Source: Bacteroidia bacterium (GTDB taxonomy: Bacteria; Bacteroidota; Bacteroidia; 2-12-FULL-35-15). Taken from it: 64,000 bases of DNA. Below the pieces are notes generated by a model. The model made no database searches. It saw nothing but the letters and a program-made list of their open reading frames with translations, and was not told where the DNA came from. The position numbers and the translations under genes are program-made. The stretch lies in assembly GCA_030654175.1 (NCBI GenBank), contig JAURXZ010000024.1, forward strand, positions 1 to 64,000, read 5' to 3'. This document shows positions 1 through 64,000 of the stretch, piece after piece. Positions within the stretch are counted from its first letter, which is position 1. Every line of letters starts with the position of its first letter.

Positions 1-2271
1 AATGGTTCAGCAATGGTTCATGCTTCGGGCGGTACAGCACCTTACTCCTATTCATGGAACACCAATCCTGTTCAGACCTCACACATGGCCACTGGTTTAT
101 CTGCCGGTACTTATTTAGCTACTGTTATGGATGTTGATTCCTGTATAGATACACTCAGTGTTATTATCACCAGGAACCCCGATCCTGTTGCGAAATTTGG
201 CAATACCACTGTTTGTAATAATACTGCTACACAATTTACGGATAGCTCCAGTACTTCTGCAGGTAACATCAACACCTGGTCATGGAATTTTGGTGATGCA
301 AGTCCTTTAAATACCACACAAAGCCCTTCTCACTTGTATGCCAGCGCAGGGAATTATTCTGTTACCTTAATGGCGTATAATAATTTTGGTTGTGCAGATA
401 CCATTACAAAGGCTGTGCAGGTGTATTACAATCCTGTTGCAGGTTTCACGTATAGTAATGTTTGCCTTGGAGATACTATGTATTTTACCAATGCTTCTTC
501 TGTTCACAACTCTACCTCTATAGCTTCTTATTTATGGGCCTTTGGTGATGGCAGCCCTAACAGCAGTTTGCCTAACCCTGTTCATTATTATTCCGGGCCG
601 GGTACATACAATGCTACACTGGTAACCACCACAACGGATGTGTGTTCTCATGTGGCAAACAATTCTGTAAAAGCATTTGATGCACCGGGTTCTGCCTTTA
701 CGTTCAGCGATATCTGTTTATTGGATTCAGCGATGTTTACAAATACAACCACTAGTCCTACTATGGGTAGCACAGCAAGTTGGTCCTGGGATTTTGGTGA
801 TGGTTCTCCTTTAAATACTACCCTTTTGAGCCCCCATCATTTATATGTTACTCCGGGTAATTACCGGGTTACTTTAACCACTTATTCATCCAACCTTGCT
901 TGTCCGGATACCTTAAGTGACTCTATAACCGTATTTCCAATGCCGGTTGCTAATTTTAGTTTTACAAATGTATGTTTAAATCAGGCCATGAATTTTAATG
1001 ACCTGTCAACTGTTACAAGCGGAACTATTGCAAGCAGATCCTGGAATTTTGGCGATGGAACATCACCAAATGGAAACCCCAATCCAAGTCATATTTATGT
1101 AAATCCGGGAACTTATACTGTTACTTTAATAGTTACAACCAATAACAGTTGTAAAGACACCATTATAAAAAGTGTGGTGGTGCATCCTTTACCTGTTGCG
1201 CAATTCAGCAGAGTAAATGTTTGTGACGGAAGCGTTATACCATTCACTGATCTGTCAACGATCCTAAGCACAGATAACATACAATCATGGGCATGGAATT
1301 TGGATGATGGAAGTCCTGTTTTTAACAATCAAAACCCTCAACATCTATATGCTAATGCAGGTTCTTATCAGGTGCAATTATTGATCGCTTCTAATTTCGG
1401 CTGTTTGGATTCCATTACTAAAATAAGTATTGTGAATCCTAATCCGGTGGTGGATTTTACATCCAATGATACAGCGGGTTGTGAACCCTTGTGTATTAGT
1501 TTTGTTGATTCTTCATCTATTGCAACAGGTGCTAATAATATCGCCTGGAGCTGGAATGTTGGCGATGGCAGCCCTGTAAGTAATTTAGAAGACCCTGTTC
1601 ATTGTTTTATCAATGATTCTGTTTATTCCCCGGTTTCTTATGATGTTACTTTAACAGTTGCTTCGGATAGCGGCTGTGTGAGCACCTTATCTAAAAATAA
1701 TTACATCACTGTATATCCCAAGCCTAATGCAGGTTTTACGGTTCAACCTGAAGTAACAACTATTACAGATCCTATAATTTCAATTAAAGATCTGTCAACG
1801 GGAGTTTATTATTGGAACTGGAATTTTGGTGATGGTTCGGCTTCAATCACAGCAGGTTTGGACACTTCCACTGTTTTTGGTCCTGCTGATCATACGTACC
1901 AGGATACGAGCACTTATACCATAACATTGATCACTTCCACTCAATACAATTGTATTGATACAGCTTACCAAACCATCATTATTGAGCCTGACTTTATGTT
2001 TTATATTCCAAATGCATTTACACCCAATGATGATGGTATAAATGATTTTTTCTCCGGTAAAGGGACTTTTGTGGGTATTTATGAAATGGCCATTTTTGAC
2101 CGCTGGGGCAATTTAATTTTCAGTTCTAATGATATTACAAAACCCTGGGATGGTAAAGCAAACAAAGGGACTGTAATTGCCCAGGGAGATGTATATATTT
2201 ATTCGATAAAGATCACTGATTTTAAAAAGCGAAAATATATTTATAAAGGAATTGTAACGTTGGTGAGGTAA
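1..2271 (+). CDS. PKD-repeat surface protein with type IX secretion C-terminal domain (5'-truncated)
   Basis: Only the 3' part is in the window. The frame is open to base 1 (it begins N-G-S-A), so the Met codon at 13 is internal. The visible part opens with the end of a SprB-type repeat (GGTAPYSYSWN), then seven PKD-like domains, each marked by a W-x-W-N/D-F-G-D-G-S core followed by H-x-Y and Y-x-V-T-L strands. About the last 90 residues form the gliding motility-associated (CHU_C, type B) sorting domain: YIPNAFTPNDDGIND, FDRWGN, WDGK, G-x-V-Y-x-Y. Proteins with this tail are exported by the type IX system and shed or attached at the cell surface, where PKD arrays act as spacers in adhesins or large extracellular proteins. 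The specific ligand cannot be told. A strong bidirectional terminator follows. Confidence 0.93.
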   Translation, partial: NGSAMVHASGGTAPYSYSWNTNPVQTSHMATGLSAGTYLATVMDVDSCIDTLSVIITRNPDPVAKFGNTTVCNNTATQFTDSSSTSAGNINTWSWNFGDASPLNTTQSPSHLYASAGNYSVTLMAYNNFGCADTITKAVQVYYNPVAGFTYSNVCLGDTMYFTNASSVHNSTSIASYLWAFGDGSPNSSLPNPVHYYSGPGTYNATLVTTTTDVCSHVANNSVKAFDAPGSAFTFSDICLLDSAMFTNTTTSPTMGSTASWSWDFGDGSPLNTTLLSPHHLYVTPGNYRVTLTTYSSNLACPDTLSDSITVFPMPVANFSFTNVCLNQAMNFNDLSTVTSGTIASRSWNFGDGTSPNGNPNPSHIYVNPGTYTVTLIVTTNNSCKDTIIKSVVVHPLPVAQFSRVNVCDGSVIPFTDLSTILSTDNIQSWAWNLDDGSPVFNNQNPQHLYANAGSYQVQLLIASNFGCLDSITKISIVNPNPVVDFTSNDTAGCEPLCISFVDSSSIATGANNIAWSWNVGDGSPVSNLEDPVHCFINDSVYSPVSYDVTLTVASDSGCVSTLSKNNYITVYPKPNAGFTVQPEVTTITDPIISIKDLSTGVYYWNWNFGDGSASITAGLDTSTVFGPADHTYQDTSTYTITLITSTQYNCIDTAYQTIIIEPDFMFYIPNAFTPNDDGINDFFSGKGTFVGIYEMAIFDRWGNLIFSSNDITKPWDGKANKGTVIAQGDVYIYSIKITDFKKRKYIYKGIVTLVR

Positions 2272-2295
2272 AAAAAACGCTCGCCAGGAAATTTA

Positions 2296-2350
2296 AAACT
2301 GCATAAAAAAGACCTCAAGTTAATAATTTGAGGTCTTTTTTATGCAGTTT
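2296..2350. terminator. Bidirectional rho-independent terminator
   Basis: A perfect 23-bp inverted repeat (2296-2318 and 2328-2350) with a 9-nt loop lies between the convergent PKD gene and glmS. Runs of T and A around the stem allow it to work on both strands. Confidence 0.93.
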
Positions 2351-2368
2351 TTTAGTAAGTATATAACC

Positions 2369-4228
2369 CTATTCCACAGTAACGGATTTAGCTAAATTCC
2401 TTGGCTGATCAACGTTACAACCTCTCATTACAGCAATATGATAAGATAATAACTGTAAAGGCACTACCGAAACCAATGGCACTAATATTTCATCCGTTTC
2501 TGGAATTTCAATTGTATAATCAGCCATTTCTTTCACCTGGGTATCACCTTCAGTAACAATAGCAATAATTTTTCCCTTTCGTGCTTTCACTTCTTGAATA
2601 TTACTCACCACTTTTTCGTAAGATGCTCCTTTTGTAGCAATTACAAAAACAGGCATTTCTTCATCTATCAAAGCTATTGGGCCATGCTTCATTTCTGCCG
2701 CAGGGTAACCTTCAGCATGAATATAGGAAATTTCTTTTAGTTTCAGAGCGCCTTCCAATGCAACCGGGAATGAATAACCACGACCTAAATACAATGCGTT
2801 GGTAGAGTTTTTATACACATCAGCAATGTATTTTATCTTATCATTTGTTTTCAAAACGCGTTCTACTTTTTCGGGAATAGCCTCCAATTCATTTAATAAC
2901 TGGTGAAAACGTGATGAGGAGATTGTTCCCTTAAGAAAAGCAACTCTCAAGGCCATTAAAACCAATACTGTTATTTGAGCAGTGAACGCTTTTGTGGATG
3001 CTACCCCAATTTCTGGTCCGGCATGGGTATAAGAACCTGCGTGTGTTGCACGTGCAATGGATGAACCAACAACGTTACAAATACCAATGATCGTAGCGCC
3101 TTTTGATTTTGCAAGCTCAATAGCAGCAAGAGTATCAGCTGTTTCACCTGATTGGGAAATAGCAATTACAACATCATCTTCATAAATTATAGGATTGCGG
3201 TAACGGAACTCAGAAGCGTATTCCACCTCCACGGGGATACGTGTAAGATCTTCAAATAAATATTCGGCAACTAGTGCTGCGTGCCAGGATGTTCCGCATG
3301 CTATAAAAATAATTCGTTTTGCATTTAAAAATTTTTGTTCGTACTCAGCAATACCACCCAAATTTACAACACCCTTTTCAGAACTTAATCTTCCACGCAT
3401 ACTGTCTTTAATTGAACGGGGCTGCTCATAGATCTCCTTCAACATAAAGTGATCATATCCACCTTTTTCCAGAGCTTCAAGCTTTAGTTCCAACTCCTGT
3501 ATGTATGGGGTTTTAACTTTATTTTTGATCGTTTTTATTTTCAGTTCTTTCCCTCTTTCAATAAATGCGATCTCTTCATCTTCCAGATATACTACATTTT
3601 TTGTATATTCAATGATCGGTGTGGCGTCTGATGCAATGAAAAACTCATCAATACCAATACCTATTACCATCGGACTACCTTTTTTAGCAGCAATTAATTC
3701 ATTGGGATTATCCTTGGAAAGAATTACAATCGCATAGGCTCCAACAACCTGATTTAAGGCAAGGCGAACCGCTTCACCGACCCGTATATTTTCTTTTTGT
3801 TGAATGTCTTCAATTAAATGAATGAGCACTTCTGTATCCGTATCGCTTAAAAAAACATGACCACGTTTTTTTAATTCTTCTTTTAGAGAGCCATAATTTT
3901 CGATTATACCATTGTGTATGATCACTAAATTTTTTGATCCGGAATAATGAGGATGTGCATTTACATCATTAGGGACACCATGTGTAGCCCAACGTGTATG
4001 GCCAATGCCAATGGTTCCGTTTTTATTTTTTTCGCTAACAAAACTGGCTAATTCTGCAACCTTACCCTTACATTTATATACGTTTAAATCTGTAACGTGT
4101 GAAGTTAAATCCTCATCTATTAAGGCCACCCCTGCACTGTCGTATCCCCTGTATTCAAGTCGTTGTAAACCTTTAATAAGGATTGGATATGCCTGTCTGT
4201 TTCCGATGTATGCAACTATTCCGCACAT
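2369..4228 (-). CDS. glmS: Glutamine--fructose-6-phosphate aminotransferase (isomerizing)
   Basis: Makes glucosamine-6-phosphate from fructose-6-phosphate and glutamine, the entry to UDP-GlcNAc, peptidoglycan and lipopolysaccharide. The 619 residues match the usual size (about 610). The N-terminal MCGIVAYIG supplies Cys2 as glutaminase nucleophile. GHTRWATHG and the HNG motif complete the class II amidotransferase domain (residues 1 to about 220). Two SIS isomerase domains follow, with CGTSWHA, SQSGETADT and the C-terminal DQPRNLAKSVTVE. The start is fixed because the Cys must follow Met. No Shine-Dalgarno is visible, which is usual for this phylum. It lies downstream of the DUF4270 gene on the same strand but is separated from it by a 100-bp gap with a tandem repeat. 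Confidence 0.98.
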   Translation of the reverse strand: MCGIVAYIGNRQAYPILIKGLQRLEYRGYDSAGVALIDEDLTSHVTDLNVYKCKGKVAELASFVSEKNKNGTIGIGHTRWATHGVPNDVNAHPHYSGSKNLVIIHNGIIENYGSLKEELKKRGHVFLSDTDTEVLIHLIEDIQQKENIRVGEAVRLALNQVVGAYAIVILSKDNPNELIAAKKGSPMVIGIGIDEFFIASDATPIIEYTKNVVYLEDEEIAFIERGKELKIKTIKNKVKTPYIQELELKLEALEKGGYDHFMLKEIYEQPRSIKDSMRGRLSSEKGVVNLGGIAEYEQKFLNAKRIIFIACGTSWHAALVAEYLFEDLTRIPVEVEYASEFRYRNPIIYEDDVVIAISQSGETADTLAAIELAKSKGATIIGICNVVGSSIARATHAGSYTHAGPEIGVASTKAFTAQITVLVLMALRVAFLKGTISSSRFHQLLNELEAIPEKVERVLKTNDKIKYIADVYKNSTNALYLGRGYSFPVALEGALKLKEISYIHAEGYPAAEMKHGPIALIDEEMPVFVIATKGASYEKVVSNIQEVKARKGKIIAIVTEGDTQVKEMADYTIEIPETDEILVPLVSVVPLQLLSYHIAVMRGCNVDQPRNLAKSVTVE

Positions 4229-4288
4229 ATTTTTAAAATTTTAGATGTTGTGATGTTCGATTTTGGATATTAGATTTGGTAATTTTAA

Positions 4289-4325
4289 AACTCCCCAATT
4301 CTCTAACTCCCCAATTCTCCAATTA
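4289..4325. repeat. Tandem 16-bp word-like repeat (2 copies)
   Basis: AACTCCCCAATTCTCT at 4289-4304 is repeated with one change at 4305-4320 and trails into AATTA. It fills the gap between glmS and the DUF4270 gene and belongs with similar micro-repeats elsewhere in the window. Confidence 0.85.
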
Positions 4326-4328
4326 TTT

Positions 4329-5726
4329 TTATTGTAATTTTGTATACCCTATATTAAGCTTCATTCGATAAAGACTGGTGCTTCCTCCGCCACCTATTAC
4401 TACCCTATTGGCATTTATTGCTCCACTTCCGGCAAGTAAATGCAAGCCATTATTTTTTCTTTTTCCTGCCAACACTTGTTGAACGTATCGTGCAATATTA
4501 AAGTGGTATTCGTGAGTAGTTGAATTATACGTTCCTCCAAAATAATTATCACCTTCATTGGCATCAGGTAATACATAATTGGTGCCATCATCATTAATAC
4601 CAAACAATACTAATTTGGTGGGAGCCGCAAAGGTATCAAGTTGATATGCAGTTGGATCTACTTTGATCACCAGCTCCGCTTTGTTAATTGCAATGTCACC
4701 CGCATTTACCCAATTCATTAAATAAGGTAATTCGATCGTAGTTTTAACCCCGGCCATTGATTGAATAAATACTACATCATTTTGTACCGGTGGAGGAGGA
4801 GATGTGCTTAATTGTGCTGCAAGGTTCGCATCAATACCAGTGGAATAATCATGAGTAAAGTTTGAAAAACGAGCCACACTGCCTAAGCTAAAGTCATATT
4901 TCAGTGAATCATCCGAAGTATTGTGATAGTATAAAGTAAGTTTTGACTGTGTATCAGCCATTTTAAAAAGTAAAATATTACCTTCTGAAGGGTTTAAGCC
5001 AGCTGTGTTGCTGGTAGTAATATAAAGCCCTTTCATAAAACTTTGAAAAGCTGTATTGCTTGCTAAATTAGCTGAAGTTTGGTTGCTTAAGATTATTTGT
5101 CCAAAGGAGGTATCAAGTGGTATACGAAGTTGAGGTTTCAGAAGTTCATTAAGAATTGTTACACTTTTAGAAGGTTCTGGAATAAAGCCGTAATTATTTG
5201 CCAGATCTAACGTATTAACAGTAAGTGTATTATTAGAATAATAACTGTTTTCACCTTTTATATCTTCTGCAACCTCATATACATTTACTTTTTGTTCAAC
5301 ACGTTGTCTTTTTCCATAATAGGCAGGATCATAAACTAAAGACAATACAACGGAGTCAATTACAGGACCTGTTCCAAATAAGGGATTGTTGGTTGGTAAT
5401 CGCAACTGGGTGTAAAGAGAAGCTGTTGCTTTTCCGAATACAGGATCCTGATAAATACCTAACAATGCGTCAGCTGTGATAATAAGTGTTTCATCAGTAC
5501 GCAATGAATCTACACTTACTGTTTTGGTAATTAATGTGGTAGTATCCTGGTAATCAACATTTAATAAATCATTGGCGGGTTGTACATCTAAACCAACCAC
5601 GCTGGATTCATCACAAGATGTTATACTAATTAAAATACTGACGAGTAGAATTAAAAAAAATTTTGCCCCGATTACTCGGGGCAAAATTTGGGATATTCTT
5701 TTATTATTTAAAACCATATAAAACAA
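4329..5726 (-). CDS. DUF4270 family lipoprotein
   Basis: A 465-residue predicted lipoprotein: after a basic, hydrophobic N-terminus the lipobox SITSC places the lipidated Cys at residue 38. The mature start, DESSVVGLDVQPANDLLNVDYQDT, is typical of DUF4270, a family of Bacteroidota secreted proteins of unknown function often encoded next to glgA and panC. The rest is beta-rich (DSVVLSL, INKAELVIKV) and ends with a FNIARYVQQVLAGK segment. The function is unknown. The start is uncertain: the next Met is codon 4, and a textbook terminator hairpin (5658-5689) covers codons 13-23, so the annotated N-terminus may be wrong or the gene may be attenuated. It lies 8 bp after the stop of the GlgA-like gene. 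Confidence 0.85.
   Translation of the reverse strand: MFYMVLNNKRISQILPRVIGAKFFLILLVSILISITSCDESSVVGLDVQPANDLLNVDYQDTTTLITKTVSVDSLRTDETLIITADALLGIYQDPVFGKATASLYTQLRLPTNNPLFGTGPVIDSVVLSLVYDPAYYGKRQRVEQKVNVYEVAEDIKGENSYYSNNTLTVNTLDLANNYGFIPEPSKSVTILNELLKPQLRIPLDTSFGQIILSNQTSANLASNTAFQSFMKGLYITTSNTAGLNPSEGNILLFKMADTQSKLTLYYHNTSDDSLKYDFSLGSVARFSNFTHDYSTGIDANLAAQLSTSPPPPVQNDVVFIQSMAGVKTTIELPYLMNWVNAGDIAINKAELVIKVDPTAYQLDTFAAPTKLVLFGINDDGTNYVLPDANEGDNYFGGTYNSTTHEYHFNIARYVQQVLAGKRKNNGLHLLAGSGAINANRVVIGGGGSTSLYRMKLNIGYTKLQ
5653..5689 (-). terminator. Rho-independent terminator within the start of the DUF4270 gene
   Basis: A perfect 14-bp stem (5658-5671 with 5676-5689, loop of four) is followed on the minus strand by eight T. 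It lies 45 nt after the GlgA-like stop codon, where that transcript would be expected to end, yet it is inside the downstream open frame. Confidence 0.8.
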
Positions 5727-5734
5727 TTATTAAC

Positions 5735-6562
5735 CTACACCGCTTCTACTACTTCCTCAAGTACAGCATCATAAAACTCAGAATAAGCAGCAATGTACTC
5801 ATCACCAGCCATAAATTCAAGTACCGGTTTACCCGATTTTTTGATGTATTTTTCTACGTCTGAATTAATTTTCGCACTTCCTTTAATAACACCATCGGCC
5901 AGATCAATAGCCAACTTGCTAACATTCACAAAAGTAGGGTTTTTATATAATTCCACATCTGCTTTTTCGATTCCATCGAATAAAACCTTTTTAGCAAAAT
6001 CTTTGTGTAAAGGAGTTGTAAATTCATCATCATACACTGAATACACAATTTTAGTATCAGCAAACAATGGGTTGTCTTTAAAAGATTTTTTTAAATAAAG
6101 TGCAGTTAAACTGGTCATCCAGCCATGTAAATGAACAATATCAGGAGACCAACCTAATTTATTAACGGTTTCAATCACTCCACGGCAAAAGAAAATAGCA
6201 CGTTCATCATTGTCGGCAAAATGTTCACCTTTTTTATCTGTTAAAATATGTTTACGTTCAAAATACTCCTGATTATCAATAAAGTAAACCTGCATGCGAG
6301 CCGACTGGATAGATGCAACTTTAATAATTAATTGGTGATCAGAATCATCAATGATCAAATTCATACCTGACAAACGAATTACTTCGTGCAATTGGTTGCG
6401 TCTTTCGTTGATACAACCATATTTAGGCATAAATGTCCTTATTTCCTTTCCTCGTTCTTGTATTCCTTGTGGCAATTTGCGTCCAATAATACCCATTGGA
6501 GTTTCATCTAAGTAGGGGGTTACTTCTTGTGATACAAATAAAACTCTCGCTTTCTTCTTCAT
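5735..6562 (-). CDS. Single-domain glycogen/starch synthase-like protein
   Basis: 275 residues matching only the N-terminal (GT5 catalytic) Rossmann half of glycogen synthases: ARVLFVSQEVTPYLDE, then R-K-L-P-Q-G-I-Q-E-R-G, and WSPDIVHLHGWMTSL. The C-terminal GT-B nucleotide-binding half, which takes residues up to about 480 in a full GlgA, is absent. The gene ends naturally and has no downstream remnant, so this is a stable short form rather than a broken gene. The KTGGLADV loop of true GlgA, which binds ADP-glucose, is replaced by TPMGIIGRKLPQ, so glucosyl transfer is doubtful. This short form next to panC is, to my knowledge, common in Bacteroidota. It is divergent from panC and has a good promoter. 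Confidence 0.85.
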   Translation of the reverse strand: MKKKARVLFVSQEVTPYLDETPMGIIGRKLPQGIQERGKEIRTFMPKYGCINERRNQLHEVIRLSGMNLIIDDSDHQLIIKVASIQSARMQVYFIDNQEYFERKHILTDKKGEHFADNDERAIFFCRGVIETVNKLGWSPDIVHLHGWMTSLTALYLKKSFKDNPLFADTKIVYSVYDDEFTTPLHKDFAKKVLFDGIEKADVELYKNPTFVNVSKLAIDLADGVIKGSAKINSDVEKYIKKSGKPVLEFMAGDEYIAAYSEFYDAVLEEVVEAV

Positions 6563-6599
6563 ATGAGGTGGATTAAGGTTAGATTGTTTAAAAAGTAAA

Positions 6600-6630
6600 C
6601 AAAAGTAAGGAAAAAATTTCGAATTTTCAA
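6600..6630 (-). promoter_or_regulatory. Promoter of the GlgA-like gene
   Basis: The -7 box TACTTTTG (6607-6600) has a TTG (6630-6628) 20 bp upstream, matching the Bacteroidota TTG/TAnnTTTG consensus. It lies 37 bp before the start codon. Confidence 0.7.
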
Positions 6631-6715
6631 AGTATTAATATTAGATTTGCCCTATTATCTTTAAACAGGCGCTATTAACTAAGATGTTAACGATTTTTAA
6701 CAATTATTTTGTTTA

Positions 6716-7603
6716 ATGATTATTTTTAATTCGGCTCAGCAACTAAAAATCTACTTAGATAACGTAAGAGGACAGCAATTTATTGTTGGCTTTGTACCCA
6801 CAATGGGCGCCTTGCACCGTGGGCATATTTCATTGATCAATGCAGCAAAAATTCAAAGCGACCTTGTTGTTTGCAGCATCTTTGTAAACCCCACCCAATT
6901 TAATGATCTAAGTGATCTAGAAAACTATCCACGAACCTTTGAAGCAGATTGCAAATTATTGGAAACAGCCCACTGCGACATACTCTTTATCCCTGAAGTA
7001 TCTGAACTTTACACTTTTGACGAGCTGGAACTAAAAAAAGAGAAAATTGAGGATAAAAGCTGGACAGAAGGGAAAACGGTAAATTTTGGTTCATTGGTTG
7101 AAGTAATGGAAGGAGCGCATCGCCCCGGGCATTTTAATGGTGTGGCACAGGTGGTAAGTAAATTATTCAGAATTGTGGAGCCGGACAAAGCCTTTTTCGG
7201 ACAAAAAGATTTTCAACAATTGGCGGTAATAAGGAAAATGGTAAAACAGCTGAACATGCCTATAGAAATTTTTGCATGTCCAATTATTCGGGAAAGCAAT
7301 GGTTTGGCAATGAGTTCCCGAAATGAACGATTAACCGCTGAAGAACGAGATTTTGCCGCTATAATCTCAAAAACGTTGTTTAAAGTAAAAGAATTACAAA
7401 CAATCAAGACTGTTGCCGAGTTAAAATCCTTTGCGGAAGATCAATTAAAGTCTGAACCCAAAATTGAATTGGAATATTTTGAAATTTCAGATGCTGAGAG
7501 TTTGCAACCGATCACTGATTATAAACAAGCCCAAAGTGCAGTTGCATGTGTTGCACTTAAACTCGGAAATGTGCGCTTGATCGATAATGTTGTTTTGTAT
7601 TAG
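6716..7603 (+). CDS. panC: Pantothenate synthetase
   Basis: Joins pantoate and beta-alanine using ATP to make pantothenate for coenzyme A. The 295 residues fit the family (about 280). Visible motifs are FVPTMGALHRGH (residues 27-37, the HxGH nucleotidyltransferase signature), FVNPTQF, VVEPDKAFFGQKDFQQL with the KDxQQ pantoate-binding run, and the KMSKS-like AMSSRNERL. Divergent from the GlgA-like gene. No panB or panD is present in the window, so the pathway is completed elsewhere. It is followed by a copy of the GGGCGTT structured repeat. Confidence 0.97.
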   Translation: MIIFNSAQQLKIYLDNVRGQQFIVGFVPTMGALHRGHISLINAAKIQSDLVVCSIFVNPTQFNDLSDLENYPRTFEADCKLLETAHCDILFIPEVSELYTFDELELKKEKIEDKSWTEGKTVNFGSLVEVMEGAHRPGHFNGVAQVVSKLFRIVEPDKAFFGQKDFQQLAVIRKMVKQLNMPIEIFACPIIRESNGLAMSSRNERLTAEERDFAAIISKTLFKVKELQTIKTVAELKSFAEDQLKSEPKIELEYFEISDAESLQPITDYKQAQSAVACVALKLGNVRLIDNVVLY

Positions 7604-7637
7604 CAATTGAAATCTGATTACTATTCTTACAATTACT

Positions 7638-7733
7638 TTGGGCGTTTCCCTTTCTTAAAAAAGAAAGGGGCGGGCTTTTCACTGCAATCTTTTTGTGAAG
7701 AACAAAAAGGATTTCCGTTGCAATCCCTAACGC
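7638..7733 (+). repeat. GGGCGTT two-hairpin dispersed element, copy A
   Basis: Begins TTTGGGCGTTTCCC and ends CAATCCCTAACGC. Hairpin 1 is CCCTTTCTT/AAGAAAGGG. Hairpin 2 is CTTTTTGT/ACAAAAAG inside the conserved frame CAATCTT...AAGGATT. Two more copies are at 42217-42322 and 54442-54532. Confidence 0.9.
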
Positions 7734-7773
7734 GGCATTATTATACTAAGAGCATTATTGGGAACCGAAACTA

Positions 7774-8964
7774 TTATTTTAATTTTTCAATTTTTTGCAA
7801 CAAAACTGTTGTCTCCTGGTATTCTTCTTCGGCAACACCGCCTTTTTTTGCTAATTCAACCGCTTTATTACCCGCTGCCTTGGCTTCCTGTTTTTTATTC
7901 AATTTATATAAAACGCCAGCATAAGTGTCGTAATTATACCAATTCGGTTCTTCTTTAACAGCTTTTTCCATCCATAATTCAGCTTTTTGTAAAGGAGCTT
8001 TATCATCAGAATGCTCATAAATATCCCATGAAATGCTATTATAATCGTCCGCAGTATGAAAATATTTATCCCCTTTTTCAACACTCAGATCTATGTATTT
8101 TTTCCAATCCCCATTTTTCTTCGAATAACCGGTTTCAAGTTTAAATAAAACTTCGTCTAATGCTGCAAATTTCATTTTCTTTATTTCAACTTTGTATGCC
8201 TCTAAATCAGCCTCTTTCATTTCTTTTGTGTAAATGATTGAATATCCTCCATTTAAAAACACTTCCATGATTTTTGAATTTACTGAATCCGGAGTGTATG
8301 CTTTATTATAGGCTTCTACATTATTTAATAAATAGATAAATTCCCGGCTTTTATAGTCGGAACTATAATCTCTGATCATATCCCAGTTGGCTCTATTGGA
8401 AAGAACTTCATCTTTTTGAGTTTTGAAATAATCCTGAACGGGACCATCGGTACTCAGGCAGGTTTTAGAAACAGCTTCAACATATTCTCTTAAAAAAACG
8501 GGATCCGCTTTTTTTAAGGGGTACTCATCCTTATATTTAGAAAACCTTTTTTCAGGGTTAAAGGCATCTTCCGCTAACTGAGTGAATTTTTTTACGCTCA
8601 ATCCTCCTGCTCCACGATGTATTAACTTACCATCACCATCAATAAATAACAAATTAGGATAACAATGTACTTCATATAATTTTGCAATATCAACACCCTC
8701 GCCTTTTTCCATATCAAATTTGGCATTGATAAATTTAGCATTGAAATAATCAGCAACTGTATCGTTTGTGAATACATTGGCTGCCATCCATTTACAAGGT
8801 CCGCACCAGGATGTATAAGCATCAATAAAAATTAATTTATTTTCCTTTTTTGCTTTAGCTTTTATTTCTGCAAAAGTTGTTGTTTCAAAATGCATTTTTT
8901 TTGTTTGCGCAAAACTGAAACTAACGGCAAACATTAAACTCAGAACTATGGTTTTTGTTTTCAT
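7774..8964 (-). CDS. Exported thioredoxin-fold protein
   Basis: 396 residues. A signal peptide (MKTKTIVLSLMFAVSFSFAQ, cleavage near residue 20) is followed by a thioredoxin domain with the redox centre W53-C-G-P-C57-K and the cis-proline segment YEVHCYPNLLF. The remaining 250 residues are helical, and the end (NWYNYDTYAGVLYKLNKKQEA) reads as TPR-like. It probably works in the periplasm as a disulfide reductase or isomerase for envelope proteins. No partner such as DsbD is adjacent, so the electron source is unknown. A monocistronic unit, antiparallel to the repeat after panC. Confidence 0.9.
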   Translation of the reverse strand: MKTKTIVLSLMFAVSFSFAQTKKMHFETTTFAEIKAKAKKENKLIFIDAYTSWCGPCKWMAANVFTNDTVADYFNAKFINAKFDMEKGEGVDIAKLYEVHCYPNLLFIDGDGKLIHRGAGGLSVKKFTQLAEDAFNPEKRFSKYKDEYPLKKADPVFLREYVEAVSKTCLSTDGPVQDYFKTQKDEVLSNRANWDMIRDYSSDYKSREFIYLLNNVEAYNKAYTPDSVNSKIMEVFLNGGYSIIYTKEMKEADLEAYKVEIKKMKFAALDEVLFKLETGYSKKNGDWKKYIDLSVEKGDKYFHTADDYNSISWDIYEHSDDKAPLQKAELWMEKAVKEEPNWYNYDTYAGVLYKLNKKQEAKAAGNKAVELAKKGGVAEEEYQETTVLLQKIEKLK

Positions 8965-9009
8965 CTGAAAGTGATATTTAATTAAATAATTTTACGAAAC
9001 ATCGCCAAA

Positions 9010-10230
9010 TTACCTTCTTGCCGGTCTGCGGTCTTTAGAGAAATTGTTCTTTTTCTTAACAAAAGGCCTTTTGTTCTTTATTTCGGGCGAATAAATCGGT
9101 CCGATACCAAGGCTTTCAGGCAGTGGCAACTTTTTTACTTCGCTCTCAAGCAGCGTTTCAATTTGCAAAAACTTTTGCTGGTCGTATTCATTGATAAATG
9201 TTAATGCCACCCCGGTAGCTGCAGCACGCGCTGTACGACCTATACGATGGATATAATCCTCTGCATCACCCGGAACATCATAATTGATCACTAAACCGAT
9301 ATCTTCAATATCAATACCTCGGGAAAGGATATCGGTGGCAACCAGAATTTGCAATTTTTTGCTTCTGAAATTACGTAACACCTCTTCCCGCTCCGGTTGA
9401 TCCAGATCAGAATGTATCGCTTTGGCTTTCAAGCCTGCTTTTTGCAAGTCGCGCTCCAACTCTTTAACTTTTATTTTGGTTGAAACAAAAATGATAACAC
9501 TGCTCAGGTCTTTGCCTTCAAGCAATGATTTTATCAGGTTATTTTTTTGTGTATCATATACCAGATAAGCGCCCTGTATAACACCTGCTGCAGGTTTGGA
9601 AATTGATATGCTGATCTGTTCAGGGTTTACTAAAAGTGAATTTGCCAATGTGCGGATCTTAGGTGGCATGGTGGCAGAAAACATCAATGTTTGACGGACT
9701 TTTGGAAGGTAATTGCTTATCTTCAAAATGTCATCTACAAAGCCCATATCCAACATTCTGTCGGCCTCATCCAGTATCAAATGTTCCAGTTTATCCAACT
9801 TCACATAACCCATATTTAAATGTGCCATCAAACGGCCAGGGGTGGCAATAATAATATTTGCACCCTCGGATAATGCACGTTTCTCCCGTTCAAAACTACT
9901 TCCATCGCTACCACCATAAATAGCAAGAGAACTTACAGAGGTAAAGTAAGAAAAACCTTGTAAAGCTTGGTCTATCTGTAAAGCTAACTCACGTGTAGGA
10001 ACAATAATCAATGTATTGGTGCTATCTGTCGGATCCTTTGCCAACTTATTTAATATCGGAAGCAAAAAAGCAGCAGTTTTACCTGTACCTGTTTGCGCAC
10101 AACCTATTAAATCCCTCTTACTCAATATGATAGGTATGGCTTGTTCTTGTATTGGGGTTGGAGTATTAAACCCCATCGAATCGAGGCCCTCCTGGAGATT
10201 ACTCTCAAAATTAAAATCGCTGAACTTCAA
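9010..10230 (-). CDS. DEAD-box ATP-dependent RNA helicase (RhlE-like)
   Basis: A cytoplasmic RNA helicase of 406 residues. The motifs come in order: the Q-motif region FNTPTPIQEQAI, motif I AQTGTGKT, Ia PTRELA, Ib TPGRL, II DEAD, III SAT, IV IIFVST, V ATDILSRGID and VI HRIGRTAR. A short basic tail (KKKNNFSKDRRPARR) follows, as in RhlE/CsdA relatives that bind rRNA or mRNA. Likely roles are ribosome assembly or cold-stress RNA remodelling; which one cannot be told from sequence. Transcribed alone. Confidence 0.96.
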   Translation of the reverse strand: MKFSDFNFESNLQEGLDSMGFNTPTPIQEQAIPIILSKRDLIGCAQTGTGKTAAFLLPILNKLAKDPTDSTNTLIIVPTRELALQIDQALQGFSYFTSVSSLAIYGGSDGSSFEREKRALSEGANIIIATPGRLMAHLNMGYVKLDKLEHLILDEADRMLDMGFVDDILKISNYLPKVRQTLMFSATMPPKIRTLANSLLVNPEQISISISKPAAGVIQGAYLVYDTQKNNLIKSLLEGKDLSSVIIFVSTKIKVKELERDLQKAGLKAKAIHSDLDQPEREEVLRNFRSKKLQILVATDILSRGIDIEDIGLVINYDVPGDAEDYIHRIGRTARAAATGVALTFINEYDQQKFLQIETLLESEVKKLPLPESLGIGPIYSPEIKNKRPFVKKKNNFSKDRRPARR

Positions 10231-10395
10231 ATTATTATTTATTTGTTTATTTATACAAAGATAAAATATTTTTGATGATATCCTCTTTTTGGGTGCCTTT
10301 TCTCAAGAAATGTTTAATTCTGTTTTTCAAAAAAAGGGAAGAATATTTTGTGTTAGAATCTCAACAAAACCTTACCCTCTGGTTACAAACATATT

Positions 10396-10424
10396 TTGAA
10401 ACCTGATATTTATTATTATTTTTG
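10396..10424 (+). promoter_or_regulatory. Promoter of the MORN-repeat gene
   Basis: TTG (10396-10398), an 18-bp spacer, then TATTTTTG (10417-10424), 28 bp before the start codon. Confidence 0.65.
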
Positions 10425-10452
10425 TTTATTGTAAAAATTAAGAAGAGATCTT

Positions 10453-11052
10453 ATGGTAAATAATCAAAGCATTAATGAAAATGGAGAGGTGGATGGAGAA
10501 AGTTTCACTTATAATAAGGAAGGTCAACTGGAGTCGATGGGGAGTTATACCAATGGGCAAAGGCATGGATATTGGGAATTATACTGGTATACAGGGCAGT
10601 TGAAGGCTAAAGGGCATTATAAAAATGATAAGTTTGAGGGAGAATGGAGAGAATATATTGAGGGTAATTTACATTTGGTAAACACATATCGTGATGGAAT
10701 ACTGGAAGGAGAAAGTGAATCGCATTATAGTAATGGGCAAGTAAATTGGAAAGGGCAATATAAAAATGGTAAAGAAGATGGCGATTGGATATATTATGAT
10801 TTACATGGAAACATTAATGAAAAAGGGGCTTATTTAAATGGACTCCGACATGGAATATGGCAGGAAGACGGGCAAATGGTAAGCCACTATAATGATGGGA
10901 AAAGAATAAGTACAGAAAGTGAAAAACAAGAATTTACAAGGCAGGAAAATCTCAATGAACAAAAAACCGCTGCTGCTCAAAGGTTCTTTTTAAAATATGT
11001 TGCTATTGCCATTTTGTTAATTGGATTACTTATTTTTCTATTGGTTAAATAA
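10453..11052 (+). CDS. MORN-repeat protein with C-terminal membrane anchor
   Basis: 199 residues. Residues 5 to about 150 are MORN/YwqK-type repeats of the form GxxxGxWxxYYxNGQLxxxGxYKNGKxxGxW (for example NGQRHGYWELYWYTGQLKAKGHYKNDKFEGEW). A charged linker and one C-terminal transmembrane helix (about 177-198) follow, so the repeats probably face the cytoplasm as in tail-anchored proteins. MORN repeats form an elongated beta sheet that binds protein or lipid. In Bacteroidota many such proteins are labelled toxin-antitoxin YwqK-like without proof. No partner gene is adjacent. Confidence 0.8.
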   Translation: MVNNQSINENGEVDGESFTYNKEGQLESMGSYTNGQRHGYWELYWYTGQLKAKGHYKNDKFEGEWREYIEGNLHLVNTYRDGILEGESESHYSNGQVNWKGQYKNGKEDGDWIYYDLHGNINEKGAYLNGLRHGIWQEDGQMVSHYNDGKRISTESEKQEFTRQENLNEQKTAAAQRFFLKYVAIAILLIGLLIFLLVK

Positions 11053-11115
11053 AGCTAATTTGATAATGAGGGTAAAAATAAAATGATAAACCTTGTATTA
11101 TTACATTCAATCTAA

Positions 11116-11153
11116 AAATTAGCACATTTTCAAATTAGCACATTTTCAAATTA
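11116..11153. repeat. Tandem 16-bp repeat AAATTAGCACATTTTC
   Basis: Two perfect copies (11116-11131 and 11132-11147) and a 6-bp partial third lie directly upstream of the dxs -7 box. Confidence 0.9.
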
Positions 11154-11159
11154 TTAAAT

Positions 11160-11167
11160 TATCTTTG
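11160..11167 (+). promoter_or_regulatory. -7 box of dxs
   Basis: TATCTTTG matches TAnnTTTG and lies 27 bp before the dxs start. No clear TTG is seen at -33, where the tandem repeat lies instead. Confidence 0.6.
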
Positions 11168-11194
11168 TTCTGAATTTATATCAATCACTAATTA

Positions 11195-13126
11195 ATGGAA
11201 TTTAAAGCTGGCGACTTACTCGATAAAATTGAATACCCGAGTGATTTAAGGAAATTTAAAGAAGAGGATCTTCCGCAGATTAGCAATGAACTTCGTCAGT
11301 TTATTATTGATGTGGTATCGCAAAAAGGCGGACACTTTGGTGCAAGCCTTGGTGTGGTTGAACTTACCGTGGCTTTACATTATGTGTTCAATACTCCTTA
11401 CGACCAATTGGTTTGGGATGTTGGACATCAGGCTTATGGCCACAAAATTTTAACAGGAAGAAGAAAGAATTTTCATACCAATCGCCTTTACAATGGCATC
11501 AGCGGTTTCCCGAAACGTTCAGAAAGCGAATATGATACTTTTGGAGTAGGACACTCTTCCACATCTATTGGCGCAGCTTTAGGTATGGCTGTTGCATCCG
11601 CATATAAAGGAGAAAAAGAGCGCCAGCATATTGCGGTGATCGGGGACGGGGCAATGACCGCAGGAATGGCTTTTGAAGCACTCAATCATGGAGGCATCAC
11701 TAACTCTAATTTATTGGTGATACTGAACGACAATTGCATGAGCATTGACCCCAATGTAGGTGCTTTAAAAGAATATTTAACCGACATCACCACTTCACGC
11801 ACCTATAATAAATTTAAAGATGAAACATGGAACCTGCTTGGTAAAATAAGCAAGTTCGGACCAAATGCTCAGGATATTGTTTCAAAAATTGAAAACGGGA
11901 TTAAAACAGTATTACTAAAACAAAGTAATATGTTTGAATCATTGAAATTCCGTTATTTTGGTCCTGTTGACGGGCATGATGTGGAACGGTTAACAAAAGT
12001 ATTGCGCGATCTAAAAGATATTCCTGGGCCTAAAATATTACATTGCTTAACTCAAAAGGGAAAAGGATATAAATTTTCGGAAGAGGGAAACCAAACAATA
12101 TGGCACGCTCCGGGACTATTCAATAAGGATACAGGTGAGATCATTAAAATTGTTCCAAAAGAGCCGCAACCTCCTAAATATCAGGATGTGTTTGGTTATA
12201 CTATTGTAGAACTTGCCGAAAAGAACCCGAAAATAATGGGTGTAACCCCTGCTATGCCAAGTGGGTGCTCATTGAACATAATGATGAAAGCTATGCCTGA
12301 CAGGGCATTTGATGTTGGTATTGCTGAACAGCATGCTGTTACTTTTTCGGCAGGAATGGCTACACAGGGTTTAATTCCGTTCTGTAACATTTACTCTTCT
12401 TTTATGCAACGTGCTTATGATCAGGTGATACACGATGTTGCGCTGCAAAACCTGCATGTGGTATTTTGTCTGGATAGAGGCGGGCTTGCCGGAGCCGATG
12501 GTCCAACACATCATGGGGCCTATGACCTGGCTTATTTCCGTTGTATTCCCAATATGATCGTTTCTGCTCCAATGAATGAAGAGGAGTTGCGAAACTTAAT
12601 GTATACCGCACAACTACCCGAAACAAACGCCCCTTTCTCCATACGTTATCCACGTGGTAATGGCGCAATGATCGATTGGAAAAAATCATTCCAAAAAATC
12701 ACTATCGGAAAGGGCCGAAGGATACAAAACGGGGAGGACATTGCTATTTTAACAATTGGCCATGTCGGGAATTTTGCTGTGGCCGCCTGTAAACAATTAG
12801 AGGAAAAAAATATAAGTGCTGCCCATTACGATATGCGTTTTGTAAAGCCAATTGATGAAGAGTTATTACACGAAGTATTTAAAAAACACTCCCGTGTAAT
12901 TACCATTGAAGATGGTTGTATCATGGGTGGAATGGGGAGTGCGGTAATTGAATTTATGGCAGATAATAATTACAATGCCCAAGTAAAACGATTGGGTATT
13001 CCTGATAAATATATTGAACACGGTGAGCAGGCTGAACTACACATCGAATGTGGTTTTGATACGGATTCTATTGTAAAAACAATTGTAGAAATTATCGGAC
13101 TAAAGAAAAACATAATGGCAGGATAA
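11195..13126 (+). CDS. dxs: 1-deoxy-D-xylulose-5-phosphate synthase
   Basis: First and committing step of the MEP isoprenoid pathway: condenses pyruvate and glyceraldehyde-3-phosphate using thiamine diphosphate. The 643 residues match the family (about 620). Motifs include QKGGHFGASLGVVELT, VWDVGHQAYGHKILTGR, the ThDP-binding GDGAMTAGMAFEALNHGG...LNDN, the transketolase-like central domain with DVGIAEQHAVTFSAGMA, and GLAGADGPTHHGAYDLAYFR. It may supply precursors to the UbiA-like enzyme at 60.5 kb, though UbiA substrates are not determined here. Monocistronic. Confidence 0.98.
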   Translation: MEFKAGDLLDKIEYPSDLRKFKEEDLPQISNELRQFIIDVVSQKGGHFGASLGVVELTVALHYVFNTPYDQLVWDVGHQAYGHKILTGRRKNFHTNRLYNGISGFPKRSESEYDTFGVGHSSTSIGAALGMAVASAYKGEKERQHIAVIGDGAMTAGMAFEALNHGGITNSNLLVILNDNCMSIDPNVGALKEYLTDITTSRTYNKFKDETWNLLGKISKFGPNAQDIVSKIENGIKTVLLKQSNMFESLKFRYFGPVDGHDVERLTKVLRDLKDIPGPKILHCLTQKGKGYKFSEEGNQTIWHAPGLFNKDTGEIIKIVPKEPQPPKYQDVFGYTIVELAEKNPKIMGVTPAMPSGCSLNIMMKAMPDRAFDVGIAEQHAVTFSAGMATQGLIPFCNIYSSFMQRAYDQVIHDVALQNLHVVFCLDRGGLAGADGPTHHGAYDLAYFRCIPNMIVSAPMNEEELRNLMYTAQLPETNAPFSIRYPRGNGAMIDWKKSFQKITIGKGRRIQNGEDIAILTIGHVGNFAVAACKQLEEKNISAAHYDMRFVKPIDEELLHEVFKKHSRVITIEDGCIMGGMGSAVIEFMADNNYNAQVKRLGIPDKYIEHGEQAELHIECGFDTDSIVKTIVEIIGLKKNIMAG

Positions 13127-13208
13127 ATAATTTATCTTGCCTAATAAGGGAAATAGGAGGCAAAGGATATTTTTTAGCTCTTATCACAAATTTCAAATCT
13201 ATTTTTAT

Positions 13209-13216
13209 TATATTTG
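13209..13216 (+). promoter_or_regulatory. -7 box of the 13237 lipoprotein gene
   Basis: TATATTTG, 20 bp before the start codon. No -33 element was recognised. Confidence 0.55.
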
Positions 13217-13236
13217 AGCGTTTATAAACAAACAAC

Positions 13237-14064
13237 ATGAATTTTAAGACAATTTATTTTTACGTATCCTGCTTTTCAATTGCCGTAATGTTAGGTGCTT
13301 GTGGTGATCCTGCTTCAGAAGATGATACTCTTGCCGGTGGAGATCCGGCAACTGCTATTCAAAAAGAAAAAAACAACAAAGTTCAATTAATTTTTTCTTC
13401 AATTCCTGCGCAAAGTGAAACAATGGGATTGTTAAATGACGCTGAAGCGAAATACAATGCAAAATATTTAAACCCTATTGAAAACATTTCTAAATACTCA
13501 TCTGTTAAATCAAGGGCACTTAATTTAGGTGTTTATGGGATTGATCTGGGTGTAACCAACATCTTTGATCAAACACAAGAATCGATGTTGTATTTGAGAT
13601 GTACTAATAAAATGGCCACCAGCTTAGGAATCAGTGGGGCATTTGATGAAAAAATGAGTGAACGTATTGATGCGAGCTCCGACAGTAAAGATTCATTGCT
13701 TGCCATTATCACCGAATCTTACAGAAACGCAGATAATTATTTACAGGAAAACGGACAAGCGGGCGTATCAAGTTTAATGGTTGCCGGTGGATGGATAGAA
13801 GGTTTGTTTGTTGCATGTCAAATTGGAACTGCTACACAAAATGAAGCGATAATGAATAAAATTGGTGGTGAAAAAGCGACCCTTGAAACTTTAATTTCTT
13901 TATTGGACAGCTATAAAGCAGAAACCGATGGCGCTACAGAAGTTTTAGCAGACCTGAGCGGGTTAAAAACGATATACGATAAAATTACGGACAAAATAAC
14001 CCCCGAACAATTTAAACAAATCACTGACAAGATAACCGAAATACGGACCAAAATTATTCAATAA
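13237..14064 (+). CDS. Conserved Bacteroidota lipoprotein of unknown function
   Basis: 275 residues. A signal peptide with lipobox VMLGAC puts the lipidated Cys at residue 22, followed by an Asp/Glu-rich stretch (GDPASEDDTLAGGD) that often marks surface export of lipoproteins in this phylum. The rest is predicted mostly helical, with conserved-looking NLGVYGIDLGVTNIFDQTQ and SSLMVAGGWIEGLFVA segments and a Lys/Ile-rich C-terminus with repeated DKIT. I recognise the general type (hypothetical proteins of Bacteroidota) but no functional family. It stands alone between dxs and a repeat-bearing gap. Confidence 0.85.
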   Translation: MNFKTIYFYVSCFSIAVMLGACGDPASEDDTLAGGDPATAIQKEKNNKVQLIFSSIPAQSETMGLLNDAEAKYNAKYLNPIENISKYSSVKSRALNLGVYGIDLGVTNIFDQTQESMLYLRCTNKMATSLGISGAFDEKMSERIDASSDSKDSLLAIITESYRNADNYLQENGQAGVSSLMVAGGWIEGLFVACQIGTATQNEAIMNKIGGEKATLETLISLLDSYKAETDGATEVLADLSGLKTIYDKITDKITPEQFKQITDKITEIRTKIIQ

Positions 14065-14362
14065 TTTTAATCATATTTTATTGTTTCTTATCGCCTGAAA
14101 TTTTCTACGTTACAAGCAACTGATTCTAATTCATTGCATTTTCCCATTCCTGCAACTCGGATCAACAAACTCGTTTTTATTTGCAATAGGCAATAAAAAA
14201 TCAAAAAAACATTCCAAATTTTCACGCTTCCCGCGATTTCTCGACAGGCTCGAAAAGACAGCGCACATGGTCATTTCTAGCCTGTCGAGAAAGGTGAGTT
14301 GGCTTTTTAAGCTGTATTGTTATTTTTCTATAAAATTTAAAGAGGTCTAAAATTTTCTTTTT
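14065..14362. other. Gene-free gap holding a dispersed repeat
   Basis: 298 bp between convergent genes. It contains the dispersed element at 14221-14300 and nothing else recognisable. No open frame with gene-like composition is present. Confidence 0.7.
14221..14300 (-). repeat. TTTCTCGAC dispersed element, copy 1
   Basis: On the minus strand it reads AACTCACCTTTCTCGAC, then AGAAATGACCA, then GAGCCTGTCGAGAAATC, aligning along its whole length with 33371-33454. It contains a perfect 14-bp inverted repeat (TTTCTCGACAGGCT / AGCCTGTCGAGAAA). Confidence 0.85.
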
Positions 14363-15637
14363 TTACTTAAGGTGAATCATTTTATAATACACCTGCCCGC
14401 CTTTGGAATGCTTTTGTTTAGTGTTTTCTACCAATTTATTTTTCACGTCCTGATGTTTCTGAACCCAAGCAACTAATACCTCATTATCATCAATAGCTTT
14501 GATCACAGGGTAACCGGAAATCGCATCATCTGCAGTAATATACTGAGTTGAAACAACTTTTCCTTCGTTAGTTCTATGTTGCAAACCAACCCATGCATTG
14601 TAGTTTTCGCCTTTTTGAATTGTTTCATCCCATACAATAATTACCTCACCATTGGGCAAAGCGCCTAATTGAGGGTGTTTGGCAGAAGGTTTGGTGCTTA
14701 CGCTGTCACGGATTGAAAACGTTTTTCCATTATCGTTAGTAAAACTATAAAAAACACCACTCCCACCGCCCATCGTGTACCATGCGAAATGCAGGCCATT
14801 CGTGTTTTCTGCCATTGTAGGGCCTGTATGCGGACAGCCATCAATTGCCCAATTATCAGCACTTATGCGATTGGATGAAGAAAATGTTTTACCTCCATCA
14901 ATGGAAATGGTATGTACCATATCCCTGATAGAATCATTTATTATATCGCGATATGCTGCATGGATAGCGCCTTTGCTATCCACAAATAAATCGGTACGGC
15001 AGCATTGACAGATGGTTTCAGCAATTGGTTTTTCATTTTGAAATCCATTTTTACCATTTGTTTCCCCATAGTAAAGTGTTGAACCCTCTTTGTCAGTTTT
15101 AGTGCGGCTGTCGAGCCATATAATTCCCACTTCTCCATTTTGTAAAACTGAAATATCAAAATAACGTTGGTCAATACTTGTTGTATCTTCTACCAGTTGT
15201 TTAGCTTCCGACCAATTTTTTCCTTCATCAAATGATTGTGCATAATAAACCAGACCAGCATATTTTTTCTTAGGGTTTCCATTGTCTACTCCCCAAACCG
15301 CAATTATTTCTCCATTGGGTTTAAATGCCATTTTGGGTAGATTTTCTGCGCTTGGATGAACGTCTTTACTTGCAGGTATTTCAATAGGTTCCCCGAATGA
15401 ATATCCTTTATCTGTTGAAATAGCATAGCATATCACAGCAAGCGTGTCATTCTTTTCTTTAATATAACTCATTACTACATTTCCATTATTATCAGTTGTT
15501 AAAAATGGACATGTTGTTTCTGCCGTTGTATCTGTACAAATTGTTTTTTCAACACATTCCTCCTTTTCTTCATTTTTGGTATTTGTACACGAAAACAAAA
15601 ATGTGATCAGAACGGCTGCAATAAAAATATTTTTCAT
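14363..15637 (-). CDS. Sialidase-fold (Asp-box) lipoprotein with CxCC and GCPH motifs
   Basis: 424 residues. Lipobox FLFSC gives lipidated Cys17, followed by a Cys-rich segment (C28, C34, C43). Four Asp boxes (STDKGYSF, SFDEGKNW, SIDGGKTF, TNDNGKTF) show a six-bladed beta propeller of the sialidase/BNR type. No sialidase catalytic Arg triad was identifiable, so glycosidase activity is not supported. C210-Q-C212-C213 and G267-C268-P-H270 are unusual clusters of soft metal ligands in such a fold and fit metal binding. The gene follows the TonB receptor on the same strand, after a terminator-like hairpin. Function is inferred from context: an outer-membrane or periplasmic metal-binding partner of the receptor. 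Confidence 0.8.
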   Translation of the reverse strand: MKNIFIAAVLITFLFSCTNTKNEEKEECVEKTICTDTTAETTCPFLTTDNNGNVVMSYIKEKNDTLAVICYAISTDKGYSFGEPIEIPASKDVHPSAENLPKMAFKPNGEIIAVWGVDNGNPKKKYAGLVYYAQSFDEGKNWSEAKQLVEDTTSIDQRYFDISVLQNGEVGIIWLDSRTKTDKEGSTLYYGETNGKNGFQNEKPIAETICQCCRTDLFVDSKGAIHAAYRDIINDSIRDMVHTISIDGGKTFSSSNRISADNWAIDGCPHTGPTMAENTNGLHFAWYTMGGGSGVFYSFTNDNGKTFSIRDSVSTKPSAKHPQLGALPNGEVIIVWDETIQKGENYNAWVGLQHRTNEGKVVSTQYITADDAISGYPVIKAIDDNEVLVAWVQKHQDVKNKLVENTKQKHSKGGQVYYKMIHLK

Positions 15638-15652
15638 AATTTTTGTTTAATA

Positions 15653-15683
15653 AAACGGAGCAAGCGGAATGCCCGCTCCGTTT
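15653..15683 (-). terminator. Hairpin between the TonB receptor and the Asp-box lipoprotein
   Basis: AAACGGAGC (15653-15661) pairs perfectly with GCTCCGTTT (15675-15683). On the minus strand a T-rich tail follows. It lies between the two genes and may end or reduce read-through. Confidence 0.75.
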
Positions 15684-15692
15684 GAATTTTAT

Positions 15693-18062
15693 CTATTTTT
15701 TACCTGTAAAATTATACTGTATCCCGAAAACAAATGTGCGCGGAGGTGCCGCAGTAAAACCTGTTCTATCGGTTACATTATTACCTCTTGTGGCATTAAA
15801 TGCATACAACTCATCAGTGAAATTCATTATATTACTAAATACTTCGATGAATTTCCATCGGTATCCAACACGAAAGTTAAGAACACTGATCCCTTTCAAA
15901 CCAAAAGCCCCTTTATCTTCATATTTAACCGTATTGATCTGATTTTGATACCAACTGCTCATGTGTTGCCATTCTATACCTACTCTTAAACCTTTTACAA
16001 ATTTGGGTTTGTATGTAACCTCGCTATTGGCTATCCATGAAGGAGAACTCGGCATAATTTTTCCGTTTACATTTTTTATTTTGTCGGATGTTTTTGTACT
16101 CAAAATAAATTCGTCATAACGGTGCATCGCATTTGTCCCTCCAACCCTAAACATCCATGCGGTATTGGGACGATACGTTAACCCGAATTCTACACCCTGG
16201 TGAGCTGTTTTTCCTGCACTTTGGTAATCGGTGGAATTATCCGGTTGTTTAATATTAAGTAACTCGTTTGTTCCAATCATTTGGTAAACGGCAACATCAA
16301 TATCTATTTTATTTTTTAATAAACTTGCCCATCCGCCTAATTCATAATTGGTAAATTTTGCCGGTTCAAGGTTGTAATAAAATTCCGCTGGGTTGGTATT
16401 TGGTTTTTTACGAAATACGGACGTTAAGCCGGGAGGAGAAAAGCCCAAACTGTAATTACCATAAACACCAATGATGGAGGTTATTTTATAAGTCACCCCT
16501 AACTTTGGAGTAAACTGTTGATATGATTTTTTACCCGAAGTGTTATCAATGTAATTATTATATTTAAACGACATGTCATCATACCTTCCGCCAAGGGTAA
16601 TAGTAACCTGTTTAATTGGTTTTACTTCCGCCTGCAAATAGGCAGCTGTATTTACTAAAGTAGCATCGTAATCTGCTATTTTAATATCCGGCCGCTCTTT
16701 GTCCATAGTATATTGTTCCACGGAAGTGCCACCCGGACGCAGTTTAGCAAAAAGATCGATACGATATGAATCGTATGTAACAGGTGAATTATCCAAACTT
16801 ACACCCGCAATCAATTTGGTCCGGATTGGTTTTATTTCAGCTGCATGCTGCAATATGAATGCTTTACTTTTTGAACTATTGTCATTTATCTCACCTGTTG
16901 CAGTAAGGCTTCCAGTTGTCCAACGAATACCATATGCAGGGTTTTGTGCAATGGTATTGTCCCTGTATATTAAATGCAAAGTTGTATTGTTATTTTCATT
17001 CCATTTATGTTCGGCTGAAAGACGGCTACGCAATGATTTTACTTTCCTATATGTAAAATTGGAAGTACTAACATACTGTCTTGCATAAAAAGCAATGCTA
17101 TCCACACTTCCCGACATATCAGAAGAATAATCATTAAACGAACCTGCTAAGATCAATTTTGTTTTTTTTGTCAGATCATAATCAAATCGTGCATTGATGG
17201 AGTTTTTATCATAGTCAGAATACGTCATCCAGCCGTTTTGTTGTTTGGCATAAAAGCCTCCAAAATAAAAGCCCACTTTTTTAGCGATCATTCCTCCTGT
17301 ACCATATTGAACACGTTTATAACCCCACTGATCAAACTGAATACCTATGCGTGCTGTAGTTATTGCAGTTGGTTTCTGAGTAATAAAATTGATGGCGCCT
17401 CCTACAGCTTCCGGGCCGTATAGCGATGAGGCAGGGCCTTTCACCACTTCAATGCCGGAGATCGCAAAAACATTCATTTCTATCAATGCATTATGGTTAA
17501 ATACACCCATTGCACGAAGTGGGATCCCATCCTCTAAATATAAGAAATACGCATTTGAACCCATCGGTTGACGAATAGACATCATGTGCTGTTCATTATT
17601 AAGGTTAACCATCGCTACACCGGGCACTTTATTAATAAGTTCGGTGATGAGAGTGGCTTTGGAATCATTAATTGCGGTTGCTGATAATTTACTGATCGCC
17701 ATAGGAACATCTGCTCTTGACTGTGCTTCGCGGCTTGCAGTTATTACCACTTCCTGCATACTGGTAACAGAGGAAGAAAGCGCAACAACAACGTTTTTCC
17801 CTTGTTCTGCTTTAAGCTTTTGTGTTTGATAGCCAACATACCTAACCTCCACACTATCGAAAGGTTGTTCGCTTGTTAATGTAAAAAGGCCATTATTGTT
17901 GGTTGTTGCTCCCAATTGAGTGTTTGGGATAAAGACACTTACTCCTACTAATGGCTCTTTGGTTTCCTTGTCAAATATTTTACCTGAAATGGTATTTTGA
18001 GCCCATGCAAGGTTGATCAATCCAGCTATAAGCGGGATTGTCAAACCAATAATTTTTTTCAT
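15693..18062 (-). CDS. TonB-dependent outer-membrane receptor
   Basis: 789 residues. The signal peptide ends near residue 21 (NLAWAQ), then a carboxypeptidase regulatory-like domain (ISGKIFDKETKEPLVGVSVFIP...), a TonB box-like region with VVITASREAQSRADVPMAIS, a plug domain (GVEVVKGPASSLYGPEAVGGAINFIT, residues about 110-230) and a 22-strand barrel ending FVFGIQYNFTGKK with an aromatic-rich terminus. It imports a bulky or scarce ligand using TonB. No SusD partner is present, which argues against glycan uptake and favours metal-complex or cofactor transport. It lies 100 bp downstream of the small CxxxCH protein and probably shares its promoter. Confidence 0.93.
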   Translation of the reverse strand: MKKIIGLTIPLIAGLINLAWAQNTISGKIFDKETKEPLVGVSVFIPNTQLGATTNNNGLFTLTSEQPFDSVEVRYVGYQTQKLKAEQGKNVVVALSSSVTSMQEVVITASREAQSRADVPMAISKLSATAINDSKATLITELINKVPGVAMVNLNNEQHMMSIRQPMGSNAYFLYLEDGIPLRAMGVFNHNALIEMNVFAISGIEVVKGPASSLYGPEAVGGAINFITQKPTAITTARIGIQFDQWGYKRVQYGTGGMIAKKVGFYFGGFYAKQQNGWMTYSDYDKNSINARFDYDLTKKTKLILAGSFNDYSSDMSGSVDSIAFYARQYVSTSNFTYRKVKSLRSRLSAEHKWNENNNTTLHLIYRDNTIAQNPAYGIRWTTGSLTATGEINDNSSKSKAFILQHAAEIKPIRTKLIAGVSLDNSPVTYDSYRIDLFAKLRPGGTSVEQYTMDKERPDIKIADYDATLVNTAAYLQAEVKPIKQVTITLGGRYDDMSFKYNNYIDNTSGKKSYQQFTPKLGVTYKITSIIGVYGNYSLGFSPPGLTSVFRKKPNTNPAEFYYNLEPAKFTNYELGGWASLLKNKIDIDVAVYQMIGTNELLNIKQPDNSTDYQSAGKTAHQGVEFGLTYRPNTAWMFRVGGTNAMHRYDEFILSTKTSDKIKNVNGKIMPSSPSWIANSEVTYKPKFVKGLRVGIEWQHMSSWYQNQINTVKYEDKGAFGLKGISVLNFRVGYRWKFIEVFSNIMNFTDELYAFNATRGNNVTDRTGFTAAPPRTFVFGIQYNFTGKK

Positions 18063-18162
18063 TGTTTAGAATTTAAGATTTAACCGAATAACATGCGCTC
18101 AAAACTGCAAAATGACAAGCACTTCCAGTATTCAAGGATTCATGAAAACAAAAACGTTTCGG

Positions 18163-18531
18163 TTAAACTTTAGGGGGCTGAAAAACAGTATGGAGATGTT
18201 TCTCTGAAAGAGAGAAGGAATAAGAAGGTTTAAATATTGTTGTAAAGGATGGGGTTACAAAAAGAGTGCTGGAAGTAGTTTCAGAAAAAAACTGAACCTC
18301 AACCTTTTGCTTGGTAGGGTTTGTAGGAGATTGTTCTTTCTTTTCTTCCTTGGCCAATTGTTTTTTCAGATGGCAGCTTCCATTACATTTGTTTGAACGG
18401 ATTTCTTTTTTTTCACAAAAGGTTTTAGCGATGAATTCCCGATTCAATTCAAAATTAGCATAAATAATAATTTTGCTGAAGTTTTGTAATAAAACTCCGG
18501 TAAGTGCCAATATGATGAAGATGTGTTTCAT
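18163..18531 (-). CDS. Small exported protein with CNGSCH motif
   Basis: 122 residues. One N-terminal hydrophobic helix (residues 3-24) is followed by NFELNREFIAKTFCEKK and C49-N-G-S-C53-H54-LKKQLAKEE, with C39 ten residues before C49. The C-terminal half is Ser/Thr/Phe-rich and ends EKHLHTVFQPPKV. Short proteins with an N-R-x-x-I-x-x-x-x-C...C-x-G-x-C-x-L-x-K-x-L signature recur beside TonB receptors in Bacteroidota (from memory, not checked). Cys/His pairs suggest metal or haem handling at the envelope. First gene of the likely unit with the TonB receptor, with its own promoter and a Crp/Fnr-like site. Confidence 0.8.
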   Translation of the reverse strand: MKHIFIILALTGVLLQNFSKIIIYANFELNREFIAKTFCEKKEIRSNKCNGSCHLKKQLAKEEKKEQSPTNPTKQKVEVQFFSETTSSTLFVTPSFTTIFKPSYSFSLSEKHLHTVFQPPKV

Positions 18532-18539
18532 GCTCAGTG

Positions 18540-18582
18540 CAAATATATATTAATGCTCGAATCTTTTATATGACGTACATCA
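18540..18582 (-). promoter_or_regulatory. Promoter with Crp/Fnr-like site upstream of the CNGSCH gene
   Basis: The -7 box TATATTTG is at 18547-18540, 9 bp from the start codon. TGACGTACATCA (18571-18582) is a near-palindrome of the TGAnnnnnnTCA class, centred about 41 bp upstream of the expected transcription start, the position used by class II Crp/Fnr activators. Confidence 0.5.
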
Positions 18583-18739
18583 GTTTTTAAAAACAGCAAA
18601 TTATGAATACCGGGATATCAAAAGTTTTGTACTAATAGTAATAATCCAAGTTCGACTATTAATTTTGGCTAAAGTTCAATTAAAACAAGCAAAGTCAGTT
18701 AATGAGCTGGTATGAATACAAACAAAAGATCACAAAAAA

Positions 18740-18773
18740 AGGTATAAAGACCATATAATAGGTCTTTATACCT
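18740..18773 (-). terminator. Terminator of the ferritin gene
   Basis: A perfect 13-bp inverted repeat (18740-18752 / 18761-18773) with an 8-nt loop and seven T on the minus strand, 38 bp after the ferritin stop codon. Confidence 0.93.
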
Positions 18774-18810
18774 GTTTTCTATTCCTTTGCGGAATTGTTT
18801 TTTATACTAT

Positions 18811-19332
18811 CTATTTTCTACCACGTCCTGCACCTGCTGCAGCAACGCTAATAGAAGGCAAATCACGATCAAACAAATACATACCACCTTTGTCGTCACC
18901 GATCAGCTTTAATTTGTCAAGAATTCTACGAGCTAACGCTTCTTCTTCAATTTGTTCAGCCACGTACCACTGTAAAAAATTATGCGTTGTATAATCTTTT
19001 TCTTTCAGACAAGTATCTACCAACCCGTTGATCTCATTTGAAACAAACACTTCATGCTTCAATACTTCTTCAAAAACAAATTGAATTGATTTGAATTTTT
19101 TAGGTTGTTCCTTAAGTGCCGGAATTAAGGCATGTCCGCCACGCTCGTTCACATATTTTACAAGTTTAAGCATGTGCATACGCTCTTCGTCAGACTGTGC
19201 ATACAAAAACTCAGAAACACCGGTTAAACCTTGTGTTTCAGCCCAGGAAGCCATTGCCAGATAATATTGTGATGATGATGCCTCAAACTCAATTTGTTTG
19301 TTTAATGCAGTTTCTACTTTATTTGATACCAT
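18811..19332 (-). CDS. ftnA: Non-haem ferritin
   Basis: 173 residues, the usual length for bacterial FtnA. It stores iron as ferric mineral in a 24-subunit cytoplasmic shell. Ferroxidase-centre residues are visible: E17 (QIEFEAS), E50 and H53 (DEERMHM), a Glu in FEEVLKHE near residue 94 and EQIEEE near 127. The C-terminus carries a short unusual tail (ISVAAAGAGRGRK). It has its own promoter and terminator, so it is not cotranscribed with the TonB receptor locus next to it, but the adjacency fits a metal-related neighbourhood. Confidence 0.97.
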   Translation of the reverse strand: MVSNKVETALNKQIEFEASSSQYYLAMASWAETQGLTGVSEFLYAQSDEERMHMLKLVKYVNERGGHALIPALKEQPKKFKSIQFVFEEVLKHEVFVSNEINGLVDTCLKEKDYTTHNFLQWYVAEQIEEEALARRILDKLKLIGDDKGGMYLFDRDLPSISVAAAGAGRGRK

Positions 19333-19358
19333 GTTTAATTTTTTAAATTAATAATGTG

Positions 19359-19389
19359 CAAAGCTATGTCAATTCAGCTTCATTGTCAA
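19359..19389 (-). promoter_or_regulatory. Ferritin promoter
   Basis: TTG (19389-19387), 20-bp spacer, TAGCTTTG (19366-19359), 26 bp before the ATG. Nothing convincing as a Fur box was seen. Confidence 0.75.
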
Positions 19390-19572
19390 TGAATTTTTTA
19401 GAATAAATCGATAGTAGAGCAATTGGATATAAATAATTGAATATGTATGTGGATACATGTTGACTTGATTCTGAATGTGTTTGCGGAATGTGATGGCTAC
19501 CGAGGCAAGTTCAGCACTATCTCGGGTCATTTTAACAAAGACAAAAGTTGGTAAATTGCCTAAGTAAAATTG

Positions 19573-20379
19573 TTAAACAGGTACCGCAACTTCCACCATA
19601 TTCGTAAGCGCTACAAAATCAGCAACAGATAATTCTTCAGCACGCTGTGTAAGGTATTTATGATCTAAAAATTCAGGTTTCAGTTTAAATGCTTTGATAG
19701 AATTACGTAATGTTTTTCTTCGCTGATTAAATCCTGCTTTTACTACTTGCTTAAATAATTTTTCATTGCAGTCTAGGTGTTGCACTGAATTTCGAGTTAA
19801 ACGGATCACCGCTGATTTTACTCTTGGTGGAGGATTAAATACATTTTCGTGAACTGTAAACAAATAATCGATGTCATAAAAAGCCTGTAACAACACGCTT
19901 GTGATACCATACGTTTTATTTCTTGGTTTGGAGGCAATACGCTCTGCAACTTCTTTTTGAAACATTCCAACCACCTCAGGAACCTGGTTTTTATGATCCA
20001 GCACCTTAAATAAAATTTCGGTGGAAATATTATACGGAAAATTTCCAATTACGGCAAAAGGCTCATTTTGAAACAAGTTATTAAAATCGAGTTTCAAAAA
20101 ATCACCCTCAATAATTCTATTCTCCAGAGTTGGAAAACTTTTTTTTAAATAAGCGATCGATTCCCTGTCAATTTCTATAATGTGTGTTTCATAAGCAGGT
20201 TCGGTAATTAAATACTTGGTGAGTACACCCATCCCCGGACCTACTTCTAATACTTTTTTGTAATGAGCAGTGTGCTTCAAACCTTTCACGATGTCGAGAG
20301 CTATTGTTTCGTCCTTCAAAAAATGTTGCCCTAAATGCTTTTTTGCTCTTACCTGATTGGTCATTGGTTCATTGGTCAT
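19573..20379 (-). CDS. rsmA: 16S rRNA (adenine1518/1519-N6) dimethyltransferase
   Basis: Dimethylates two adjacent adenines in the 3' terminal helix of 16S rRNA late in 30S assembly, using SAM. 268 residues, normal for KsgA/RsmA. Motifs: KKHLGQHFLKD, the SAM loop VLEVGPGMGVLTKYL, the acidic motif IEIDRESIAYL, the catalytic NFPYNIS (motif IV) and the helical C-domain with GFNQRRKTLRNS. The start may be the first Met (20379) or Met6 (20364); both lie in a repeated ATGACCAAT stretch, so the N-terminal residues are uncertain. Confidence 0.97.
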   Translation of the reverse strand: MTNEPMTNQVRAKKHLGQHFLKDETIALDIVKGLKHTAHYKKVLEVGPGMGVLTKYLITEPAYETHIIEIDRESIAYLKKSFPTLENRIIEGDFLKLDFNNLFQNEPFAVIGNFPYNISTEILFKVLDHKNQVPEVVGMFQKEVAERIASKPRNKTYGITSVLLQAFYDIDYLFTVHENVFNPPPRVKSAVIRLTRNSVQHLDCNEKLFKQVVKAGFNQRRKTLRNSIKAFKLKPEFLDHKYLTQRAEELSVADFVALTNMVEVAVPV

Positions 20380-20416
20380 TGTTACTTGATTCTTGCAAAT
20401 GGTTCTTAGTTCTTTT

Positions 20417-20716
20417 TTATAAAATCTCCAGCAACGATCTAAACGCTACAAATTTATTTGCATATTTATCAGCATGTTCTTTTTGCAAACGAGGTGAATG
20501 CTCCCGTTGATATTCTTCAAGCCTTTCCATGCTTTCGCATGTGTATTGAATGGAATAGGTTGTTCCCTGCTCTTCATCAACCAATACCTTACAAATTTTA
20601 TTTTCTAAAAAATGTCCTGTTTTCATTACATCCGGAATGTGTTTTTCTTTCATCCATTGCAACCATTCCTCACGAACATCATTTTCAATGTTTACTGTTA
20701 CGTTATATATTATCAT
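20417..20716 (-). CDS. DUF4286 family protein
   Basis: 99 residues: MIIYNVTVNIENDVREEWLQWMKEKHIPDVMKTGHF and QYTCESMERLEEYQREHSPRLQKEH match the short DUF4286 family of Bacteroidota. It is probably a ferredoxin-like dimeric alpha/beta barrel. No signal peptide, so cytoplasmic. The function is unknown. It lies 37 bp upstream of rsmA on the same strand and downstream of a large TPR gene, so it may be cotranscribed with rsmA. Confidence 0.9.
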   Translation of the reverse strand: MIIYNVTVNIENDVREEWLQWMKEKHIPDVMKTGHFLENKICKVLVDEEQGTTYSIQYTCESMERLEEYQREHSPRLQKEHADKYANKFVAFRSLLEIL

Positions 20717-20752
20717 TTTAATTACGAATTACGAATCTTTGTTTCTTGTTTG

Positions 20753-20820
20753 GTCATGCTAAACTTGTTTCAGCATCTCATTTTTTTTGAGAACCTGAAA
20801 CAAGTTCTTCAGGCTGAGAT
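20753..20820. repeat. GTCATGCTaAACTTGTTTCAG inverted-repeat element
   Basis: Perfect 12-bp arms AACTTGTTTCAG (20762-20773) and CTGAAACAAGTT (20795-20806), with the edges GTCATGCT and GGCTGAGAT. It lies between the TPR gene and the DUF4286 gene. I remember near-identical elements as frequent in Bacteroidota intergenic DNA, but could not check. Confidence 0.85.
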
Positions 20821-20838
20821 TGCCTACTGCAAAATTGT

Positions 20839-22662
20839 TTAATTAAAACTATCGCCCCTTAACCTTCTAAATCGTTTGCGTGCTTCCACCACATATAAAC
20901 TTCCTGGATACTTTATCAATAATTGCTGGTACAATTCTTTTGCTTTATCCAAATTTTTAAACTGATTTTCGTTTAATTCGGCAAGTTTAAAAAGAGCATC
21001 ATCTCCTAAAATATCATCGCCATAGGTTTTTATGATCGTGTCGTAAAGAGCAGCGGCTTCGATATAATTGCCATGTTTTAATGCAATTTTGGCCTTTTTA
21101 TATAGAATATCATCTGCTAAAGCATGGTTAGGATATAATGTATTTATTGAATCGAGCGTTATTTTTGCCTGTTCATCTTTATTTTGAAATGCAAGCAGAT
21201 CGGCCCTGGAAAATATCATTAATGGTGCAATATTGGTATCAATGGCCAGTGCATCGCTAATGAGTAAGGATAGATCCATGGCATCATTCGCGATAAGCTT
21301 TGCTGTTGCGCCTTTTAAAACATCCAACTGCGCCTGGGCCCACATAAAATCTCCGGTGTAATAGGATATCCGAGCATTACGGAATTTCGCCTCCTGTCCA
21401 ATTGCATCATATTTAAAAGACTTTTCCACTTGAGAATACCGCAATGAAGCCTCCCAGATATCACCTGTCATCAATAAAATATCAGCTAATTCCAGTTTAC
21501 ATTCTGCTTGTATCGGCAATGCTAATTGGGGTAAAGAAATGGCTTCTTCCAGCAAGGTTATAGCATCAGCGGGTTTATTTAAATAAAAGGCCTGTAAATG
21601 CGCCAGCTTTTTTAAAAGAGGGGCCGTATTTGCTGATTTCCCTAATTCAGTGATCGTAATTTGATAATTTTTTTCAAGCTCCGTTAAATCGATCAGATTA
21701 TAATTCCCTTTCAAAACTATTTTCTGATAGGACACATCTAACAATTCCATCCGTGCATTTGCATAAAAAAAACTGTCTGGGCCTTTTGAAATCACATACT
21801 GATAAGCCTTTACTGCTACGTCATAACTTTCGTTCTGAGTACACAGTTTTGCTAAATTCATTATTCTGTTACCATCCTCTTTTTTACGTTTATCCAATGC
21901 TTTCGCTTGAATAAATGCGCCTTCAAAATCTTTTTGTTGAATTTGCATCCAAATCAAAAGCTCTGAAAGGATCGTTTTGTCGGGGTTTTTGGCAATACGT
22001 TTTAATAATTCACCTTTTAATAATTCATTTTGTTTGGTGTCAGCCTCATTACCAAAACTGGTTTGCAAGGCATTTTGAACACTTTGAATATATGAATCCT
22101 GAGATTCCAACACATCCAAATATTCATTTATCATTGCCATTTTATCACCTCTTATGGCATAGACATCGGCTAATTCAAAACTAAAAGGATAATCGTTCTC
22201 CGACATTTTTCTACCTCTCAGATAGGTTAAAATGGCATAATCATATTGCTTTATGGCGATAAATGCTTTAGCAACAATAAATACCTGGTCATCGTGTTTG
22301 ATGGATTTGATGGCTAATTCCCAGGTGTTTTTTGCTTTTCCAGAATCCTCAGCTCGTTCATAAACTGTCCCCAGATCAATGAATAGATCAGGTCTTTCCG
22401 GGTTTCGTTTAATCTGTTTTTTTATTACTTTTTCTGCCGTTTTAAATTCTTTTAACTCGAGTAAACAATTCAAATAAGGAGTATAAAATTCCTCTGACGA
22501 TACTTTATTATAAAGCTTTTCGTAATAATCCAATGCTTTATCAAATTCTTTATTGTCATAAAACTGTTGCGCCAGCTGCAAATCGGTGTTTGTTTGCGCA
22601 GAAGTATTCAAATGCAGGAATGCAAATGTGAAAAGAAATAATATATATTTTAATTTTTTCAA
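20839..22662 (-). CDS. Exported tetratricopeptide-repeat protein
   Basis: 607 residues with an N-terminal signal peptide (KLKYILFLFTFAFLHLNTSAQ) and TPR motifs through most of its length, from AQQFYDNKEFDKALDYYEKLY to the last units ALKHGNYIEAAALYDTII and KAKELYQQLLIKYPGSLYVVEARKRFRRLRG. The final pair resembles BamD/YbgF-like repeats. A periplasmic scaffold role is likely, with no known partner. Alone in its unit with an IR element downstream. Confidence 0.88.
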   Translation of the reverse strand: MKKLKYILFLFTFAFLHLNTSAQTNTDLQLAQQFYDNKEFDKALDYYEKLYNKVSSEEFYTPYLNCLLELKEFKTAEKVIKKQIKRNPERPDLFIDLGTVYERAEDSGKAKNTWELAIKSIKHDDQVFIVAKAFIAIKQYDYAILTYLRGRKMSENDYPFSFELADVYAIRGDKMAMINEYLDVLESQDSYIQSVQNALQTSFGNEADTKQNELLKGELLKRIAKNPDKTILSELLIWMQIQQKDFEGAFIQAKALDKRKKEDGNRIMNLAKLCTQNESYDVAVKAYQYVISKGPDSFFYANARMELLDVSYQKIVLKGNYNLIDLTELEKNYQITITELGKSANTAPLLKKLAHLQAFYLNKPADAITLLEEAISLPQLALPIQAECKLELADILLMTGDIWEASLRYSQVEKSFKYDAIGQEAKFRNARISYYTGDFMWAQAQLDVLKGATAKLIANDAMDLSLLISDALAIDTNIAPLMIFSRADLLAFQNKDEQAKITLDSINTLYPNHALADDILYKKAKIALKHGNYIEAAALYDTIIKTYGDDILGDDALFKLAELNENQFKNLDKAKELYQQLLIKYPGSLYVVEARKRFRRLRGDSFN

Positions 22663-22757
22663 AATGATCTTAATCTTAATCCCTCCGCAAAAAGAGGGTG
22701 TTTTTAATGTAAACAGTTTACATTTTTATCTTTAATTTTTCTCAACTCTCTCCCCGA

Positions 22758-23060
22758 CTACTTATATCCAATAATTTCCAATACTATAGCTTTGGCTTCA
22801 ATATTCAAACCATTACGTAAAGTTACTAAACTTCCTTGCTTTAAATGCTCACCAAATCCATGAGGAGCAAAAAGCACTGCATTTATAACGGCACTTTGCC
22901 CCTGCTCTATCGGCTTTTTGTAAAGTTCTATCTGACATTCGGTAGAATAGCCCTTAGCTCCCTTCACATAAGCCTGAGGCCGATAAATACCCATCAGCTC
23001 ATAATTGCTAACATTTTCTATCAGCAATTTTACGACCAGGTATTTTTTGAGGTAAATCAT
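22758..23060 (-). CDS. Small protein resembling the EF-Tu C-terminal beta-barrel
   Basis: 100 residues from the ATG at 23060; an upstream TTG at 23072 would add four residues and is less likely. The pattern Y-R-P-Q-A-Y (like the GYRPQFY of EF-Tu domain III), then LFAPHGFGEHLKQGSLVTLRNGLNIEAKAIVLEI, follows the end of EF-Tu where the strand pair around F-x-x-R-E-G-x-x-x-x-G-x-G-x-V closes the barrel. There is no GTPase domain. It is cytoplasmic, of unknown function. The assignment is by visual resemblance only. Transcribed toward the TPR gene, 95 bp upstream of it. Confidence 0.65.
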   Translation of the reverse strand: MIYLKKYLVVKLLIENVSNYELMGIYRPQAYVKGAKGYSTECQIELYKKPIEQGQSAVINAVLFAPHGFGEHLKQGSLVTLRNGLNIEAKAIVLEIIGYK

Positions 23061-23077
23061 TATGAGATACAAGATTT

Positions 23078-23165
23078 TAGAATCAAGATTTTAGACCATG
23101 AACTTAGTAATTGCAGTCTACCTTGGTTCTAGAGTCTGGTATCCTGGTTCTTGATTCTAACATCT
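23078..23165. repeat. Word-like repeat region between kmo and the EF-Tu-like gene
   Basis: Contains direct repeats of AAGATTTTAGA (23083-23104) and scattered CTTGATTCT/TCTTGCTTCT words. Its low-complexity composition is like the other micro-repeats of the window. Confidence 0.6.
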
Positions 23166-23172
23166 TGCTTCT

Positions 23173-24546
23173 CTACAAATACTTCAAAATTTCATTCTCC
23201 ACCTCTTCACTATCCCATTTTTTTTCAATCTCGGGTATTGCCATCACTTTTTGCATAATGGATTCCTGTCTTTGTCCTTCGTTAAAGGCTTTAGAATAGC
23301 GAATATCCGGACTATAGGTTACCATCGAATAAAGTGGGATCCATTTATCGGGATACTTTTTACTGAAACCGGCTTCGATCTTTTTTTGCAATAAAAATTT
23401 AGGATCGGCTGTTTTATCACGCATTTCAATGAAATTCATAATTGCCAGATCAGCAATTGCATCAGCATCCGGCTTGCGTAAATTTTGATATTCAGATAAA
23501 ATTTTTGTCCAGGCAGCATCAAAACTTTTTCCTTCATTTGAAGCTTTATCGTGCTTTTCTATCAAATCATTTAGCACCACACAATCCTCAAACCCACAAT
23601 TCATACCTTGTCCGTAGAACGGAACAATTGCATGTGCAGCATCACCGATCAAGCCAATTTTATTATCAAAGGTCCAAGGAAAACATTTCACCGTTACCAA
23701 TGACGATGTTGGATTTTTTATAAAATCATCAATATAAGTAGGCATTAAAGGAATCGCATCAGCAAATTCTGTTTCAAAAAATGCTTTTATTTGTTCCGGT
23801 GTTTTCAAATTTGCAAAAGACTTTTCTCCTTCAAAAGGTAAAAACAAAGTACAGGTGAAATTGCCGTCCATATTGGGTAATGCGATCATCATAAAGCTTC
23901 CGCGGGGCCAAATGTGTAATGCGTTTTTTTCTAATAAAAAACTTCCATTCTCACCGGCAGGAATAATTAATTCTTTATACCCCGCCTCAATATAATGTTG
24001 ATTGTATTCAAACAGGTCGGTTGAAAGCTGCATGTTTAAACGGGATGCGGCAAAGGCTCCGTCTGCGCCAAAAAGCAGATCGCTTTGAACGACAGATGTT
24101 TTTTGCGATTCAGCATTTTCGAAATGAGCATTTAATTTATTTCTTTCAATGGTGGTGCAACGTTCATTAAAATGAATTTCTACGTTTGGCTGTTGCTCTG
24201 CCAGATCCATCAAACGCATGTTTATTTCAGCACGTGAAACCGAATAAATTGCCTGGTTATCCTTTCCATAGGGCTGATAAGCTGTTGAACCATCCTTATG
24301 ATGAATAGCTCTTCCGTACATTGGAATAGCAATTTTTCTGATCTCGTCAGCGATGCCAACTCCTTCAAGCCCTTTCCAGCCACGATCACTCAAAGCAAGA
24401 TTAATGGATTTTCCGGCAGACATTTTTGCTTTTCGCATATCAGCCCTGCGTTCAAATACATTTACATGATATCCGCGTTTTGCTAAATATATTGATAAAA
24501 GAGAACCAACCAATCCGGCACCAACTATTGTTATTTTTTTACTCAT
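23173..24546 (-). CDS. kmo: Kynurenine 3-monooxygenase
   Basis: FAD-dependent hydroxylase converting kynurenine to 3-hydroxykynurenine with NADPH and O2, in aerobic tryptophan catabolism or quinolinate-type NAD synthesis. The 457 residues are normal. Visible: ITIVGAGLVGSLLSIYLAKRGYHVNVFERRADMR (FAD Rossmann), AGKSINLALSDRGWKGLEGVG, MYGRAIHHKDG, GADGAFAASR (DG motif), and IGLIGDAAHAIVPFYGQGMNCGFEDC (GD motif with active-site loop). The C-terminal membrane-binding region of eukaryotic KMO is not obvious. No kynureninase, TDO or HAAO gene is in the window. The start is the ATG before the Rossmann strand. Confidence 0.95.
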   Translation of the reverse strand: MSKKITIVGAGLVGSLLSIYLAKRGYHVNVFERRADMRKAKMSAGKSINLALSDRGWKGLEGVGIADEIRKIAIPMYGRAIHHKDGSTAYQPYGKDNQAIYSVSRAEINMRLMDLAEQQPNVEIHFNERCTTIERNKLNAHFENAESQKTSVVQSDLLFGADGAFAASRLNMQLSTDLFEYNQHYIEAGYKELIIPAGENGSFLLEKNALHIWPRGSFMMIALPNMDGNFTCTLFLPFEGEKSFANLKTPEQIKAFFETEFADAIPLMPTYIDDFIKNPTSSLVTVKCFPWTFDNKIGLIGDAAHAIVPFYGQGMNCGFEDCVVLNDLIEKHDKASNEGKSFDAAWTKILSEYQNLRKPDADAIADLAIMNFIEMRDKTADPKFLLQKKIEAGFSKKYPDKWIPLYSMVTYSPDIRYSKAFNEGQRQESIMQKVMAIPEIEKKWDSEEVENEILKYL

Positions 24547-24591
24547 ACGTATTTGAATTTTATCAAATTTATCACAAAAAAATTAAAGAGA

Positions 24592-25197
24592 CTACATATA
24601 CTTATCATTCAATCCTTGATTTTCGGCAATTTTTTCCAGTGCCTTTTCAATTCTTTTTTTTCTCGTTTCAATTTGTTTGGCACCTTCTATCCACTGCACA
24701 TAATCTTTTCGTTTTGAGTAGCTCATCATTTCAAAACTTTTTAAGGATCTGTTTTTTGAAAGTAATTTTTTAAAATCTTTAGGTATCACAACTGTTTTAT
24801 CTTTTGCCTCCGTCAGCTTCAAACCCTTTTCATTGTTCATTACAGCTTCGGTAATGTACTCAATTAACAGTTTTTCATCTATGTCTTTTACATCAGTATA
24901 TTTAATATGCCTGTTGTGCAAAGTGCCGGGATTCTGAAGCAACACTTTTTTCTTATCTTTCAGCAATGCGCCCTGATAAAAAACAAATGTTACATGTTTT
25001 TTAAAATACCAGAAACCGCAAACCATTCCATCTTTATAATAATTAGGCCCCCATTTCCAATCTTCAATTATTCCCGGTTCAGCTTTAACAATTATAGAAC
25101 GTAATTTTTTACATATTATTTGCGCAAACGGCTCGGCCTTTTCGATGCCTTCATCAATCAGTATCTTTGCATCAGGGTTGTGTTTTACTTTTGCCAT
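24592..25197 (-). CDS. YdeI/OmdA-like protein with N-terminal DUF1801 domain
   Basis: 201 residues. The N-terminal half (AKILIDEGIEKAEPFAQIICKKLRSIIVKAEPGIIEDWKWG, then VCGFWYFKKHVTFVFYQGALLKD) is DUF1801-like. The C-terminal half (VVIPKDFKKLLSKN, FEMMSYSKRKDYVQWIEGAK-x-x-x-T-R-x-x-RIEKAL) is the YdeI (Omdp-associated) helical domain. It is cytoplasmic, with no signal peptide. These proteins are widespread; YdeI of Bacillus is linked to peptide resistance, but no role can be assigned here. Stand-alone. Confidence 0.88.
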   Translation of the reverse strand: MAKVKHNPDAKILIDEGIEKAEPFAQIICKKLRSIIVKAEPGIIEDWKWGPNYYKDGMVCGFWYFKKHVTFVFYQGALLKDKKKVLLQNPGTLHNRHIKYTDVKDIDEKLLIEYITEAVMNNEKGLKLTEAKDKTVVIPKDFKKLLSKNRSLKSFEMMSYSKRKDYVQWIEGAKQIETRKKRIEKALEKIAENQGLNDKYM

Positions 25198-25228
25198 TTT
25201 AGTACTATTTGAAAGAATACAAATTTAA

Positions 25229-25810
25229 TTATTTCCCATACGTATAGTGTCCTATAATTTTATACTCAAACAAGCAGTCGGCAAGCACTTGCCCTCCCCC
25301 AATATTATGTACAACTAAGTATCTTTTTCCATCTGCTGATTTTTTGTTCACAACAAGTCCAATGTGAGTTACCGCGCCACCTAAATTCCAGCAAACTATG
25401 TGCCCGGGCAAATAGTCCTCCGGTTTATTTGTAACTGATTTAACTTGTCCAAAACGGGTAAAGAAAACCATCAGATTTGGAACTCTTCTATGGTCTATAT
25501 TTTTATCCGGGTGTTTCAGTCCCCATATTTTTGGATATTTTTGAAAATTTGCCTTCATATCCTCATGAACCTCTTTTTGAAGATCTATTCCCAATTTACG
25601 GTACGCCCTTATCACAACATCTGTACAAACGCCTTTTCCAGCTGGAACATCCCCATTAGGGTAGCTAATAGTAAAGTAAGTTGGGTCATAAACCACTTTT
25701 TGATTGGTCAATTCGGTGGTGGCATCAGAAAGCCGCACATAAAAATCTGTTTGTCCAATTGCCAAGCAAGACCAAAGAATGAATAATAAAGCAAACAGGG
25801 GCGATTTCAT
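25229..25810 (-). CDS. DUF1287 exported protein (NlpC/P60-like fold)
   Basis: 193 residues from the ATG at 25810, chosen because it gives a proper signal peptide (MKSPLFALLFILWSCLAIGQ); an in-frame upstream Met at 25855 adds 15 unlikely residues. Features of DUF1287: YDPTYFTISYPNGDVPAGKGVCTDVVIRAYRKLGIDLQ with the presumptive catalytic Cys, DHRRVPNLMVFF, and PGHIVCWNLGGAVTHIGLVVN with a His, ending VHNIGGG. The Cys/His arrangement suggests a papain-like amidase or peptidase of the periplasm. Activity is not demonstrated for the family, as far as I know. Confidence 0.88.
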   Translation of the reverse strand: MKSPLFALLFILWSCLAIGQTDFYVRLSDATTELTNQKVVYDPTYFTISYPNGDVPAGKGVCTDVVIRAYRKLGIDLQKEVHEDMKANFQKYPKIWGLKHPDKNIDHRRVPNLMVFFTRFGQVKSVTNKPEDYLPGHIVCWNLGGAVTHIGLVVNKKSADGKRYLVVHNIGGGQVLADCLFEYKIIGHYTYGK

Positions 25811-25943
25811 ATTATGAGCATTATCAACACTACCTATCTCAACAAAAGCAGGCAAAGTACATTTTTTCTTGGTTTAGGGGCTGAAGTCAAATTTAATAAA
25901 ATTTTGTAAGACAATCAACAAAACATTTTGTCAAACAGATTGG

Positions 25944-26543
25944 TTAAATTAAAGGCTTCTTTTCTCTGTTTTTTAATATAAGTTCAATATCCTCCAGTTT
26001 CATATTCTTTGCTTTCAGCAAAATCAAAAAGTGGTAAAGCAGATCAGCCGCTTCGTTTTTGAAGAGTTCGTCATTATTATCTTTTGCCTCGATAACCAAC
26101 TCTATGGCCTCTTCACCAACTTTTTGAGCTACCTTATTTATGCCTCTTTTAAATAAGGTATTCGTATAAGATTTTTCGTCATTATCGTTAATGCGCTGTG
26201 AAATAGTTTCCTCCAGCTTATACAAAAAACCTTTAGATGTTTCCTCACCAAAACAGGTTGATGAGCCGGTGTGGCAAGTTGGGCCTTTGGGTTCCGCTTT
26301 GATAAGGATAGTATCATTATCGCAATCAATCTGGATATTCTTTACAATCAAAAAATTGCCTGAACTTTCCCCTTTGGTCCACAAACGATCTTTGCTGCGG
26401 CTAAAAAAAGTAACCTTGTTTTCCTGTTGGGTTTTAAGAAATGCTTCTTCATTCATATATCCGAGCATGAGAACCTGGAATGTCCGGTAATCCTGGATAA
26501 TAACAGGCACTAATCCGTTTGTTTTATTAAAATCTAAATTCAT
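25944..26543 (-). CDS. hisIE: Bifunctional phosphoribosyl-AMP cyclohydrolase / phosphoribosyl-ATP pyrophosphatase
   Basis: Second and third steps of histidine synthesis in one polypeptide of 199 residues. The HisI half holds [19 protein letters not shown] and the zinc-ligand region [25 protein letters not shown]. The HisE half has the helical [14 protein letters not shown] and [14 protein letters not shown] (acidic Mg sites). Last gene of the his operon; its ATG overlaps the hisF stop by 4 bp (ATGA type), indicating translational coupling. No terminator hairpin was found after it. Confidence 0.97.
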
Positions 26544-27292
26544 CGTACAGGTATATTTTGAGTTTTTAAATAGTTCTTTAATTCAGGGATTGGAATTTCT
26601 CCAAAATGGAAAACACTGGCAGCCAGCGCTCCGCTTGCTTTTGATCGTTGGAAAATCTCTTTGAAATGTTCCTTAGCACCTGCTCCACCAGAAGCAATTA
26701 CAGGGATGTTCACGGCTTGACTTACTTCATTGGTAATATCAATTGCAAAACCATTTTTTGTACCATCGTTATTCATTGAGGTAAGTAAAATCTCACCTGC
26801 CCCCAATGTTTCAGCTTGTTTGGCCCAGCTAACGGTTTTTAATGAAGTAGGGATTTTACCTCCGCTCACATATACCATCCATTCCCCATTTTCAAATTTG
26901 GTATCAATAGCAACTACCATACATTGACTTCCATATTGACTTGCTACTTCAGAAATTAATTCAGGGCGTTTAACTGCAGATGAATTGATACTTACTTTAT
27001 CAGCGCCCGCATTAATAATTGCAGATACGTCTTCAACCGAATTTATTCCGCCACCAACAGTAAAAGGAATATTGATCTCTTTTGCAATTTTTCGGACAAG
27101 TTCAACCAATGTTTTTCTTTTTTCAATTGTAGCGGTTATGTCCAAAAAAACCAATTCGTCAGCGCCTTCCGTTACATATTTTTTTGCAAGCTCAATTGGG
27201 TCACCTGCATCACGAATATCAATAAAATTGATACCCTTAACGGTTCGGCCATCTTTAATATCCAGGCATGGAATGATCCTTTTTTTTAACAT
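26540..27292 (-). CDS. hisF: Imidazole glycerol phosphate synthase, cyclase subunit
   Basis: 250-residue (beta/alpha)8 barrel that uses ammonia from HisH to close the imidazole ring, giving IGP and AICAR. Motifs: [17 protein letters not shown] with the catalytic Asp of [20 protein letters not shown] and VIASGGAG (phosphate-binding half barrels), and the second Asp in [12 protein letters not shown]. It overlaps hisA by 7 bp upstream and hisIE by 4 bp downstream. Confidence 0.97.
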
Positions 27293-27999
27293 AGTTCGCG
27301 CAATTCTTTTAAAGTAATTTTTTTCTCATAAATAGCTTTACCAATGATAGCCCCCTCACATTTCATCTCTTTCAGTTTCACCAAATCAGCCATGGAAGAT
27401 ACACCTCCACTGGCGATGAGCGCGATTTTAGTTTTGCTTAAAATTTCAGTGTATAGTTCATTAGAGGTTCCCTGTAACATTCCGTCTTTTGCAATATCAG
27501 TGCAAATAACGTAGTTAACGCCTTTTTTTTGGTATTCATTAATAAAATCCACCACCTCTATTTCAGAACTTTCCAGCCAGCCATGAGTTGCAATTTTTCT
27601 GTTTATACAATCTGCTCCTAAAATTATTTTTTCGGCACCGAAAATGGTAAGCCACTCCAAAAACAAAACAGGGTCATTGGCTGCAACACTGCCACCTGTT
27701 ATTTGTGAAGCACCGTTTTCAAAAGCAATTTTCAGATCTTCATTGCTTTTTAAACCACCACCAAAATCAATTTTTAATTTTGTTTGCGTTGCGATCTCAT
27801 GCAAAATTTTATGATTCACAATATGCTTTGATTTAGCTCCATCCAGGTCAACCAAATGAAGATATTGAATGCCGTTATCTTCAAACTCTCTGGCTATCTC
27901 CAGCGGGTTTTCATTGTAAATTTTTTGAGTACTATAATCACCTTTGGTAAGTCGAACACACTTTCCGTTGATGATATCTATTGCAGGAATAATTCTCAT
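27286..27999 (-). CDS. hisA: ProFAR isomerase (phosphoribosylformimino-AICAR isomerase)
   Basis: 237 residues, (beta/alpha)8 barrel homologous to His[22 protein letters not shown] includes the catalytic Asp of the first strand, [19 protein letters not shown] and the C-terminal [13 protein letters not shown] with the second Asp, then IASGGV. Opens the ribose ring to yield PRFAR, the substrate of HisF/HisH. It starts 6 bp after hisH. Confidence 0.97.
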
Positions 28000-28005
28000 T
28001 TTGAA

Positions 28006-28608
28006 TTAATATTTTATGATATCAGATTTTATTTCAAGAAAGTTTTTCAAAATTATTGTCCCAACATCGGCTGATTTTTCCGGGTGAAATTGAGTAGCAT
28101 AAAAATTGTTTTTTTGCATTGCAGCACTGAATGGTAAAATATAATCGCATATAGCAGTAGTGTTTTCACAAACTTCAGCATAGTAACTGTGCACAAAATA
28201 TACATTGTCTGATTCGCTGACACCTTTAAAAAGATCGCCTTTTAAATTTTGTAAATTGTTCCATCCCATATGTGGAACCAATTCTTTAGGTGGAAATTTC
28301 TTAACCTGCGTTTCAAAAACACCCATACATGCTGTATTTCCCTCTTCAGAATAAGTACACATGAGTTGCTGGCCCAAACAGATCCCTAAAACCGGTTGTT
28401 TTAATGACTTTATCAATTGGTCCAACTTCTTTTCTTTTAAATAATGCATCGCTGAGCTAGCTTCACCAACGCCAGGAAAAATCACCTTGTCGGCAATTTT
28501 AATTTGTTCAGGATCGTCCGTAACAATGCAGTTGTATCCTAATCGATTAATAGCATTTTCGACCGACATGATATTTCCTGCGTTGTATTTTATTATGACT
28601 ATTTTCAT
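28006..28608 (-). CDS. hisH: Imidazole glycerol phosphate synthase, glutaminase subunit
   Basis: 200-residue class I glutamine amidotransferase that delivers ammonia to HisF. The nucleophile Cys sits in PVLGICLGQQLM, the His/Glu pair in TQFHPEKSADVG. The oxyanion-side PGVGEA and HMGWNNL are typical. It lies 6 bp before hisA, and 92 bp separate it from hisB upstream, the only sizeable internal gap of the operon. Confidence 0.97.
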   Translation of the reverse strand: MKIVIIKYNAGNIMSVENAINRLGYNCIVTDDPEQIKIADKVIFPGVGEASSAMHYLKEKKLDQLIKSLKQPVLGICLGQQLMCTYSEEGNTACMGVFETQVKKFPPKELVPHMGWNNLQNLKGDLFKGVSESDNVYFVHSYYAEVCENTTAICDYILPFSAAMQKNNFYATQFHPEKSADVGTIILKNFLEIKSDIIKY

Positions 28609-28700
28609 AGGCGTAAGGTGTATGAATTAAGGATTAAGTACTTTTGTTCTTTCCATAAATATGTTTTTTCTACCCCTTAAATCCTTACTTTTTTTAACTC
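28609..28700. other. hisB-hisH spacer with imperfect repeats
   Basis: 92 bp of AT-rich DNA. TTAAGGATTAAG and CTTAAATCCTTA form an imperfect inverted repeat near its ends. No promoter box was clear. It may be an mRNA processing or stability element, or just another micro-repeat. Confidence 0.4.
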
Positions 28701-29792
28701 TTATAAACTTCCCTTAGTGCTTGGAATAGAAAAATTGTTGGTCTTACTTACCGCCATTTTTATTGCTTTTGCAAAAGCTTTGAAGATGGCTTCTATCTTA
28801 TGATGCTCATTCTCTCCCTCAGCTTTAATATTTAAATTACATTTTGCATTGTCGCTGAACGATTTAAAAAAGTGCATAAACATTTCAGCAGGCATTTCAC
28901 CAATTTTATCACGTTTAAATTCAGCTTCCCAAACCAACCAGGGTCTACCTCCAAAATCAATGGCAACCTGAGCCAAGCAGTCGTCCATGGGCAATAAAAA
29001 TCCATAGCGCTCAATTCCTTTTTTACTTCCCAGGGCTTTTAAAAAAGCTTCGCCAAGAGTAATAGCAACATCCTCGATAGTGTGGTGTTCATCAATATGT
29101 AAATCACCTTTTACTTTTACAAAAAGATCCATATTTCCATGTTTGGAAATTTGTTCGAGCATGTGGTCGAAAAACCCTAAACCTGTTGAAATAGTGCTTT
29201 TGCCAGAACCATCGAGATTAATTTCCACTTCGATATTGGTTTCAGAAGTTACCCTTTGCACTTTTGAGCTCCGTGGTTCTGATTTCAACAACTGATAAAT
29301 ATCTGCCCAGTTTAATGTTGACAGAGCGGCATCATCACATTTATCTTTACTTAAGTAAATACTTTTACACCCCATATTCTCAGCCAATTGCACATCTGTT
29401 AATCTATCACCGATCACGTACGAATTAGGTAGATCGTAATTACCTTTTAGGTAGTGGGTAAGCATGGCAGTTCCCGGTTTGCGCGTAAGCAAATTTTCAT
29501 GAGGGAATGATTTGTCAACAAGAATTTCTGAAAATTCAATTCCTTCATTTTTAAATGCCTGAATGATCTTGTTTTGTGCCGGCCAAAATGTTGTTTCAGG
29601 GAAAGAGGCTGTTCCCAGCCCATCCTGATTAGTAACCATTACTAAATCATAATCCAGTTCGCGGGCTATCCTGGAAAGGTATTGAAAAACTGCCGGATAA
29701 AACTCCAGCTTTTCCAAACTATCTAATTGAAGATCTACAGGTGGTTCAATCACCAAAGTTCCATCCCTGTCTATGAATAACACTTTTTTCAT
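28701..29792 (-). CDS. hisB: Bifunctional histidinol-phosphatase / imidazoleglycerol-phosphate dehydratase
   Basis: 363 residues. The N-terminal HAD phosphatase ([23 protein letters not shown], and [25 protein letters not shown]; residues 1 to about 165) is fused to IGP dehydratase ([42 protein letters not shown], and the late [17 protein letters not shown] manganese-site histidines). The fusion type is that of enterobacteria and many Bacteroidota. Its start overlaps the hisC stop by 4 bp. Confidence 0.97.
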
Positions 29793-30814
29793 TTTGTAAT
29801 TTTGCTTAATTCATTAATCAATTTTTTATTTTCTTCTGCAGTTCCAACCGTGATCCGGATGCAATTTTTTACAAGCGAATTTCTATTCCTGGTTATTACT
29901 TTTTGATCAACCAATTCATTATATATCCTGTTGGCATCTGCTGTTTCTATCAGGATAAAATTCGCATCAGAAGGATATACTTTGTTCACCACGGGCAACA
30001 TGGTTAATTGTTTTTCCAACCACTCCTTTTGTTCAATGATGATGGCTTTTCTTTTTTCAAATTCAGAATAGTTTTCCAAGGCATTTAAGGCTGCTTTCTG
30101 ATTGAGTTCGCTCACGTTGTAAGGCGATTTTACTTTATTGAACAAAGAAATTATTGAAATGTCCGCATACGCTGTACCCACTCTCGCTGCAGCTAATCCC
30201 CAGGCTTTACTGAACGTTTGGGAAACAATTAAATTAGGATATTGTTTTATTTTATTAATAAATGAACCGGCTGTGCTGAAATCAATATACGCTTCATCAA
30301 CAATAACAATTCCTTTGAATTTTTGTAGCACCAAATCAATATTTTCAATATTATTTCCTGTTGGATTATTCGGGGAACAAATAAATATTAGTTTTAATGA
30401 TGTATCATTCAAATAGTTTTCAAAAGCTGCAAAATCAATTTGAAAAGATGCGTTTAATGGCAATTTTATCAGTTCCACATCGTTTATTTCGGCCGAAACA
30501 TCGTACATTCCATAAGTAGGCGAAAAAGTGAGCGCCTTGTCTTTGCCAGGCTCACAAAATATCCGGAAAGCCAAATCAATTACTTCATCGCTGCCATTTC
30601 CAATAAAAATGTTTTCTACAGCAATTGATTTTAGTACACCCAATTTTGATTTTAATTCCTTTTGAAAAGGGTCAGGATAACGATTGAGTGTGCCAAAGGG
30701 ATTTTCATTAGCATCTAAAAACACACCTTCTTTTCCGGTAAACTCACTTCTTGCACTTGAATAAGGCTTTAAATTGAGAATGTTTTTGCGAACAATTTTT
30801 TCTAATTCAAACAT
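29789..30814 (-). CDS. hisC: Histidinol-phosphate aminotransferase
   Basis: 341 residues, fold type I PLP aminotransferase. Motifs: DANENPFG and [28 protein letters not shown], the Asp that binds the pyridine nitrogen in [10 protein letters not shown], and the Schiff-base Lys in [20 protein letters not shown]. Converts imidazole-acetol phosphate to histidinol phosphate between the two HisB reactions. One base separates it from hisD. Confidence 0.97.
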
Positions 30815-30815
30815 T

Positions 30816-32096
30816 TTACAAACTTTTTAATCTTAGTGTAACTGCATTTTTGTGAGCAAATAATTGTTCCGCTTCTGCCATCAATTCAATAGCAGGGCCA
30901 ATATTTTGTATCCCTTCCCTGCTCAACTCCTGAAAGGTAATTTTTTTAACAAAACTATCCAAAGATACTCCACTGTAACTGCGTGCATAACCATTTGTGG
31001 GCAGTGTATGATTAGTTCCGCTGGCATAATCTCCTGCACTTTCGCAGCTGTAATTTCCCAAAAAAACAGAACCTGCATTTGTTATTTCGGGTATCATTTT
31101 TTTTGCCTTAACAGTAGCTAAAATTAGGTGTTCGGGAGCATATAGATTACTGAATTCAGTACATTCATTAATGCTTTTTAAAACAATTGCTTTACTGTTT
31201 TTTAAGGCTTTTTCTGCGACCTCTTTGCGTGGCAAAGCCTTTAGTTGGTTTTTTAATTCAACAGTGATTTTGTCAAGCACTTTTTCATCATCCGACAATA
31301 AAATCACCTGACTGTCTGCACCATGCTCGGCTTGTGAAAGCAAATCGGCAGCAACAAAGGAGGGATTGCAGGATTTATCGGCAATGATAAGCACCTCACT
31401 TGGACCAGCAGGCATATCGATAGCTATACCTGATTGCTGAGCAGCCTGCTTGGCGGCTGTTACATATTGGTTACCTGGCCCAAATATCTTATCTGCTTTA
31501 GGAACGGTTTGGGTTCCAAAAGCCATTGCTGCGATTGCTTGAATGCCTCCAATAGAATAAACAGAAGTGATGCCCACCAAATTTGCGGTATATAAAATGG
31601 CAGGATCTATTTCTCCTTTTTTATCGGGAGGTGTACATAATACAATCTCTTTACATCCGGCTAATTTTGCAGGAATGCCCAACATCAAAACCGTTGAAAA
31701 CAAAGGAGCCGAACCTCCGGGTATATAAACACCTACTTTTTCAATAGCTCTGCTTTCGCGCCAGCAATTCACACCTTTGGTAGTTTCTATAACTCCGGAC
31801 GTTTCAATTTGTGCTGCATGGAATTTTTCAATATTGCTTTTGGCAAGTTGTATTGCGGCTTTTAATTCTTTTGGAATTTTTTTTGATGCATCGGAAATGA
31901 TTTTTTTAGTTACCACCAACGATCTTAAATCAACTTTATCAAAAAGGAGACTGTATTTTTTAAGGGCCTTATCACCATCTTTTTTTACATCAGTAAAAAC
32001 CTCATTGACCAAGGTGTTCAATTCCCCCTTTTCAACTGTAGGTCTTTGCGTTAACTTCAACCAGTCTTTTCTGTTTGGGTTTATTATTTTTTTCAT
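30816..32096 (-). CDS. hisD: Histidinol dehydrogenase
   Basis: Last two steps, histidinol to histidine with two NAD+. 426 residues from the ATG at 32096 (MKKIINPN); an in-frame TTG at 32117 is an unlikely start. Motifs: YIPGGSAPLFSTVLMLGIPAKLAGC, GGIQAIAAMAFGT, KIFGPGNQYVTAAKQ, DMPAGPSEVLIIAD, the zinc region SQAEHGADSQVIL, APEHLIL, and GNYSCESAGDYASGTNHTLPT. It sits 63 bp after hisG. Confidence 0.97.
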   Translation of the reverse strand: MKKIINPNRKDWLKLTQRPTVEKGELNTLVNEVFTDVKKDGDKALKKYSLLFDKVDLRSLVVTKKIISDASKKIPKELKAAIQLAKSNIEKFHAAQIETSGVIETTKGVNCWRESRAIEKVGVYIPGGSAPLFSTVLMLGIPAKLAGCKEIVLCTPPDKKGEIDPAILYTANLVGITSVYSIGGIQAIAAMAFGTQTVPKADKIFGPGNQYVTAAKQAAQQSGIAIDMPAGPSEVLIIADKSCNPSFVAADLLSQAEHGADSQVILLSDDEKVLDKITVELKNQLKALPRKEVAEKALKNSKAIVLKSINECTEFSNLYAPEHLILATVKAKKMIPEITNAGSVFLGNYSCESAGDYASGTNHTLPTNGYARSYSGVSLDSFVKKITFQELSREGIQNIGPAIELMAEAEQLFAHKNAVTLRLKSL

Positions 32097-32159
32097 GTTT
32101 CTCAAATCCTCTAACAAAGAGAGATGAATTTATTTATTTAACATTTCTATTTCCCTAAC

Positions 32160-33017
32160 TCAAAGCACCATTTTTTCAATTGGAAGTACAAGTATTCCTT
32201 GTGCACCCAATGTTTTGAGCTGATCAATAACAGCCCAGAACTCATCTTCTTTCACCACTGAATGTATGCTTACCCAACCTTCTTCACCTAATGGCAAAAC
32301 TGTAGGAGATTTCATTCCCGGTAAAATTGAAGATATTTGTGCAATGGCGCTAACGGGGGCATTAAGCAAAATATATTTATTCTCTGAAGCCGTTTTAACA
32401 GCCTTTATTCTGAACAAAAGTTTTTCTAAGATCTGTTGTTTTTCTTTGTTTAAGCTTTTATTAGAAATTAAAATAGCACTGCTTTGTGTTACTACTTCTA
32501 CTTCTTTTAGTCCATTCATCACCAGTGTACTGCCGGTACTAACAATATCAAAAATTGCATTGGCCAGACCTATTCCCGGAGCAATTTCCACACTGCCTCC
32601 AATCTCTTCAATTTCAACATTAATGCCTTTTTCATCAAAAAACTTTTTTAGAATTTTAGGATAGCTGGTAGCTACTTTTTTGTTATTGAAAAAAGATAAA
32701 CCTGTATAATTTTCTTCTTTGGGAATTGCTAAAGAGAGTTTGCACTTAGCGAATCCTAAATTTTCTACCGTGTGCACACTTTTGTTCTTTTCCCACACTT
32801 CGTTTTCGCCTAAGATGCCAATATCAGCAACGCCTTGCTCTACATATTGTGGTATATCATCATCACGCAGGAACAAGACCTCAATTGGGAAATTTTGGGC
32901 TTCCATTTTCAATTTCCGGTCGCCATTTGGAAGTTTGATGCCACAGTCTTTCAGGAGTTCCAGAGACTTTTCACTTAATCTTCCGCTTTTCTGAATTGCA
33001 ATTTTTAGTATAGTCAT
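32160..33017 (-). CDS. hisG: ATP phosphoribosyltransferase (long form)
   Basis: First step of histidine synthesis, ATP plus PRPP. 285 residues is the long, hexameric form with a C-terminal regulatory ACT-like domain (about residues 210-285), so feedback inhibition by histidine is expected and no HisZ is needed. Motifs: LKIAIQKSGRLSEKSLELLKDCG, VEQGVADIGILGENEV, and the PRPP loop IFDIVSTGSTLVMNGL. First structural gene of the operon, behind the leader peptide and terminator at 33066-33179. Confidence 0.97.
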   Translation of the reverse strand: MTILKIAIQKSGRLSEKSLELLKDCGIKLPNGDRKLKMEAQNFPIEVLFLRDDDIPQYVEQGVADIGILGENEVWEKNKSVHTVENLGFAKCKLSLAIPKEENYTGLSFFNNKKVATSYPKILKKFFDEKGINVEIEEIGGSVEIAPGIGLANAIFDIVSTGSTLVMNGLKEVEVVTQSSAILISNKSLNKEKQQILEKLLFRIKAVKTASENKYILLNAPVSAIAQISSILPGMKSPTVLPLGEEGWVSIHSVVKEDEFWAVIDQLKTLGAQGILVLPIEKMVL

Positions 33018-33065
33018 TGTCTTTGATTTTTTGTATCGGAATAAACTTCGGGGAAGGTAAAAGAA

Positions 33066-33093
33066 AAACCCGTCTGTTTACTCAGACGGGTTT
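33066..33093 (-). terminator. his operon attenuator (terminator hairpin)
   Basis: A perfect 11-bp stem AAACCCGTCTG / CAGACGGGTTT (loop of six), followed on the minus strand by TTCTTTTA, 48 bp before hisG. The proximal arm CGTCTGAG can pair instead with CTCTTAGACG (33143-33130 region), which spans the leader peptide stop codon, giving an antiterminator. Confidence 0.9.
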
Positions 33094-33134
33094 CGAAATA
33101 TTGTAAATTATTACACACATCAATTCCTTCTCGT

Positions 33135-33179
33135 CTAAGAGCCTGTATGAATATGATGATGTAATTGAATAAATATCAT
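33135..33179 (-). CDS. hisL: Histidine operon leader peptide
   Basis: A 14-codon frame MIFIQLHHHIHTGS ending in TAG, with four His codons in a run of five. It lies between the promoter and the attenuator hairpin of the his operon. When charged tRNA-His is scarce, the ribosome stalls on the CAT codons and leaves the sequence around the stop codon free to form the antiterminator; when His is plentiful, it covers that strand and the terminator forms. This is the classic attenuation logic known from enterobacterial hisL; here it is inferred from sequence. A weak AAGG lies ahead of the start. Confidence 0.9.
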   Translation of the reverse strand: MIFIQLHHHIHTGS

Positions 33180-33199
33180 TTTGTTGCCTTGTTATGAAA

Positions 33200-33207
33200 C
33201 AAAAGTA
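33200..33207 (-). promoter_or_regulatory. his operon -7 box
   Basis: TACTTTTG on the minus strand, 20 bp before the leader peptide start. No clear TTG was seen at -33. Confidence 0.6.
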
Positions 33208-33370
33208 ATAATACTTTTTTGATTCTGAAAAAAAATCTATTTACTGTTTATTAAAGTAAGATTATACAAGCACCCTTAATTAAGCATTAATATTAATAGG
33301 AATAAACTTTTTTAAATTTCAGAGCCTGTTTAAATTTTATATTAGAATAACAATATTGCTTATTGAAGCT

Positions 33371-33454
33371 AACGCACCTTTCTCGACTCCGCTCGAAATG
33401 ACCAATTTCACTAAAATTCCGAGCCTAGTTGAGAAATCTTGGCAAGCCTAGAAA
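33371..33454 (+). repeat. TTTCTCGAC dispersed element, copy 2
   Basis: AACGCACCTTTCTCGACTCC, GAAATGACCA, GAGCCTAGTTGAGAAATC and GCAAGCCTAGAAA align with the minus strand of 14221-14300. The inner inverted repeat is weaker here than in copy 1. Confidence 0.85.
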
Positions 33455-33507
33455 TTGTTTCAAATAAATTTCAAACAGGTTCTCAAACCAACAAATTATA
33501 ATAAAAA

Positions 33508-33540
33508 AAGTCGCACCCAATAAATTATCGGGTACGACTT
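33508..33540 (-). terminator. Terminator of the FadL-type porin gene
   Basis: AAGTCGCACCC pairs with GGGTACGACTT (one mismatch, 11-nt loop), followed on the minus strand by a run of T. It is 18 bp after the stop codon. Confidence 0.88.
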
Positions 33541-33557
33541 CCCTCACAAACAAAAAA

Positions 33558-35006
33558 CTAAAACTTAACTCCAAACGTTAACATAAAGCTTGAATTTCTG
33601 TAATCATTTTTTACAGAACTAAGATCGAGCCCCGTTGGATCATATAAATAACTGGTTTCGGAATATTTTGTGAATACATAAGCAAAATCTATAAAGTAGT
33701 TGTTTTCTCTAAAACCAATTCCCGCTGTATAACTGGTTCTGTTGGCGTTTTTGTTGTCTCCTGTTTTGAACGGACTTCCATACAAAGCGTAACCGGCCCT
33801 GAAACTAAGCGGGTCGAAACGAATTTCCCCACCAACCCTGATGTTTTGTGCTGAAGTGTATTTTGAACGTATTGTTTTATTAACATCTGCAAACACATTA
33901 GGGCTTGAATATAGCTGAGCATAGGTGTAATCGACATGTTCGTAATCAACATTCAATAAAGCATTTTTATTAATAATAAATCCTATGCTTCCCATAACTC
34001 TGAAAGGAGTTGTAACACTATAATCAAATGATCCTTTTGGAGAAACGGTATCATATTTTACACTTTCCAGATCTGATCTCATAGCGCTGCTGTATTCATC
34101 TTTTAAACCAAGAACAGTTGGAGTATGAATTGCAGCGCCTACACGGAACCAATCGGTTGGCTTAACAATAAAACCAAGCTTAAAATTAACACCGTTGCCC
34201 TTTGTATTTAGATCCTGAGAATAGGTAAATGATTTAAAATTCTGGATGGTGTCCTGGTCGTCAATTTCTTCATAAACAGATTCTTCAACATATCTTGCGT
34301 TTACAAAACCAACGGTACCACCCACCAATACTTTACCTTTGTAATTACCTCCAAAACTTAATACTGTTTCGCCCATTGAGCCTTTGCTTTCAACAGATTT
34401 CCGTTGCAATTGCCCATATCTTTTAATCACATGGTTGTACTGCAAATTCACTGAAGTATCGGGGTTAAGAAGATATGTCTGCCATGCCAGATCAGTTGAA
34501 AACCTATCAAAGTCATCACTTGAATGTCCGTTTGCATTTGCAACATAGGTATCAAGCAACGAACTTGTTTTATTACTTCCCTGCACGCTGGTGCGGCTAT
34601 GGAAATTATTGGTGCGGTTATATCCAAATCCGAAATTAAACGACTCCCATCCGGATCTATTGTTTTCCCTGGTGTTCCAGCTGGTTACCAGGCCAATATT
34701 ACCAAGGTTGAAATTTAATTTTCCATCTCCTGATTCCGAAGTATTATAGGACGATGAAGAGTGCTGAGAATAAATAGAAGGCGTGATAGTAAGTTCCGTT
34801 TTGCGGAACACAGCTATGCCGGCCGGGTTAAAACTCAATGTGGAGATGTCGCCACCCAAAGCACCCATAGAACCTGCCATAGAAGCAAAGCGAGCAGTTC
34901 CTCCAAAAGTTAATTGCGAGTATCTCATCGCGTCAATATCATTTTGAGCCGCTGTTGAAAAGGCATAGAATAATCCTACCCCTAGTATTAAGGTATATTT
35001 TTTCAT
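33558..35006 (-). CDS. OmpP1/FadL family outer-membrane transporter
   Basis: 482 residues with signal peptide (ILGVGLFYAFSTAAQ). The N-terminal hatch-like segment (DAMRYSQLTFGGTARFASMAGSMGALGGDISTLSFNPAGIAVFRKTELTITPS) with the G-x-x-NPA motif is diagnostic of the FadL/TodX family, in which the N-terminus plugs a 14-strand barrel. The strands continue to a terminal SSFMLTFGVKF. FadL proteins move long-chain fatty acids or other hydrophobic molecules. Bacteroidota members are often labelled hemin receptors without proof. The substrate cannot be assigned here. Confidence 0.92.
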   Translation of the reverse strand: MKKYTLILGVGLFYAFSTAAQNDIDAMRYSQLTFGGTARFASMAGSMGALGGDISTLSFNPAGIAVFRKTELTITPSIYSQHSSSSYNTSESGDGKLNFNLGNIGLVTSWNTRENNRSGWESFNFGFGYNRTNNFHSRTSVQGSNKTSSLLDTYVANANGHSSDDFDRFSTDLAWQTYLLNPDTSVNLQYNHVIKRYGQLQRKSVESKGSMGETVLSFGGNYKGKVLVGGTVGFVNARYVEESVYEEIDDQDTIQNFKSFTYSQDLNTKGNGVNFKLGFIVKPTDWFRVGAAIHTPTVLGLKDEYSSAMRSDLESVKYDTVSPKGSFDYSVTTPFRVMGSIGFIINKNALLNVDYEHVDYTYAQLYSSPNVFADVNKTIRSKYTSAQNIRVGGEIRFDPLSFRAGYALYGSPFKTGDNKNANRTSYTAGIGFRENNYFIDFAYVFTKYSETSYLYDPTGLDLSSVKNDYRNSSFMLTFGVKF

Positions 35007-35019
35007 AGTTTTAATTCTT

Positions 35020-35108
35020 TTATTATTGATATGTGAGATATGAATATTTTAGTATTGAGATCTGAGATCCGGGAGTGTAATCTCTCCCGGTCTCAAATCT
35101 TAAATCTA
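35020..35108. repeat. Word-like repeats between porin and low-complexity gene
   Basis: Short words GAGATATGA, GAGATCTGAGATC and CTCAAATCTTAAATCTAATCTTA fill the gap. GGGAG-TGTAAT-CTCCC (35072-35088) forms a short hairpin. Confidence 0.55.
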
Positions 35109-35116
35109 ATCTTAGT

Positions 35117-36676
35117 TTATCTTCTGCCGCCTCCAGATGCTGGAGTGGATGAACCGCTTCTTGAACCCGATGAAGTTGAAGAACCACTTCTTGAGCCACC
35201 TGAACTCATCGTTGAAGAACCACTTCTTGAGCTACCTTGGCTTCCACCAGCGTTACCCATTTGAGGAGATGATGACTGAGTTGATCTTGGTTTGTCATAA
35301 TTAGATTGCTCTCTGCGAGGTTTCTGTTGCTCTTGTTTTGGTTGATCATTTCTGGGAGCTGCTTGCTCTTGTCTCGGTTGATCATTACGAGGAGCTGCTT
35401 GCTCTTGTCTCGGTTGCTCATTACGAGGTTTTGCCTGCTCTTGTCTTGGTTGCTCATTACGCGGCTCTTCATTGCGTGGTTTTGCCTGTTCTTCAGTTTT
35501 TCCCCAACGATCAAATATAGGTTGTTCACTGCGTGGTTTTGCCTGCTCTTCACGTGGTTTTTGCTGATTGTTATTGGGTCTTTCTTCACGTGGTTTTGCC
35601 TGATCCTCACGTGGCTTTTGCTGATTGTTATTCGGCCTTTCTTCACGAGGTTTTGCCTGCACTTCACGTGGGTTTTGCTTATCGTCACGTGGTGGACTTA
35701 CAGTTCTGGAATTATTATCACGCACATTTAAATACGGGTTGTTATCTCTTCCTTTGGTTGATTCAAAAGGTTTTGATGTTTCTTTTTCAACTGCACTAAT
35801 ATATCTGTGCGCTAAAGTTGGTTGAGTTGTAGTACGTCCGTTAGCGCTGGTAGTGCTTCTTGGGCCATAATAATAACTGTTGTTATCATAGCTGTTAAAA
35901 TAATTATTGCTATTGTAACCATCGTTAAAACCATTGTAATACCCCTGATTGTAAGCATTTCCATATCCATAACCACCCATGTATGGATTATAACCATAGT
36001 AACCACCACCATATCCACCGTAACCTCCGTAACCACCGTATCCGCCATAACCGCAGCTACCATAAGGATTATACCAAGGATCGCAACCCCAACCTAAATT
36101 GGAATACCAGTAAGAACTAGGATTATACGTAAAAGCTGAATACGTTGCACCCCAAAAGTTATATCCCATGTAAACGCTGGTACCATAGTTATAAGGGTTA
36201 CCGGTATACCAATATGAATTGGTATAGTAGTTATCATAATACCCATAAGAACCTACGTTATTATGAAAACGTCTGAGACGAACTGAATATTCATCATCAT
36301 AATAATCATTATAATCAAAAGGCTGATCGTAATAATTATTGGTTACAGTGGTATTGCCATTCGCATCCGTTGATCTTTCGGTAGTTGAATAGTAATCATC
36401 AGGATTACTGCTTGATGATTGATTGGATTTGTTTTGATTTCCAGAAGTTTCATCCGCAGCTCTTTTTGCAGCCTCCTCTTTTCTTTTTTCCTGCTCAGCC
36501 AACTGCCTTTGTTTTTCCTGCTCGGCAAGTTGTTGACGTTTTTCTTTGTCCGCGGCAGCATCTTTTGATGAATAATAAATATCATCAGTGTAAACCTGTG
36601 CTTTTACAGTCTGTGGCGATGCACATACTGATAATGCAGCCATTGTGATAACTAAAAAGGTTAAGTTCGTTTTCAT
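35117..36676 (-). CDS. Low-complexity exported protein (Tyr/Gly-rich core, Pro-Arg-Gln repeats)
   Basis: 519 residues with a signal peptide (LVITMAALSVCASPQTVKAQ). Domains by composition: a charged coiled segment (EKRQQLAEQEKQRQLAEQEK, residues 40-72), an Asn/Ser linker, a Tyr/Asn/Gly-rich core (about 110-290) with a run of GGY triplets, imperfect repeats of QAKPREERPNNNQQKPRE and EQAKPRNEQPRQ (about 335-465), and a Ser/Gly-rich tail with SRSGSST repeats. Similar secreted Bacteroidota proteins exist, but none has a function known to me. The repeats give long spurious frames on both strands. It could form fibres, matrix or condensates, which is speculation. Divergent from proS. Confidence 0.85.
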   Translation of the reverse strand: MKTNLTFLVITMAALSVCASPQTVKAQVYTDDIYYSSKDAAADKEKRQQLAEQEKQRQLAEQEKRKEEAAKRAADETSGNQNKSNQSSSSNPDDYYSTTERSTDANGNTTVTNNYYDQPFDYNDYYDDEYSVRLRRFHNNVGSYGYYDNYYTNSYWYTGNPYNYGTSVYMGYNFWGATYSAFTYNPSSYWYSNLGWGCDPWYNPYGSCGYGGYGGYGGYGGYGGGYYGYNPYMGGYGYGNAYNQGYYNGFNDGYNSNNYFNSYDNNSYYYGPRSTTSANGRTTTQPTLAHRYISAVEKETSKPFESTKGRDNNPYLNVRDNNSRTVSPPRDDKQNPREVQAKPREERPNNNQQKPREDQAKPREERPNNNQQKPREEQAKPRSEQPIFDRWGKTEEQAKPRNEEPRNEQPRQEQAKPRNEQPRQEQAAPRNDQPRQEQAAPRNDQPKQEQQKPRREQSNYDKPRSTQSSSPQMGNAGGSQGSSRSGSSTMSSGGSRSGSSTSSGSRSGSSTPASGGGRR

Positions 36677-36743
36677 TTCAATAGGTTTTTAATTTGGGGA
36701 CGCTTTTAATTTGACAAACTCATCGGCAAAAGGTTTAATTTTC

Positions 36744-36751
36744 TACTTTTG
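36744..36751 (+). promoter_or_regulatory. -7 box of proS
   Basis: TACTTTTG, 53 bp before the proS start. No TTG was clear at -33. Confidence 0.55.
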
Positions 36752-36804
36752 TAAATGTAAGTCAAATGTAAAATTACAAATACTATACCACAAATAAAAA
36801 CCCT

Positions 36805-38280
36805 ATGAGTAAAGAGTTAACAACCCGTGAAGGAAATTATTCTGAATGGTACAACGAATTGGTTGCAAAGGCTGATTTAGCAGAACATTCAGCAGTAAAA
36901 GGTTGTATGGTAATTAAGCCCTACGGTTATGCAATTTGGGAAAAAATGCAGGCCGCATTAGATAAAATGTTTAAAGATACCGGACATGTTAATGCCTATT
37001 TTCCATTATTTATTCCAAAATCATTTTTCAGTAAGGAAGCCAGCCACGTGCAAGGGTTTGCTAAAGAATGTGCTGTAGTTACTCATTATCGTTTGAAAAA
37101 TGCTGAAGATGGAAGTGGAATTGTAGTTGACGAAACCGCTAAGTTGGATGAAGAATTGATCATCAGACCAACCTCGGAAACCATTATCTGGAATACTTAC
37201 AGGGGTTGGATACAATCATACCGCGACCTGCCATTATTGATCAATCAATGGGCAAATGTTGTGCGTTGGGAGATGCGTACCCGTTTATTTTTACGTACTA
37301 CCGAATTTTTGTGGCAGGAAGGCCATACCGCCCATGCTACAGCCGCGGAAGCGGTGATCGAAACTGAAAAAATGCTTGATGTATATGCTGATTTTGCAGA
37401 ACAATGGATGGCGATACCTGTAATTAAAGGAATTAAAACAGCAAATGAACGTTTTGCAGGAGCAATTGAAACGTATTGTATTGAGGCCATGATGCAGGAT
37501 GGAAAAGCTTTACAGGCGGGCACATCACACTTTTTAGGTCAGAACTTCGCGAAAGCGTTTGATGTAAAATTTGCTAACAAAGAAGGCAAACAGGATTTTG
37601 TTTGGGCAACGTCATGGGGGGTTTCTACCCGCTTAATGGGTGCTTTGGTGATGTCGCACTCGGATGATAAAGGATTGGTGCTACCTCCAAAACTGGCTCC
37701 TTTCCAGGTAGTTATCGTGCCGATCTATAAAGGAGAGGAACAATTGGCCCAGATCAGTGAAGTGGTTTTGAAAATGAAAAAGGCAATGGAAGCCAAAGGG
37801 ATCAGCGTTAAGTATGACGACAGAGATACGCAGCGTCCGGGTTGGAAATTTGCTGAATATGAATTAAAAGGTGTGCCGGTGCGAATTGCCATTGGAGCAC
37901 GTGACCTTGAAAATGGAACGGTTGAAGTTGCCCGCAGAGATACTTTGGAAAAAGAAACACTTCAACAGGCGGATATCGAAACCAAAATAGCACATTTACT
38001 TGAACAAATACAGGACAATCTGTATCAAAAGGCAAGAACAATGCGTGAGGCAAAAACCTATAAGGCAGATACTTACGAGGAATTTAAGCGTATTTTAGAG
38101 GAAACACCGGGATTTGTGATGGCTCATTGGGATGGAACGCCTGAATCGGAGCAAAAAATCAAAGAAGAAACAAAAGCTACTATTCGTTGTATCCCTTTAA
38201 ATAATAAACAAGAAGCGGGTATATGCATCTATTCGGGGAAACCATCAACACAGCGGGTGGTGTTTGCTAAAGCGTATTAA
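36805..38280 (+). CDS. proS: Proline--tRNA ligase (archaeal/eukaryal-like type)
   Basis: 491 residues, the shorter ProRS type 3 without the bacterial INS editing insert, and with a C-terminal zinc-binding-like extension. Class II motifs are visible: motif 1 region [11 protein letters not shown], motif 2 [25 protein letters not shown], motif 3 [17 protein letters not shown]. The anticodon-binding domain is [11 protein letters not shown]...[37 protein letters not shown]. It charges tRNA-Pro in the cytoplasm. The form is typical of Bacteroidota. Confidence 0.97.
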
Positions 38281-38292
38281 AGAAGGGGAGTT

Positions 38293-38426
38293 TGAAAGTT
38301 GGAAAGTTGGAAAGTTCAAAGTTAGAAAGGTGGAGAGTTAGAAAGTTGGAAAGTTCAAAGTTAGAAAGTTGGAGAGGTGGAGAGGTGGAGAGGTGGAGAG
38401 GTGGAGAGGTGGAGAGGTGGAGAGTT
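38293..38426. repeat. 8-bp-period tandem array (GGAGAGGT, GAAAGTTG variants)
   Basis: From 38371 to 38418 there are six perfect copies of GGAGAGGT plus a variant seventh (to 38426). Upstream from 38293 the same 8-bp rhythm continues with GAAAGTTG-type units. It lies between proS and the 38536 gene. Confidence 0.92.
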
Positions 38427-38535
38427 TAGAGTTTAAAGGCAGCGTTGGGGGTAAATTATGAAAATCACTAAATTAGTTCTCTAAATCAGCAAACCACTGA
38501 TTCTCCAACTGTTAAAATCATTAAAATTAAAAAAC

Positions 38536-39228
38536 ATGGAAAAACTAACGCCATTCGAGCTGATCTTAAAAACGCTGAAGGAGAAATCCAGCATGAAACA
38601 GGATGTGTATGCCAATACACTTCAATCTTTCAAGATACTGAAAGCAAGTGCTAAACAAATAGCAGCGGATTTTAAAGGTGAGGTTGCCAGCATTGATAAA
38701 CGAATTGCTATTGAATACAGGGAGAAGGGCGAATTCGAATTTGGATTGAGGGTGGCAGGAGATCTTCTTATTTTCTCGATGCACACTAATATCTTTGAAT
38801 TTGACAAATCTCATCAGATATGGCGCAATTCTTATGTGAAGGAAGATCACAGCCGGTCGTTTTGCGGAATAATTAATATTTATAACTTTTTGAATGATTC
38901 CTTCACCTATAACCGGATAAATGATGTTGGCTATGTAATAGGACGGATCTTTGTAAATAAAGAAAACCACTATTTTATTGAAGGTAAACGCCAATTAGGC
39001 TTTTTGTATAACGACTTTGTACATGCTGTAATTGATGAAAAAGCCATTAAATCTGTACTGGAATCAACTATTTTGTATTGTTTGAATTTCGATTTGTTCA
39101 CTCCACCGTTTGATTCTGTTAAAGAAGTTTCAGTATCCGACATGCAGGCCGCCAGTGAGAGCATGCAAATAAAAACCGGGAAACGCTTGGGCTTTCGTTT
39201 TCAGGTGGATAGCGATGAAGTAGATTGA
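38536..39228 (+). CDS. Conserved protein of unknown function
   Basis: 230 residues, cytoplasmic by composition. The N-terminus is helical (FELILKTLKEKSSMKQDVYANTLQSFKILKASAKQIAADF), followed by mixed alpha/beta with RIAIEYREKGEFEFGLRVAGDLLIFSMHTNIFEF and GYVIGRIFVNKENHYFIEGKRQLGFLYNDF. It reads like a conserved Bacteroidota family rather than a spurious frame (good codon structure, no low complexity). No catalytic pattern is clear. Its own mRNA likely ends before the tRNA promoter 40 bp downstream. Confidence 0.85.
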   Translation: MEKLTPFELILKTLKEKSSMKQDVYANTLQSFKILKASAKQIAADFKGEVASIDKRIAIEYREKGEFEFGLRVAGDLLIFSMHTNIFEFDKSHQIWRNSYVKEDHSRSFCGIINIYNFLNDSFTYNRINDVGYVIGRIFVNKENHYFIEGKRQLGFLYNDFVHAVIDEKAIKSVLESTILYCLNFDLFTPPFDSVKEVSVSDMQAASESMQIKTGKRLGFRFQVDSDEVD

Positions 39229-39264
39229 TTTTTCAACTATTTTAAGAATATGTTTAAAAATAAT

Positions 39265-39294
39265 TTGTAGAAATAATTATTTCACGTACATTTG
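39265..39294 (+). promoter_or_regulatory. tRNA-Glu promoter
   Basis: TTG (39265-39267), 19-bp spacer, TACATTTG (39287-39294), 16 bp before the tRNA. A close match to the phylum consensus. Confidence 0.85.
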
Positions 39295-39310
39295 CACTCC
39301 CAAAATAAAG

Positions 39311-39382
39311 GGCCCGTTCGTCTAGGGGTTAGGACGCCAGGTTTTCATCCTGGTAAGAGGGGTTCGATTCCCCTACGGGCTA
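39311..39382 (+). tRNA. tRNA-Glu (UUC anticodon)
   Basis: 72-nt cloverleaf: acceptor arms GGCCCGT / ACGGGCT (first pair G-U), anticodon stem CCAGG/CCTGG around loop TTTTCAT with anticodon TTC, and T arm GAGGGGTTCGATTCCCCT. CCA is not encoded. The D arm TCGTCTAGGGGTTAGGAC is typical of tRNA-Glu. Confidence 0.97.
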
Positions 39383-39392
39383 CTAAAGACAT

Positions 39393-39430
39393 AAAAAACC
39401 CTTGCAATCAATAGATTGCAAGGGTTTTTT
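39393..39430 (+). terminator. Terminator of tRNA-Glu
   Basis: A perfect 17-bp inverted repeat (39393-39409 / 39414-39430) with a 4-nt loop and a terminal run of T. Confidence 0.95.
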
Positions 39431-39668
39431 GTTGTTCTGGTGCAGAATATTGTGCAAAATTTAGAAAGACTCGCTACTAAAATGGAATTTGAGCCATTAG
39501 TTTCGACCGCCTTTTTAATTTTTAATGGCTCTCTTACACAAACTGAAATATAAATCTAGCTTTATTGTCTTACGAACTGCTGTTAATCGGGCTTCTGTGT
39601 AACCGAATCGCACACCAATGAAATTTCTGAGAGAAAAAATATGCTTATCTTGCAAAAAAAAGAAACAA

Positions 39669-40382
39669 ATGACTGAAAAGGAACTAATAAAGAGCATTGT
39701 AAATTATTTCGAGAAAAATATTTTTGAAAAGCATATTAATGCATCGCTTAAGACTCATTCCAAATTAAAATCATACAATATCAACCCTATTGTTGTTAAA
39801 TATTTATCAAAAGTATTAGATGGTAAATACAGTCCGGAAGGAATTGCTAAAGCCTTATTCTATCCCAGAGTTCTAGGGACTTCTATTAACACCTCCTTTG
39901 GAACTCAAATTCAAAAGATGTTTGTTGAGCTTCAAATTGCTAAAGGCTCTCTGATTAAGGGAATGGATATTGAATTTTTTGATAAAATTGAAAAAAGAGA
40001 AAAATGGTGTCAATTGAAATCTGGCCCCAACACTATAAATTCAGAAGATGTTAAACCATTAATTAGAAAGTTTACCGATACTATTCAGTTAGCTAGGACA
40101 AATAGTGCTTTAAAAGGAATTCGTAATACCGATTTTGTTGTTGGTGTATTATATGGAGAAGTGACTGAATTGAGTATGCACTACAAAACAATTGACAAAA
40201 CACACCCTGTTCTTATCGGTAGAGATTTCTGGCATAGAATAACGGGGTTTCCAAATTTCTACGACAAGTTAGTAGTTGCCCTGCATGTGTGTATTTCCAA
40301 TTTAGATACTAAAGACTTTATTAATAAAGGGTGCGAGGATTTAGCGTCAGAGATTCGAAACTCCCCATTATTTAAATTTTAA
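39669..40382 (+). CDS. Putative type II restriction endonuclease, PD-(D/E)XK fold
   Basis: 237 residues from the ATG at 39669. An in-frame ATG at 39618 would add 17 Cys/Lys-rich residues and is less likely. Convergent to, and overlapping by 15 bp, a DNA cytosine methyltransferase. A PD-(D/E)XK core is visible: E87 in FGTQIQKMFVEL, D100 in KGMDIEF and Q115-L-K117 in WCQLKSGPNTINS, that is D-x14-QxK. The segment KSGPNTINS resembles PmeII- and Eco47II-like enzymes, so one of those families is likely, but the recognition site cannot be read from sequence. Family assignment is by motif and context only. Confidence 0.8.
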   Translation: MTEKELIKSIVNYFEKNIFEKHINASLKTHSKLKSYNINPIVVKYLSKVLDGKYSPEGIAKALFYPRVLGTSINTSFGTQIQKMFVELQIAKGSLIKGMDIEFFDKIEKREKWCQLKSGPNTINSEDVKPLIRKFTDTIQLARTNSALKGIRNTDFVVGVLYGEVTELSMHYKTIDKTHPVLIGRDFWHRITGFPNFYDKLVVALHVCISNLDTKDFINKGCEDLASEIRNSPLFKF

Positions 40383-41612
40383 CTCCTTATAATATTGGTT
40401 CAAAAATTTCACAATAGAATGTCCAACTTCCATCCCTAAATTTACCGGGACAGCATTGCCAATTTGCTTGTATTGCTGGGCAACAGAACCTTCAAATTTC
40501 CACTCATCTGGAAAAGTTTGAATACGAGCATACTCACGAATTGTAAATGGACGCGTTTCTTCGGGATGACACCTTTCTGTTTGTTTTTGAGCAGGACTGC
40601 ATGTTAAAGTCAAGCAAGGTTCATCCCACCCAATTCTGCGTGCAATACCAGTTTTCCCACCACCAAGATAAAAACTTCCACCCATAAATTGTTTTTGAAT
40701 TTCCAAAGGCAAATCTCGCCAATAACCCTTTGGAGGAACTAAATCTAAAACTTTAATTTTACTGTTTGGGTACTTTGAACCTTCTGACTTTGGCACATTA
40801 CAATTAAACAATTCTCCTTTTTTTAATGCATCTTTTAAATTGTATATTTTTTTGTGTGGCTTTGGGTATTCATAATTTAATTTAATATCTTTTCTGATAC
40901 CGACCAAAATTATGCGCTCCCTCTTTTGAGGTACTCTAAAATTTATCGCTTTCAAAACTTGCACAGGAACTACATTATAACCGATTTCATCTAAAATAGA
41001 AATCATTCCCTGCAAGGTCTTTCCTTTTTCGTGACTCAACAAACCACGAACATTTTCCCCAATACAAATAGGCGGATTTACTTCTTTTACAACTCTTGCA
41101 AATTCATAAAAAAGAGTTCCTCTGGCATCAGCTAAGCCCAATTTTTTTCCTGCATAACTAAATGCTTGACAAGGAAAACCGCCAGTAACAACATCGACTT
41201 TGTTATGGTATTTTGTAAAATCAAATACTTTAATATCACCTTCCAAAACATTCCAATTTGGCCGATTTTTGCGCAAAGTTTGGCAAGCCCATTTATCAAT
41301 TTCGTTCAATGCAACACATTTCAAACCGGCTTTTTCCATTCCAATAGCCAAACCACCTGCTCCTGCAAACAATTCCAAAACGGAATATTCGTTTTCAGGT
41401 TCAACATAATTGGAAACTGTCTCTTTTATTTTTTGAGGCAAAAAATTAGCAAACAAAGTTTCTACTTCTTCTTTTTTATAAACTCTATAATTACTCATAG
41501 GTTCACGAACAGCGGACAGCTTGCCTTCTCTATCCCACCTTCTTAAAGTTTCTTTGCTTTTGCCTATTAATTCAGATGCTTCTGACAATGTTAAATATTT
41601 TTTCATAACCAT
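40368..41612 (-). CDS. DNA (cytosine-5-)-methyltransferase with N-terminal helix-turn-helix
   Basis: 414 residues. Residues 5-55 form an excisionase/MerR-type DNA-binding domain (YLTLSEASELIGKSKETLRRWDREGKL, then NYRVYKKEEVETLF). The C5-methyltransferase follows: motif I FAGAGGL (82-88), motif IV GGFPCQAFS with the nucleophile C148, motif VI ENV (186-188), motif VIII QKRERIILVG, the target-recognition region (about 270-340) and motif X GNAVPVNLG. It protects host DNA from the convergent endonuclease. The HTH suggests that it binds its own promoter, as the N-terminal domains of M.EcoRII- and M.SsoII-type enzymes do. Repeated TAACC half-sites lie just upstream. Confidence 0.93.
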   Translation of the reverse strand: MVMKKYLTLSEASELIGKSKETLRRWDREGKLSAVREPMSNYRVYKKEEVETLFANFLPQKIKETVSNYVEPENEYSVLELFAGAGGLAIGMEKAGLKCVALNEIDKWACQTLRKNRPNWNVLEGDIKVFDFTKYHNKVDVVTGGFPCQAFSYAGKKLGLADARGTLFYEFARVVKEVNPPICIGENVRGLLSHEKGKTLQGMISILDEIGYNVVPVQVLKAINFRVPQKRERIILVGIRKDIKLNYEYPKPHKKIYNLKDALKKGELFNCNVPKSEGSKYPNSKIKVLDLVPPKGYWRDLPLEIQKQFMGGSFYLGGGKTGIARRIGWDEPCLTLTCSPAQKQTERCHPEETRPFTIREYARIQTFPDEWKFEGSVAQQYKQIGNAVPVNLGMEVGHSIVKFLNQYYKELKFK

Positions 41613-41667
41613 GTTGTTTAACCTTACACAATGGTTACAAATCTACAATTAAAAATGGAACAACCAA
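41606..41667 (-). promoter_or_regulatory. Methyltransferase promoter with candidate operator
   Basis: TTG (41667-41665), 19-bp spacer and TAGATTTG (41645-41638). Between the -7 box and the start codon are TAACCA (41606-41611), TAACC (41619-41623) and TGGTTA (41632-41637). The last two form an inverted pair abutting the -7 box, a likely site for the enzyme's own HTH domain. Confidence 0.55.
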
Positions 41668-41801
41668 AAAGAATAAACAATAAAGATACTTTTGTTCAGA
41701 AAAAATATTTTTTATAGTTTTTTATTGGGTAAGCAGCCTCTTTTCTTTAACTGCAGAACTCATAATGGTTATACATCGTGTTAAAAAACAGCTCAAATAA
41801 C

Positions 41802-41841
41802 AAAAGAAGCGAAACAATATGAATATTGTTTCGCTTCTTTT
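41802..41841. terminator. Palindromic terminator-like hairpin
   Basis: AAAAGAAGCGAAACAATAT (41802-41820) is mirrored perfectly at 41823-41841 with only GA between the arms. Flanking A and T runs make it bidirectional. The gene whose transcript it ends is unclear; the nearest upstream unit is the 42335 gene, 490 bp away. Confidence 0.7.
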
Positions 41842-42053
41842 TAAACATAAAAAAAACCTTTTTTGATTATTCCTATTCCACTGTGTCGTGCGTTTTTGAA
41901 AATGAAATTCCTTTAATCCCGCAATTAAACATTTTTATTGCGAAGTCATTGTTGCTTCGAATTGGCCTTTTACTTTCTTTTGCTTCTCCAAAAGATAGCG
42001 GCAAATACCTTGTAGGTATTTGAGCGAGGTTGTGTGACAGCAAGAAAAAGAGA

Positions 42054-42139
42054 CCACGAAAACCAAATCAATTTTTTCTTTCACGCAAAAAGCCCACTCA
42101 AAATGGGCTTGAAAAAATTGTAGTTCGCTCTTTTCGTGG
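42054..42139. repeat. Nested three-stage inverted repeat
   Basis: Arms: CCACGAAAA (42054-42062)/TTTTCGTGG (42131-42139); CAATTTTTTC (42069-42078)/GAAAAAATTG (42111-42120); AAGCCCA (42090-42096)/TGGGCTT (42104-42110). All three are perfect and co-linear, giving one long bulged hairpin. Confidence 0.85.
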
Positions 42140-42216
42140 ACACCTGCCGCACCTTTACGCTTAGAAACACAGGGCTTGAAATACTTTTGGAATTGGTTCC
42201 TTAGAATGGCAATTTT

Positions 42217-42322
42217 GCGTTAGGGATTGCCGCGCAAATCCTTCCCTTCCGTCAACTGGCGGAAGGGAAGATTGAAGCAAAAAGCCCGCCCCTTTCTTGT
42301 TTAAGAAAGGGGAACGCCCAAA
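42217..42322 (-). repeat. GGGCGTT two-hairpin dispersed element, copy B
   Basis: The minus strand reads TTTGGGCGTTCCCC ... CAATCCCTAACGC. Hairpin 1 is CCCCTTTCTT/AAGAAAGGGG. Hairpin 2 is CTTCCCTTCCG/CGGAAGGGAAG, unlike copies A and C in sequence but again fully paired. Confidence 0.92.
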
Positions 42323-42334
42323 TAGCTAAGATTA

Positions 42335-43531
42335 TTAATTACCTGCAGTTTTAACAAAAAAGCCATAAAGACGTCTTCCGCAGAACTCATTGATAGGGCG
42401 GTCTTTTGCAGGAAGGTATCCGGTTGCATTTCTATATGCCAAAAGAATAAATGGAGCAGTAGGCAATACTTTTGTAACGATCATATTATGTCCTATAATT
42501 GCAGGGCTTCCGCCATTTCCCAACTCAAGAATATCACCTTTTTTCAACACTTTGATTGTATTGTAAAACGTGGTCCATTGCGCTGAAGGAGCTGTAGCCA
42601 TAGGCACAAGAATATTTGCAAATTTTGGAGTAACGCGGTTATTACCATTTACACCTCCATACTGCCCTGAGTTATTGATAAACTGATAAAATGCATTTGC
42701 TCCTGCCCATGATGGGCTGCGCTTGTAGGTCACCATATTATTTCCGGATGCACCACTGGATTTATAAAACCAATTATTGGTTTGTTTCCAGCCTCCTTCA
42801 CGTAAACAACGGGAAGTGAAATTAGTGCAATCTCCACCTAAGTTTGTAAAGTCGTAATAACTGGTAACGTTTGTTATCATGTTCCAATGAGCTGTTGCAA
42901 AAGCTGCTGCGGCTGTACCGGAATAATTATAGGCGGCAACATCTTTATTAAATGAAGCAGGCATATCTTCGTCTGTTGAAATGATACCGGGATTATAGTT
43001 AGGATCAATTGTTTGTTCTTCATTAACAATTAACCAACCTTGTTCTTTTTCAGAAACAGTAAAAGTGTATAATTCATACCCTGCAGGAATAACTGCTTCA
43101 CCGGTAAACATATCCGTTGCATTAGTGGTATATGAATAAAACAATGCTACATTGAATTTAACCAGATCCCCTTCAACTTTCCAGGTGCTGTAATCGATAT
43201 CAGCCTTTACTTCAAAACCGGTATATACCAGCTCCCCTGTTGCTCTGATGGTTTTTTGATCTTTAATATCGTTAAGGCATTTTTCAGCCGCGGCTGTAGT
43301 TGAGAAAAAAGCGGATACTCTATTTGAAGTGTTTTGTGCCTCAATTGATCTTGTTTCAACTAAAAGCTGATGTTTATTTTCGAAAAAATTCTTAACCAAA
43401 ACATCCAATTCCTTATTTGCTGTAGGACAAGATGCGTTTGGGGTTAAAGAGGTTTCTTTTTTACAACCAAAGAACATTGATACTGAAACAAAGAGTGCAG
43501 TAACAATACTTAGTTTGATTTTTGAATCCAT
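42335..43531 (-). CDS. Amidase-domain lipoprotein
   Basis: 398 residues. Lipobox MFFGC gives lipidated Cys23. The N-terminal half (about 30-200) has no recognised domain. The C-terminal half starts YNYSGTAAAAFATAHWNMITNVTSYYDFTNLGGDCTNFTSRCLREGGW, the signature of the putative amidase domain (Amidase_6), with the Cys of GGDCTNF as likely nucleophile and a His in IGHNMIVTKV as partner. Likely a cell-wall or peptide amidase of the papain-like superfamily, anchored in the envelope. It is followed directly by repeat copy B on the same strand. Confidence 0.88.
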   Translation of the reverse strand: MDSKIKLSIVTALFVSVSMFFGCKKETSLTPNASCPTANKELDVLVKNFFENKHQLLVETRSIEAQNTSNRVSAFFSTTAAAEKCLNDIKDQKTIRATGELVYTGFEVKADIDYSTWKVEGDLVKFNVALFYSYTTNATDMFTGEAVIPAGYELYTFTVSEKEQGWLIVNEEQTIDPNYNPGIISTDEDMPASFNKDVAAYNYSGTAAAAFATAHWNMITNVTSYYDFTNLGGDCTNFTSRCLREGGWKQTNNWFYKSSGASGNNMVTYKRSPSWAGANAFYQFINNSGQYGGVNGNNRVTPKFANILVPMATAPSAQWTTFYNTIKVLKKGDILELGNGGSPAIIGHNMIVTKVLPTAPFILLAYRNATGYLPAKDRPINEFCGRRLYGFFVKTAGN

Positions 43532-44103
43532 TTTTAATTTTTTAATTTTTATTGCCTACTCATTGTGCAGCTTTTCGGCTTCCGCTGTGATGTTTAAAAT
43601 TAAAGTTGCTGAGTTTGATTATACGAAACGGAATAATGTAAACGTGTATTCACATTTGAATTTAGTGTATTGTCCGCTGGGTGTTGAAGAATTTTGTAGC
43701 TGAAATTGCTACCTTGAAGGAGTACAAGTACTTTAATCATTCTTAGCGGTTTTAGGAATAAATGATCAAATCATTCATTCTTTTAGGGTGTTCACTAAAT
43801 TTATTTGCATGGCAAAAGTAATACGGTTGTTTGCGAAAACCAAAACATTTTCATGGAATCCGTTGAATGGCAAAAGGATAACTGTATTTATGCAAAAAGA
43901 CAGATTTTTAGTCTTCTGATGGAGTATAATTCAGATAAAAATTTCAGTTGATAAATTTCCAACAGGACTTTTATAGCTAAAAGGCTGATTAACAACACTA
44001 TATTGTGTTGTTTAATACTATAATTAAAAGCAAAAGTTTCCTCAAAAATCCTTAAATCGGGTGATTTAAGTAATTTTTGTTCTTTATTGAAAAACACGGT
44101 TTT
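43532..44103. other. Gene-free gap
   Basis: 572 bp. It holds an 8-bp hairpin AACAACAC/GTGTTGTT (43991-44012) without a clear T run, and GAATAAATGAT/ATCATTCATTC (43755-43779). No frame here has gene-like composition. Confidence 0.6.
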
Positions 44104-44364
44104 TCATTCATACCAAAGAAAAATCTCTCCTCCAATGGCATCAACAAGGCCCTGATCAGCTGACTTTTCCAGTTTCCACCCATCAGCGGTTGAATGGATA
44201 AACCCAAAAGATTCTCCATTGAGAATAATTTCCAGATCATAGCATACTTCTTCCCTGCAACTTGAAGGAATAGGAATAGCTTCGCCTTTATATCTTATTC
44301 CCAGATAAATTATATCGATGGGAACGTGCTCTGTTTTGTATGAAACCTTTTCTTGAAAACTCAT
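44104..44364 (-). CDS. Small hypothetical protein
   Basis: 86 residues, soluble: MSFQEKVSYKTEHVPIDIIYLGIRYKGEAIPIPSSCREEVCYDLEIILNG, then FGFIHSTADGWKLEKSADQGLVDAIGGEIFLWYE. The composition is protein-like with alternating beta-type strands, and the last third resembles a small beta-rich domain. No family was recognised. It is 74 bp downstream of the 44439 membrane protein on the same strand and may be cotranscribed. Real but unassigned. Confidence 0.7.
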   Translation of the reverse strand: MSFQEKVSYKTEHVPIDIIYLGIRYKGEAIPIPSSCREEVCYDLEIILNGESFGFIHSTADGWKLEKSADQGLVDAIGGEIFLWYE

Positions 44365-44438
44365 GATGAAAATTTATTTAGTTAATACTATAACATTTGA
44401 ATTTCGTTTTTTCGGTTTTCGTTGAAGAAAAAACACCC

Positions 44439-44822
44439 TCATTTATAATTTTGCATTATTTCATAAATATCAGGAAAGGACCGATATGCACGAATGCACA
44501 CTATAATTAACATTATACTTATTGCAATTGTTCCAAAAGATTTCAGAAAAGGATAGATCATTGCACAGAATACTAACATTGAAACAGCAACAATAATAGA
44601 AATGATAGCGCCACACTGTATTTTATTCAAAACCATCAGATAACAAACGAAAAGGATCAGTCCTGAAAAAATGAGCAAGTGCCCTACCATTAAAAGGCGC
44701 AGTAATTCACGGTCGTAATCTCCTTTGTGATTTCTTATAACGGCAATGCTATGAAGTACTCCATTTATGAAATACCAAATGGAAGCTATTAAAACCCAAT
44801 GTATGGAAAGTATAATATTCAT
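44439..44822 (-). CDS. Four-helix membrane protein of unknown function
   Basis: 127 residues from the ATG at 44822 (MNIILSIHWVLIASIWYFING); an upstream in-frame Met at 44843 gives 134. Four hydrophobic helices at about 2-24, 42-64, 68-90 and 96-118 with a charged loop (RNHKGDYDRELLR) after the first. No motif of a known transporter or enzyme. It has the size and topology of small DUF-type inner-membrane proteins. Function unknown. Confidence 0.7.
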   Translation of the reverse strand: MNIILSIHWVLIASIWYFINGVLHSIAVIRNHKGDYDRELLRLLMVGHLLIFSGLILFVCYLMVLNKIQCGAIISIIVAVSMLVFCAMIYPFLKSFGTIAISIMLIIVCIRAYRSFPDIYEIMQNYK

Positions 44823-44946
44823 AGGATCATCTGTATGATGCAAAACTATTTAGAGAATTGAATAAAAAGGATGTGCTCAATCAATTAACATTGTGATTTA
44901 TGGCATTACTCTGGACCTTGGAAAGCATATTGGCCGGGCAATTGAA

Positions 44947-46329
44947 TTACTGCTTGATCAATTTTTGTTGCTCAATAATAATACCGTTTTGTATTATTTG
45001 TAAAAGATAAATTCCACTTTTAAAATTTCCACAATCGATTGTTTTCTGCTCTGAATTAATATTTTCAAATTGCTCAATCTTTTGTCCAAGCGTATTGTAA
45101 ATTCTCAAACTGTATAGTTGGTTTTGTTGGTTGCCAAATTGAATAGAAATAAAATCATTGAATGGATTTGGGGAAATTGAAATATTCGGTTCTTTTGAAA
45201 TAACCGTATTTGAAGACAATGGATTAGTCCCAACCTTATAAATACTTTGTGTTACATTTTGACAAGTGGAATCATAGATGTCATAATTAAATAATCCTTT
45301 TGTAATATCGTCATAGCCATCAAATAATTTACTTTCAATAGTTGCGGAATCGGTTGTGCAAAAACAATTTTGGGTTATGTTTTTGTTATAGGAGGTATCA
45401 TTTTCAATATTGTATTGGGTGTTATTGCAAATACGATTATTTTTTATTGGAACATAATATTCAATACCATTTTCGGTGGAAGATATATGTTGTGATATTA
45501 CTCCAATTACATTATTACTAATATTGTTATTTGTAATTGAACCAACTTTAACTCTGATTCCTATATTATTATTTATAATTGTGCAACTATCAATAACAAT
45601 TTGATCTGAGGGACCTGACCAACAATCAATAGCAAAACTATTGTACTGAAAAAAACAATTCCGTGCTTCAAATGCAGGACAAGTTATTCCGATAATATTG
45701 CTGATAAAAACAGAGTTCTTTATTACTTTACCTGTTCCATTAACTGCCATGCTGTTATTTGTAAAAGTAGAGTTAGTTACTAATACTCCATAATGACCGT
45801 TAATTGCATTAAAATTATTCGCAAACACACAATTATCTATTGGAAAGTTCCATCCATCATAACCTGATGCATTATAATTATTCTCAAACAAAGAGTTCTT
45901 TATATAAGAAGAATTATTGCCTGAACTAATCTCAAAAGTAATTCCGAATGTAGAGTGCTTTATCTTGCAATATTCAAATAAACCAACTGAATTTTGAGTA
46001 ACATTACAAATATTAATTCCACCCCAAGTGTTTGCTATTAAAGATCCATTTGAAATAAATGAAATACTATCAGCGATTGTGCCTATAGCAAATAATGTCC
46101 CTCTGATTTCAATAGTATAAAAGCCATCAATTTTCACTTCAACTCCTGGTTCTATTGTTAGAATTTTACCAGGGAATAAGACGATATTACCTGTAACGAT
46201 ATAAGGTGAATTTACTTTTGTCCAGGTAGTATTGGTGTAAATGCCACCACTTACATTGGTTTGAGCATTTGAAAAGATAGTACTCGTAACAATGTATAGC
46301 AGTATCAAAATGGTAATTTTATTTTTCAT
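44947..46329 (-). CDS. Right-handed beta-helix protein with type IX secretion sorting domain
   Basis: 460 residues. A signal peptide (ILILLYIVTSTIFSNAQ) is followed by a parallel beta-helix repeat region (about 50-330) rich in Asn ladders: IKNSLFENN, VTNSTFTNNSMAVNGTGKVIKNSVFISN, SITNNNISNN. The last 75 residues form a type A sorting domain: PNISISPNPFNDFISIQF, YSLRIYNTLGQ and SGIYLLQI...QQKLIKQ. It is exported by the T9SS. Beta-helices of this kind are found in polysaccharide lyases and adhesins. No catalytic residues could be identified. Confidence 0.9.
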   Translation of the reverse strand: MKNKITILILLYIVTSTIFSNAQTNVSGGIYTNTTWTKVNSPYIVTGNIVLFPGKILTIEPGVEVKIDGFYTIEIRGTLFAIGTIADSISFISNGSLIANTWGGINICNVTQNSVGLFEYCKIKHSTFGITFEISSGNNSSYIKNSLFENNYNASGYDGWNFPIDNCVFANNFNAINGHYGVLVTNSTFTNNSMAVNGTGKVIKNSVFISNIIGITCPAFEARNCFFQYNSFAIDCWSGPSDQIVIDSCTIINNNIGIRVKVGSITNNNISNNVIGVISQHISSTENGIEYYVPIKNNRICNNTQYNIENDTSYNKNITQNCFCTTDSATIESKLFDGYDDITKGLFNYDIYDSTCQNVTQSIYKVGTNPLSSNTVISKEPNISISPNPFNDFISIQFGNQQNQLYSLRIYNTLGQKIEQFENINSEQKTIDCGNFKSGIYLLQIIQNGIIIEQQKLIKQ

Positions 46330-46572
46330 AGAATGTTTATTGTTTTGTTCTTAAAATTGCTAGGTGAAAGTACAAATTTATTTACAGAACAGACTAAAAG
46401 GTATGTGATTCATCAAGAGGCTCGGTGATTTTCCGACATAATTTTTGAAGCATAAAAGATATCATTTGTTTAACAAGAACAACTGGTAATTTGCCACTCT
46501 GCTAAGATGCTCTCGTACAAAGGAGTTAAAAAGCCTGTGACAACCATCAATAATACTACAACTATTATTTAT

Positions 46573-46580
46573 TACTTTTG
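46573..46580 (+). promoter_or_regulatory. -7 box of the MtfA-like peptidase gene
   Basis: TACTTTTG, 26 bp before the TTG start codon. Confidence 0.6.
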
Positions 46581-46606
46581 GTGCCAATAAATAAAAAACG
46601 TAAGCA

Positions 46607-47821
46607 TTGAATTTTACAGAATATATTCAATCACCAATTGCCAAGGAAGTAATTCATAATGAACTTGAACATTCATTTATTTATTTCAAAAACTTAAATG
46701 CGGATCTAAAACAACTTTTCGTTGAACGCACTTCTATATTTATAGAACAAAAAAAATTTGTTGCCCGCCAGCATTTGGATATGACGGATACGATCCGGAT
46801 CATTATTTCTGCTTGCGCTGTTCAGGTTACTTTTGGATTGGACACTTTTACTCTTGATACATTTGAGTATGTGGTAATATACCCGGATGTATATGAATCT
46901 CCGGTTACAAAGCAGATGCACAAAGGTGAAACAAATTTGAATGGGTTTATTTGCCTGAGCTGGAAACACGTTTTGGCGGGCCTAAAAAATCCAGCCGATA
47001 ATTACAACCTTGGAATACATGAGTGGACACATGCTTTACGATTCAATGGTATTAATTATGACCAGACCGATTATTTTTTTGATGGGTATATAAACAAGTG
47101 GGTGGCCAATGCCATGCATGAGTTTTCTCTTTTGAAAAAAGGCCACCCAAGTATTTTCAGGCGCTATGGAGCTGCCAATATTCATGAATTTTTAAGCGTA
47201 TGCACCGAACACTTTTTTGAATCTCCTGATGAATTTAAATTAAAAGCACCCGACCTTTTTGAACAAATGTGTATTTTATTTAACCAGGTGCCAGGCATTG
47301 ATAAATCAGCTCAAATAGACGTTAGGAATGCTTTACTTGGCGTAAGTGATATCGCTGACAACAAACAAGAATCCCCTCTTTTAACAATGGAAGCCTCTTT
47401 TTTCAGAACCTTGTTGAATATGGGATCGGGACTGCTATATTTTAGCATTACTTTGGTCGTACTTTTATTGCAAAATAATGTGACAACAACAGTTCTGGCT
47501 GTGGTTGTTTGTATTCTTGCTCTTGTAATCATGAACAATAAATATTTCACTATCAAGTTTTATGAAAACAATATTTATTTGCAAAGCGGTTTTATAGAAT
47601 CATTTGCAAATAAATTCAGCATTAACTACCGCTCTTTGATCAAGATGGAAATTTATGATGGAAATTATGATACGAGCGTGGGAACTGTATTTCAATTAAA
47701 ATATTACAATGGCAGCAAATTTCTAAAAAAAACGGTGTATTGTAGTTCTATTGATGTTCCCCGCGAAAAAATTGTTTCGTTATTGTACAAAAAGAAAGTG
47801 TTAGTGCGATATCCGAATTAA
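46607..47821 (+). CDS. MtfA-like zinc metallopeptidase with membrane-anchored tail domain
   Basis: 404 residues. The N-terminal 240 residues match M90 (MtfA/DUF980-like) zinc peptidases: VTFGLDTFTLDTFEYVVIYPDVYES, the HExxH site H138-E-W-T-H142, and NIHEFLSVCTEHFFESPDEFK with the downstream Glu ligand. Two transmembrane helices (about 268-285 and 290-307) and a C-terminal PH-like beta domain (YFTIKFYENNIYLQSGF...) follow; E. coli MtfA has no such extension. Start: TTG at 46607, because a stop lies two codons upstream and the next Met would remove part of the domain. MtfA acts on the Mlc repressor in E. coli; the target here is unknown. Confidence 0.88.
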   Translation: MNFTEYIQSPIAKEVIHNELEHSFIYFKNLNADLKQLFVERTSIFIEQKKFVARQHLDMTDTIRIIISACAVQVTFGLDTFTLDTFEYVVIYPDVYESPVTKQMHKGETNLNGFICLSWKHVLAGLKNPADNYNLGIHEWTHALRFNGINYDQTDYFFDGYINKWVANAMHEFSLLKKGHPSIFRRYGAANIHEFLSVCTEHFFESPDEFKLKAPDLFEQMCILFNQVPGIDKSAQIDVRNALLGVSDIADNKQESPLLTMEASFFRTLLNMGSGLLYFSITLVVLLLQNNVTTTVLAVVVCILALVIMNNKYFTIKFYENNIYLQSGFIESFANKFSINYRSLIKMEIYDGNYDTSVGTVFQLKYYNGSKFLKKTVYCSSIDVPREKIVSLLYKKKVLVRYPN

Positions 47822-47869
47822 AACCTAATCATTAATTTCACTATTATTTCCAGTATAATCAATAAAAAA

Positions 47870-47896
47870 AGGCGCTTATGAAGCGCCATTTTTTTT
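47870..47896. terminator. Bidirectional terminator
   Basis: GGCGCTT (47871-47877) and AAGCGCC (47881-47887) form a GC-rich stem flanked by A and T runs, between the convergent peptidase and 47895 genes. Confidence 0.88.
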
Positions 47897-48266
47897 ATTT
47901 TAGAAGATGAACCGGCTCTTCAATAGCCTCTGTTTCAATGACCAGTTCAGGAAGTTTTCCTGAAGGTTTTTGCGTTAGATCTATTCCATGAATTTCTTTC
48001 GCCTGACTTGCAAACCATTTTGTAAACTCATCCGTTTTTTCACCAAATTTTTGAAATGCTCCCTGTGGATCTTCGCCTTGAAGAGTTACAATGATCATAT
48101 CCCCCATTGGAGTGGATTGAAAAAAGGTGCGCTCCTGAACCCCAAGAGCCTTTCTTGATGCATAGAATTCTTTTCTATACTTTGTTTTTAACTCAAGGGA
48201 AAATTTTTTCCATTGCTCTGTTTTACCGGCAAGAATAGGAATTGCCATTGCAAATAATTTTGTCAT
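47895..48266 (-). CDS. Small dimeric alpha/beta-barrel-like protein
   Basis: 123 residues, no signal peptide. TKLFAMAIPILAGKTEQWKKFSLELKTKYRKEFYASRKALGVQERTFFQSTPMGDMIIVTLQGEDPQGAF follows the pattern of DUF6176/ABM-type ferredoxin-like dimers (strand, helix over a K-x-x-x-W-x-x-x-x-x-E-L register, then strand pairs). Function unknown; such folds often bind small hydrophobic ligands or catalyse mono-oxygenation. It has its own -7 box at 48310-48317. Confidence 0.7.
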   Translation of the reverse strand: MTKLFAMAIPILAGKTEQWKKFSLELKTKYRKEFYASRKALGVQERTFFQSTPMGDMIIVTLQGEDPQGAFQKFGEKTDEFTKWFASQAKEIHGIDLTQKPSGKLPELVIETEAIEEPVHLLK

Positions 48267-48309
48267 ATTTTTTGTTATTTAAGATTTTTATGAAATTTTT
48301 TTTACCGGA

Positions 48310-48317
48310 CAAAAGTA
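48310..48317 (-). promoter_or_regulatory. -7 box of the 47895 gene
   Basis: TACTTTTG on the minus strand, 43 bp before the ATG. Confidence 0.55.
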
Positions 48318-48501
48318 TTTGCGGAGAACTTTAAAAAAAATGAAACTGATCAAGTATTATTGTGATTTGAGACACGAGTTAATGTTTCCTAACTCAGTTT
48401 ATAATGTGTGTACTTGGTTTTTTTTATACGTTATAAATTGAGTTGAAACAATAAATTTGCAGAAACTATACGTTTACCAGTTGTTGGAAAAACGGTGTGT
48501 T

Positions 48502-48527
48502 TTTCTTTTGTCGTGATACAAAAGAAA
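48502..48527. repeat. TTTCTTTTGT inverted repeat
   Basis: A perfect 10-bp inverted repeat around CGTGAT, followed by AAACAAAAAATCAAGACGGC. Part of the composite repeat region to about 48720. Confidence 0.8.
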
Positions 48528-48739
48528 CAAAAAATCAAGACGGCAAAATAGCTCCCCACGAGCCACACGCGATTGTTTGCCATCACAGCTCACGCGCTCT
48601 TTCATAATATCTTTGCTCACTAAAGAAAAACTAATAACGATACGCCTGACGTACGAGGGAGGAGCTGAAGCAATTTTTTCAAACCAAGTTTTGGTAGATT
48701 TTTTGCGACAAAAAACTTAGAGTTGGATTGAGCTATTTT

Positions 48740-48913
48740 TTACTTTACTTTTTGTTTTGTGATCAAATCAATTTCGTAGTCGCCTTCGTTTGCATTTTTT
48801 GAAACCCAAGCTGTTTTCTCCATTATTGAAGTAATGTCTGAGTATTCGAAAGGAAGAATTATTTTACTGTCAACGGTTATTATGCCCCATTTTCCATCTT
48901 TTTTTACTGCCAG
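48740..48913 (-). pseudogene. In-frame continuation of the WG-repeat gene beyond a TAG stop
   Basis: Directly after the TAG at 48914-48916 the same frame continues for 57 codons to a TAA at 48740: LAVKKDGKWGIITVDSKIILPFEY, SDITSIMEKTAWVSKNANEG, DYEIDLITKQKVK. It contains another WG repeat (KDGKWGII) that lines up with those upstream. So the original gene was 346 codons and is interrupted by a single nonsense codon. Confidence 0.88.
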
Positions 48914-49780
48914 CTACTTATCAGATGCCCAACCGCTATTATATATAAATGGGACGATCACTTTACCGGTTCTGTCAATGAAACCGTATTTGCCATCTTT
49001 TTTTGCAGGAGCCAAACCCAATTCATCAGAATAACTTTCTATCATTTCATAAATAAAAGGAACTACTGTTTCATTTTTCATATTAATCACTCCACAAATA
49101 CCATTGGTTCCAGCGGGCCAGGTGCCAACAGGCCATATTCCTTTTGAAATTCTTTTTGACCAAAATTGATATTGTACAAGGATTATCACTTTTCCTGTCA
49201 TGTCCATTAAACCAACATTTGACGCGTTTTCTTCACCAAATACCAAAACTTTGTCGTTGGGATAATATTCCAATCTGCCATATTTTGCAGGGATGATCTC
49301 TTTTCCTGTACTGTCAACCAAGCCATGATTGTAGTCGAATTCGCCTGTTTTAATTTTCACAAGAGCGTATCCTTTTTCGAATGAAATATTATCGTCATAT
49401 TTACATGGGATCACTTCTTTTCCGGTAGTATCAATCATTCCATGTTTAAAGGAGGATTCACCGTTTTTAATTCTTACAAAAGAATATCCTTTTTCGAATG
49501 CGCCTACTTCATCGTATTTACAAAGAACCACTTCTTTCCCATTTTCATTTACAAAACCTGTTTTGTCGTTTTGGTTTATTACTTTAAATAAACCGGGATT
49601 ACTTCCGAAGTTATAATCAACCTCTTTATAAGCAGGCTTTACAATGTATTTGTCATCTGCATCAACAAAACCAGTTAAGCCTGTTTTTTCGTCTAGTTTA
49701 CTAAAAACATTTTGAGCATTTGAAACCTGTTGAATACTAATTAAGCTGATCGCCAGAGAAAATAATTTTAATGTTTTCAT
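48914..49780 (-). CDS. WG-repeat protein, truncated by nonsense codon
   Basis: 288 residues as it stands. A signal peptide (LKLFSLAISLISIQQVSNAQ) is followed by WG/KWG-type repeats of about 45 residues: TGLTGFVDADDKYIVKPAYKEV, KTGFVNENGKEVVLCKYDEVGAFEKGYSFVRIKNGE, KHGMIDTTGKEVIPCKYDDNISFEKGYALVKIKTGE, NHGLVDSTGKEIIPAKY, KYGFIDRTGKVIVPFIYN. These fold as beta-rich blades of unknown function in exported proteins. The reading frame stops inside the last repeat; the missing 57 residues follow in frame (48740-48913). The remaining protein might still fold. Confidence 0.85.
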   Translation of the reverse strand: MKTLKLFSLAISLISIQQVSNAQNVFSKLDEKTGLTGFVDADDKYIVKPAYKEVDYNFGSNPGLFKVINQNDKTGFVNENGKEVVLCKYDEVGAFEKGYSFVRIKNGESSFKHGMIDTTGKEVIPCKYDDNISFEKGYALVKIKTGEFDYNHGLVDSTGKEIIPAKYGRLEYYPNDKVLVFGEENASNVGLMDMTGKVIILVQYQFWSKRISKGIWPVGTWPAGTNGICGVINMKNETVVPFIYEMIESYSDELGLAPAKKDGKYGFIDRTGKVIVPFIYNSGWASDK

Positions 49781-49912
49781 TTTTGTATAATTATAAATTT
49801 TTCACCAACTCTCATTCCGACAGGTGTTTTGATGTCAATTTGTTAAGAAAAAGGGTTAGTACTAATTGAAAAGAAAATCAATTTGAAAACAATTTTATGA
49901 CAGTTAAAAGTT

Positions 49913-51271
49913 TTAAGGAAATAAAACACCATCACATTCAATACAATTAACGGTAGGTATCACAGCGTTGTATTTAGTATTAATGGCCTTAATAAATTCA
50001 TTCGCAATTAATGCATATCCTTTTTGATTGGGGTGATATCCGTCCAAACTAAAAAACCCGCCACTTACAAAAGTTGAATTAAAATCAGCTCCATTCCATT
50101 TAATACCCGATTTCACGGAATTAAAATAAGCGTGCATATCCGTTAATGCTAAGTTGTATTGTGCTGCTTTTTGGATGATCACAGCATTGTATGCATTAAT
50201 GGCTGCATCGATCATAAAAACTTCTGAGCTATCCAGTGCGTAACGATCCTTAATGGTATTATACACCAAACCATATTTTTCGCACTTCATTGAATCAAGG
50301 GGCACCGAAAGTGTAATGTATTCTCCGGAATGAAGTTGGCGAACACTGCCATTTGCGGATGCATCATCGATAACGAAACCATTTCGTCCCTGTTCAAAAG
50401 AGATATGCGTTAATCCGGCAGGGACATAAATATCATTTAATGAATCGGCTTGTGTTTGTCTTAGATCCGCATTATCCCAGGCAACCAGGGTATAGTATGG
50501 AAATACCCTAAAATCAGGAATGGTAGCAATAACACCTTTTGCCCCATTAGCTGTAAGGCCACCCAGTATTGTATCCAGATACGCGCTAAAGCTTGCTGAA
50601 GAAGGAATTGCAGAACTTGTACCACCTGTGCTGGCATAATTGTATATATCTTCCATACCCAGCCAGGCAGTAACAAAGGTGGCATTTTGTGCCTTGGCAT
50701 CTCCGTAAACTGTAGAAACACCAGGGTTGCTTGCCATCCGGTTATAATATGGATTCGTATTTTGAGATGAAAAACTATTACCGAAAGCGGGGTTAAAATA
50801 ATCGACAGTATTTGCAAAAGGAATGGCCAGATTTTGAATACTATTACCGGAAATGCCTGCTAAATACGAGGCTGCTTCGGTTTCAGAAATAAATATTTTT
50901 ACCGGTTTTAATGATGAAACACCTTTGCAATCGTTAGCATATCTTAAATGACTTGGGCTAATGAACCAGCTCTCCCAGACTTTACTGTTCAATCCTAAAC
51001 CATTATTATCGGGCATCAAGGCCTGGTTAAATGGGCTTCCGCCAATTAATTTAAATTGCTCCGAAAGCAAAGCTGGTATGGAAAGTCGTTGGCCTTTTTG
51101 ATACAATGCACCATCCTGATATCCTGCCATATAATTTCCGCCAACAGCCACTGTTTTAGAAAAATCAGCACCTCCAGCTCCAGGTTCAGGGATATCTAAA
51201 TTGGGGGAACATGCCGCAAATAAAAAAACAGAGAAGATAAGGGAAAATGAAATAAAGGAAGTTACTTTCAT
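49913..51271 (-). CDS. GDSL/SGNH-like lipoprotein
   Basis: 452 residues. Lipobox LFAAC gives lipidated Cys21. Layout follows the Bacteroidota SGNH-like family: block I VAVGGNYMAGYQDGALYQKGQRLSIPALLSEQF (residues 41-73), a mid-region VTAWLGMEDIYNYAS where SGNH enzymes have G-x-N-D, and block V DGYHPNQKGYALIANEF with the Asp/His pair. In canonical enzymes block I reads G-x-S-x-T; here G44-G-N-Y-M has no serine, so the nucleophile seems to be lost or placed elsewhere. Probably an inactive or altered esterase on the envelope. Confidence 0.82.
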   Translation of the reverse strand: MKVTSFISFSLIFSVFLFAACSPNLDIPEPGAGGADFSKTVAVGGNYMAGYQDGALYQKGQRLSIPALLSEQFKLIGGSPFNQALMPDNNGLGLNSKVWESWFISPSHLRYANDCKGVSSLKPVKIFISETEAASYLAGISGNSIQNLAIPFANTVDYFNPAFGNSFSSQNTNPYYNRMASNPGVSTVYGDAKAQNATFVTAWLGMEDIYNYASTGGTSSAIPSSASFSAYLDTILGGLTANGAKGVIATIPDFRVFPYYTLVAWDNADLRQTQADSLNDIYVPAGLTHISFEQGRNGFVIDDASANGSVRQLHSGEYITLSVPLDSMKCEKYGLVYNTIKDRYALDSSEVFMIDAAINAYNAVIIQKAAQYNLALTDMHAYFNSVKSGIKWNGADFNSTFVSGGFFSLDGYHPNQKGYALIANEFIKAINTKYNAVIPTVNCIECDGVLFP

Positions 51272-51413
51272 TGGTTAGGGAATAAGGAAAAAATAAACAA
51301 TTTTACAATTTAGCAAAAGGCATTTTAAAAAATAATTTAACAATTGTCCAATTATGCAATAGGCAATAGATGGTCATTGAATTGTAAAATTGCCTACTAC
51401 TTAATTGCCTAAG

Positions 51414-51665
51414 TTAAATTATTAAATTACCAACATTAACAGCCTCAACACCCTTAATCTCAGGCGCTGCACGTTTAATTGCCTCCTCAATACCAGCTTT
51501 CAGAGTCATTACACTCATCGAACAGGATTTGCAGGCACCAAGTAATTCAAGCTTAACTATTTTGTCAGCTGTGATCTCAATCAATGAAACATCGCCTCCA
51601 TCCGCTTGTAAATACGGACGCATTTGTTCTAATGCCCCTTCAACTTTTGCTGTTAAATCAATCAT
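51414..51665 (-). CDS. NifU-type Fe-S scaffold domain protein
   Basis: 83 residues, a complete single NifU C-terminal domain: VEGALEQMRPYLQADGGDVSLIEI and LLGACKSCSMSVMTLKAGIEEAIKRAAPEIKGVEAV, with the cluster-binding C45-K-S-C48. Such proteins (Nfu-type) carry [4Fe-4S] clusters to target enzymes. In Bacteroidota a stand-alone copy is often encoded near mrp/apbC; that gene is not in this window. Confidence 0.95.
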   Translation of the reverse strand: MIDLTAKVEGALEQMRPYLQADGGDVSLIEITADKIVKLELLGACKSCSMSVMTLKAGIEEAIKRAAPEIKGVEAVNVGNLII

Positions 51666-52108
51666 CTTTATAATTTGATACTATTAATTAAATTTTAAAA
51701 TGTCTTAAAAATTTGGTCTAAGAAACTATTCTGTTCCGTACTTTTTAAATTGCTTTTCAAGAAAGTAAAGGTAACGAAAAAAATTAATAGTGCCATCAAT
51801 CGCTAAAGAGTGTCAGGGCAAACGCATCTTAATTTTATGTTTTTGACAGGTCGCCTCTACGAGGCTTTGCTTACAAGCGATACAGATATTTTTATAAACA
51901 GGAGGTCCATGCCGGGACTTTTACAAATAGAAAATCCGTAGGAATGACCTGCTTATAGAAATTGTATTACCCTGAAAATAAGCGCCATAGGCGCGACCTT
52001 TACAAACAAATTTCAGATGAATTTGCCCTAAAGAGTGTATCAAATATTTATTTTGAATAAACTCCATGCGTTGCTGATCAAAACCTATAAAAATTGATCA
52101 CGATATAT
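51666..52108. other. Gene-free region with degenerate repeat units
   Basis: 443 bp. Units such as AGGTCGCCTCTACGAGGCTTTGC, AGGTCCATGCCGGGAC and, on the other strand, AGGTCGCGCCTATGGCG recur within 51845-52010 with TATAAACAG/TATAAGCAG between them. No gene was found. Confidence 0.7.
51845..52010. repeat. AGGTCGCxCCTAC repeat cluster
   Basis: At least four related units (two in each orientation) share AGGTC followed by a short palindrome such as CCTCTACGAGG or GCGCCTATGGCGC, and a TATAAxCAG linker. Degenerate copies of one element are likely. Confidence 0.7.
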
Positions 52109-52723
52109 TTATCCCCATGCACTATCACCAATGCTACCTAATATCAAAATAAGTATAAGAAAAGCTAAAACCACAACACTACCCAATATAAGAAGAGCGG
52201 TAAGAAGGCCCGTAATACCCCAGCCTAAAAAAGCCAACAGAAGCCCAACAACACAAAACAACAGCAACATTTGCCATTTTCTTATGGGTTTTGTTTCAGT
52301 ATTATCCGGTTGTTTAAGATTAGGAACGTGAATTGAAATACGATCTCGCTTCTCTACTACTTTATTTTTAATAATTCTGGCCTGAAGTGTTTTCAAAGCA
52401 GCTTTTTTATTTAAAATCAGGTACTTTAGTTTTAGTGTTTTGATTGGCATATCAGAACGAGTTGATTTTTCTTCAGAAGGAACGTACTGATTATTTAAGT
52501 GAATTGGTAAAGAACTTTTGTTATTCAACGAAACATTTATAAAAATGGCATTGTTGCATATTCCACTACCATCGGGTTCATTACAGTCTTTTTTATTTGA
52601 TTCGGGAACTTCAGTACGAGAGGCGATATAATAACCGGGCATATAGGATCGCTTTTGAACAGAGCATGATGCCAATGTTAACATTAAAAAACAAAAAGCG
52701 ATTGTCTGAAAATAAAATCTCAT
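52109..52723 (-). CDS. Lipoprotein with two C-terminal membrane helices
   Basis: 204 residues. The lipobox LTLASC gives lipidated Cys20 after a signal peptide. The middle is charged and without recognised domain (LNNKSSLPIHLNNQYVPSEEKSTRSDMPIKTLKLKYLILNKKAALKTLQARI). Two transmembrane helices follow (about 150-170 and 172-200: WQMLLLFCVVGLLLAFLGWGITGLLTALL...). A lipoprotein with extra helices is an odd topology, but such proteins are known in Bacteroidota. Function unknown. Confidence 0.75.
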   Translation of the reverse strand: MRFYFQTIAFCFLMLTLASCSVQKRSYMPGYYIASRTEVPESNKKDCNEPDGSGICNNAIFINVSLNNKSSLPIHLNNQYVPSEEKSTRSDMPIKTLKLKYLILNKKAALKTLQARIIKNKVVEKRDRISIHVPNLKQPDNTETKPIRKWQMLLLFCVVGLLLAFLGWGITGLLTALLILGSVVVLAFLILILILGSIGDSAWG

Positions 52724-52967
52724 TTGAACCTCTGATTTATAATTTTTAGTAACGGTTTTAAGCTTTTTGCAATTGATTGCGAAACCTCTGAGCGATTAGG
52801 AATGGAATAATACTTTTGAGAATACTAAATTTGTAGTATTTCATTTACCATGGTTAAATGTAATTAAAAATAAGGCACTAAAAGCAAATATCCGATAGGG
52901 ATATTTCGTTATCCGAACACCATTTTTTTTCGTACCTTTCGGCTCCTGAAATAAGCATCAAAAAAAT

Positions 52968-54416
52968 ATGAATATTTACGATAAATACGAAACAGTAATA
53001 GGCTTAGAAGTCCACGCACAATTATCCACCAGAAGCAAAGCTTATTCAAGCGATTCTGCTGAGTTTGGCGCACTTCCAAATACTAATATAAGTCCAATAT
53101 CATTAGGACACCCCGGCACCTTACCAAAAACTAATAAAAGAGCTATTGAATTTGCTGTTCGTTTGGGTTTAGCATGTAAATGTACTATCCGGGAGTTCAA
53201 TGAATATGCACGTAAAAATTATTTTTATGCCGATCTTCCAAAAGGCTACCAAATAACACAGGATAAAACTCCCATTTGTACAGGAGGTTATATCACCATT
53301 AAAGAAGAAAATGGGACAGAAAAAAACATAAACATTACGCGTATTCACATGGAAGAGGATGCCGGGAAAAGTATTCACGACATTGATCCATTTAACAGTT
53401 TAATTGACTTGAACCGTGCCGGTGTTGCCTTAGTGGAAATTGTAAGCGAGCCGGAAATGCGCAGTGGAGAAGAAGCCTATAAATATTTAACAGAGGTACG
53501 TAAAATTGTTCGTTATCTTGAGATTTGTGACGGTAACATGGAGGAAGGCAGCTTACGTTGTGATGCCAATGTTTCCGTGCGCTTAAAAGGCAGTACTGCT
53601 TTTGGTAAACGTACCGAAGTAAAAAACATGAATTCAATTCGTAATGTACAACGAGCCATTGAGTTTGAAGCAAAACGCCAGATCGAAGCCATTGAAAAAG
53701 GTGAAGAAATTTCGCAGGACACACGTAGCTTCAATGCGGTAACCGGTTCAACTTTTGTATTACGAAGCAAAGAAATGGCAAATGATTATCGTTATTTTCC
53801 TGAGCCTGATCTGCAGCCGGTAGTGGTATCCCAGGATTATATTGCAAAAATAAAAAGCACCTTACCTCCACTCCCGGGTGAGTTGTACAAAAAATATCAA
53901 TCGTTAGGATTATCAGCTTATGATGCCGGTGTACTTACCGATTCGAAAGAAATTGCCCTTTATTTTGAAAACATTATTTCAAAAACAAAAAGTGTAAAAT
54001 CAGCGGCTAACTGGTTAACTGTGCAGATAAAGGCATATCTTAATGATAACGCCTTACACATTTCTGATTTTAAGATAACACCGGAACGGATGGCTGCACT
54101 GATCGATTTTATTGACAGTGGCAAGGTAAATCATACCATTGCTATTCAAAAAATATTTCCGAAGATGATGGAAGAATCAAATAAAACTCCATTACAAATT
54201 GCGGAAGAAAATAATTGGATACAGGAAAGTGATAGTGGTGCATTAACAGAGTTTGTTAAACTAGCCATTGCTAAATATCCTGAAAAGGTAACGGAATATA
54301 AAAATGGAAAAGTAACATTATTAGGTTTATTTATGGGTGAAGTAATGAAACTTTCCAAAGGCAAAGCCGACCCGAAAGTAGCTACTGAATTGGTTAAGGA
54401 AATGTTGGAAAAATAG
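52968..54416 (+). CDS. gatB: Aspartyl/glutamyl-tRNA amidotransferase subunit B
   Basis: Subunit of GatCAB that turns Glu-tRNA-Gln and/or Asp-tRNA-Asn into Gln- or Asn-tRNA. 482 residues, normal. Motifs: YETVIGLEVHAQLSTRSKAYSSD, HPGTLPKTNKRAIEFAVRLGLA, KNYFYADLPKGYQITQ and HMEEDAGKSIHD (catalytic cradle with the zinc or magnesium ligand region), DLNRAGVALVEIVSEP, and the helical GatB/YqeY tail domain (about 330-480) that binds the tRNA. GatA and GatC are not in the window, which is common in Bacteroidota. Confidence 0.97.
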   Translation: MNIYDKYETVIGLEVHAQLSTRSKAYSSDSAEFGALPNTNISPISLGHPGTLPKTNKRAIEFAVRLGLACKCTIREFNEYARKNYFYADLPKGYQITQDKTPICTGGYITIKEENGTEKNINITRIHMEEDAGKSIHDIDPFNSLIDLNRAGVALVEIVSEPEMRSGEEAYKYLTEVRKIVRYLEICDGNMEEGSLRCDANVSVRLKGSTAFGKRTEVKNMNSIRNVQRAIEFEAKRQIEAIEKGEEISQDTRSFNAVTGSTFVLRSKEMANDYRYFPEPDLQPVVVSQDYIAKIKSTLPPLPGELYKKYQSLGLSAYDAGVLTDSKEIALYFENIISKTKSVKSAANWLTVQIKAYLNDNALHISDFKITPERMAALIDFIDSGKVNHTIAIQKIFPKMMEESNKTPLQIAEENNWIQESDSGALTEFVKLAIAKYPEKVTEYKNGKVTLLGLFMGEVMKLSKGKADPKVATELVKEMLEK

Positions 54417-54441
54417 TTTGTTTTTTGTAATTGATAATGCT

Positions 54442-54532
54442 GCGTTAGGGATTGCAGCGTAAATCCTTTTCTTTTTAGAAAAGATTGAAGCGGAAAGCCC
54501 GACTTTCTTTTTTAAGAAAGGAACGCCCAAAA
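54442..54532 (-). repeat. GGGCGTT two-hairpin dispersed element, copy C
   Basis: The minus strand reads TTTGGGCGTTCC ... CAATCCCTAACGC. Hairpin 1 is CTTTCTT/AAGAAAG; hairpin 2 is CTTTTCT/AGAAAAG. It starts 26 bp after the gatB stop codon, on the strand opposite to gatB. Confidence 0.92.
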
Positions 54533-54595
54533 AGTTTTATAAAGTTTAATAATAAAATTTAAAAAATAAATAGAAAATCACAAATCGAAACCTCT

Positions 54596-55732
54596 ATGAA
54601 ATTAAAAAACATCACACTTGTATTGCCAATCATATTGTTAGCGGCTTGTTCAAATACCAATCCTCAATCAGGAAATGGGTTTGAATTAAAAGGAAAATTA
54701 AGCAACCCGCATGGTGAAACACTTTATTTGGAGCTGATGGCACCATCCGGTCTTATTGGTATTGATACCGCTATTCTGGATGAAAAAGGAGAGTTTACAA
54801 TGAATCCTGACATCAAAGAGCCTGGTTTTTATCGTTTAAAAACTTCAGAAAAGAATTTTGCAACATTGATCCTGGATGCGAATCAAAAAGTTACACTTAC
54901 CGGGGACGTTAGTGATCTTGGTACTACCTACAATACGGAAGGTTCACCGGATTCAAAATTATTTTTGGAAACCAATAAGGAATCAACAAAAAACTATAAA
55001 AAACGCGATTCCTTACAAAATGTATTTCAGGCATTTGCCGGTAATGGTACAACAGATCCTGTTCGAGTTGACTCTTTAAGCAAGATCTTAGAAAAAGAAT
55101 ACAACACATTGCTTGCACAGCACAATAAATATTTACAGAACATTATTGAAAAAAATCCGACTTCACTGGCGTCACTGGCTGCTATCCAGCAATTGCCTGC
55201 AGAAGACTTTTTGGAAACATATATCAAAATGGATGAAATTTTGTTTGCAAAATATCCTAATTCACCTTACGTTAAATCGTTTCACGATGATGTAGCATCA
55301 AAAAAGAAATTAGCTATCGGCACCGTTGCCCCGGAGATAACAATGAACACGCCTGAAGGGAAACCTCTTTCGCTTTCCTCTCAAAAAGGTAAAGTGGTGT
55401 TAGTTGATTTTTGGGCATCGTGGTGCGGCCCTTGCAGAGCTGAAAATCCGAATGTGGTAAAAGCATATAACAAATACAAATCAAAAGGTTTTGATGTGTT
55501 CAACGTTTCGTTAGATGCCGATCCAACCAAGTGGAAACAGGCGATCGAAAAAGATAATTTAACATGGTCGAATCACATTTGTGATTTTAAAGCATGGCAG
55601 TCGCCCGTTGTAGCGCTTTATGGTTTTAAAGGAATCCCTTACAATGTGTTACTTGATAAAGAAGGAAAAATCATAGCGAAAAATCTTCGTGGTGAAGATC
55701 TGGAAAAAAAATTAGCCGAGATTTTTAAATAA
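54596..55732 (+). CDS. TlpA-like thioredoxin lipoprotein with DUF4369 domain
   Basis: 378 residues. Lipobox LLAAC gives lipidated Cys18. The N-terminal part (about 25-120) is DUF4369, a beta domain common before TlpA-like folds in Bacteroidota (FELKGKLSNPHGETLYLEL...GEFTMNPDIKEPGFYRL). A helical linker precedes the thioredoxin domain from about residue 240 with the active site W276-C-G-P-C280 and the cis-Pro of FKGIPYNVLLD. It probably reduces disulfides in the periplasm, for example for cytochrome or metalloenzyme maturation. No partner is adjacent. Confidence 0.93.
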   Translation: MKLKNITLVLPIILLAACSNTNPQSGNGFELKGKLSNPHGETLYLELMAPSGLIGIDTAILDEKGEFTMNPDIKEPGFYRLKTSEKNFATLILDANQKVTLTGDVSDLGTTYNTEGSPDSKLFLETNKESTKNYKKRDSLQNVFQAFAGNGTTDPVRVDSLSKILEKEYNTLLAQHNKYLQNIIEKNPTSLASLAAIQQLPAEDFLETYIKMDEILFAKYPNSPYVKSFHDDVASKKKLAIGTVAPEITMNTPEGKPLSLSSQKGKVVLVDFWASWCGPCRAENPNVVKAYNKYKSKGFDVFNVSLDADPTKWKQAIEKDNLTWSNHICDFKAWQSPVVALYGFKGIPYNVLLDKEGKIIAKNLRGEDLEKKLAEIFK

Positions 55733-55737
55733 AAAAA

Positions 55738-55806
55738 ACAGATGTGAGAATTGAGATATGAGTATTAAGATAAAAATCTCACATTTCAATTCTCAACATT
55801 TCAAGA
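55738..55806. repeat. Word-like repeats before the M1 peptidase
   Basis: GATGTGAGAATTGAGATATGAG and ATCTCACATTTCAATTCTCAACATTTCAAG are two partly complementary strings of short words, like those of other intergenic gaps. Confidence 0.55.
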
Positions 55807-55819
55807 CTAAAACTATCCT

Positions 55820-58800
55820 ATGAAAAAATCAATCTTACTCTTTCTTTTATTACCATTTACAGGAATTGCGCAATCCTATTTTCAACAGGAGGTGCATTAT
55901 ACCATCAATGTAAAATTAGATGATGTTAAAAATGAAATTACGGGTGATGAAAGCATTGAATATATTAACAATTCGCCCAACCAGCTTTCTTTTATTTACA
56001 TGCACTTGTGGCCCAATGCGTATAAAGATCATACCACATCCCTTGCAAAAGAATTTTTAAAAAATCAGGAGGAAAAATTTTATTTTTCGAAAGAAAAAGA
56101 AAGAGGGTACATTGACCAACTTGATTTTAAAATTGACGGACAACCCGCTAAATACGAATTGCTCAAAGATAGTATTGACATTTGTAAACTATTTCTGAAT
56201 CAACCTTTAAAAAGTGGTGAAAAAATCACCATCAGCACTCCTTTTCATGTTAAGATCCCTTCCGGTGAATTTTCCCGCCTCGGACATATCGGACAATCAT
56301 ATCAAATCACACAGTGGTATCCTAAGCCTGCGGTATATGATCGTAATGGATGGAATTATATGCCTTACTTAAATCAAGGTGAATTTTATTCGGAGTTTGG
56401 AACTTTTGATGTAAGTATCACACTTCCTAAAAATTACGTGCTTGGCGCCACAGGCGACATGGTGGATGGTGAAAAAGAACTGGAATGGCTGAATCAAAAA
56501 GTAAAAGAAACAGAAGCGATCACCTCTTTTGATTCAAAGGATCTTGCATTTCCTGCCTCTGACAGCGAAACAAAAACCTTACGTTTCAAACAAAGCAATG
56601 TGCATGATTTTGCATGGTTCTGTGATAAGCGTTACCATGTTTTAAAAGGAGAGATAGAAACGCCACATACCAAACGTAAAGTTACTACCTGGACCATGTT
56701 TACGAATGCCGAAGGTAATTTGTGGAAAAAAAGCATTCAATATATGAATGATGCTATCTATTATTATTCGCTTTGGAATGGTGATTACCCTTATAACCAT
56801 TGTACTGCCGTGGATGGTACCATCAGTGCAGGTGGGGGCATGGAATACCCTAACATTACCGTTATTGGCAGCTCTGGAAACGCCTTTCAGCTCGATGTAG
56901 TGATAACACATGAAGTAGGGCACAACTGGTTCTACGGAATGCTTGGCAGTAATGAGCGCGCTCACCCATGGATGGATGAAGGCATCAATTCTTTTAATGA
57001 GCTTCGTTATATTCAAACAAAATATCCTGAGAGAAAATTAATTGGTGGAAATGCTGATAATGCTGTTGGAAAAATATTTGACATGTCGCGTTATAAACAT
57101 AAATCACAATATGAATTATCTTATTTGATCTCTGCAGTTAAAAACCAGGATCAGCCAATTGAACTTCCTGCTTATGATTATACCGGAATAAATTATGGCG
57201 GAATTGTTTATTCTAAAACGGCAATTGTATTTGATTATTTAATGGCGAGCATTGGCGAAAAAGAAATGGACAAAGCAATGCAACGCTATTTTGATGAGTG
57301 GCACTTCAAGCACCCGCAACCGACTGATCTAAGAAAAGTGTTGGAACAATCAACCGGAAAAGATCTGGGTTGGTTCTTTGATGAACTGATCAACTCCACA
57401 AAAAAATTAGATTATAAAATTGCTGACTGCAATAAAAAAGCAGATGGCACCTGGGATATCGAAGTAAAAAACACCGGTGATATAAAAGGACCTGTTTTTG
57501 TTCAAGGAATAAAAGATAAAAAAGTAGTAGGTGAAATTACTTCTGACGGTTTTGATGGTAAAAAAACACTGAACTTCCCTGCGCAGGATGTTGATCATTT
57601 TAAAATTGATTTTGTGGAAGATATGCCCGAGATCAATAGAAATAACAATACGATCAGAACCAAAGGAGTGTTAAAAAAAGTAGAACCCTTAAAATTCCAA
57701 TTCCTGGCAAGTCTTGATAATCCTGATAAAACTCAGCTTTATTTTACGCCTGTTGCAGGCTGGAATAATTATAATAAATGGATGTTCGGTTTTGCTTTTT
57801 ATAATAATATAACGCCTCAAAAGAAATTTGAATTTGAGTTGATGCCAATGTTAAGCTATAGCACAAAAGACTTTGCGGGATATGGACGGGTAGCTGTTAA
57901 CACCTTTCCAAATAGCAGTTTGTTTCAGCGTATTACGTTTGGCGCAACAACCACACGTTACTCCTATATCAACCATCCAACGGATCTGAATTTTAATAAG
58001 GTTGCACCAGAGTTAACTATTGAATTTAAAAAGAAGTATGCAAGAAGCCCTTATAAGCAAACTTTACGCTATCGCAACATTAGTATCTTTAAAGATTATT
58101 ATAAAGGAAATTACGAGGTCACTCCTCCCACCTATTCCCGTGATCCAATATATTTGAATTTTCATGATCTCTCTTACCGACTTTCAAAATCGGATGCTAT
58201 ACAACCGCTCAATATTCTTGTAAACATACAAGGTGGCGGTGAAAGGGTTTTTGAATCAAAAACGATCATTGAAAAAATGATCAAAATATCATTGACTGCA
58301 AACTATTCTTACAATTTTAAGAAAAAAAACAAAGGGGTTGATGTTCGCTTTTTTGCTGGTACATTTATTGAAACAACAGAAAATGGTGCCGATCCTTATC
58401 GCTTCCGTTTAAGCGGACAACGAGGCTACCAGGATTATTTATATGATAATATTTTTCTTGGGCGCAGCGAAACCACAGGTATTCTTGCTAATCAGTTCAC
58501 TGAAACTGATGGAGGATTCAAATATTATTCAACAATAGGACAGTCATCAAAATGGTTAACCAGCTTGAATATAAAATCATCAATAGGAAATTTAAAATTG
58601 CCTTTGAAGATCTATGCCGACATCGGGACAACTGCTGATAGTGGATTAAACAATGAGCAGGTATTGTATAATGCGGGGGTATGTATTTCCCTGATGAAAG
58701 ATGTTTTTGAAATTTATTTGCCAATATTAATGTCTAAAGATTTTAAAGACTATGAAAAAGCGAATAATTTAGAATACCTGGAAACAATACGATTTACATT

Positions 58801-58846
58801 AAATTTGAATTTGTTGAACCCATTTGATATGGTAAGAAGTTTTTAG
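55820..58846 (+). CDS. M1 family aminopeptidase-type metallopeptidase (exported)
   Basis: 1008 residues with signal peptide (ILLFLLLPFTGIAQ). The N-terminal beta domain of M1 peptidases (residues 20-200: YTINVKLDDVKNEITGDESIEYINNSP) leads to the catalytic domain with a GGGMEYP exopeptidase motif (GAMEN-like) and the zinc site H-E-V-G-H near residue 364, followed 18 residues later by the Glu of MDEGINSFNE. Beyond about residue 600 there is a long beta-rich tail that ends FTLNLNLLNPFDMVRSF and reads like a porin-type beta barrel, an extension absent from classic aminopeptidase N. It likely acts on the outer membrane or periplasmic side. Confidence 0.93.
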   Translation: MKKSILLFLLLPFTGIAQSYFQQEVHYTINVKLDDVKNEITGDESIEYINNSPNQLSFIYMHLWPNAYKDHTTSLAKEFLKNQEEKFYFSKEKERGYIDQLDFKIDGQPAKYELLKDSIDICKLFLNQPLKSGEKITISTPFHVKIPSGEFSRLGHIGQSYQITQWYPKPAVYDRNGWNYMPYLNQGEFYSEFGTFDVSITLPKNYVLGATGDMVDGEKELEWLNQKVKETEAITSFDSKDLAFPASDSETKTLRFKQSNVHDFAWFCDKRYHVLKGEIETPHTKRKVTTWTMFTNAEGNLWKKSIQYMNDAIYYYSLWNGDYPYNHCTAVDGTISAGGGMEYPNITVIGSSGNAFQLDVVITHEVGHNWFYGMLGSNERAHPWMDEGINSFNELRYIQTKYPERKLIGGNADNAVGKIFDMSRYKHKSQYELSYLISAVKNQDQPIELPAYDYTGINYGGIVYSKTAIVFDYLMASIGEKEMDKAMQRYFDEWHFKHPQPTDLRKVLEQSTGKDLGWFFDELINSTKKLDYKIADCNKKADGTWDIEVKNTGDIKGPVFVQGIKDKKVVGEITSDGFDGKKTLNFPAQDVDHFKIDFVEDMPEINRNNNTIRTKGVLKKVEPLKFQFLASLDNPDKTQLYFTPVAGWNNYNKWMFGFAFYNNITPQKKFEFELMPMLSYSTKDFAGYGRVAVNTFPNSSLFQRITFGATTTRYSYINHPTDLNFNKVAPELTIEFKKKYARSPYKQTLRYRNISIFKDYYKGNYEVTPPTYSRDPIYLNFHDLSYRLSKSDAIQPLNILVNIQGGGERVFESKTIIEKMIKISLTANYSYNFKKKNKGVDVRFFAGTFIETTENGADPYRFRLSGQRGYQDYLYDNIFLGRSETTGILANQFTETDGGFKYYSTIGQSSKWLTSLNIKSSIGNLKLPLKIYADIGTTADSGLNNEQVLYNAGVCISLMKDVFEIYLPILMSKDFKDYEKANNLEYLETIRFTLNLNLLNPFDMVRSF

Positions 58847-58868
58847 ATTAACAACGCGCATGCGAAGG

Positions 58869-58965
58869 CGTCATTGCGAGTTTTTTCATTTTTTTTGAAA
58901 AAACGAAGCAATCTCATCAACGGTTGAGATTGCTTCAGTCGTGAAAAAACTCCTTCGCAATGACG
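58869..58965. repeat. GTCATTGCGA inverted-repeat element
   Basis: Outer arms GTCATTGCGA (58870-58879)/TCGCAATGAC (58955-58964) and inner arms GAAGCAATCTCA (58905-58916)/TGAGATTGCTTC (58925-58936) are perfect. It overlaps the GTG start of the lpxH-like frame. Similar elements are, from memory, frequent in environmental Bacteroidota. Confidence 0.92.
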
Positions 58966-59729
58966 TAAAAAAAACAAAATTGAACCCAAACAAAAAAATA
59001 TATTTTGCATCCGATTTTCATTTAGGTGTTCCCAGCTATGAAAAAAGTTTGATCCGTGAAAAGCTTATTGTTAAATGGCTGGACGAGATCAAACATGATG
59101 CGCAGGAAATTTACCTGATGGGTGACCTGTTCGATTTTTGGTTTGAATATAAACATACAGTACCAAAAGGCTTTGTACGTTTACTCGGAAAAATTGCTGA
59201 AATAAGTGATTCGGGCATTCCTGTGATCTTATTTACAGGCAACCACGACATGTGGATGTTTGATTATTTACCAAAAGAATTAGGGGTCACTATTAATCGT
59301 GAGCCCATCACACGAATATTTAATGGTAAGACATTTTATTTAGGTCATGGTGACGGATTAGGCCCTGGAGATAATGGATACAAATTCATTAAAAAAATAT
59401 TTGCCAACCCTGTTTGTCAATGGCTCTTCGCACGATTGCATCCAAATTTTGCTTTAAGTATGGCAAATTATTGGTCGAATAAAAGCCGTTTAAAAAATGC
59501 TCCTTCAGATGAAAAATTTACTGGTGAAGAAAATGAATGGTTAGTAGTTTATGCTAAAGAGAAATTAAAAAAAGAGCAGATCGATTATTTCATTTTTGGT
59601 CACCGCCATTTACCACTTAACATAAAACTATCTGATACCAGCCGATACATTAATCTTGGTGAATGGGTTAATTACAATAGCTATGCAGTGTTTGACGGAA
59701 GCAATTTGGAGTTAAAATACTATAAGTAG
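58941..59729 (+). CDS. lpxH: UDP-2,3-diacylglucosamine diphosphatase-like metallophosphoesterase
   Basis: 262 residues as drawn (GTG start at 58941), but that start lies inside an inverted repeat. A TTG at 58980 (L-N-P-N-K-K) is an equal candidate and would give 249 residues. Calcineurin-type metal motifs are complete: DFHLG, GDLFDFWFE, GNHD, LGHGDGLGPGDNG and the late HRHLP. The LpxH family hydrolyses UDP-2,3-diacylglucosamine to lipid X in lipid A synthesis. The identification as lpxH rather than a related phosphoesterase rests on the DFHLG...FDFWFEY pattern, which fits Bacteroidota homologues. Confidence 0.88.
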   Translation: MKKLLRNDVKKTKLNPNKKIYFASDFHLGVPSYEKSLIREKLIVKWLDEIKHDAQEIYLMGDLFDFWFEYKHTVPKGFVRLLGKIAEISDSGIPVILFTGNHDMWMFDYLPKELGVTINREPITRIFNGKTFYLGHGDGLGPGDNGYKFIKKIFANPVCQWLFARLHPNFALSMANYWSNKSRLKNAPSDEKFTGEENEWLVVYAKEKLKKEQIDYFIFGHRHLPLNIKLSDTSRYINLGEWVNYNSYAVFDGSNLELKYYK

Positions 59730-59820
59730 TTTGTAAATAATAATGTGGCGTAAAGACCAAATGCCGGTGTTTTTATTATCAAATAAATGTTGTATCTTGT
59801 TGATTCTAAATAAAAAAAAC

Positions 59821-60489
59821 ATGAAAAAAGCCCTTACACTCACAATTGTAGCATTCATATCCGTTTCTGGATTTGCGCAAAAAATAAAAGTAAAAGAGTC
59901 GAATGAATCTATTGGCGAAGGAAGTCATAATGCATTGGTAGTAACACTTTATGGCGTTAACCCTTCTGATGCTGAGGATGAATTTAAATCTTTCATGAAA
60001 GAATATGATGGAAAAAAATCTTCAAAAGGTGGGGCAATTTTTATTGATAATGCACTGATAAAAGAAATGGGACCTAATACCATCGATATTTACGGTAAAG
60101 CAAATGGCAAAAAAGGTGATCCTGAAATTACATTCATTGTGGCTTTCGATTTGGGTGGTGCGTTTTTAAATTCATCGGAACATAAAGATCAATTTAATAC
60201 AGCTGAAAAAATTGTAAAGAATTTTGCAGTAAAAGCTATTAAAAATGCTGTGGAAGAACAATTGAAAGGCGCTCAAAAAATACAATCAAAATTAGAGGAT
60301 AATCAAAAAGATCTGGAAAAAGAAAATAAAAGCCTGAATAGCGATATTGAAGATTACAAATCAAAGATAAAAAGAGCTGAGGACGATATCGTAAAAAACA
60401 AATCTGAGCAGGATAAGAAAAAAGGGGAGATCGAAGCACAGAAAAAAGTGGTTGGAGAGATTGATACAAAATTAAAAGCTGTAGATTAA
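59821..60489 (+). CDS. Exported coiled-coil protein of unknown function
   Basis: 222 residues from the ATG at 59821 (MKKALTLTIVAFISVSGFAQ signal peptide). An in-frame ATG at 59743 would add 26 residues before the signal and is unlikely. The mature part starts with a compact domain (NESIGEGSHNALVVTLYGVNPSDAEDEFKSFMKEYDGKKSSKGGAIFIDNALI), and the C-terminal 90 residues form a long charged coiled coil (IQSKLEDNQKDLEKENKSL...). I recognise no family; related hypothetical proteins seem common in Bacteroidota. Its start is 92 bp after the lpxH-like stop on the same strand, so cotranscription is possible. Confidence 0.85.
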   Translation: MKKALTLTIVAFISVSGFAQKIKVKESNESIGEGSHNALVVTLYGVNPSDAEDEFKSFMKEYDGKKSSKGGAIFIDNALIKEMGPNTIDIYGKANGKKGDPEITFIVAFDLGGAFLNSSEHKDQFNTAEKIVKNFAVKAIKNAVEEQLKGAQKIQSKLEDNQKDLEKENKSLNSDIEDYKSKIKRAEDDIVKNKSEQDKKKGEIEAQKKVVGEIDTKLKAVD

Positions 60490-60519
60490 TTCTAAGGCAG
60501 CCATTTCATCGTTTCAATT

Positions 60520-61380
60520 ATGGCTTCGACTTTAAAAACATTAGGAGCCTTGTCAACAGAAATAAAATTTAAGCCCTTACATTTATTCTTTATTGCCTCC
60601 AATTCTCTTCTATTAGCGGGAAGCGTTGTTACTCATACATGGAACCTTTCACAATTGTTGCTTATACAATGGTGTGGTATTTGTGGAATATTTCTGATCT
60701 ATAGGTTTAATGATTTCATTGACCAGACACATAGTTTTCGATTTAATATAAAACGATTTTTTAGCATAAAACTACACGTTCTTGTTATTGCGCAACTTCT
60801 ATTCATCACATTCCCTCTGGCGCTAAACCTCCTCTCTGACTTTCGTATCATCATGCTCCTATCCATTTGTTTGCTTGGCGTGCTATACTCTCTGAATTTC
60901 CCGATTAATGGAAGAAACAATCGAATTAAAAATATTTTTTTAGTAAAAAATATTTTTATTGGATTTGCCTGGGGTAGTTTAATTTTGGTAGGTGCTGGAG
61001 TTTTCCATCATGGGCTTACCATCGGATTATTTATATTCACAAGTTTGCAGGTTGTGATCGGTAGTATCATACGTGACATTCCGGATATAGAGAGAGACAA
61101 AACAGACCGCGTAAAGAGTCTTCCTGCAGTATTTGGCACAAAGGTCACCTTGTATGTGCTTCATGCCTTAAACCTGTTCTCTTTCCTGTCGGGATATTTA
61201 ATGGAGAAAAACAACGGCTTTTTAGTATTCATGTTGCTAATAATTAGTTGGAGGTTTGTTTCCTTCATACAAATTCAGAAACACAACGACAGTAAATTAT
61301 GGACTCAAACCTTTAATCTTTTAACCTGCTTTCTTATATTTATTATCATACTTGTGCAATATCTGTATGGGGTCTATTAA
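60520..61380 (+). CDS. UbiA-like membrane prenyltransferase with a changed first Asp motif
   Basis: 286 residues with eight or nine transmembrane helices. The first UbiA motif, NDxxDxxxD, appears as N64-D65-F-I-D68-Q-T-H-S72, lacking the third Asp. The second is complete: D186-I-P-D189-I-E-R-D193. UbiA enzymes transfer prenyl groups to aromatic or glycerol acceptors using Mg2+ bound by these Asps. Loss of one ligand may alter or lower activity. Near it are a halogenase-like flavoprotein and a small membrane protein, suggesting a lipid or pigment pathway. The substrate is unknown. It starts 31 bp after the coiled-coil gene. Confidence 0.85.
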   Translation: MASTLKTLGALSTEIKFKPLHLFFIASNSLLLAGSVVTHTWNLSQLLLIQWCGICGIFLIYRFNDFIDQTHSFRFNIKRFFSIKLHVLVIAQLLFITFPLALNLLSDFRIIMLLSICLLGVLYSLNFPINGRNNRIKNIFLVKNIFIGFAWGSLILVGAGVFHHGLTIGLFIFTSLQVVIGSIIRDIPDIERDKTDRVKSLPAVFGTKVTLYVLHALNLFSFLSGYLMEKNNGFLVFMLLIISWRFVSFIQIQKHNDSKLWTQTFNLLTCFLIFIIILVQYLYGVY

Positions 61381-61507
61381 AATAATTGTGTTTTTTCATC
61401 GTAAAAAAAACGCCTGAACACTTGTAAAAAAATAATGGGAAAATTATACAAGCAATGGATACAGCATTTTATTTCAATAGTTATTTAATATACACAACCG
61501 GTTGATA

Positions 61508-62995
61508 ATGAAAACTGAAATACCACGGTATGATATAATTATTTTGGGTGGCGGAATAGCAGGATCAGTGATGGCCATTTCTTTAAAAAGAAAAACTCCC
61601 GCACTAACTATTTTGATTATTGAGAGGAGTATTATATTTCCTAATAAAGTAGGAGAAAGCAGTGCAGAAATGACGGGTCTTTTCTTTAATCGCTTTGGAA
61701 TAGAGCATATCTTAAAAAAACAAATACCAAAAGCAGGACTACGTTTTTTATTTAATGAACACAATACTTTCGACCCCGAAAAAACAGATGAGTTTTCCTC
61801 GCCTTCCTTTAAAAGTATAGCTAACGGATACCATTTTAACAGGCAACAATTTGATGAGGACCTTCTGGCAGAAGCGATCAAAATGGGTTGTGAAATACGG
61901 AGGCCGGCAGAAATAATTGACTTCAATTATGAAAAACTGAATAGCCTTGTTCGCATTAAATATGAGGATAAAGAAGCGGAATTCAGAGCAACCTGGCTGA
62001 TAGATGCTTCAGGAACAGAACGTATTGTTGGAAAAAAAATGGGCTGGCAAGACAATACGGTAACCTTTGATACCGCAGCTTCTCTTGCGCATTTTGAAAA
62101 CCTAAGGCCAATTACTGAATGGGATAAACTTCAAAGTGACGTTTGGAAAAATAATGCAATAGGACCACAATCGCAAAGCACCATTCATTTTTTAAGACAT
62201 GGCTGCTGGTGGTGGCATATTGTATTAAATAACAATACAACAAGCATTGGTGTTGTTTACGACAAAAATATATTGGGGACCCCTGATGCTGAAAAGTTCT
62301 TTAACGATTATCTCGAAAATGATGAATTGTTAAAACATATTACACAAGGTGCCACAAGAGGCGCCATCAAACACTTGCCGAAATTACCTTATCTGAGTAA
62401 ACAGCTGTATAATGATGGTCTTGTTGTGATTGGTGATTCCGCAGCATTCATCGATCCTTTGTTTAGTCCGGGAATTGAATTTATTTGTCAGCAATCCATT
62501 AACCTTACCGATCTGATAACGGACTATTTTAAGAATAATAAAATGAATTATCGCAAATGGAACAGGTACCAAAAAGTGTTTCTTGCTGCATTCAGCGATC
62601 GCATTAAAATTTATCAGGACAGGTATAAGCTGATGGGTTCCTACGACCTTTTTTCTAATTGGGTACAACTTGATTTTTTTGGTTATTTCTGTTTCACCAT
62701 TTTCCCTTCCGTAGTTTTTCCCGGGCGAATGAAAACACCACCGAGATTTCTTTTTCCTTCCAATCTTGTTTACAAATTCGTTACCAATCGCTACCTTAAA
62801 ATAGCGGCACGAAGAAAGTTACAGGGAAGGCTTTCCACAAGTTTAAAGAAACCCGTTTCCTATTCGCATATTGCAATTCCAGATGGTTTCACGTTCTATC
62901 TGAAGGTGCCACAGTTATTTTTTATCTGGTTTATCAATTACATGAGAATTGAAATGGATGAGGTTGGATTCATGTTTTTTCCCAAAAAAAAATGA
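61508..62995 (+). CDS. Flavin-dependent halogenase-like oxidoreductase
   Basis: 495 residues from the ATG at 61508 (an in-frame TTG at 61502 is less likely). N-terminal FAD Rossmann G14-G-G-I-A-G19, then NKVGESSAEMTGLFFNRFGI like the K-V-G-E-S/T region with the catalytic Lys of tryptophan-7-halogenases. W234-W-W-H-I238 matches WxWxIP except for its last Pro (Val here), and GDSAAFIDPLFSPGIEF is the usual second flavin motif. The WxWxI motif keeps monooxygenation low in true halogenases. Whether the product is chlorinated is unknown. Alternative: a related reductase/hydroxylase of prenylated or resorcinol-type substrates, as the UbiA-like neighbour hints. Confidence 0.82.
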   Translation: MKTEIPRYDIIILGGGIAGSVMAISLKRKTPALTILIIERSIIFPNKVGESSAEMTGLFFNRFGIEHILKKQIPKAGLRFLFNEHNTFDPEKTDEFSSPSFKSIANGYHFNRQQFDEDLLAEAIKMGCEIRRPAEIIDFNYEKLNSLVRIKYEDKEAEFRATWLIDASGTERIVGKKMGWQDNTVTFDTAASLAHFENLRPITEWDKLQSDVWKNNAIGPQSQSTIHFLRHGCWWWHIVLNNNTTSIGVVYDKNILGTPDAEKFFNDYLENDELLKHITQGATRGAIKHLPKLPYLSKQLYNDGLVVIGDSAAFIDPLFSPGIEFICQQSINLTDLITDYFKNNKMNYRKWNRYQKVFLAAFSDRIKIYQDRYKLMGSYDLFSNWVQLDFFGYFCFTIFPSVVFPGRMKTPPRFLFPSNLVYKFVTNRYLKIAARRKLQGRLSTSLKKPVSYSHIAIPDGFTFYLKVPQLFFIWFINYMRIEMDEVGFMFFPKKK

Positions 62996-63146
62996 ACTTG
63001 TTTTATTTAAGGATTGGAGCAGGAGATTTTTATTATTTTTGTTGAAAGGCTGGTTTTTAATATTAATGCTACCTTAGGGGTTAAAGCGTTAAGCAAAAAA
63101 TGAAATTTAGTTTTCAAATTTACTTCTTAAACTTTTAAAATACCTA

Positions 63147-63638
63147 ATGGATTTTATTGAAAATATTAACCCCGTTTTTTTTGCAACCGCAATTCTGTGT
63201 TCTGCTTCCATTTTTACTGTTGTTTGGTTTCTTGATTCTTTAACACATGGAAAATTGGTGAAGATCGACATTACAGATAAGGAGCTTCAAACACACAGGA
63301 TCATTCTCGCTACCTCTGTTTTAATGGAACTCTCTTTGGTTTTAATGTTTTGGTTTAACGTTGCAATGCTGCCTTTTTTCGCTGCCTTTTTTATTACCCG
63401 AACCGTTCACGAATTTATTGATGAGTTGCATTGGCATACCGACAGGTGTTCCGCTTATGAATCTTTTCTTCATTTAGGAATGTGGATCTCTGTTTTGTCA
63501 AAAACTTTTTTAATGTTTATGTGGGGCTTTTTCACTCAATATAAAGGGTTTACCGAGCTTCATATAGGTTTTTATATCTGGGGGTTATTGGTAGTGGGCA
63601 GTATGGGACTGATTGGTTTGGTTGAGTGGAAACGTTAA
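63147..63638 (+). CDS. Four-helix membrane protein with conserved His/Glu patch
   Basis: 163 residues. Hydrophobic helices at about 8-30, 50-70, 72-90 and 108-128, with a further one near the end. Between helices is HEFIDELHWHTDRCSAYESFLHLGMW, with five His/Glu positions that could bind metal as in membrane di-iron enzymes, but spacing does not match a known family. Codon use is like its neighbours. Downstream of the halogenase-like gene on the same strand. Function unknown; a link to the two preceding genes is inferred from location only. Confidence 0.75.
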   Translation: MDFIENINPVFFATAILCSASIFTVVWFLDSLTHGKLVKIDITDKELQTHRIILATSVLMELSLVLMFWFNVAMLPFFAAFFITRTVHEFIDELHWHTDRCSAYESFLHLGMWISVLSKTFLMFMWGFFTQYKGFTELHIGFYIWGLLVVGSMGLIGLVEWKR

Positions 63639-63795
63639 AGGCTTGATGGTCTGATTTAATTACTTTAGTTGAAATTGAAGTATTTGAATAAGAGTATGAA
63701 AAATCAAAACGTCTATGTCAAATCATTTTTCTACTTTTATATAGTTGGGACAATAAATTATAAATTAATTAAACAATAAATAAAAATCTTTTCAG

Positions 63796-64000
63796 ATGAA
63801 ACAACTATTGTTCGCTACATTTTTTTGCACTGTATTTATATTTAATGGCGTAACCTATGCTCAGGAAGCTAATGCTGATGCTGCCAAAGATAGAGACTGG
63901 GGCATTGAAGTAGAACCATCCGGATTTTTATTCCGTGGTTATGGCTTACAAGTAACCCGCAATGTTACTAAAGATAACCGTTTTAATATCGGACTTTACT
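63796..64000 (+). CDS. Exported protein, start of gene (3'-truncated by window)
   Basis: Frame open from the ATG at 63796 to the window end, 68 codons. A clear signal peptide (KQLLFATFFCTVFIFNGVTYAQ, cleavage near residue 23) is followed by a mature start EANADAAKDRDWGIEVEPSGFLFRGYGLQVTRNVTKDNRFNIGLY that reads like the first strands of an outer-membrane beta barrel. The identity cannot be settled from this part. Confidence 0.8.
   Translation, partial: MKQLLFATFFCTVFIFNGVTYAQEANADAAKDRDWGIEVEPSGFLFRGYGLQVTRNVTKDNRFNIGLY

Follow-up and report, generated by a model that had tools for sequence, protein, structure and literature searches.

Three copies of Flavo-1 (Rfam RF01705) are present in the window, the whole 64,000 bp stretch of DNA analysed, and on balance we regard this family as REP-like, non-autonomous mobile DNA rather than as an RNA gene. 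The copies lie at 7640-7733 (reverse strand), 42217-42319 (forward strand) and 54442-54528 (forward strand), with Rfam matches at 7664-7741, 42212-42295 and 54434-54508; the scores are 57.9, 56.6 and 48.7 bits, all above the gathering score of 42. A first-pass annotation had reported three repeats with paired segments at these places, each just after the 3' end of a gene, and this is correct: the sequences, coordinates and pairings check, and a gene ends 15-36 bp before each copy, with copy 3 also 67 bp ahead of the next gene. It had however named no described function for an element that is already catalogued, and had written it on the strand opposite to the Rfam match in all three cases. The sequence CCCTAACGC occurs three times in the window compared with 0.10 expected from shuffles, and 146 times genome-wide compared with eight for the reversed pattern. 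The family entered the lists of candidate structured RNAs in 2010 (PMC2864571), and a 2022 review counts it as one of the most abundant families of sRNA (PMC9029176). Within a limited search, the accessible parts of the literature naming Flavo-1 or RF01705 contain no description of it as mobile DNA, and the full junction, the DNA-like behaviour, the stem replacement and the inversion described below were likewise not found in the parts examined.

The whole element is approximately 90-105 bp and consists of a closing stem (P1), a conserved hairpin (P2) and a variable hairpin of free sequence (P3); hairpins 2 and 1 of the first-pass annotation correspond to P2 and P3, respectively. DNA folding gives a three-way junction for all three window copies, in which the proposed pairing of the outer edges, GCGTT with AACGC, forms P1. 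Copy 2 runs from GCGTT to AACGCCC, with P1 formed by 42217-42221 and 42313-42317, P2 at 42223-42287 and P3 at 42289-42312. In copy 1, P2 is at 7672-7727 (central pairs AC/GT) and P3 at 7648-7669, both on the reverse strand, and in copy 3 they are at 54448-54500 (central pairs GC/GC) and 54503-54520 on the forward strand. On the Rfam strand the DNA folds reach z-scores of -5.1, -4.0 and -3.5, and 0 of 200 shuffles are as good; on the other strand the values are -4.4, -3.4 and -1.7. The junction is also the minimum in RNA folding (z-scores -5.9, -2.8 and -2.1), although the RNA scores are weaker than the DNA ones for two of the three copies. The core hairpin in Rfam is the same as in the window copies, and the Rfam structure line, typed as a small RNA, describes the P2 hairpin alone over 76 positions, without P1, P3, the GCGTT..AACGCCC ends or any reading as dispersed DNA. 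The three-way structure holds across many copies and is strongly supported.

The P2 hairpin has an unusual and well-preserved core. Each half has the form GATTG-n-A-N-N-G-n-AAA, and the helix starts with three basal pairs, followed by a G.A / n.n / A.G loop and two Watson-Crick pairs; another loop of the same kind comes next, then AATC/GATT, where a C is bulged, and lastly an apical stem of free sequence. The two 3x3 internal loops are thus of the form GNA/GNA, flanking two covarying base pairs, and probably form sheared G.A pairs. The basal pairs are GGG/CCC in this genome and CCC/GGG or CCT/AGG in relatives. Among 109 copies in the same genome that were found by Rfam or in the window, and not selected by the core pattern, 98 retain the full core; window copy 2 does not, differing at two positions. 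The bulged C is present in 140 of 141 distinct cores.

Base-pair covariation, the lack of which would have counted against the structure proposed in the first-pass annotation, is seen in both P1 and P2 across many copies. A pattern that demands the GNA loops selected 170 cores from viral contigs and from this genome, its genus and its phylum. In 151 of them both central P2 pairs are of the Watson-Crick type (shuffle mean 55.6, maximum 74 in 2000 shuffles), as they are in 122 of the 141 distinct cores (shuffle mean 46.4, maximum 65); the copies behind these statistics are related, and hence are not independent events. An exact complement of the left five bases is found near the right end in 107 of 123 elements, and where the left end is other than GCGTT its own complement is at the right end in 12 of 19 (shuffle mean 0.83, maximum 4), with covariant pairs including GCGTG/CACGC, GCATG/CATGC, GCATT/AATGC and GGCTT/AAGCC. 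The central P2 pairs contain 15 G.T and no A.C combinations in the 170 cores, and the apical stem contains 20 and 5 in the 141 distinct cores. Because G.T outnumbers A.C, the P2 fold matters on the Rfam strand, and the constraint on the fold thus appears to lie on the strand opposite to that first written. The earlier proposal of an RNA or a cruciform DNA stands as regards the three-way structure; the asymmetry in P2 speaks against a cruciform in which both strands act alike. P1 lacks such asymmetry, its few mismatches having no excess of G.T over A.C, and P3 is uninformative since its columns are misaligned in the 98-element alignment (49 G.T and 49 A.C).

Flavo-1 is abundant in this genome and patchily distributed elsewhere. 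There are at least 134 matches, 130 of them above the cut-off, divided between the strands as 66 and 68; the number is a lower bound because 150 candidates were scored and the match list does not include window copy 2. The sets used for placement, alignment, identity and site comparison are drawn from this list or from patterns. No near-identical pairs are seen among 98 copies, the maximum pairwise identity being 96.8%, and local GC skew reveals no replication-strand bias (32 versus 28). Within the genus, matches occur in 23 of 36 genomes and, with up to 96 candidates scored per genome, the number of copies ranges from 0 to at least 96; the congeners G005, G027 and G035 have none and are rated 99% complete. 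Of 395 genomes across the phylum, 28, including this one, contain the strict core pattern, and none contains the reversed pattern. Most loci from other families have a different type of end, TAGCCC..GGG..AGCTCC. No match was found in phages. Two weak matches in Paraclostridium plasmids cover only about 60% of the query and were treated as chance, and viral contigs yielded 4 and 5 stretches, with no lead from the flanks of the four that were inspected.

Comparison of the same sites in relatives reveals differences in presence and orientation. Copy 3 lies between gatB and a redoxin gene, and the element is absent at this site from all 14 congeners in which both flanks are anchored, seven of which carry Flavo-1 elsewhere; the flanks are 68-84% identical, and the exact junction is thus unreadable. 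At the copy 1 site panC is non-adjacent in all 80 relatives compared, and at the copy 2 site the contigs of the sister genome G008 end inside the element. Beginning from 108 copies in this genome, 21 sites were matched in G008 (about 90% DNA identity), with the element the same at 15, partial at four, inverted at one and lacking at one, where another repeat is in its place. G021 has the same element at three sites and lacks it at two, one of which is a diverged gap of about 1.3 kb. Absences are under-counted, because most of the G008 and G021 loci were chosen around the Flavo-1 copies of G008 and G021 themselves. No clean empty-site junction was seen among 144 elements within the DNA compared, and a site is retained between species in four pairs among 28 loci, one of these four being between genera of a single family. 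The inverted element is at C31:303670, where the sister genome has nearly the same sequence (by eye) turned around in place.

Other hairpin repeats are inserted within P2 or P3 of some copies. We note that one of these, CCTTCGACAAG..GCTCAGGATAAATTC or close variants of it, occurs either in P2 directly after GGGATT or in place of P2, and is seen at L050, L051 and L064 of this genome and at L329, L330 and L353 of G008. A nested palindrome, ACCTC..CTCTCC..GGAGAGG, is present in P3 of several copies of this genome (for example C34:328456, C31:80693 and C27:466080); for the first of these, P3 is simple in the sister genome.

A true structured RNA, either a small RNA or an element of untranslated regions, is the alternative that survives best, and we consider it somewhat unlikely. 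Covariation and tolerance of G.U would follow from RNA folding, which also gives the junction; the family is typed 'Gene; sRNA' in Rfam, and low-copy members in other families are conserved in position. The strand-specific covariation and wobble asymmetry of P2 are nonetheless explained equally well by RNA and by single-stranded DNA. The position of the copies relative to genes is harder to reconcile with an RNA gene. Among 97 copies whose neighbours were called by a simple ORF finder, 53 have tandem (co-directional) genes on either side, 25 have convergent and 8 divergent ones, and 11 are inside short called ORFs, leaving 86 outside. At the 53 tandem sites the strand shows no preference relative to the flanking genes, being the same in 23 and opposite in 30. 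This agrees with the F. psychrophilum transcriptome, where, in the part of that report available, matches are indistinctly sense or antisense of transcribed regions, many lie outside such regions, and no consistent relation to transcription is evident (PMC9723704). The absence of gene-strand preference, the range of 0 to at least 96 copies among congeners, the absence at the gatB site and the inversion in place all argue against an RNA gene, as do the nested insertions.

Possible exchange of stems between copies raises a second alternative. For the comparison of copy with copy, 12 of 26 site pairs were parsed and 14 left out, including the inverted one. Both cores were parsed in ten site pairs. 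Two of these ten have a wholly different apical P2 stem (C30_10961, and C16_113872 compared with G021), and a third (C19_58563) differs at several of the paired positions of that stem. Double compensatory changes affect the central P2 pair in C16_226995 and C51_284602; in C27_17120 the change there is uncompensated, and in C30_10961 the copy of this genome has a mismatch. Hairpin 2 had been described as changing completely while staying fully paired; double compensatory changes do occur, and the change is at least partly replacement of whole stems at fixed sites. In 8 of the 12 parsed pairs the copy in the relative is nearer to another copy of this genome than to the one at the same site, most clearly for C30_10961 (0.921 versus 0.782), and the replaced stems probably come from other Flavo-1 copies. 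Such observations, together with the lack of near-identical pairs, would also be expected of an old family of repeats that lacks an active enzyme, in which pairing is kept by template switching and gene conversion and not by selection. Around position 10942 of L074, a Flavo-1 copy has a 5' half almost exactly complementary to its 3' half, which is what template switching would produce. We nevertheless think a neutral relic of this kind unlikely, since the mismatched loops (98 of 109 copies) and the bulged C (140 of 141 cores) persist even though perfect palindromes are available to such a process, and cores of the same pattern are found in other families where the reversed control gives none.

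A bidirectional transcription terminator is very improbable, for although the copies lie a median of 45 bp from gene 3' ends and convergent gaps are commoner (25 of 86 intergenic copies compared with 85 of 514 gaps of at least 60 bp, a background that includes the Flavo-1 gaps), 53 of the 86 are between co-directional genes in both orientations, several class B members have no obvious P3 hairpin, and separate terminator-like hairpins are seen between some copies and the neighbouring gene (the last two by eye).

The reading as REP-like mobile DNA leads to the ends of the element and to the enzymes that might move it. Across 98 elements the left boundary falls between AATGC[TC] and GCGTT and the right between ACGCCC and AAAT. 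There is no target-site duplication, the best excess among 360 offset combinations being 5 matches compared with 1.2 when shuffled. Because target duplication is absent, the ends are fixed and asymmetric and the hairpin is strand-specific, an enzyme of the Y1 HUH type is suggested. A classical MITE mobilised by a DDE transposase was rejected, the inverted ends being short (5 bp tested) and without target-site duplication. Integron attC sites likewise fold as single strands and have a bulged base and a terminal stem that varies, features shared by Flavo-1, but these too were rejected: the GTT/AAC boxes of Flavo-1 are in the reverse of the RYYYAAC..GTTRRRY order and the copies are dispersed, not arrayed.

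Flavo-1 shares several traits with REPs associated with REP-associated tyrosine transposases (RAYTs): it is high-copy, extragenic and palindromic, and lacks a target-site duplication. Neither a GTAG nor a CGTC tag is present at the foot of the hairpin (98 elements), and no transposase gene is flanked by Flavo-1 copies at the loci scanned. The first-pass annotation had said that repeats explained as the ends of a known MITE, or of a REP with a transposase, would count against it; the behaviour is REP-like, but no transposase gene was found adjoining. According to the parts of the sources available, the CGTC-tagged REPs are similarly a dispersed palindromic family without a dedicated transposase, but each is one hairpin with a stem of 8-9 bp and the CGTC tag, whereas Flavo-1 is a two-hairpin junction without that tag (PMC3733652), and for Bacteroidetes RAYT genes of TnpA-Y1 subclass 2.6 flanking 'atypical secondary structures' are reported, which like Flavo-1 are structured intergenic repeats (PMC6006769).

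This genome has five Y1 matches, of which four were scanned, giving two REP-associated tyrosine transposases (NCBIfam NF047646) and two of the IS200 type. By motif resemblance the two REP-type genes are putative members of subclass 2.6. One, at L042, is between direct copies of a 78-bp repeat (1230-1306 and 1965-2041, 86% identical), the upstream one of which can fold as a three-way junction in DNA on one strand, as Flavo-1 does. The other, at L043, has two repeat copies on one side (by BLAST) and another by eye, and one segment can fold as a junction, with the opposite strand more stable as separate hairpins; these L042 and L043 folds depend on the segment chosen and are without a shuffle control. 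Both repeats are sequences other than Flavo-1, and simple patterns for them have no matches elsewhere in 838,550 bp sampled from this genome. Flavo-1, unlike these repeats, flanks no RAYT gene examined. The closest Y1 match to a copy in this genome is 5.3 kb away, and in 27 other genomes, with 95 Y1 matches and 101 Flavo-1 places (the first places of each genome), no Y1 gene is beside Flavo-1 and the closest is 18 kb away. Of 53 Y1 loci scanned, mostly with IS200-type best matches and few of the RAYT type, only L085 has Flavo-1 nearby, about 1.4 kb off. G250, rated 100% complete in about 90 contigs and with six Flavo-1 places, has no Y1 match. Copy number and Y1 matches are weakly correlated (Spearman 0.40, p 0.015, uncorrected, the high counts being lower bounds).

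A scenario consistent with mobile DNA is that the Flavo-1 strand, once single-stranded, would fold into the three-way junction with its ends closed by P1, so that single-stranded DNA would be the active form. P1 and P2 might then be recognised by a nuclease or transposase specific for structured single strands, for which a RAYT-like Y1 HUH enzyme is the likeliest candidate. This enzyme would copy the element, or move it, to permissive intergenic sites, where copies could later be altered stem by stem and flip in place. Counted in favour are the patchy copy number within the genus, the absence at the gatB site, the placement, the covariation of P1 and P2, the inversion and the changes of stems, together with the capacity of the repeats flanking the two NF047646 transposases to fold as junctions. 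Counted against are the lack of an adjoining Y1 gene, the absence of Y1 from G250 and the weak correlation; the difference of the RAYT-flanking repeats from Flavo-1, their failure to appear dispersed and their folds without shuffle control; and the absence of GC-skew strand bias, the absence of G.T excess in P1 and the sharing of most G008 sites. Recent activity is further argued against by the absence of any pair more than 96.8% identical, the lack of a clean empty site and the four retained site pairs. A fuller version, possible rather than probable, is that Flavo-1 is a family of single-stranded DNA three-way junctions in several Bacteroidota families, inserted and inverted by some enzyme, with its two hairpins as exchangeable modules, and that the 'small RNA' of Rfam is transposon-like DNA. 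Were Flavo-1 mobile DNA, counts of bacterial small RNAs would include transposon-like repeats and covariation alone would be no proof of RNA. It would also raise a directly testable question about the identity of an enzyme that recognises three-way junctions carrying GNA/GNA loops.

Among other features of the window, we note a match to the DUF805b RNA of Rfam at 43553-43588 on the reverse strand (43.2 bits, gathering score 35.6). It is directly upstream of the gene at 42335-43531, whose sole Pfam match is Amidase_6 and not DUF805. The C-5 cytosine DNA methylase encoded on the reverse strand at 40368-41612 carries a MerR-type helix-turn-helix at its N terminus.
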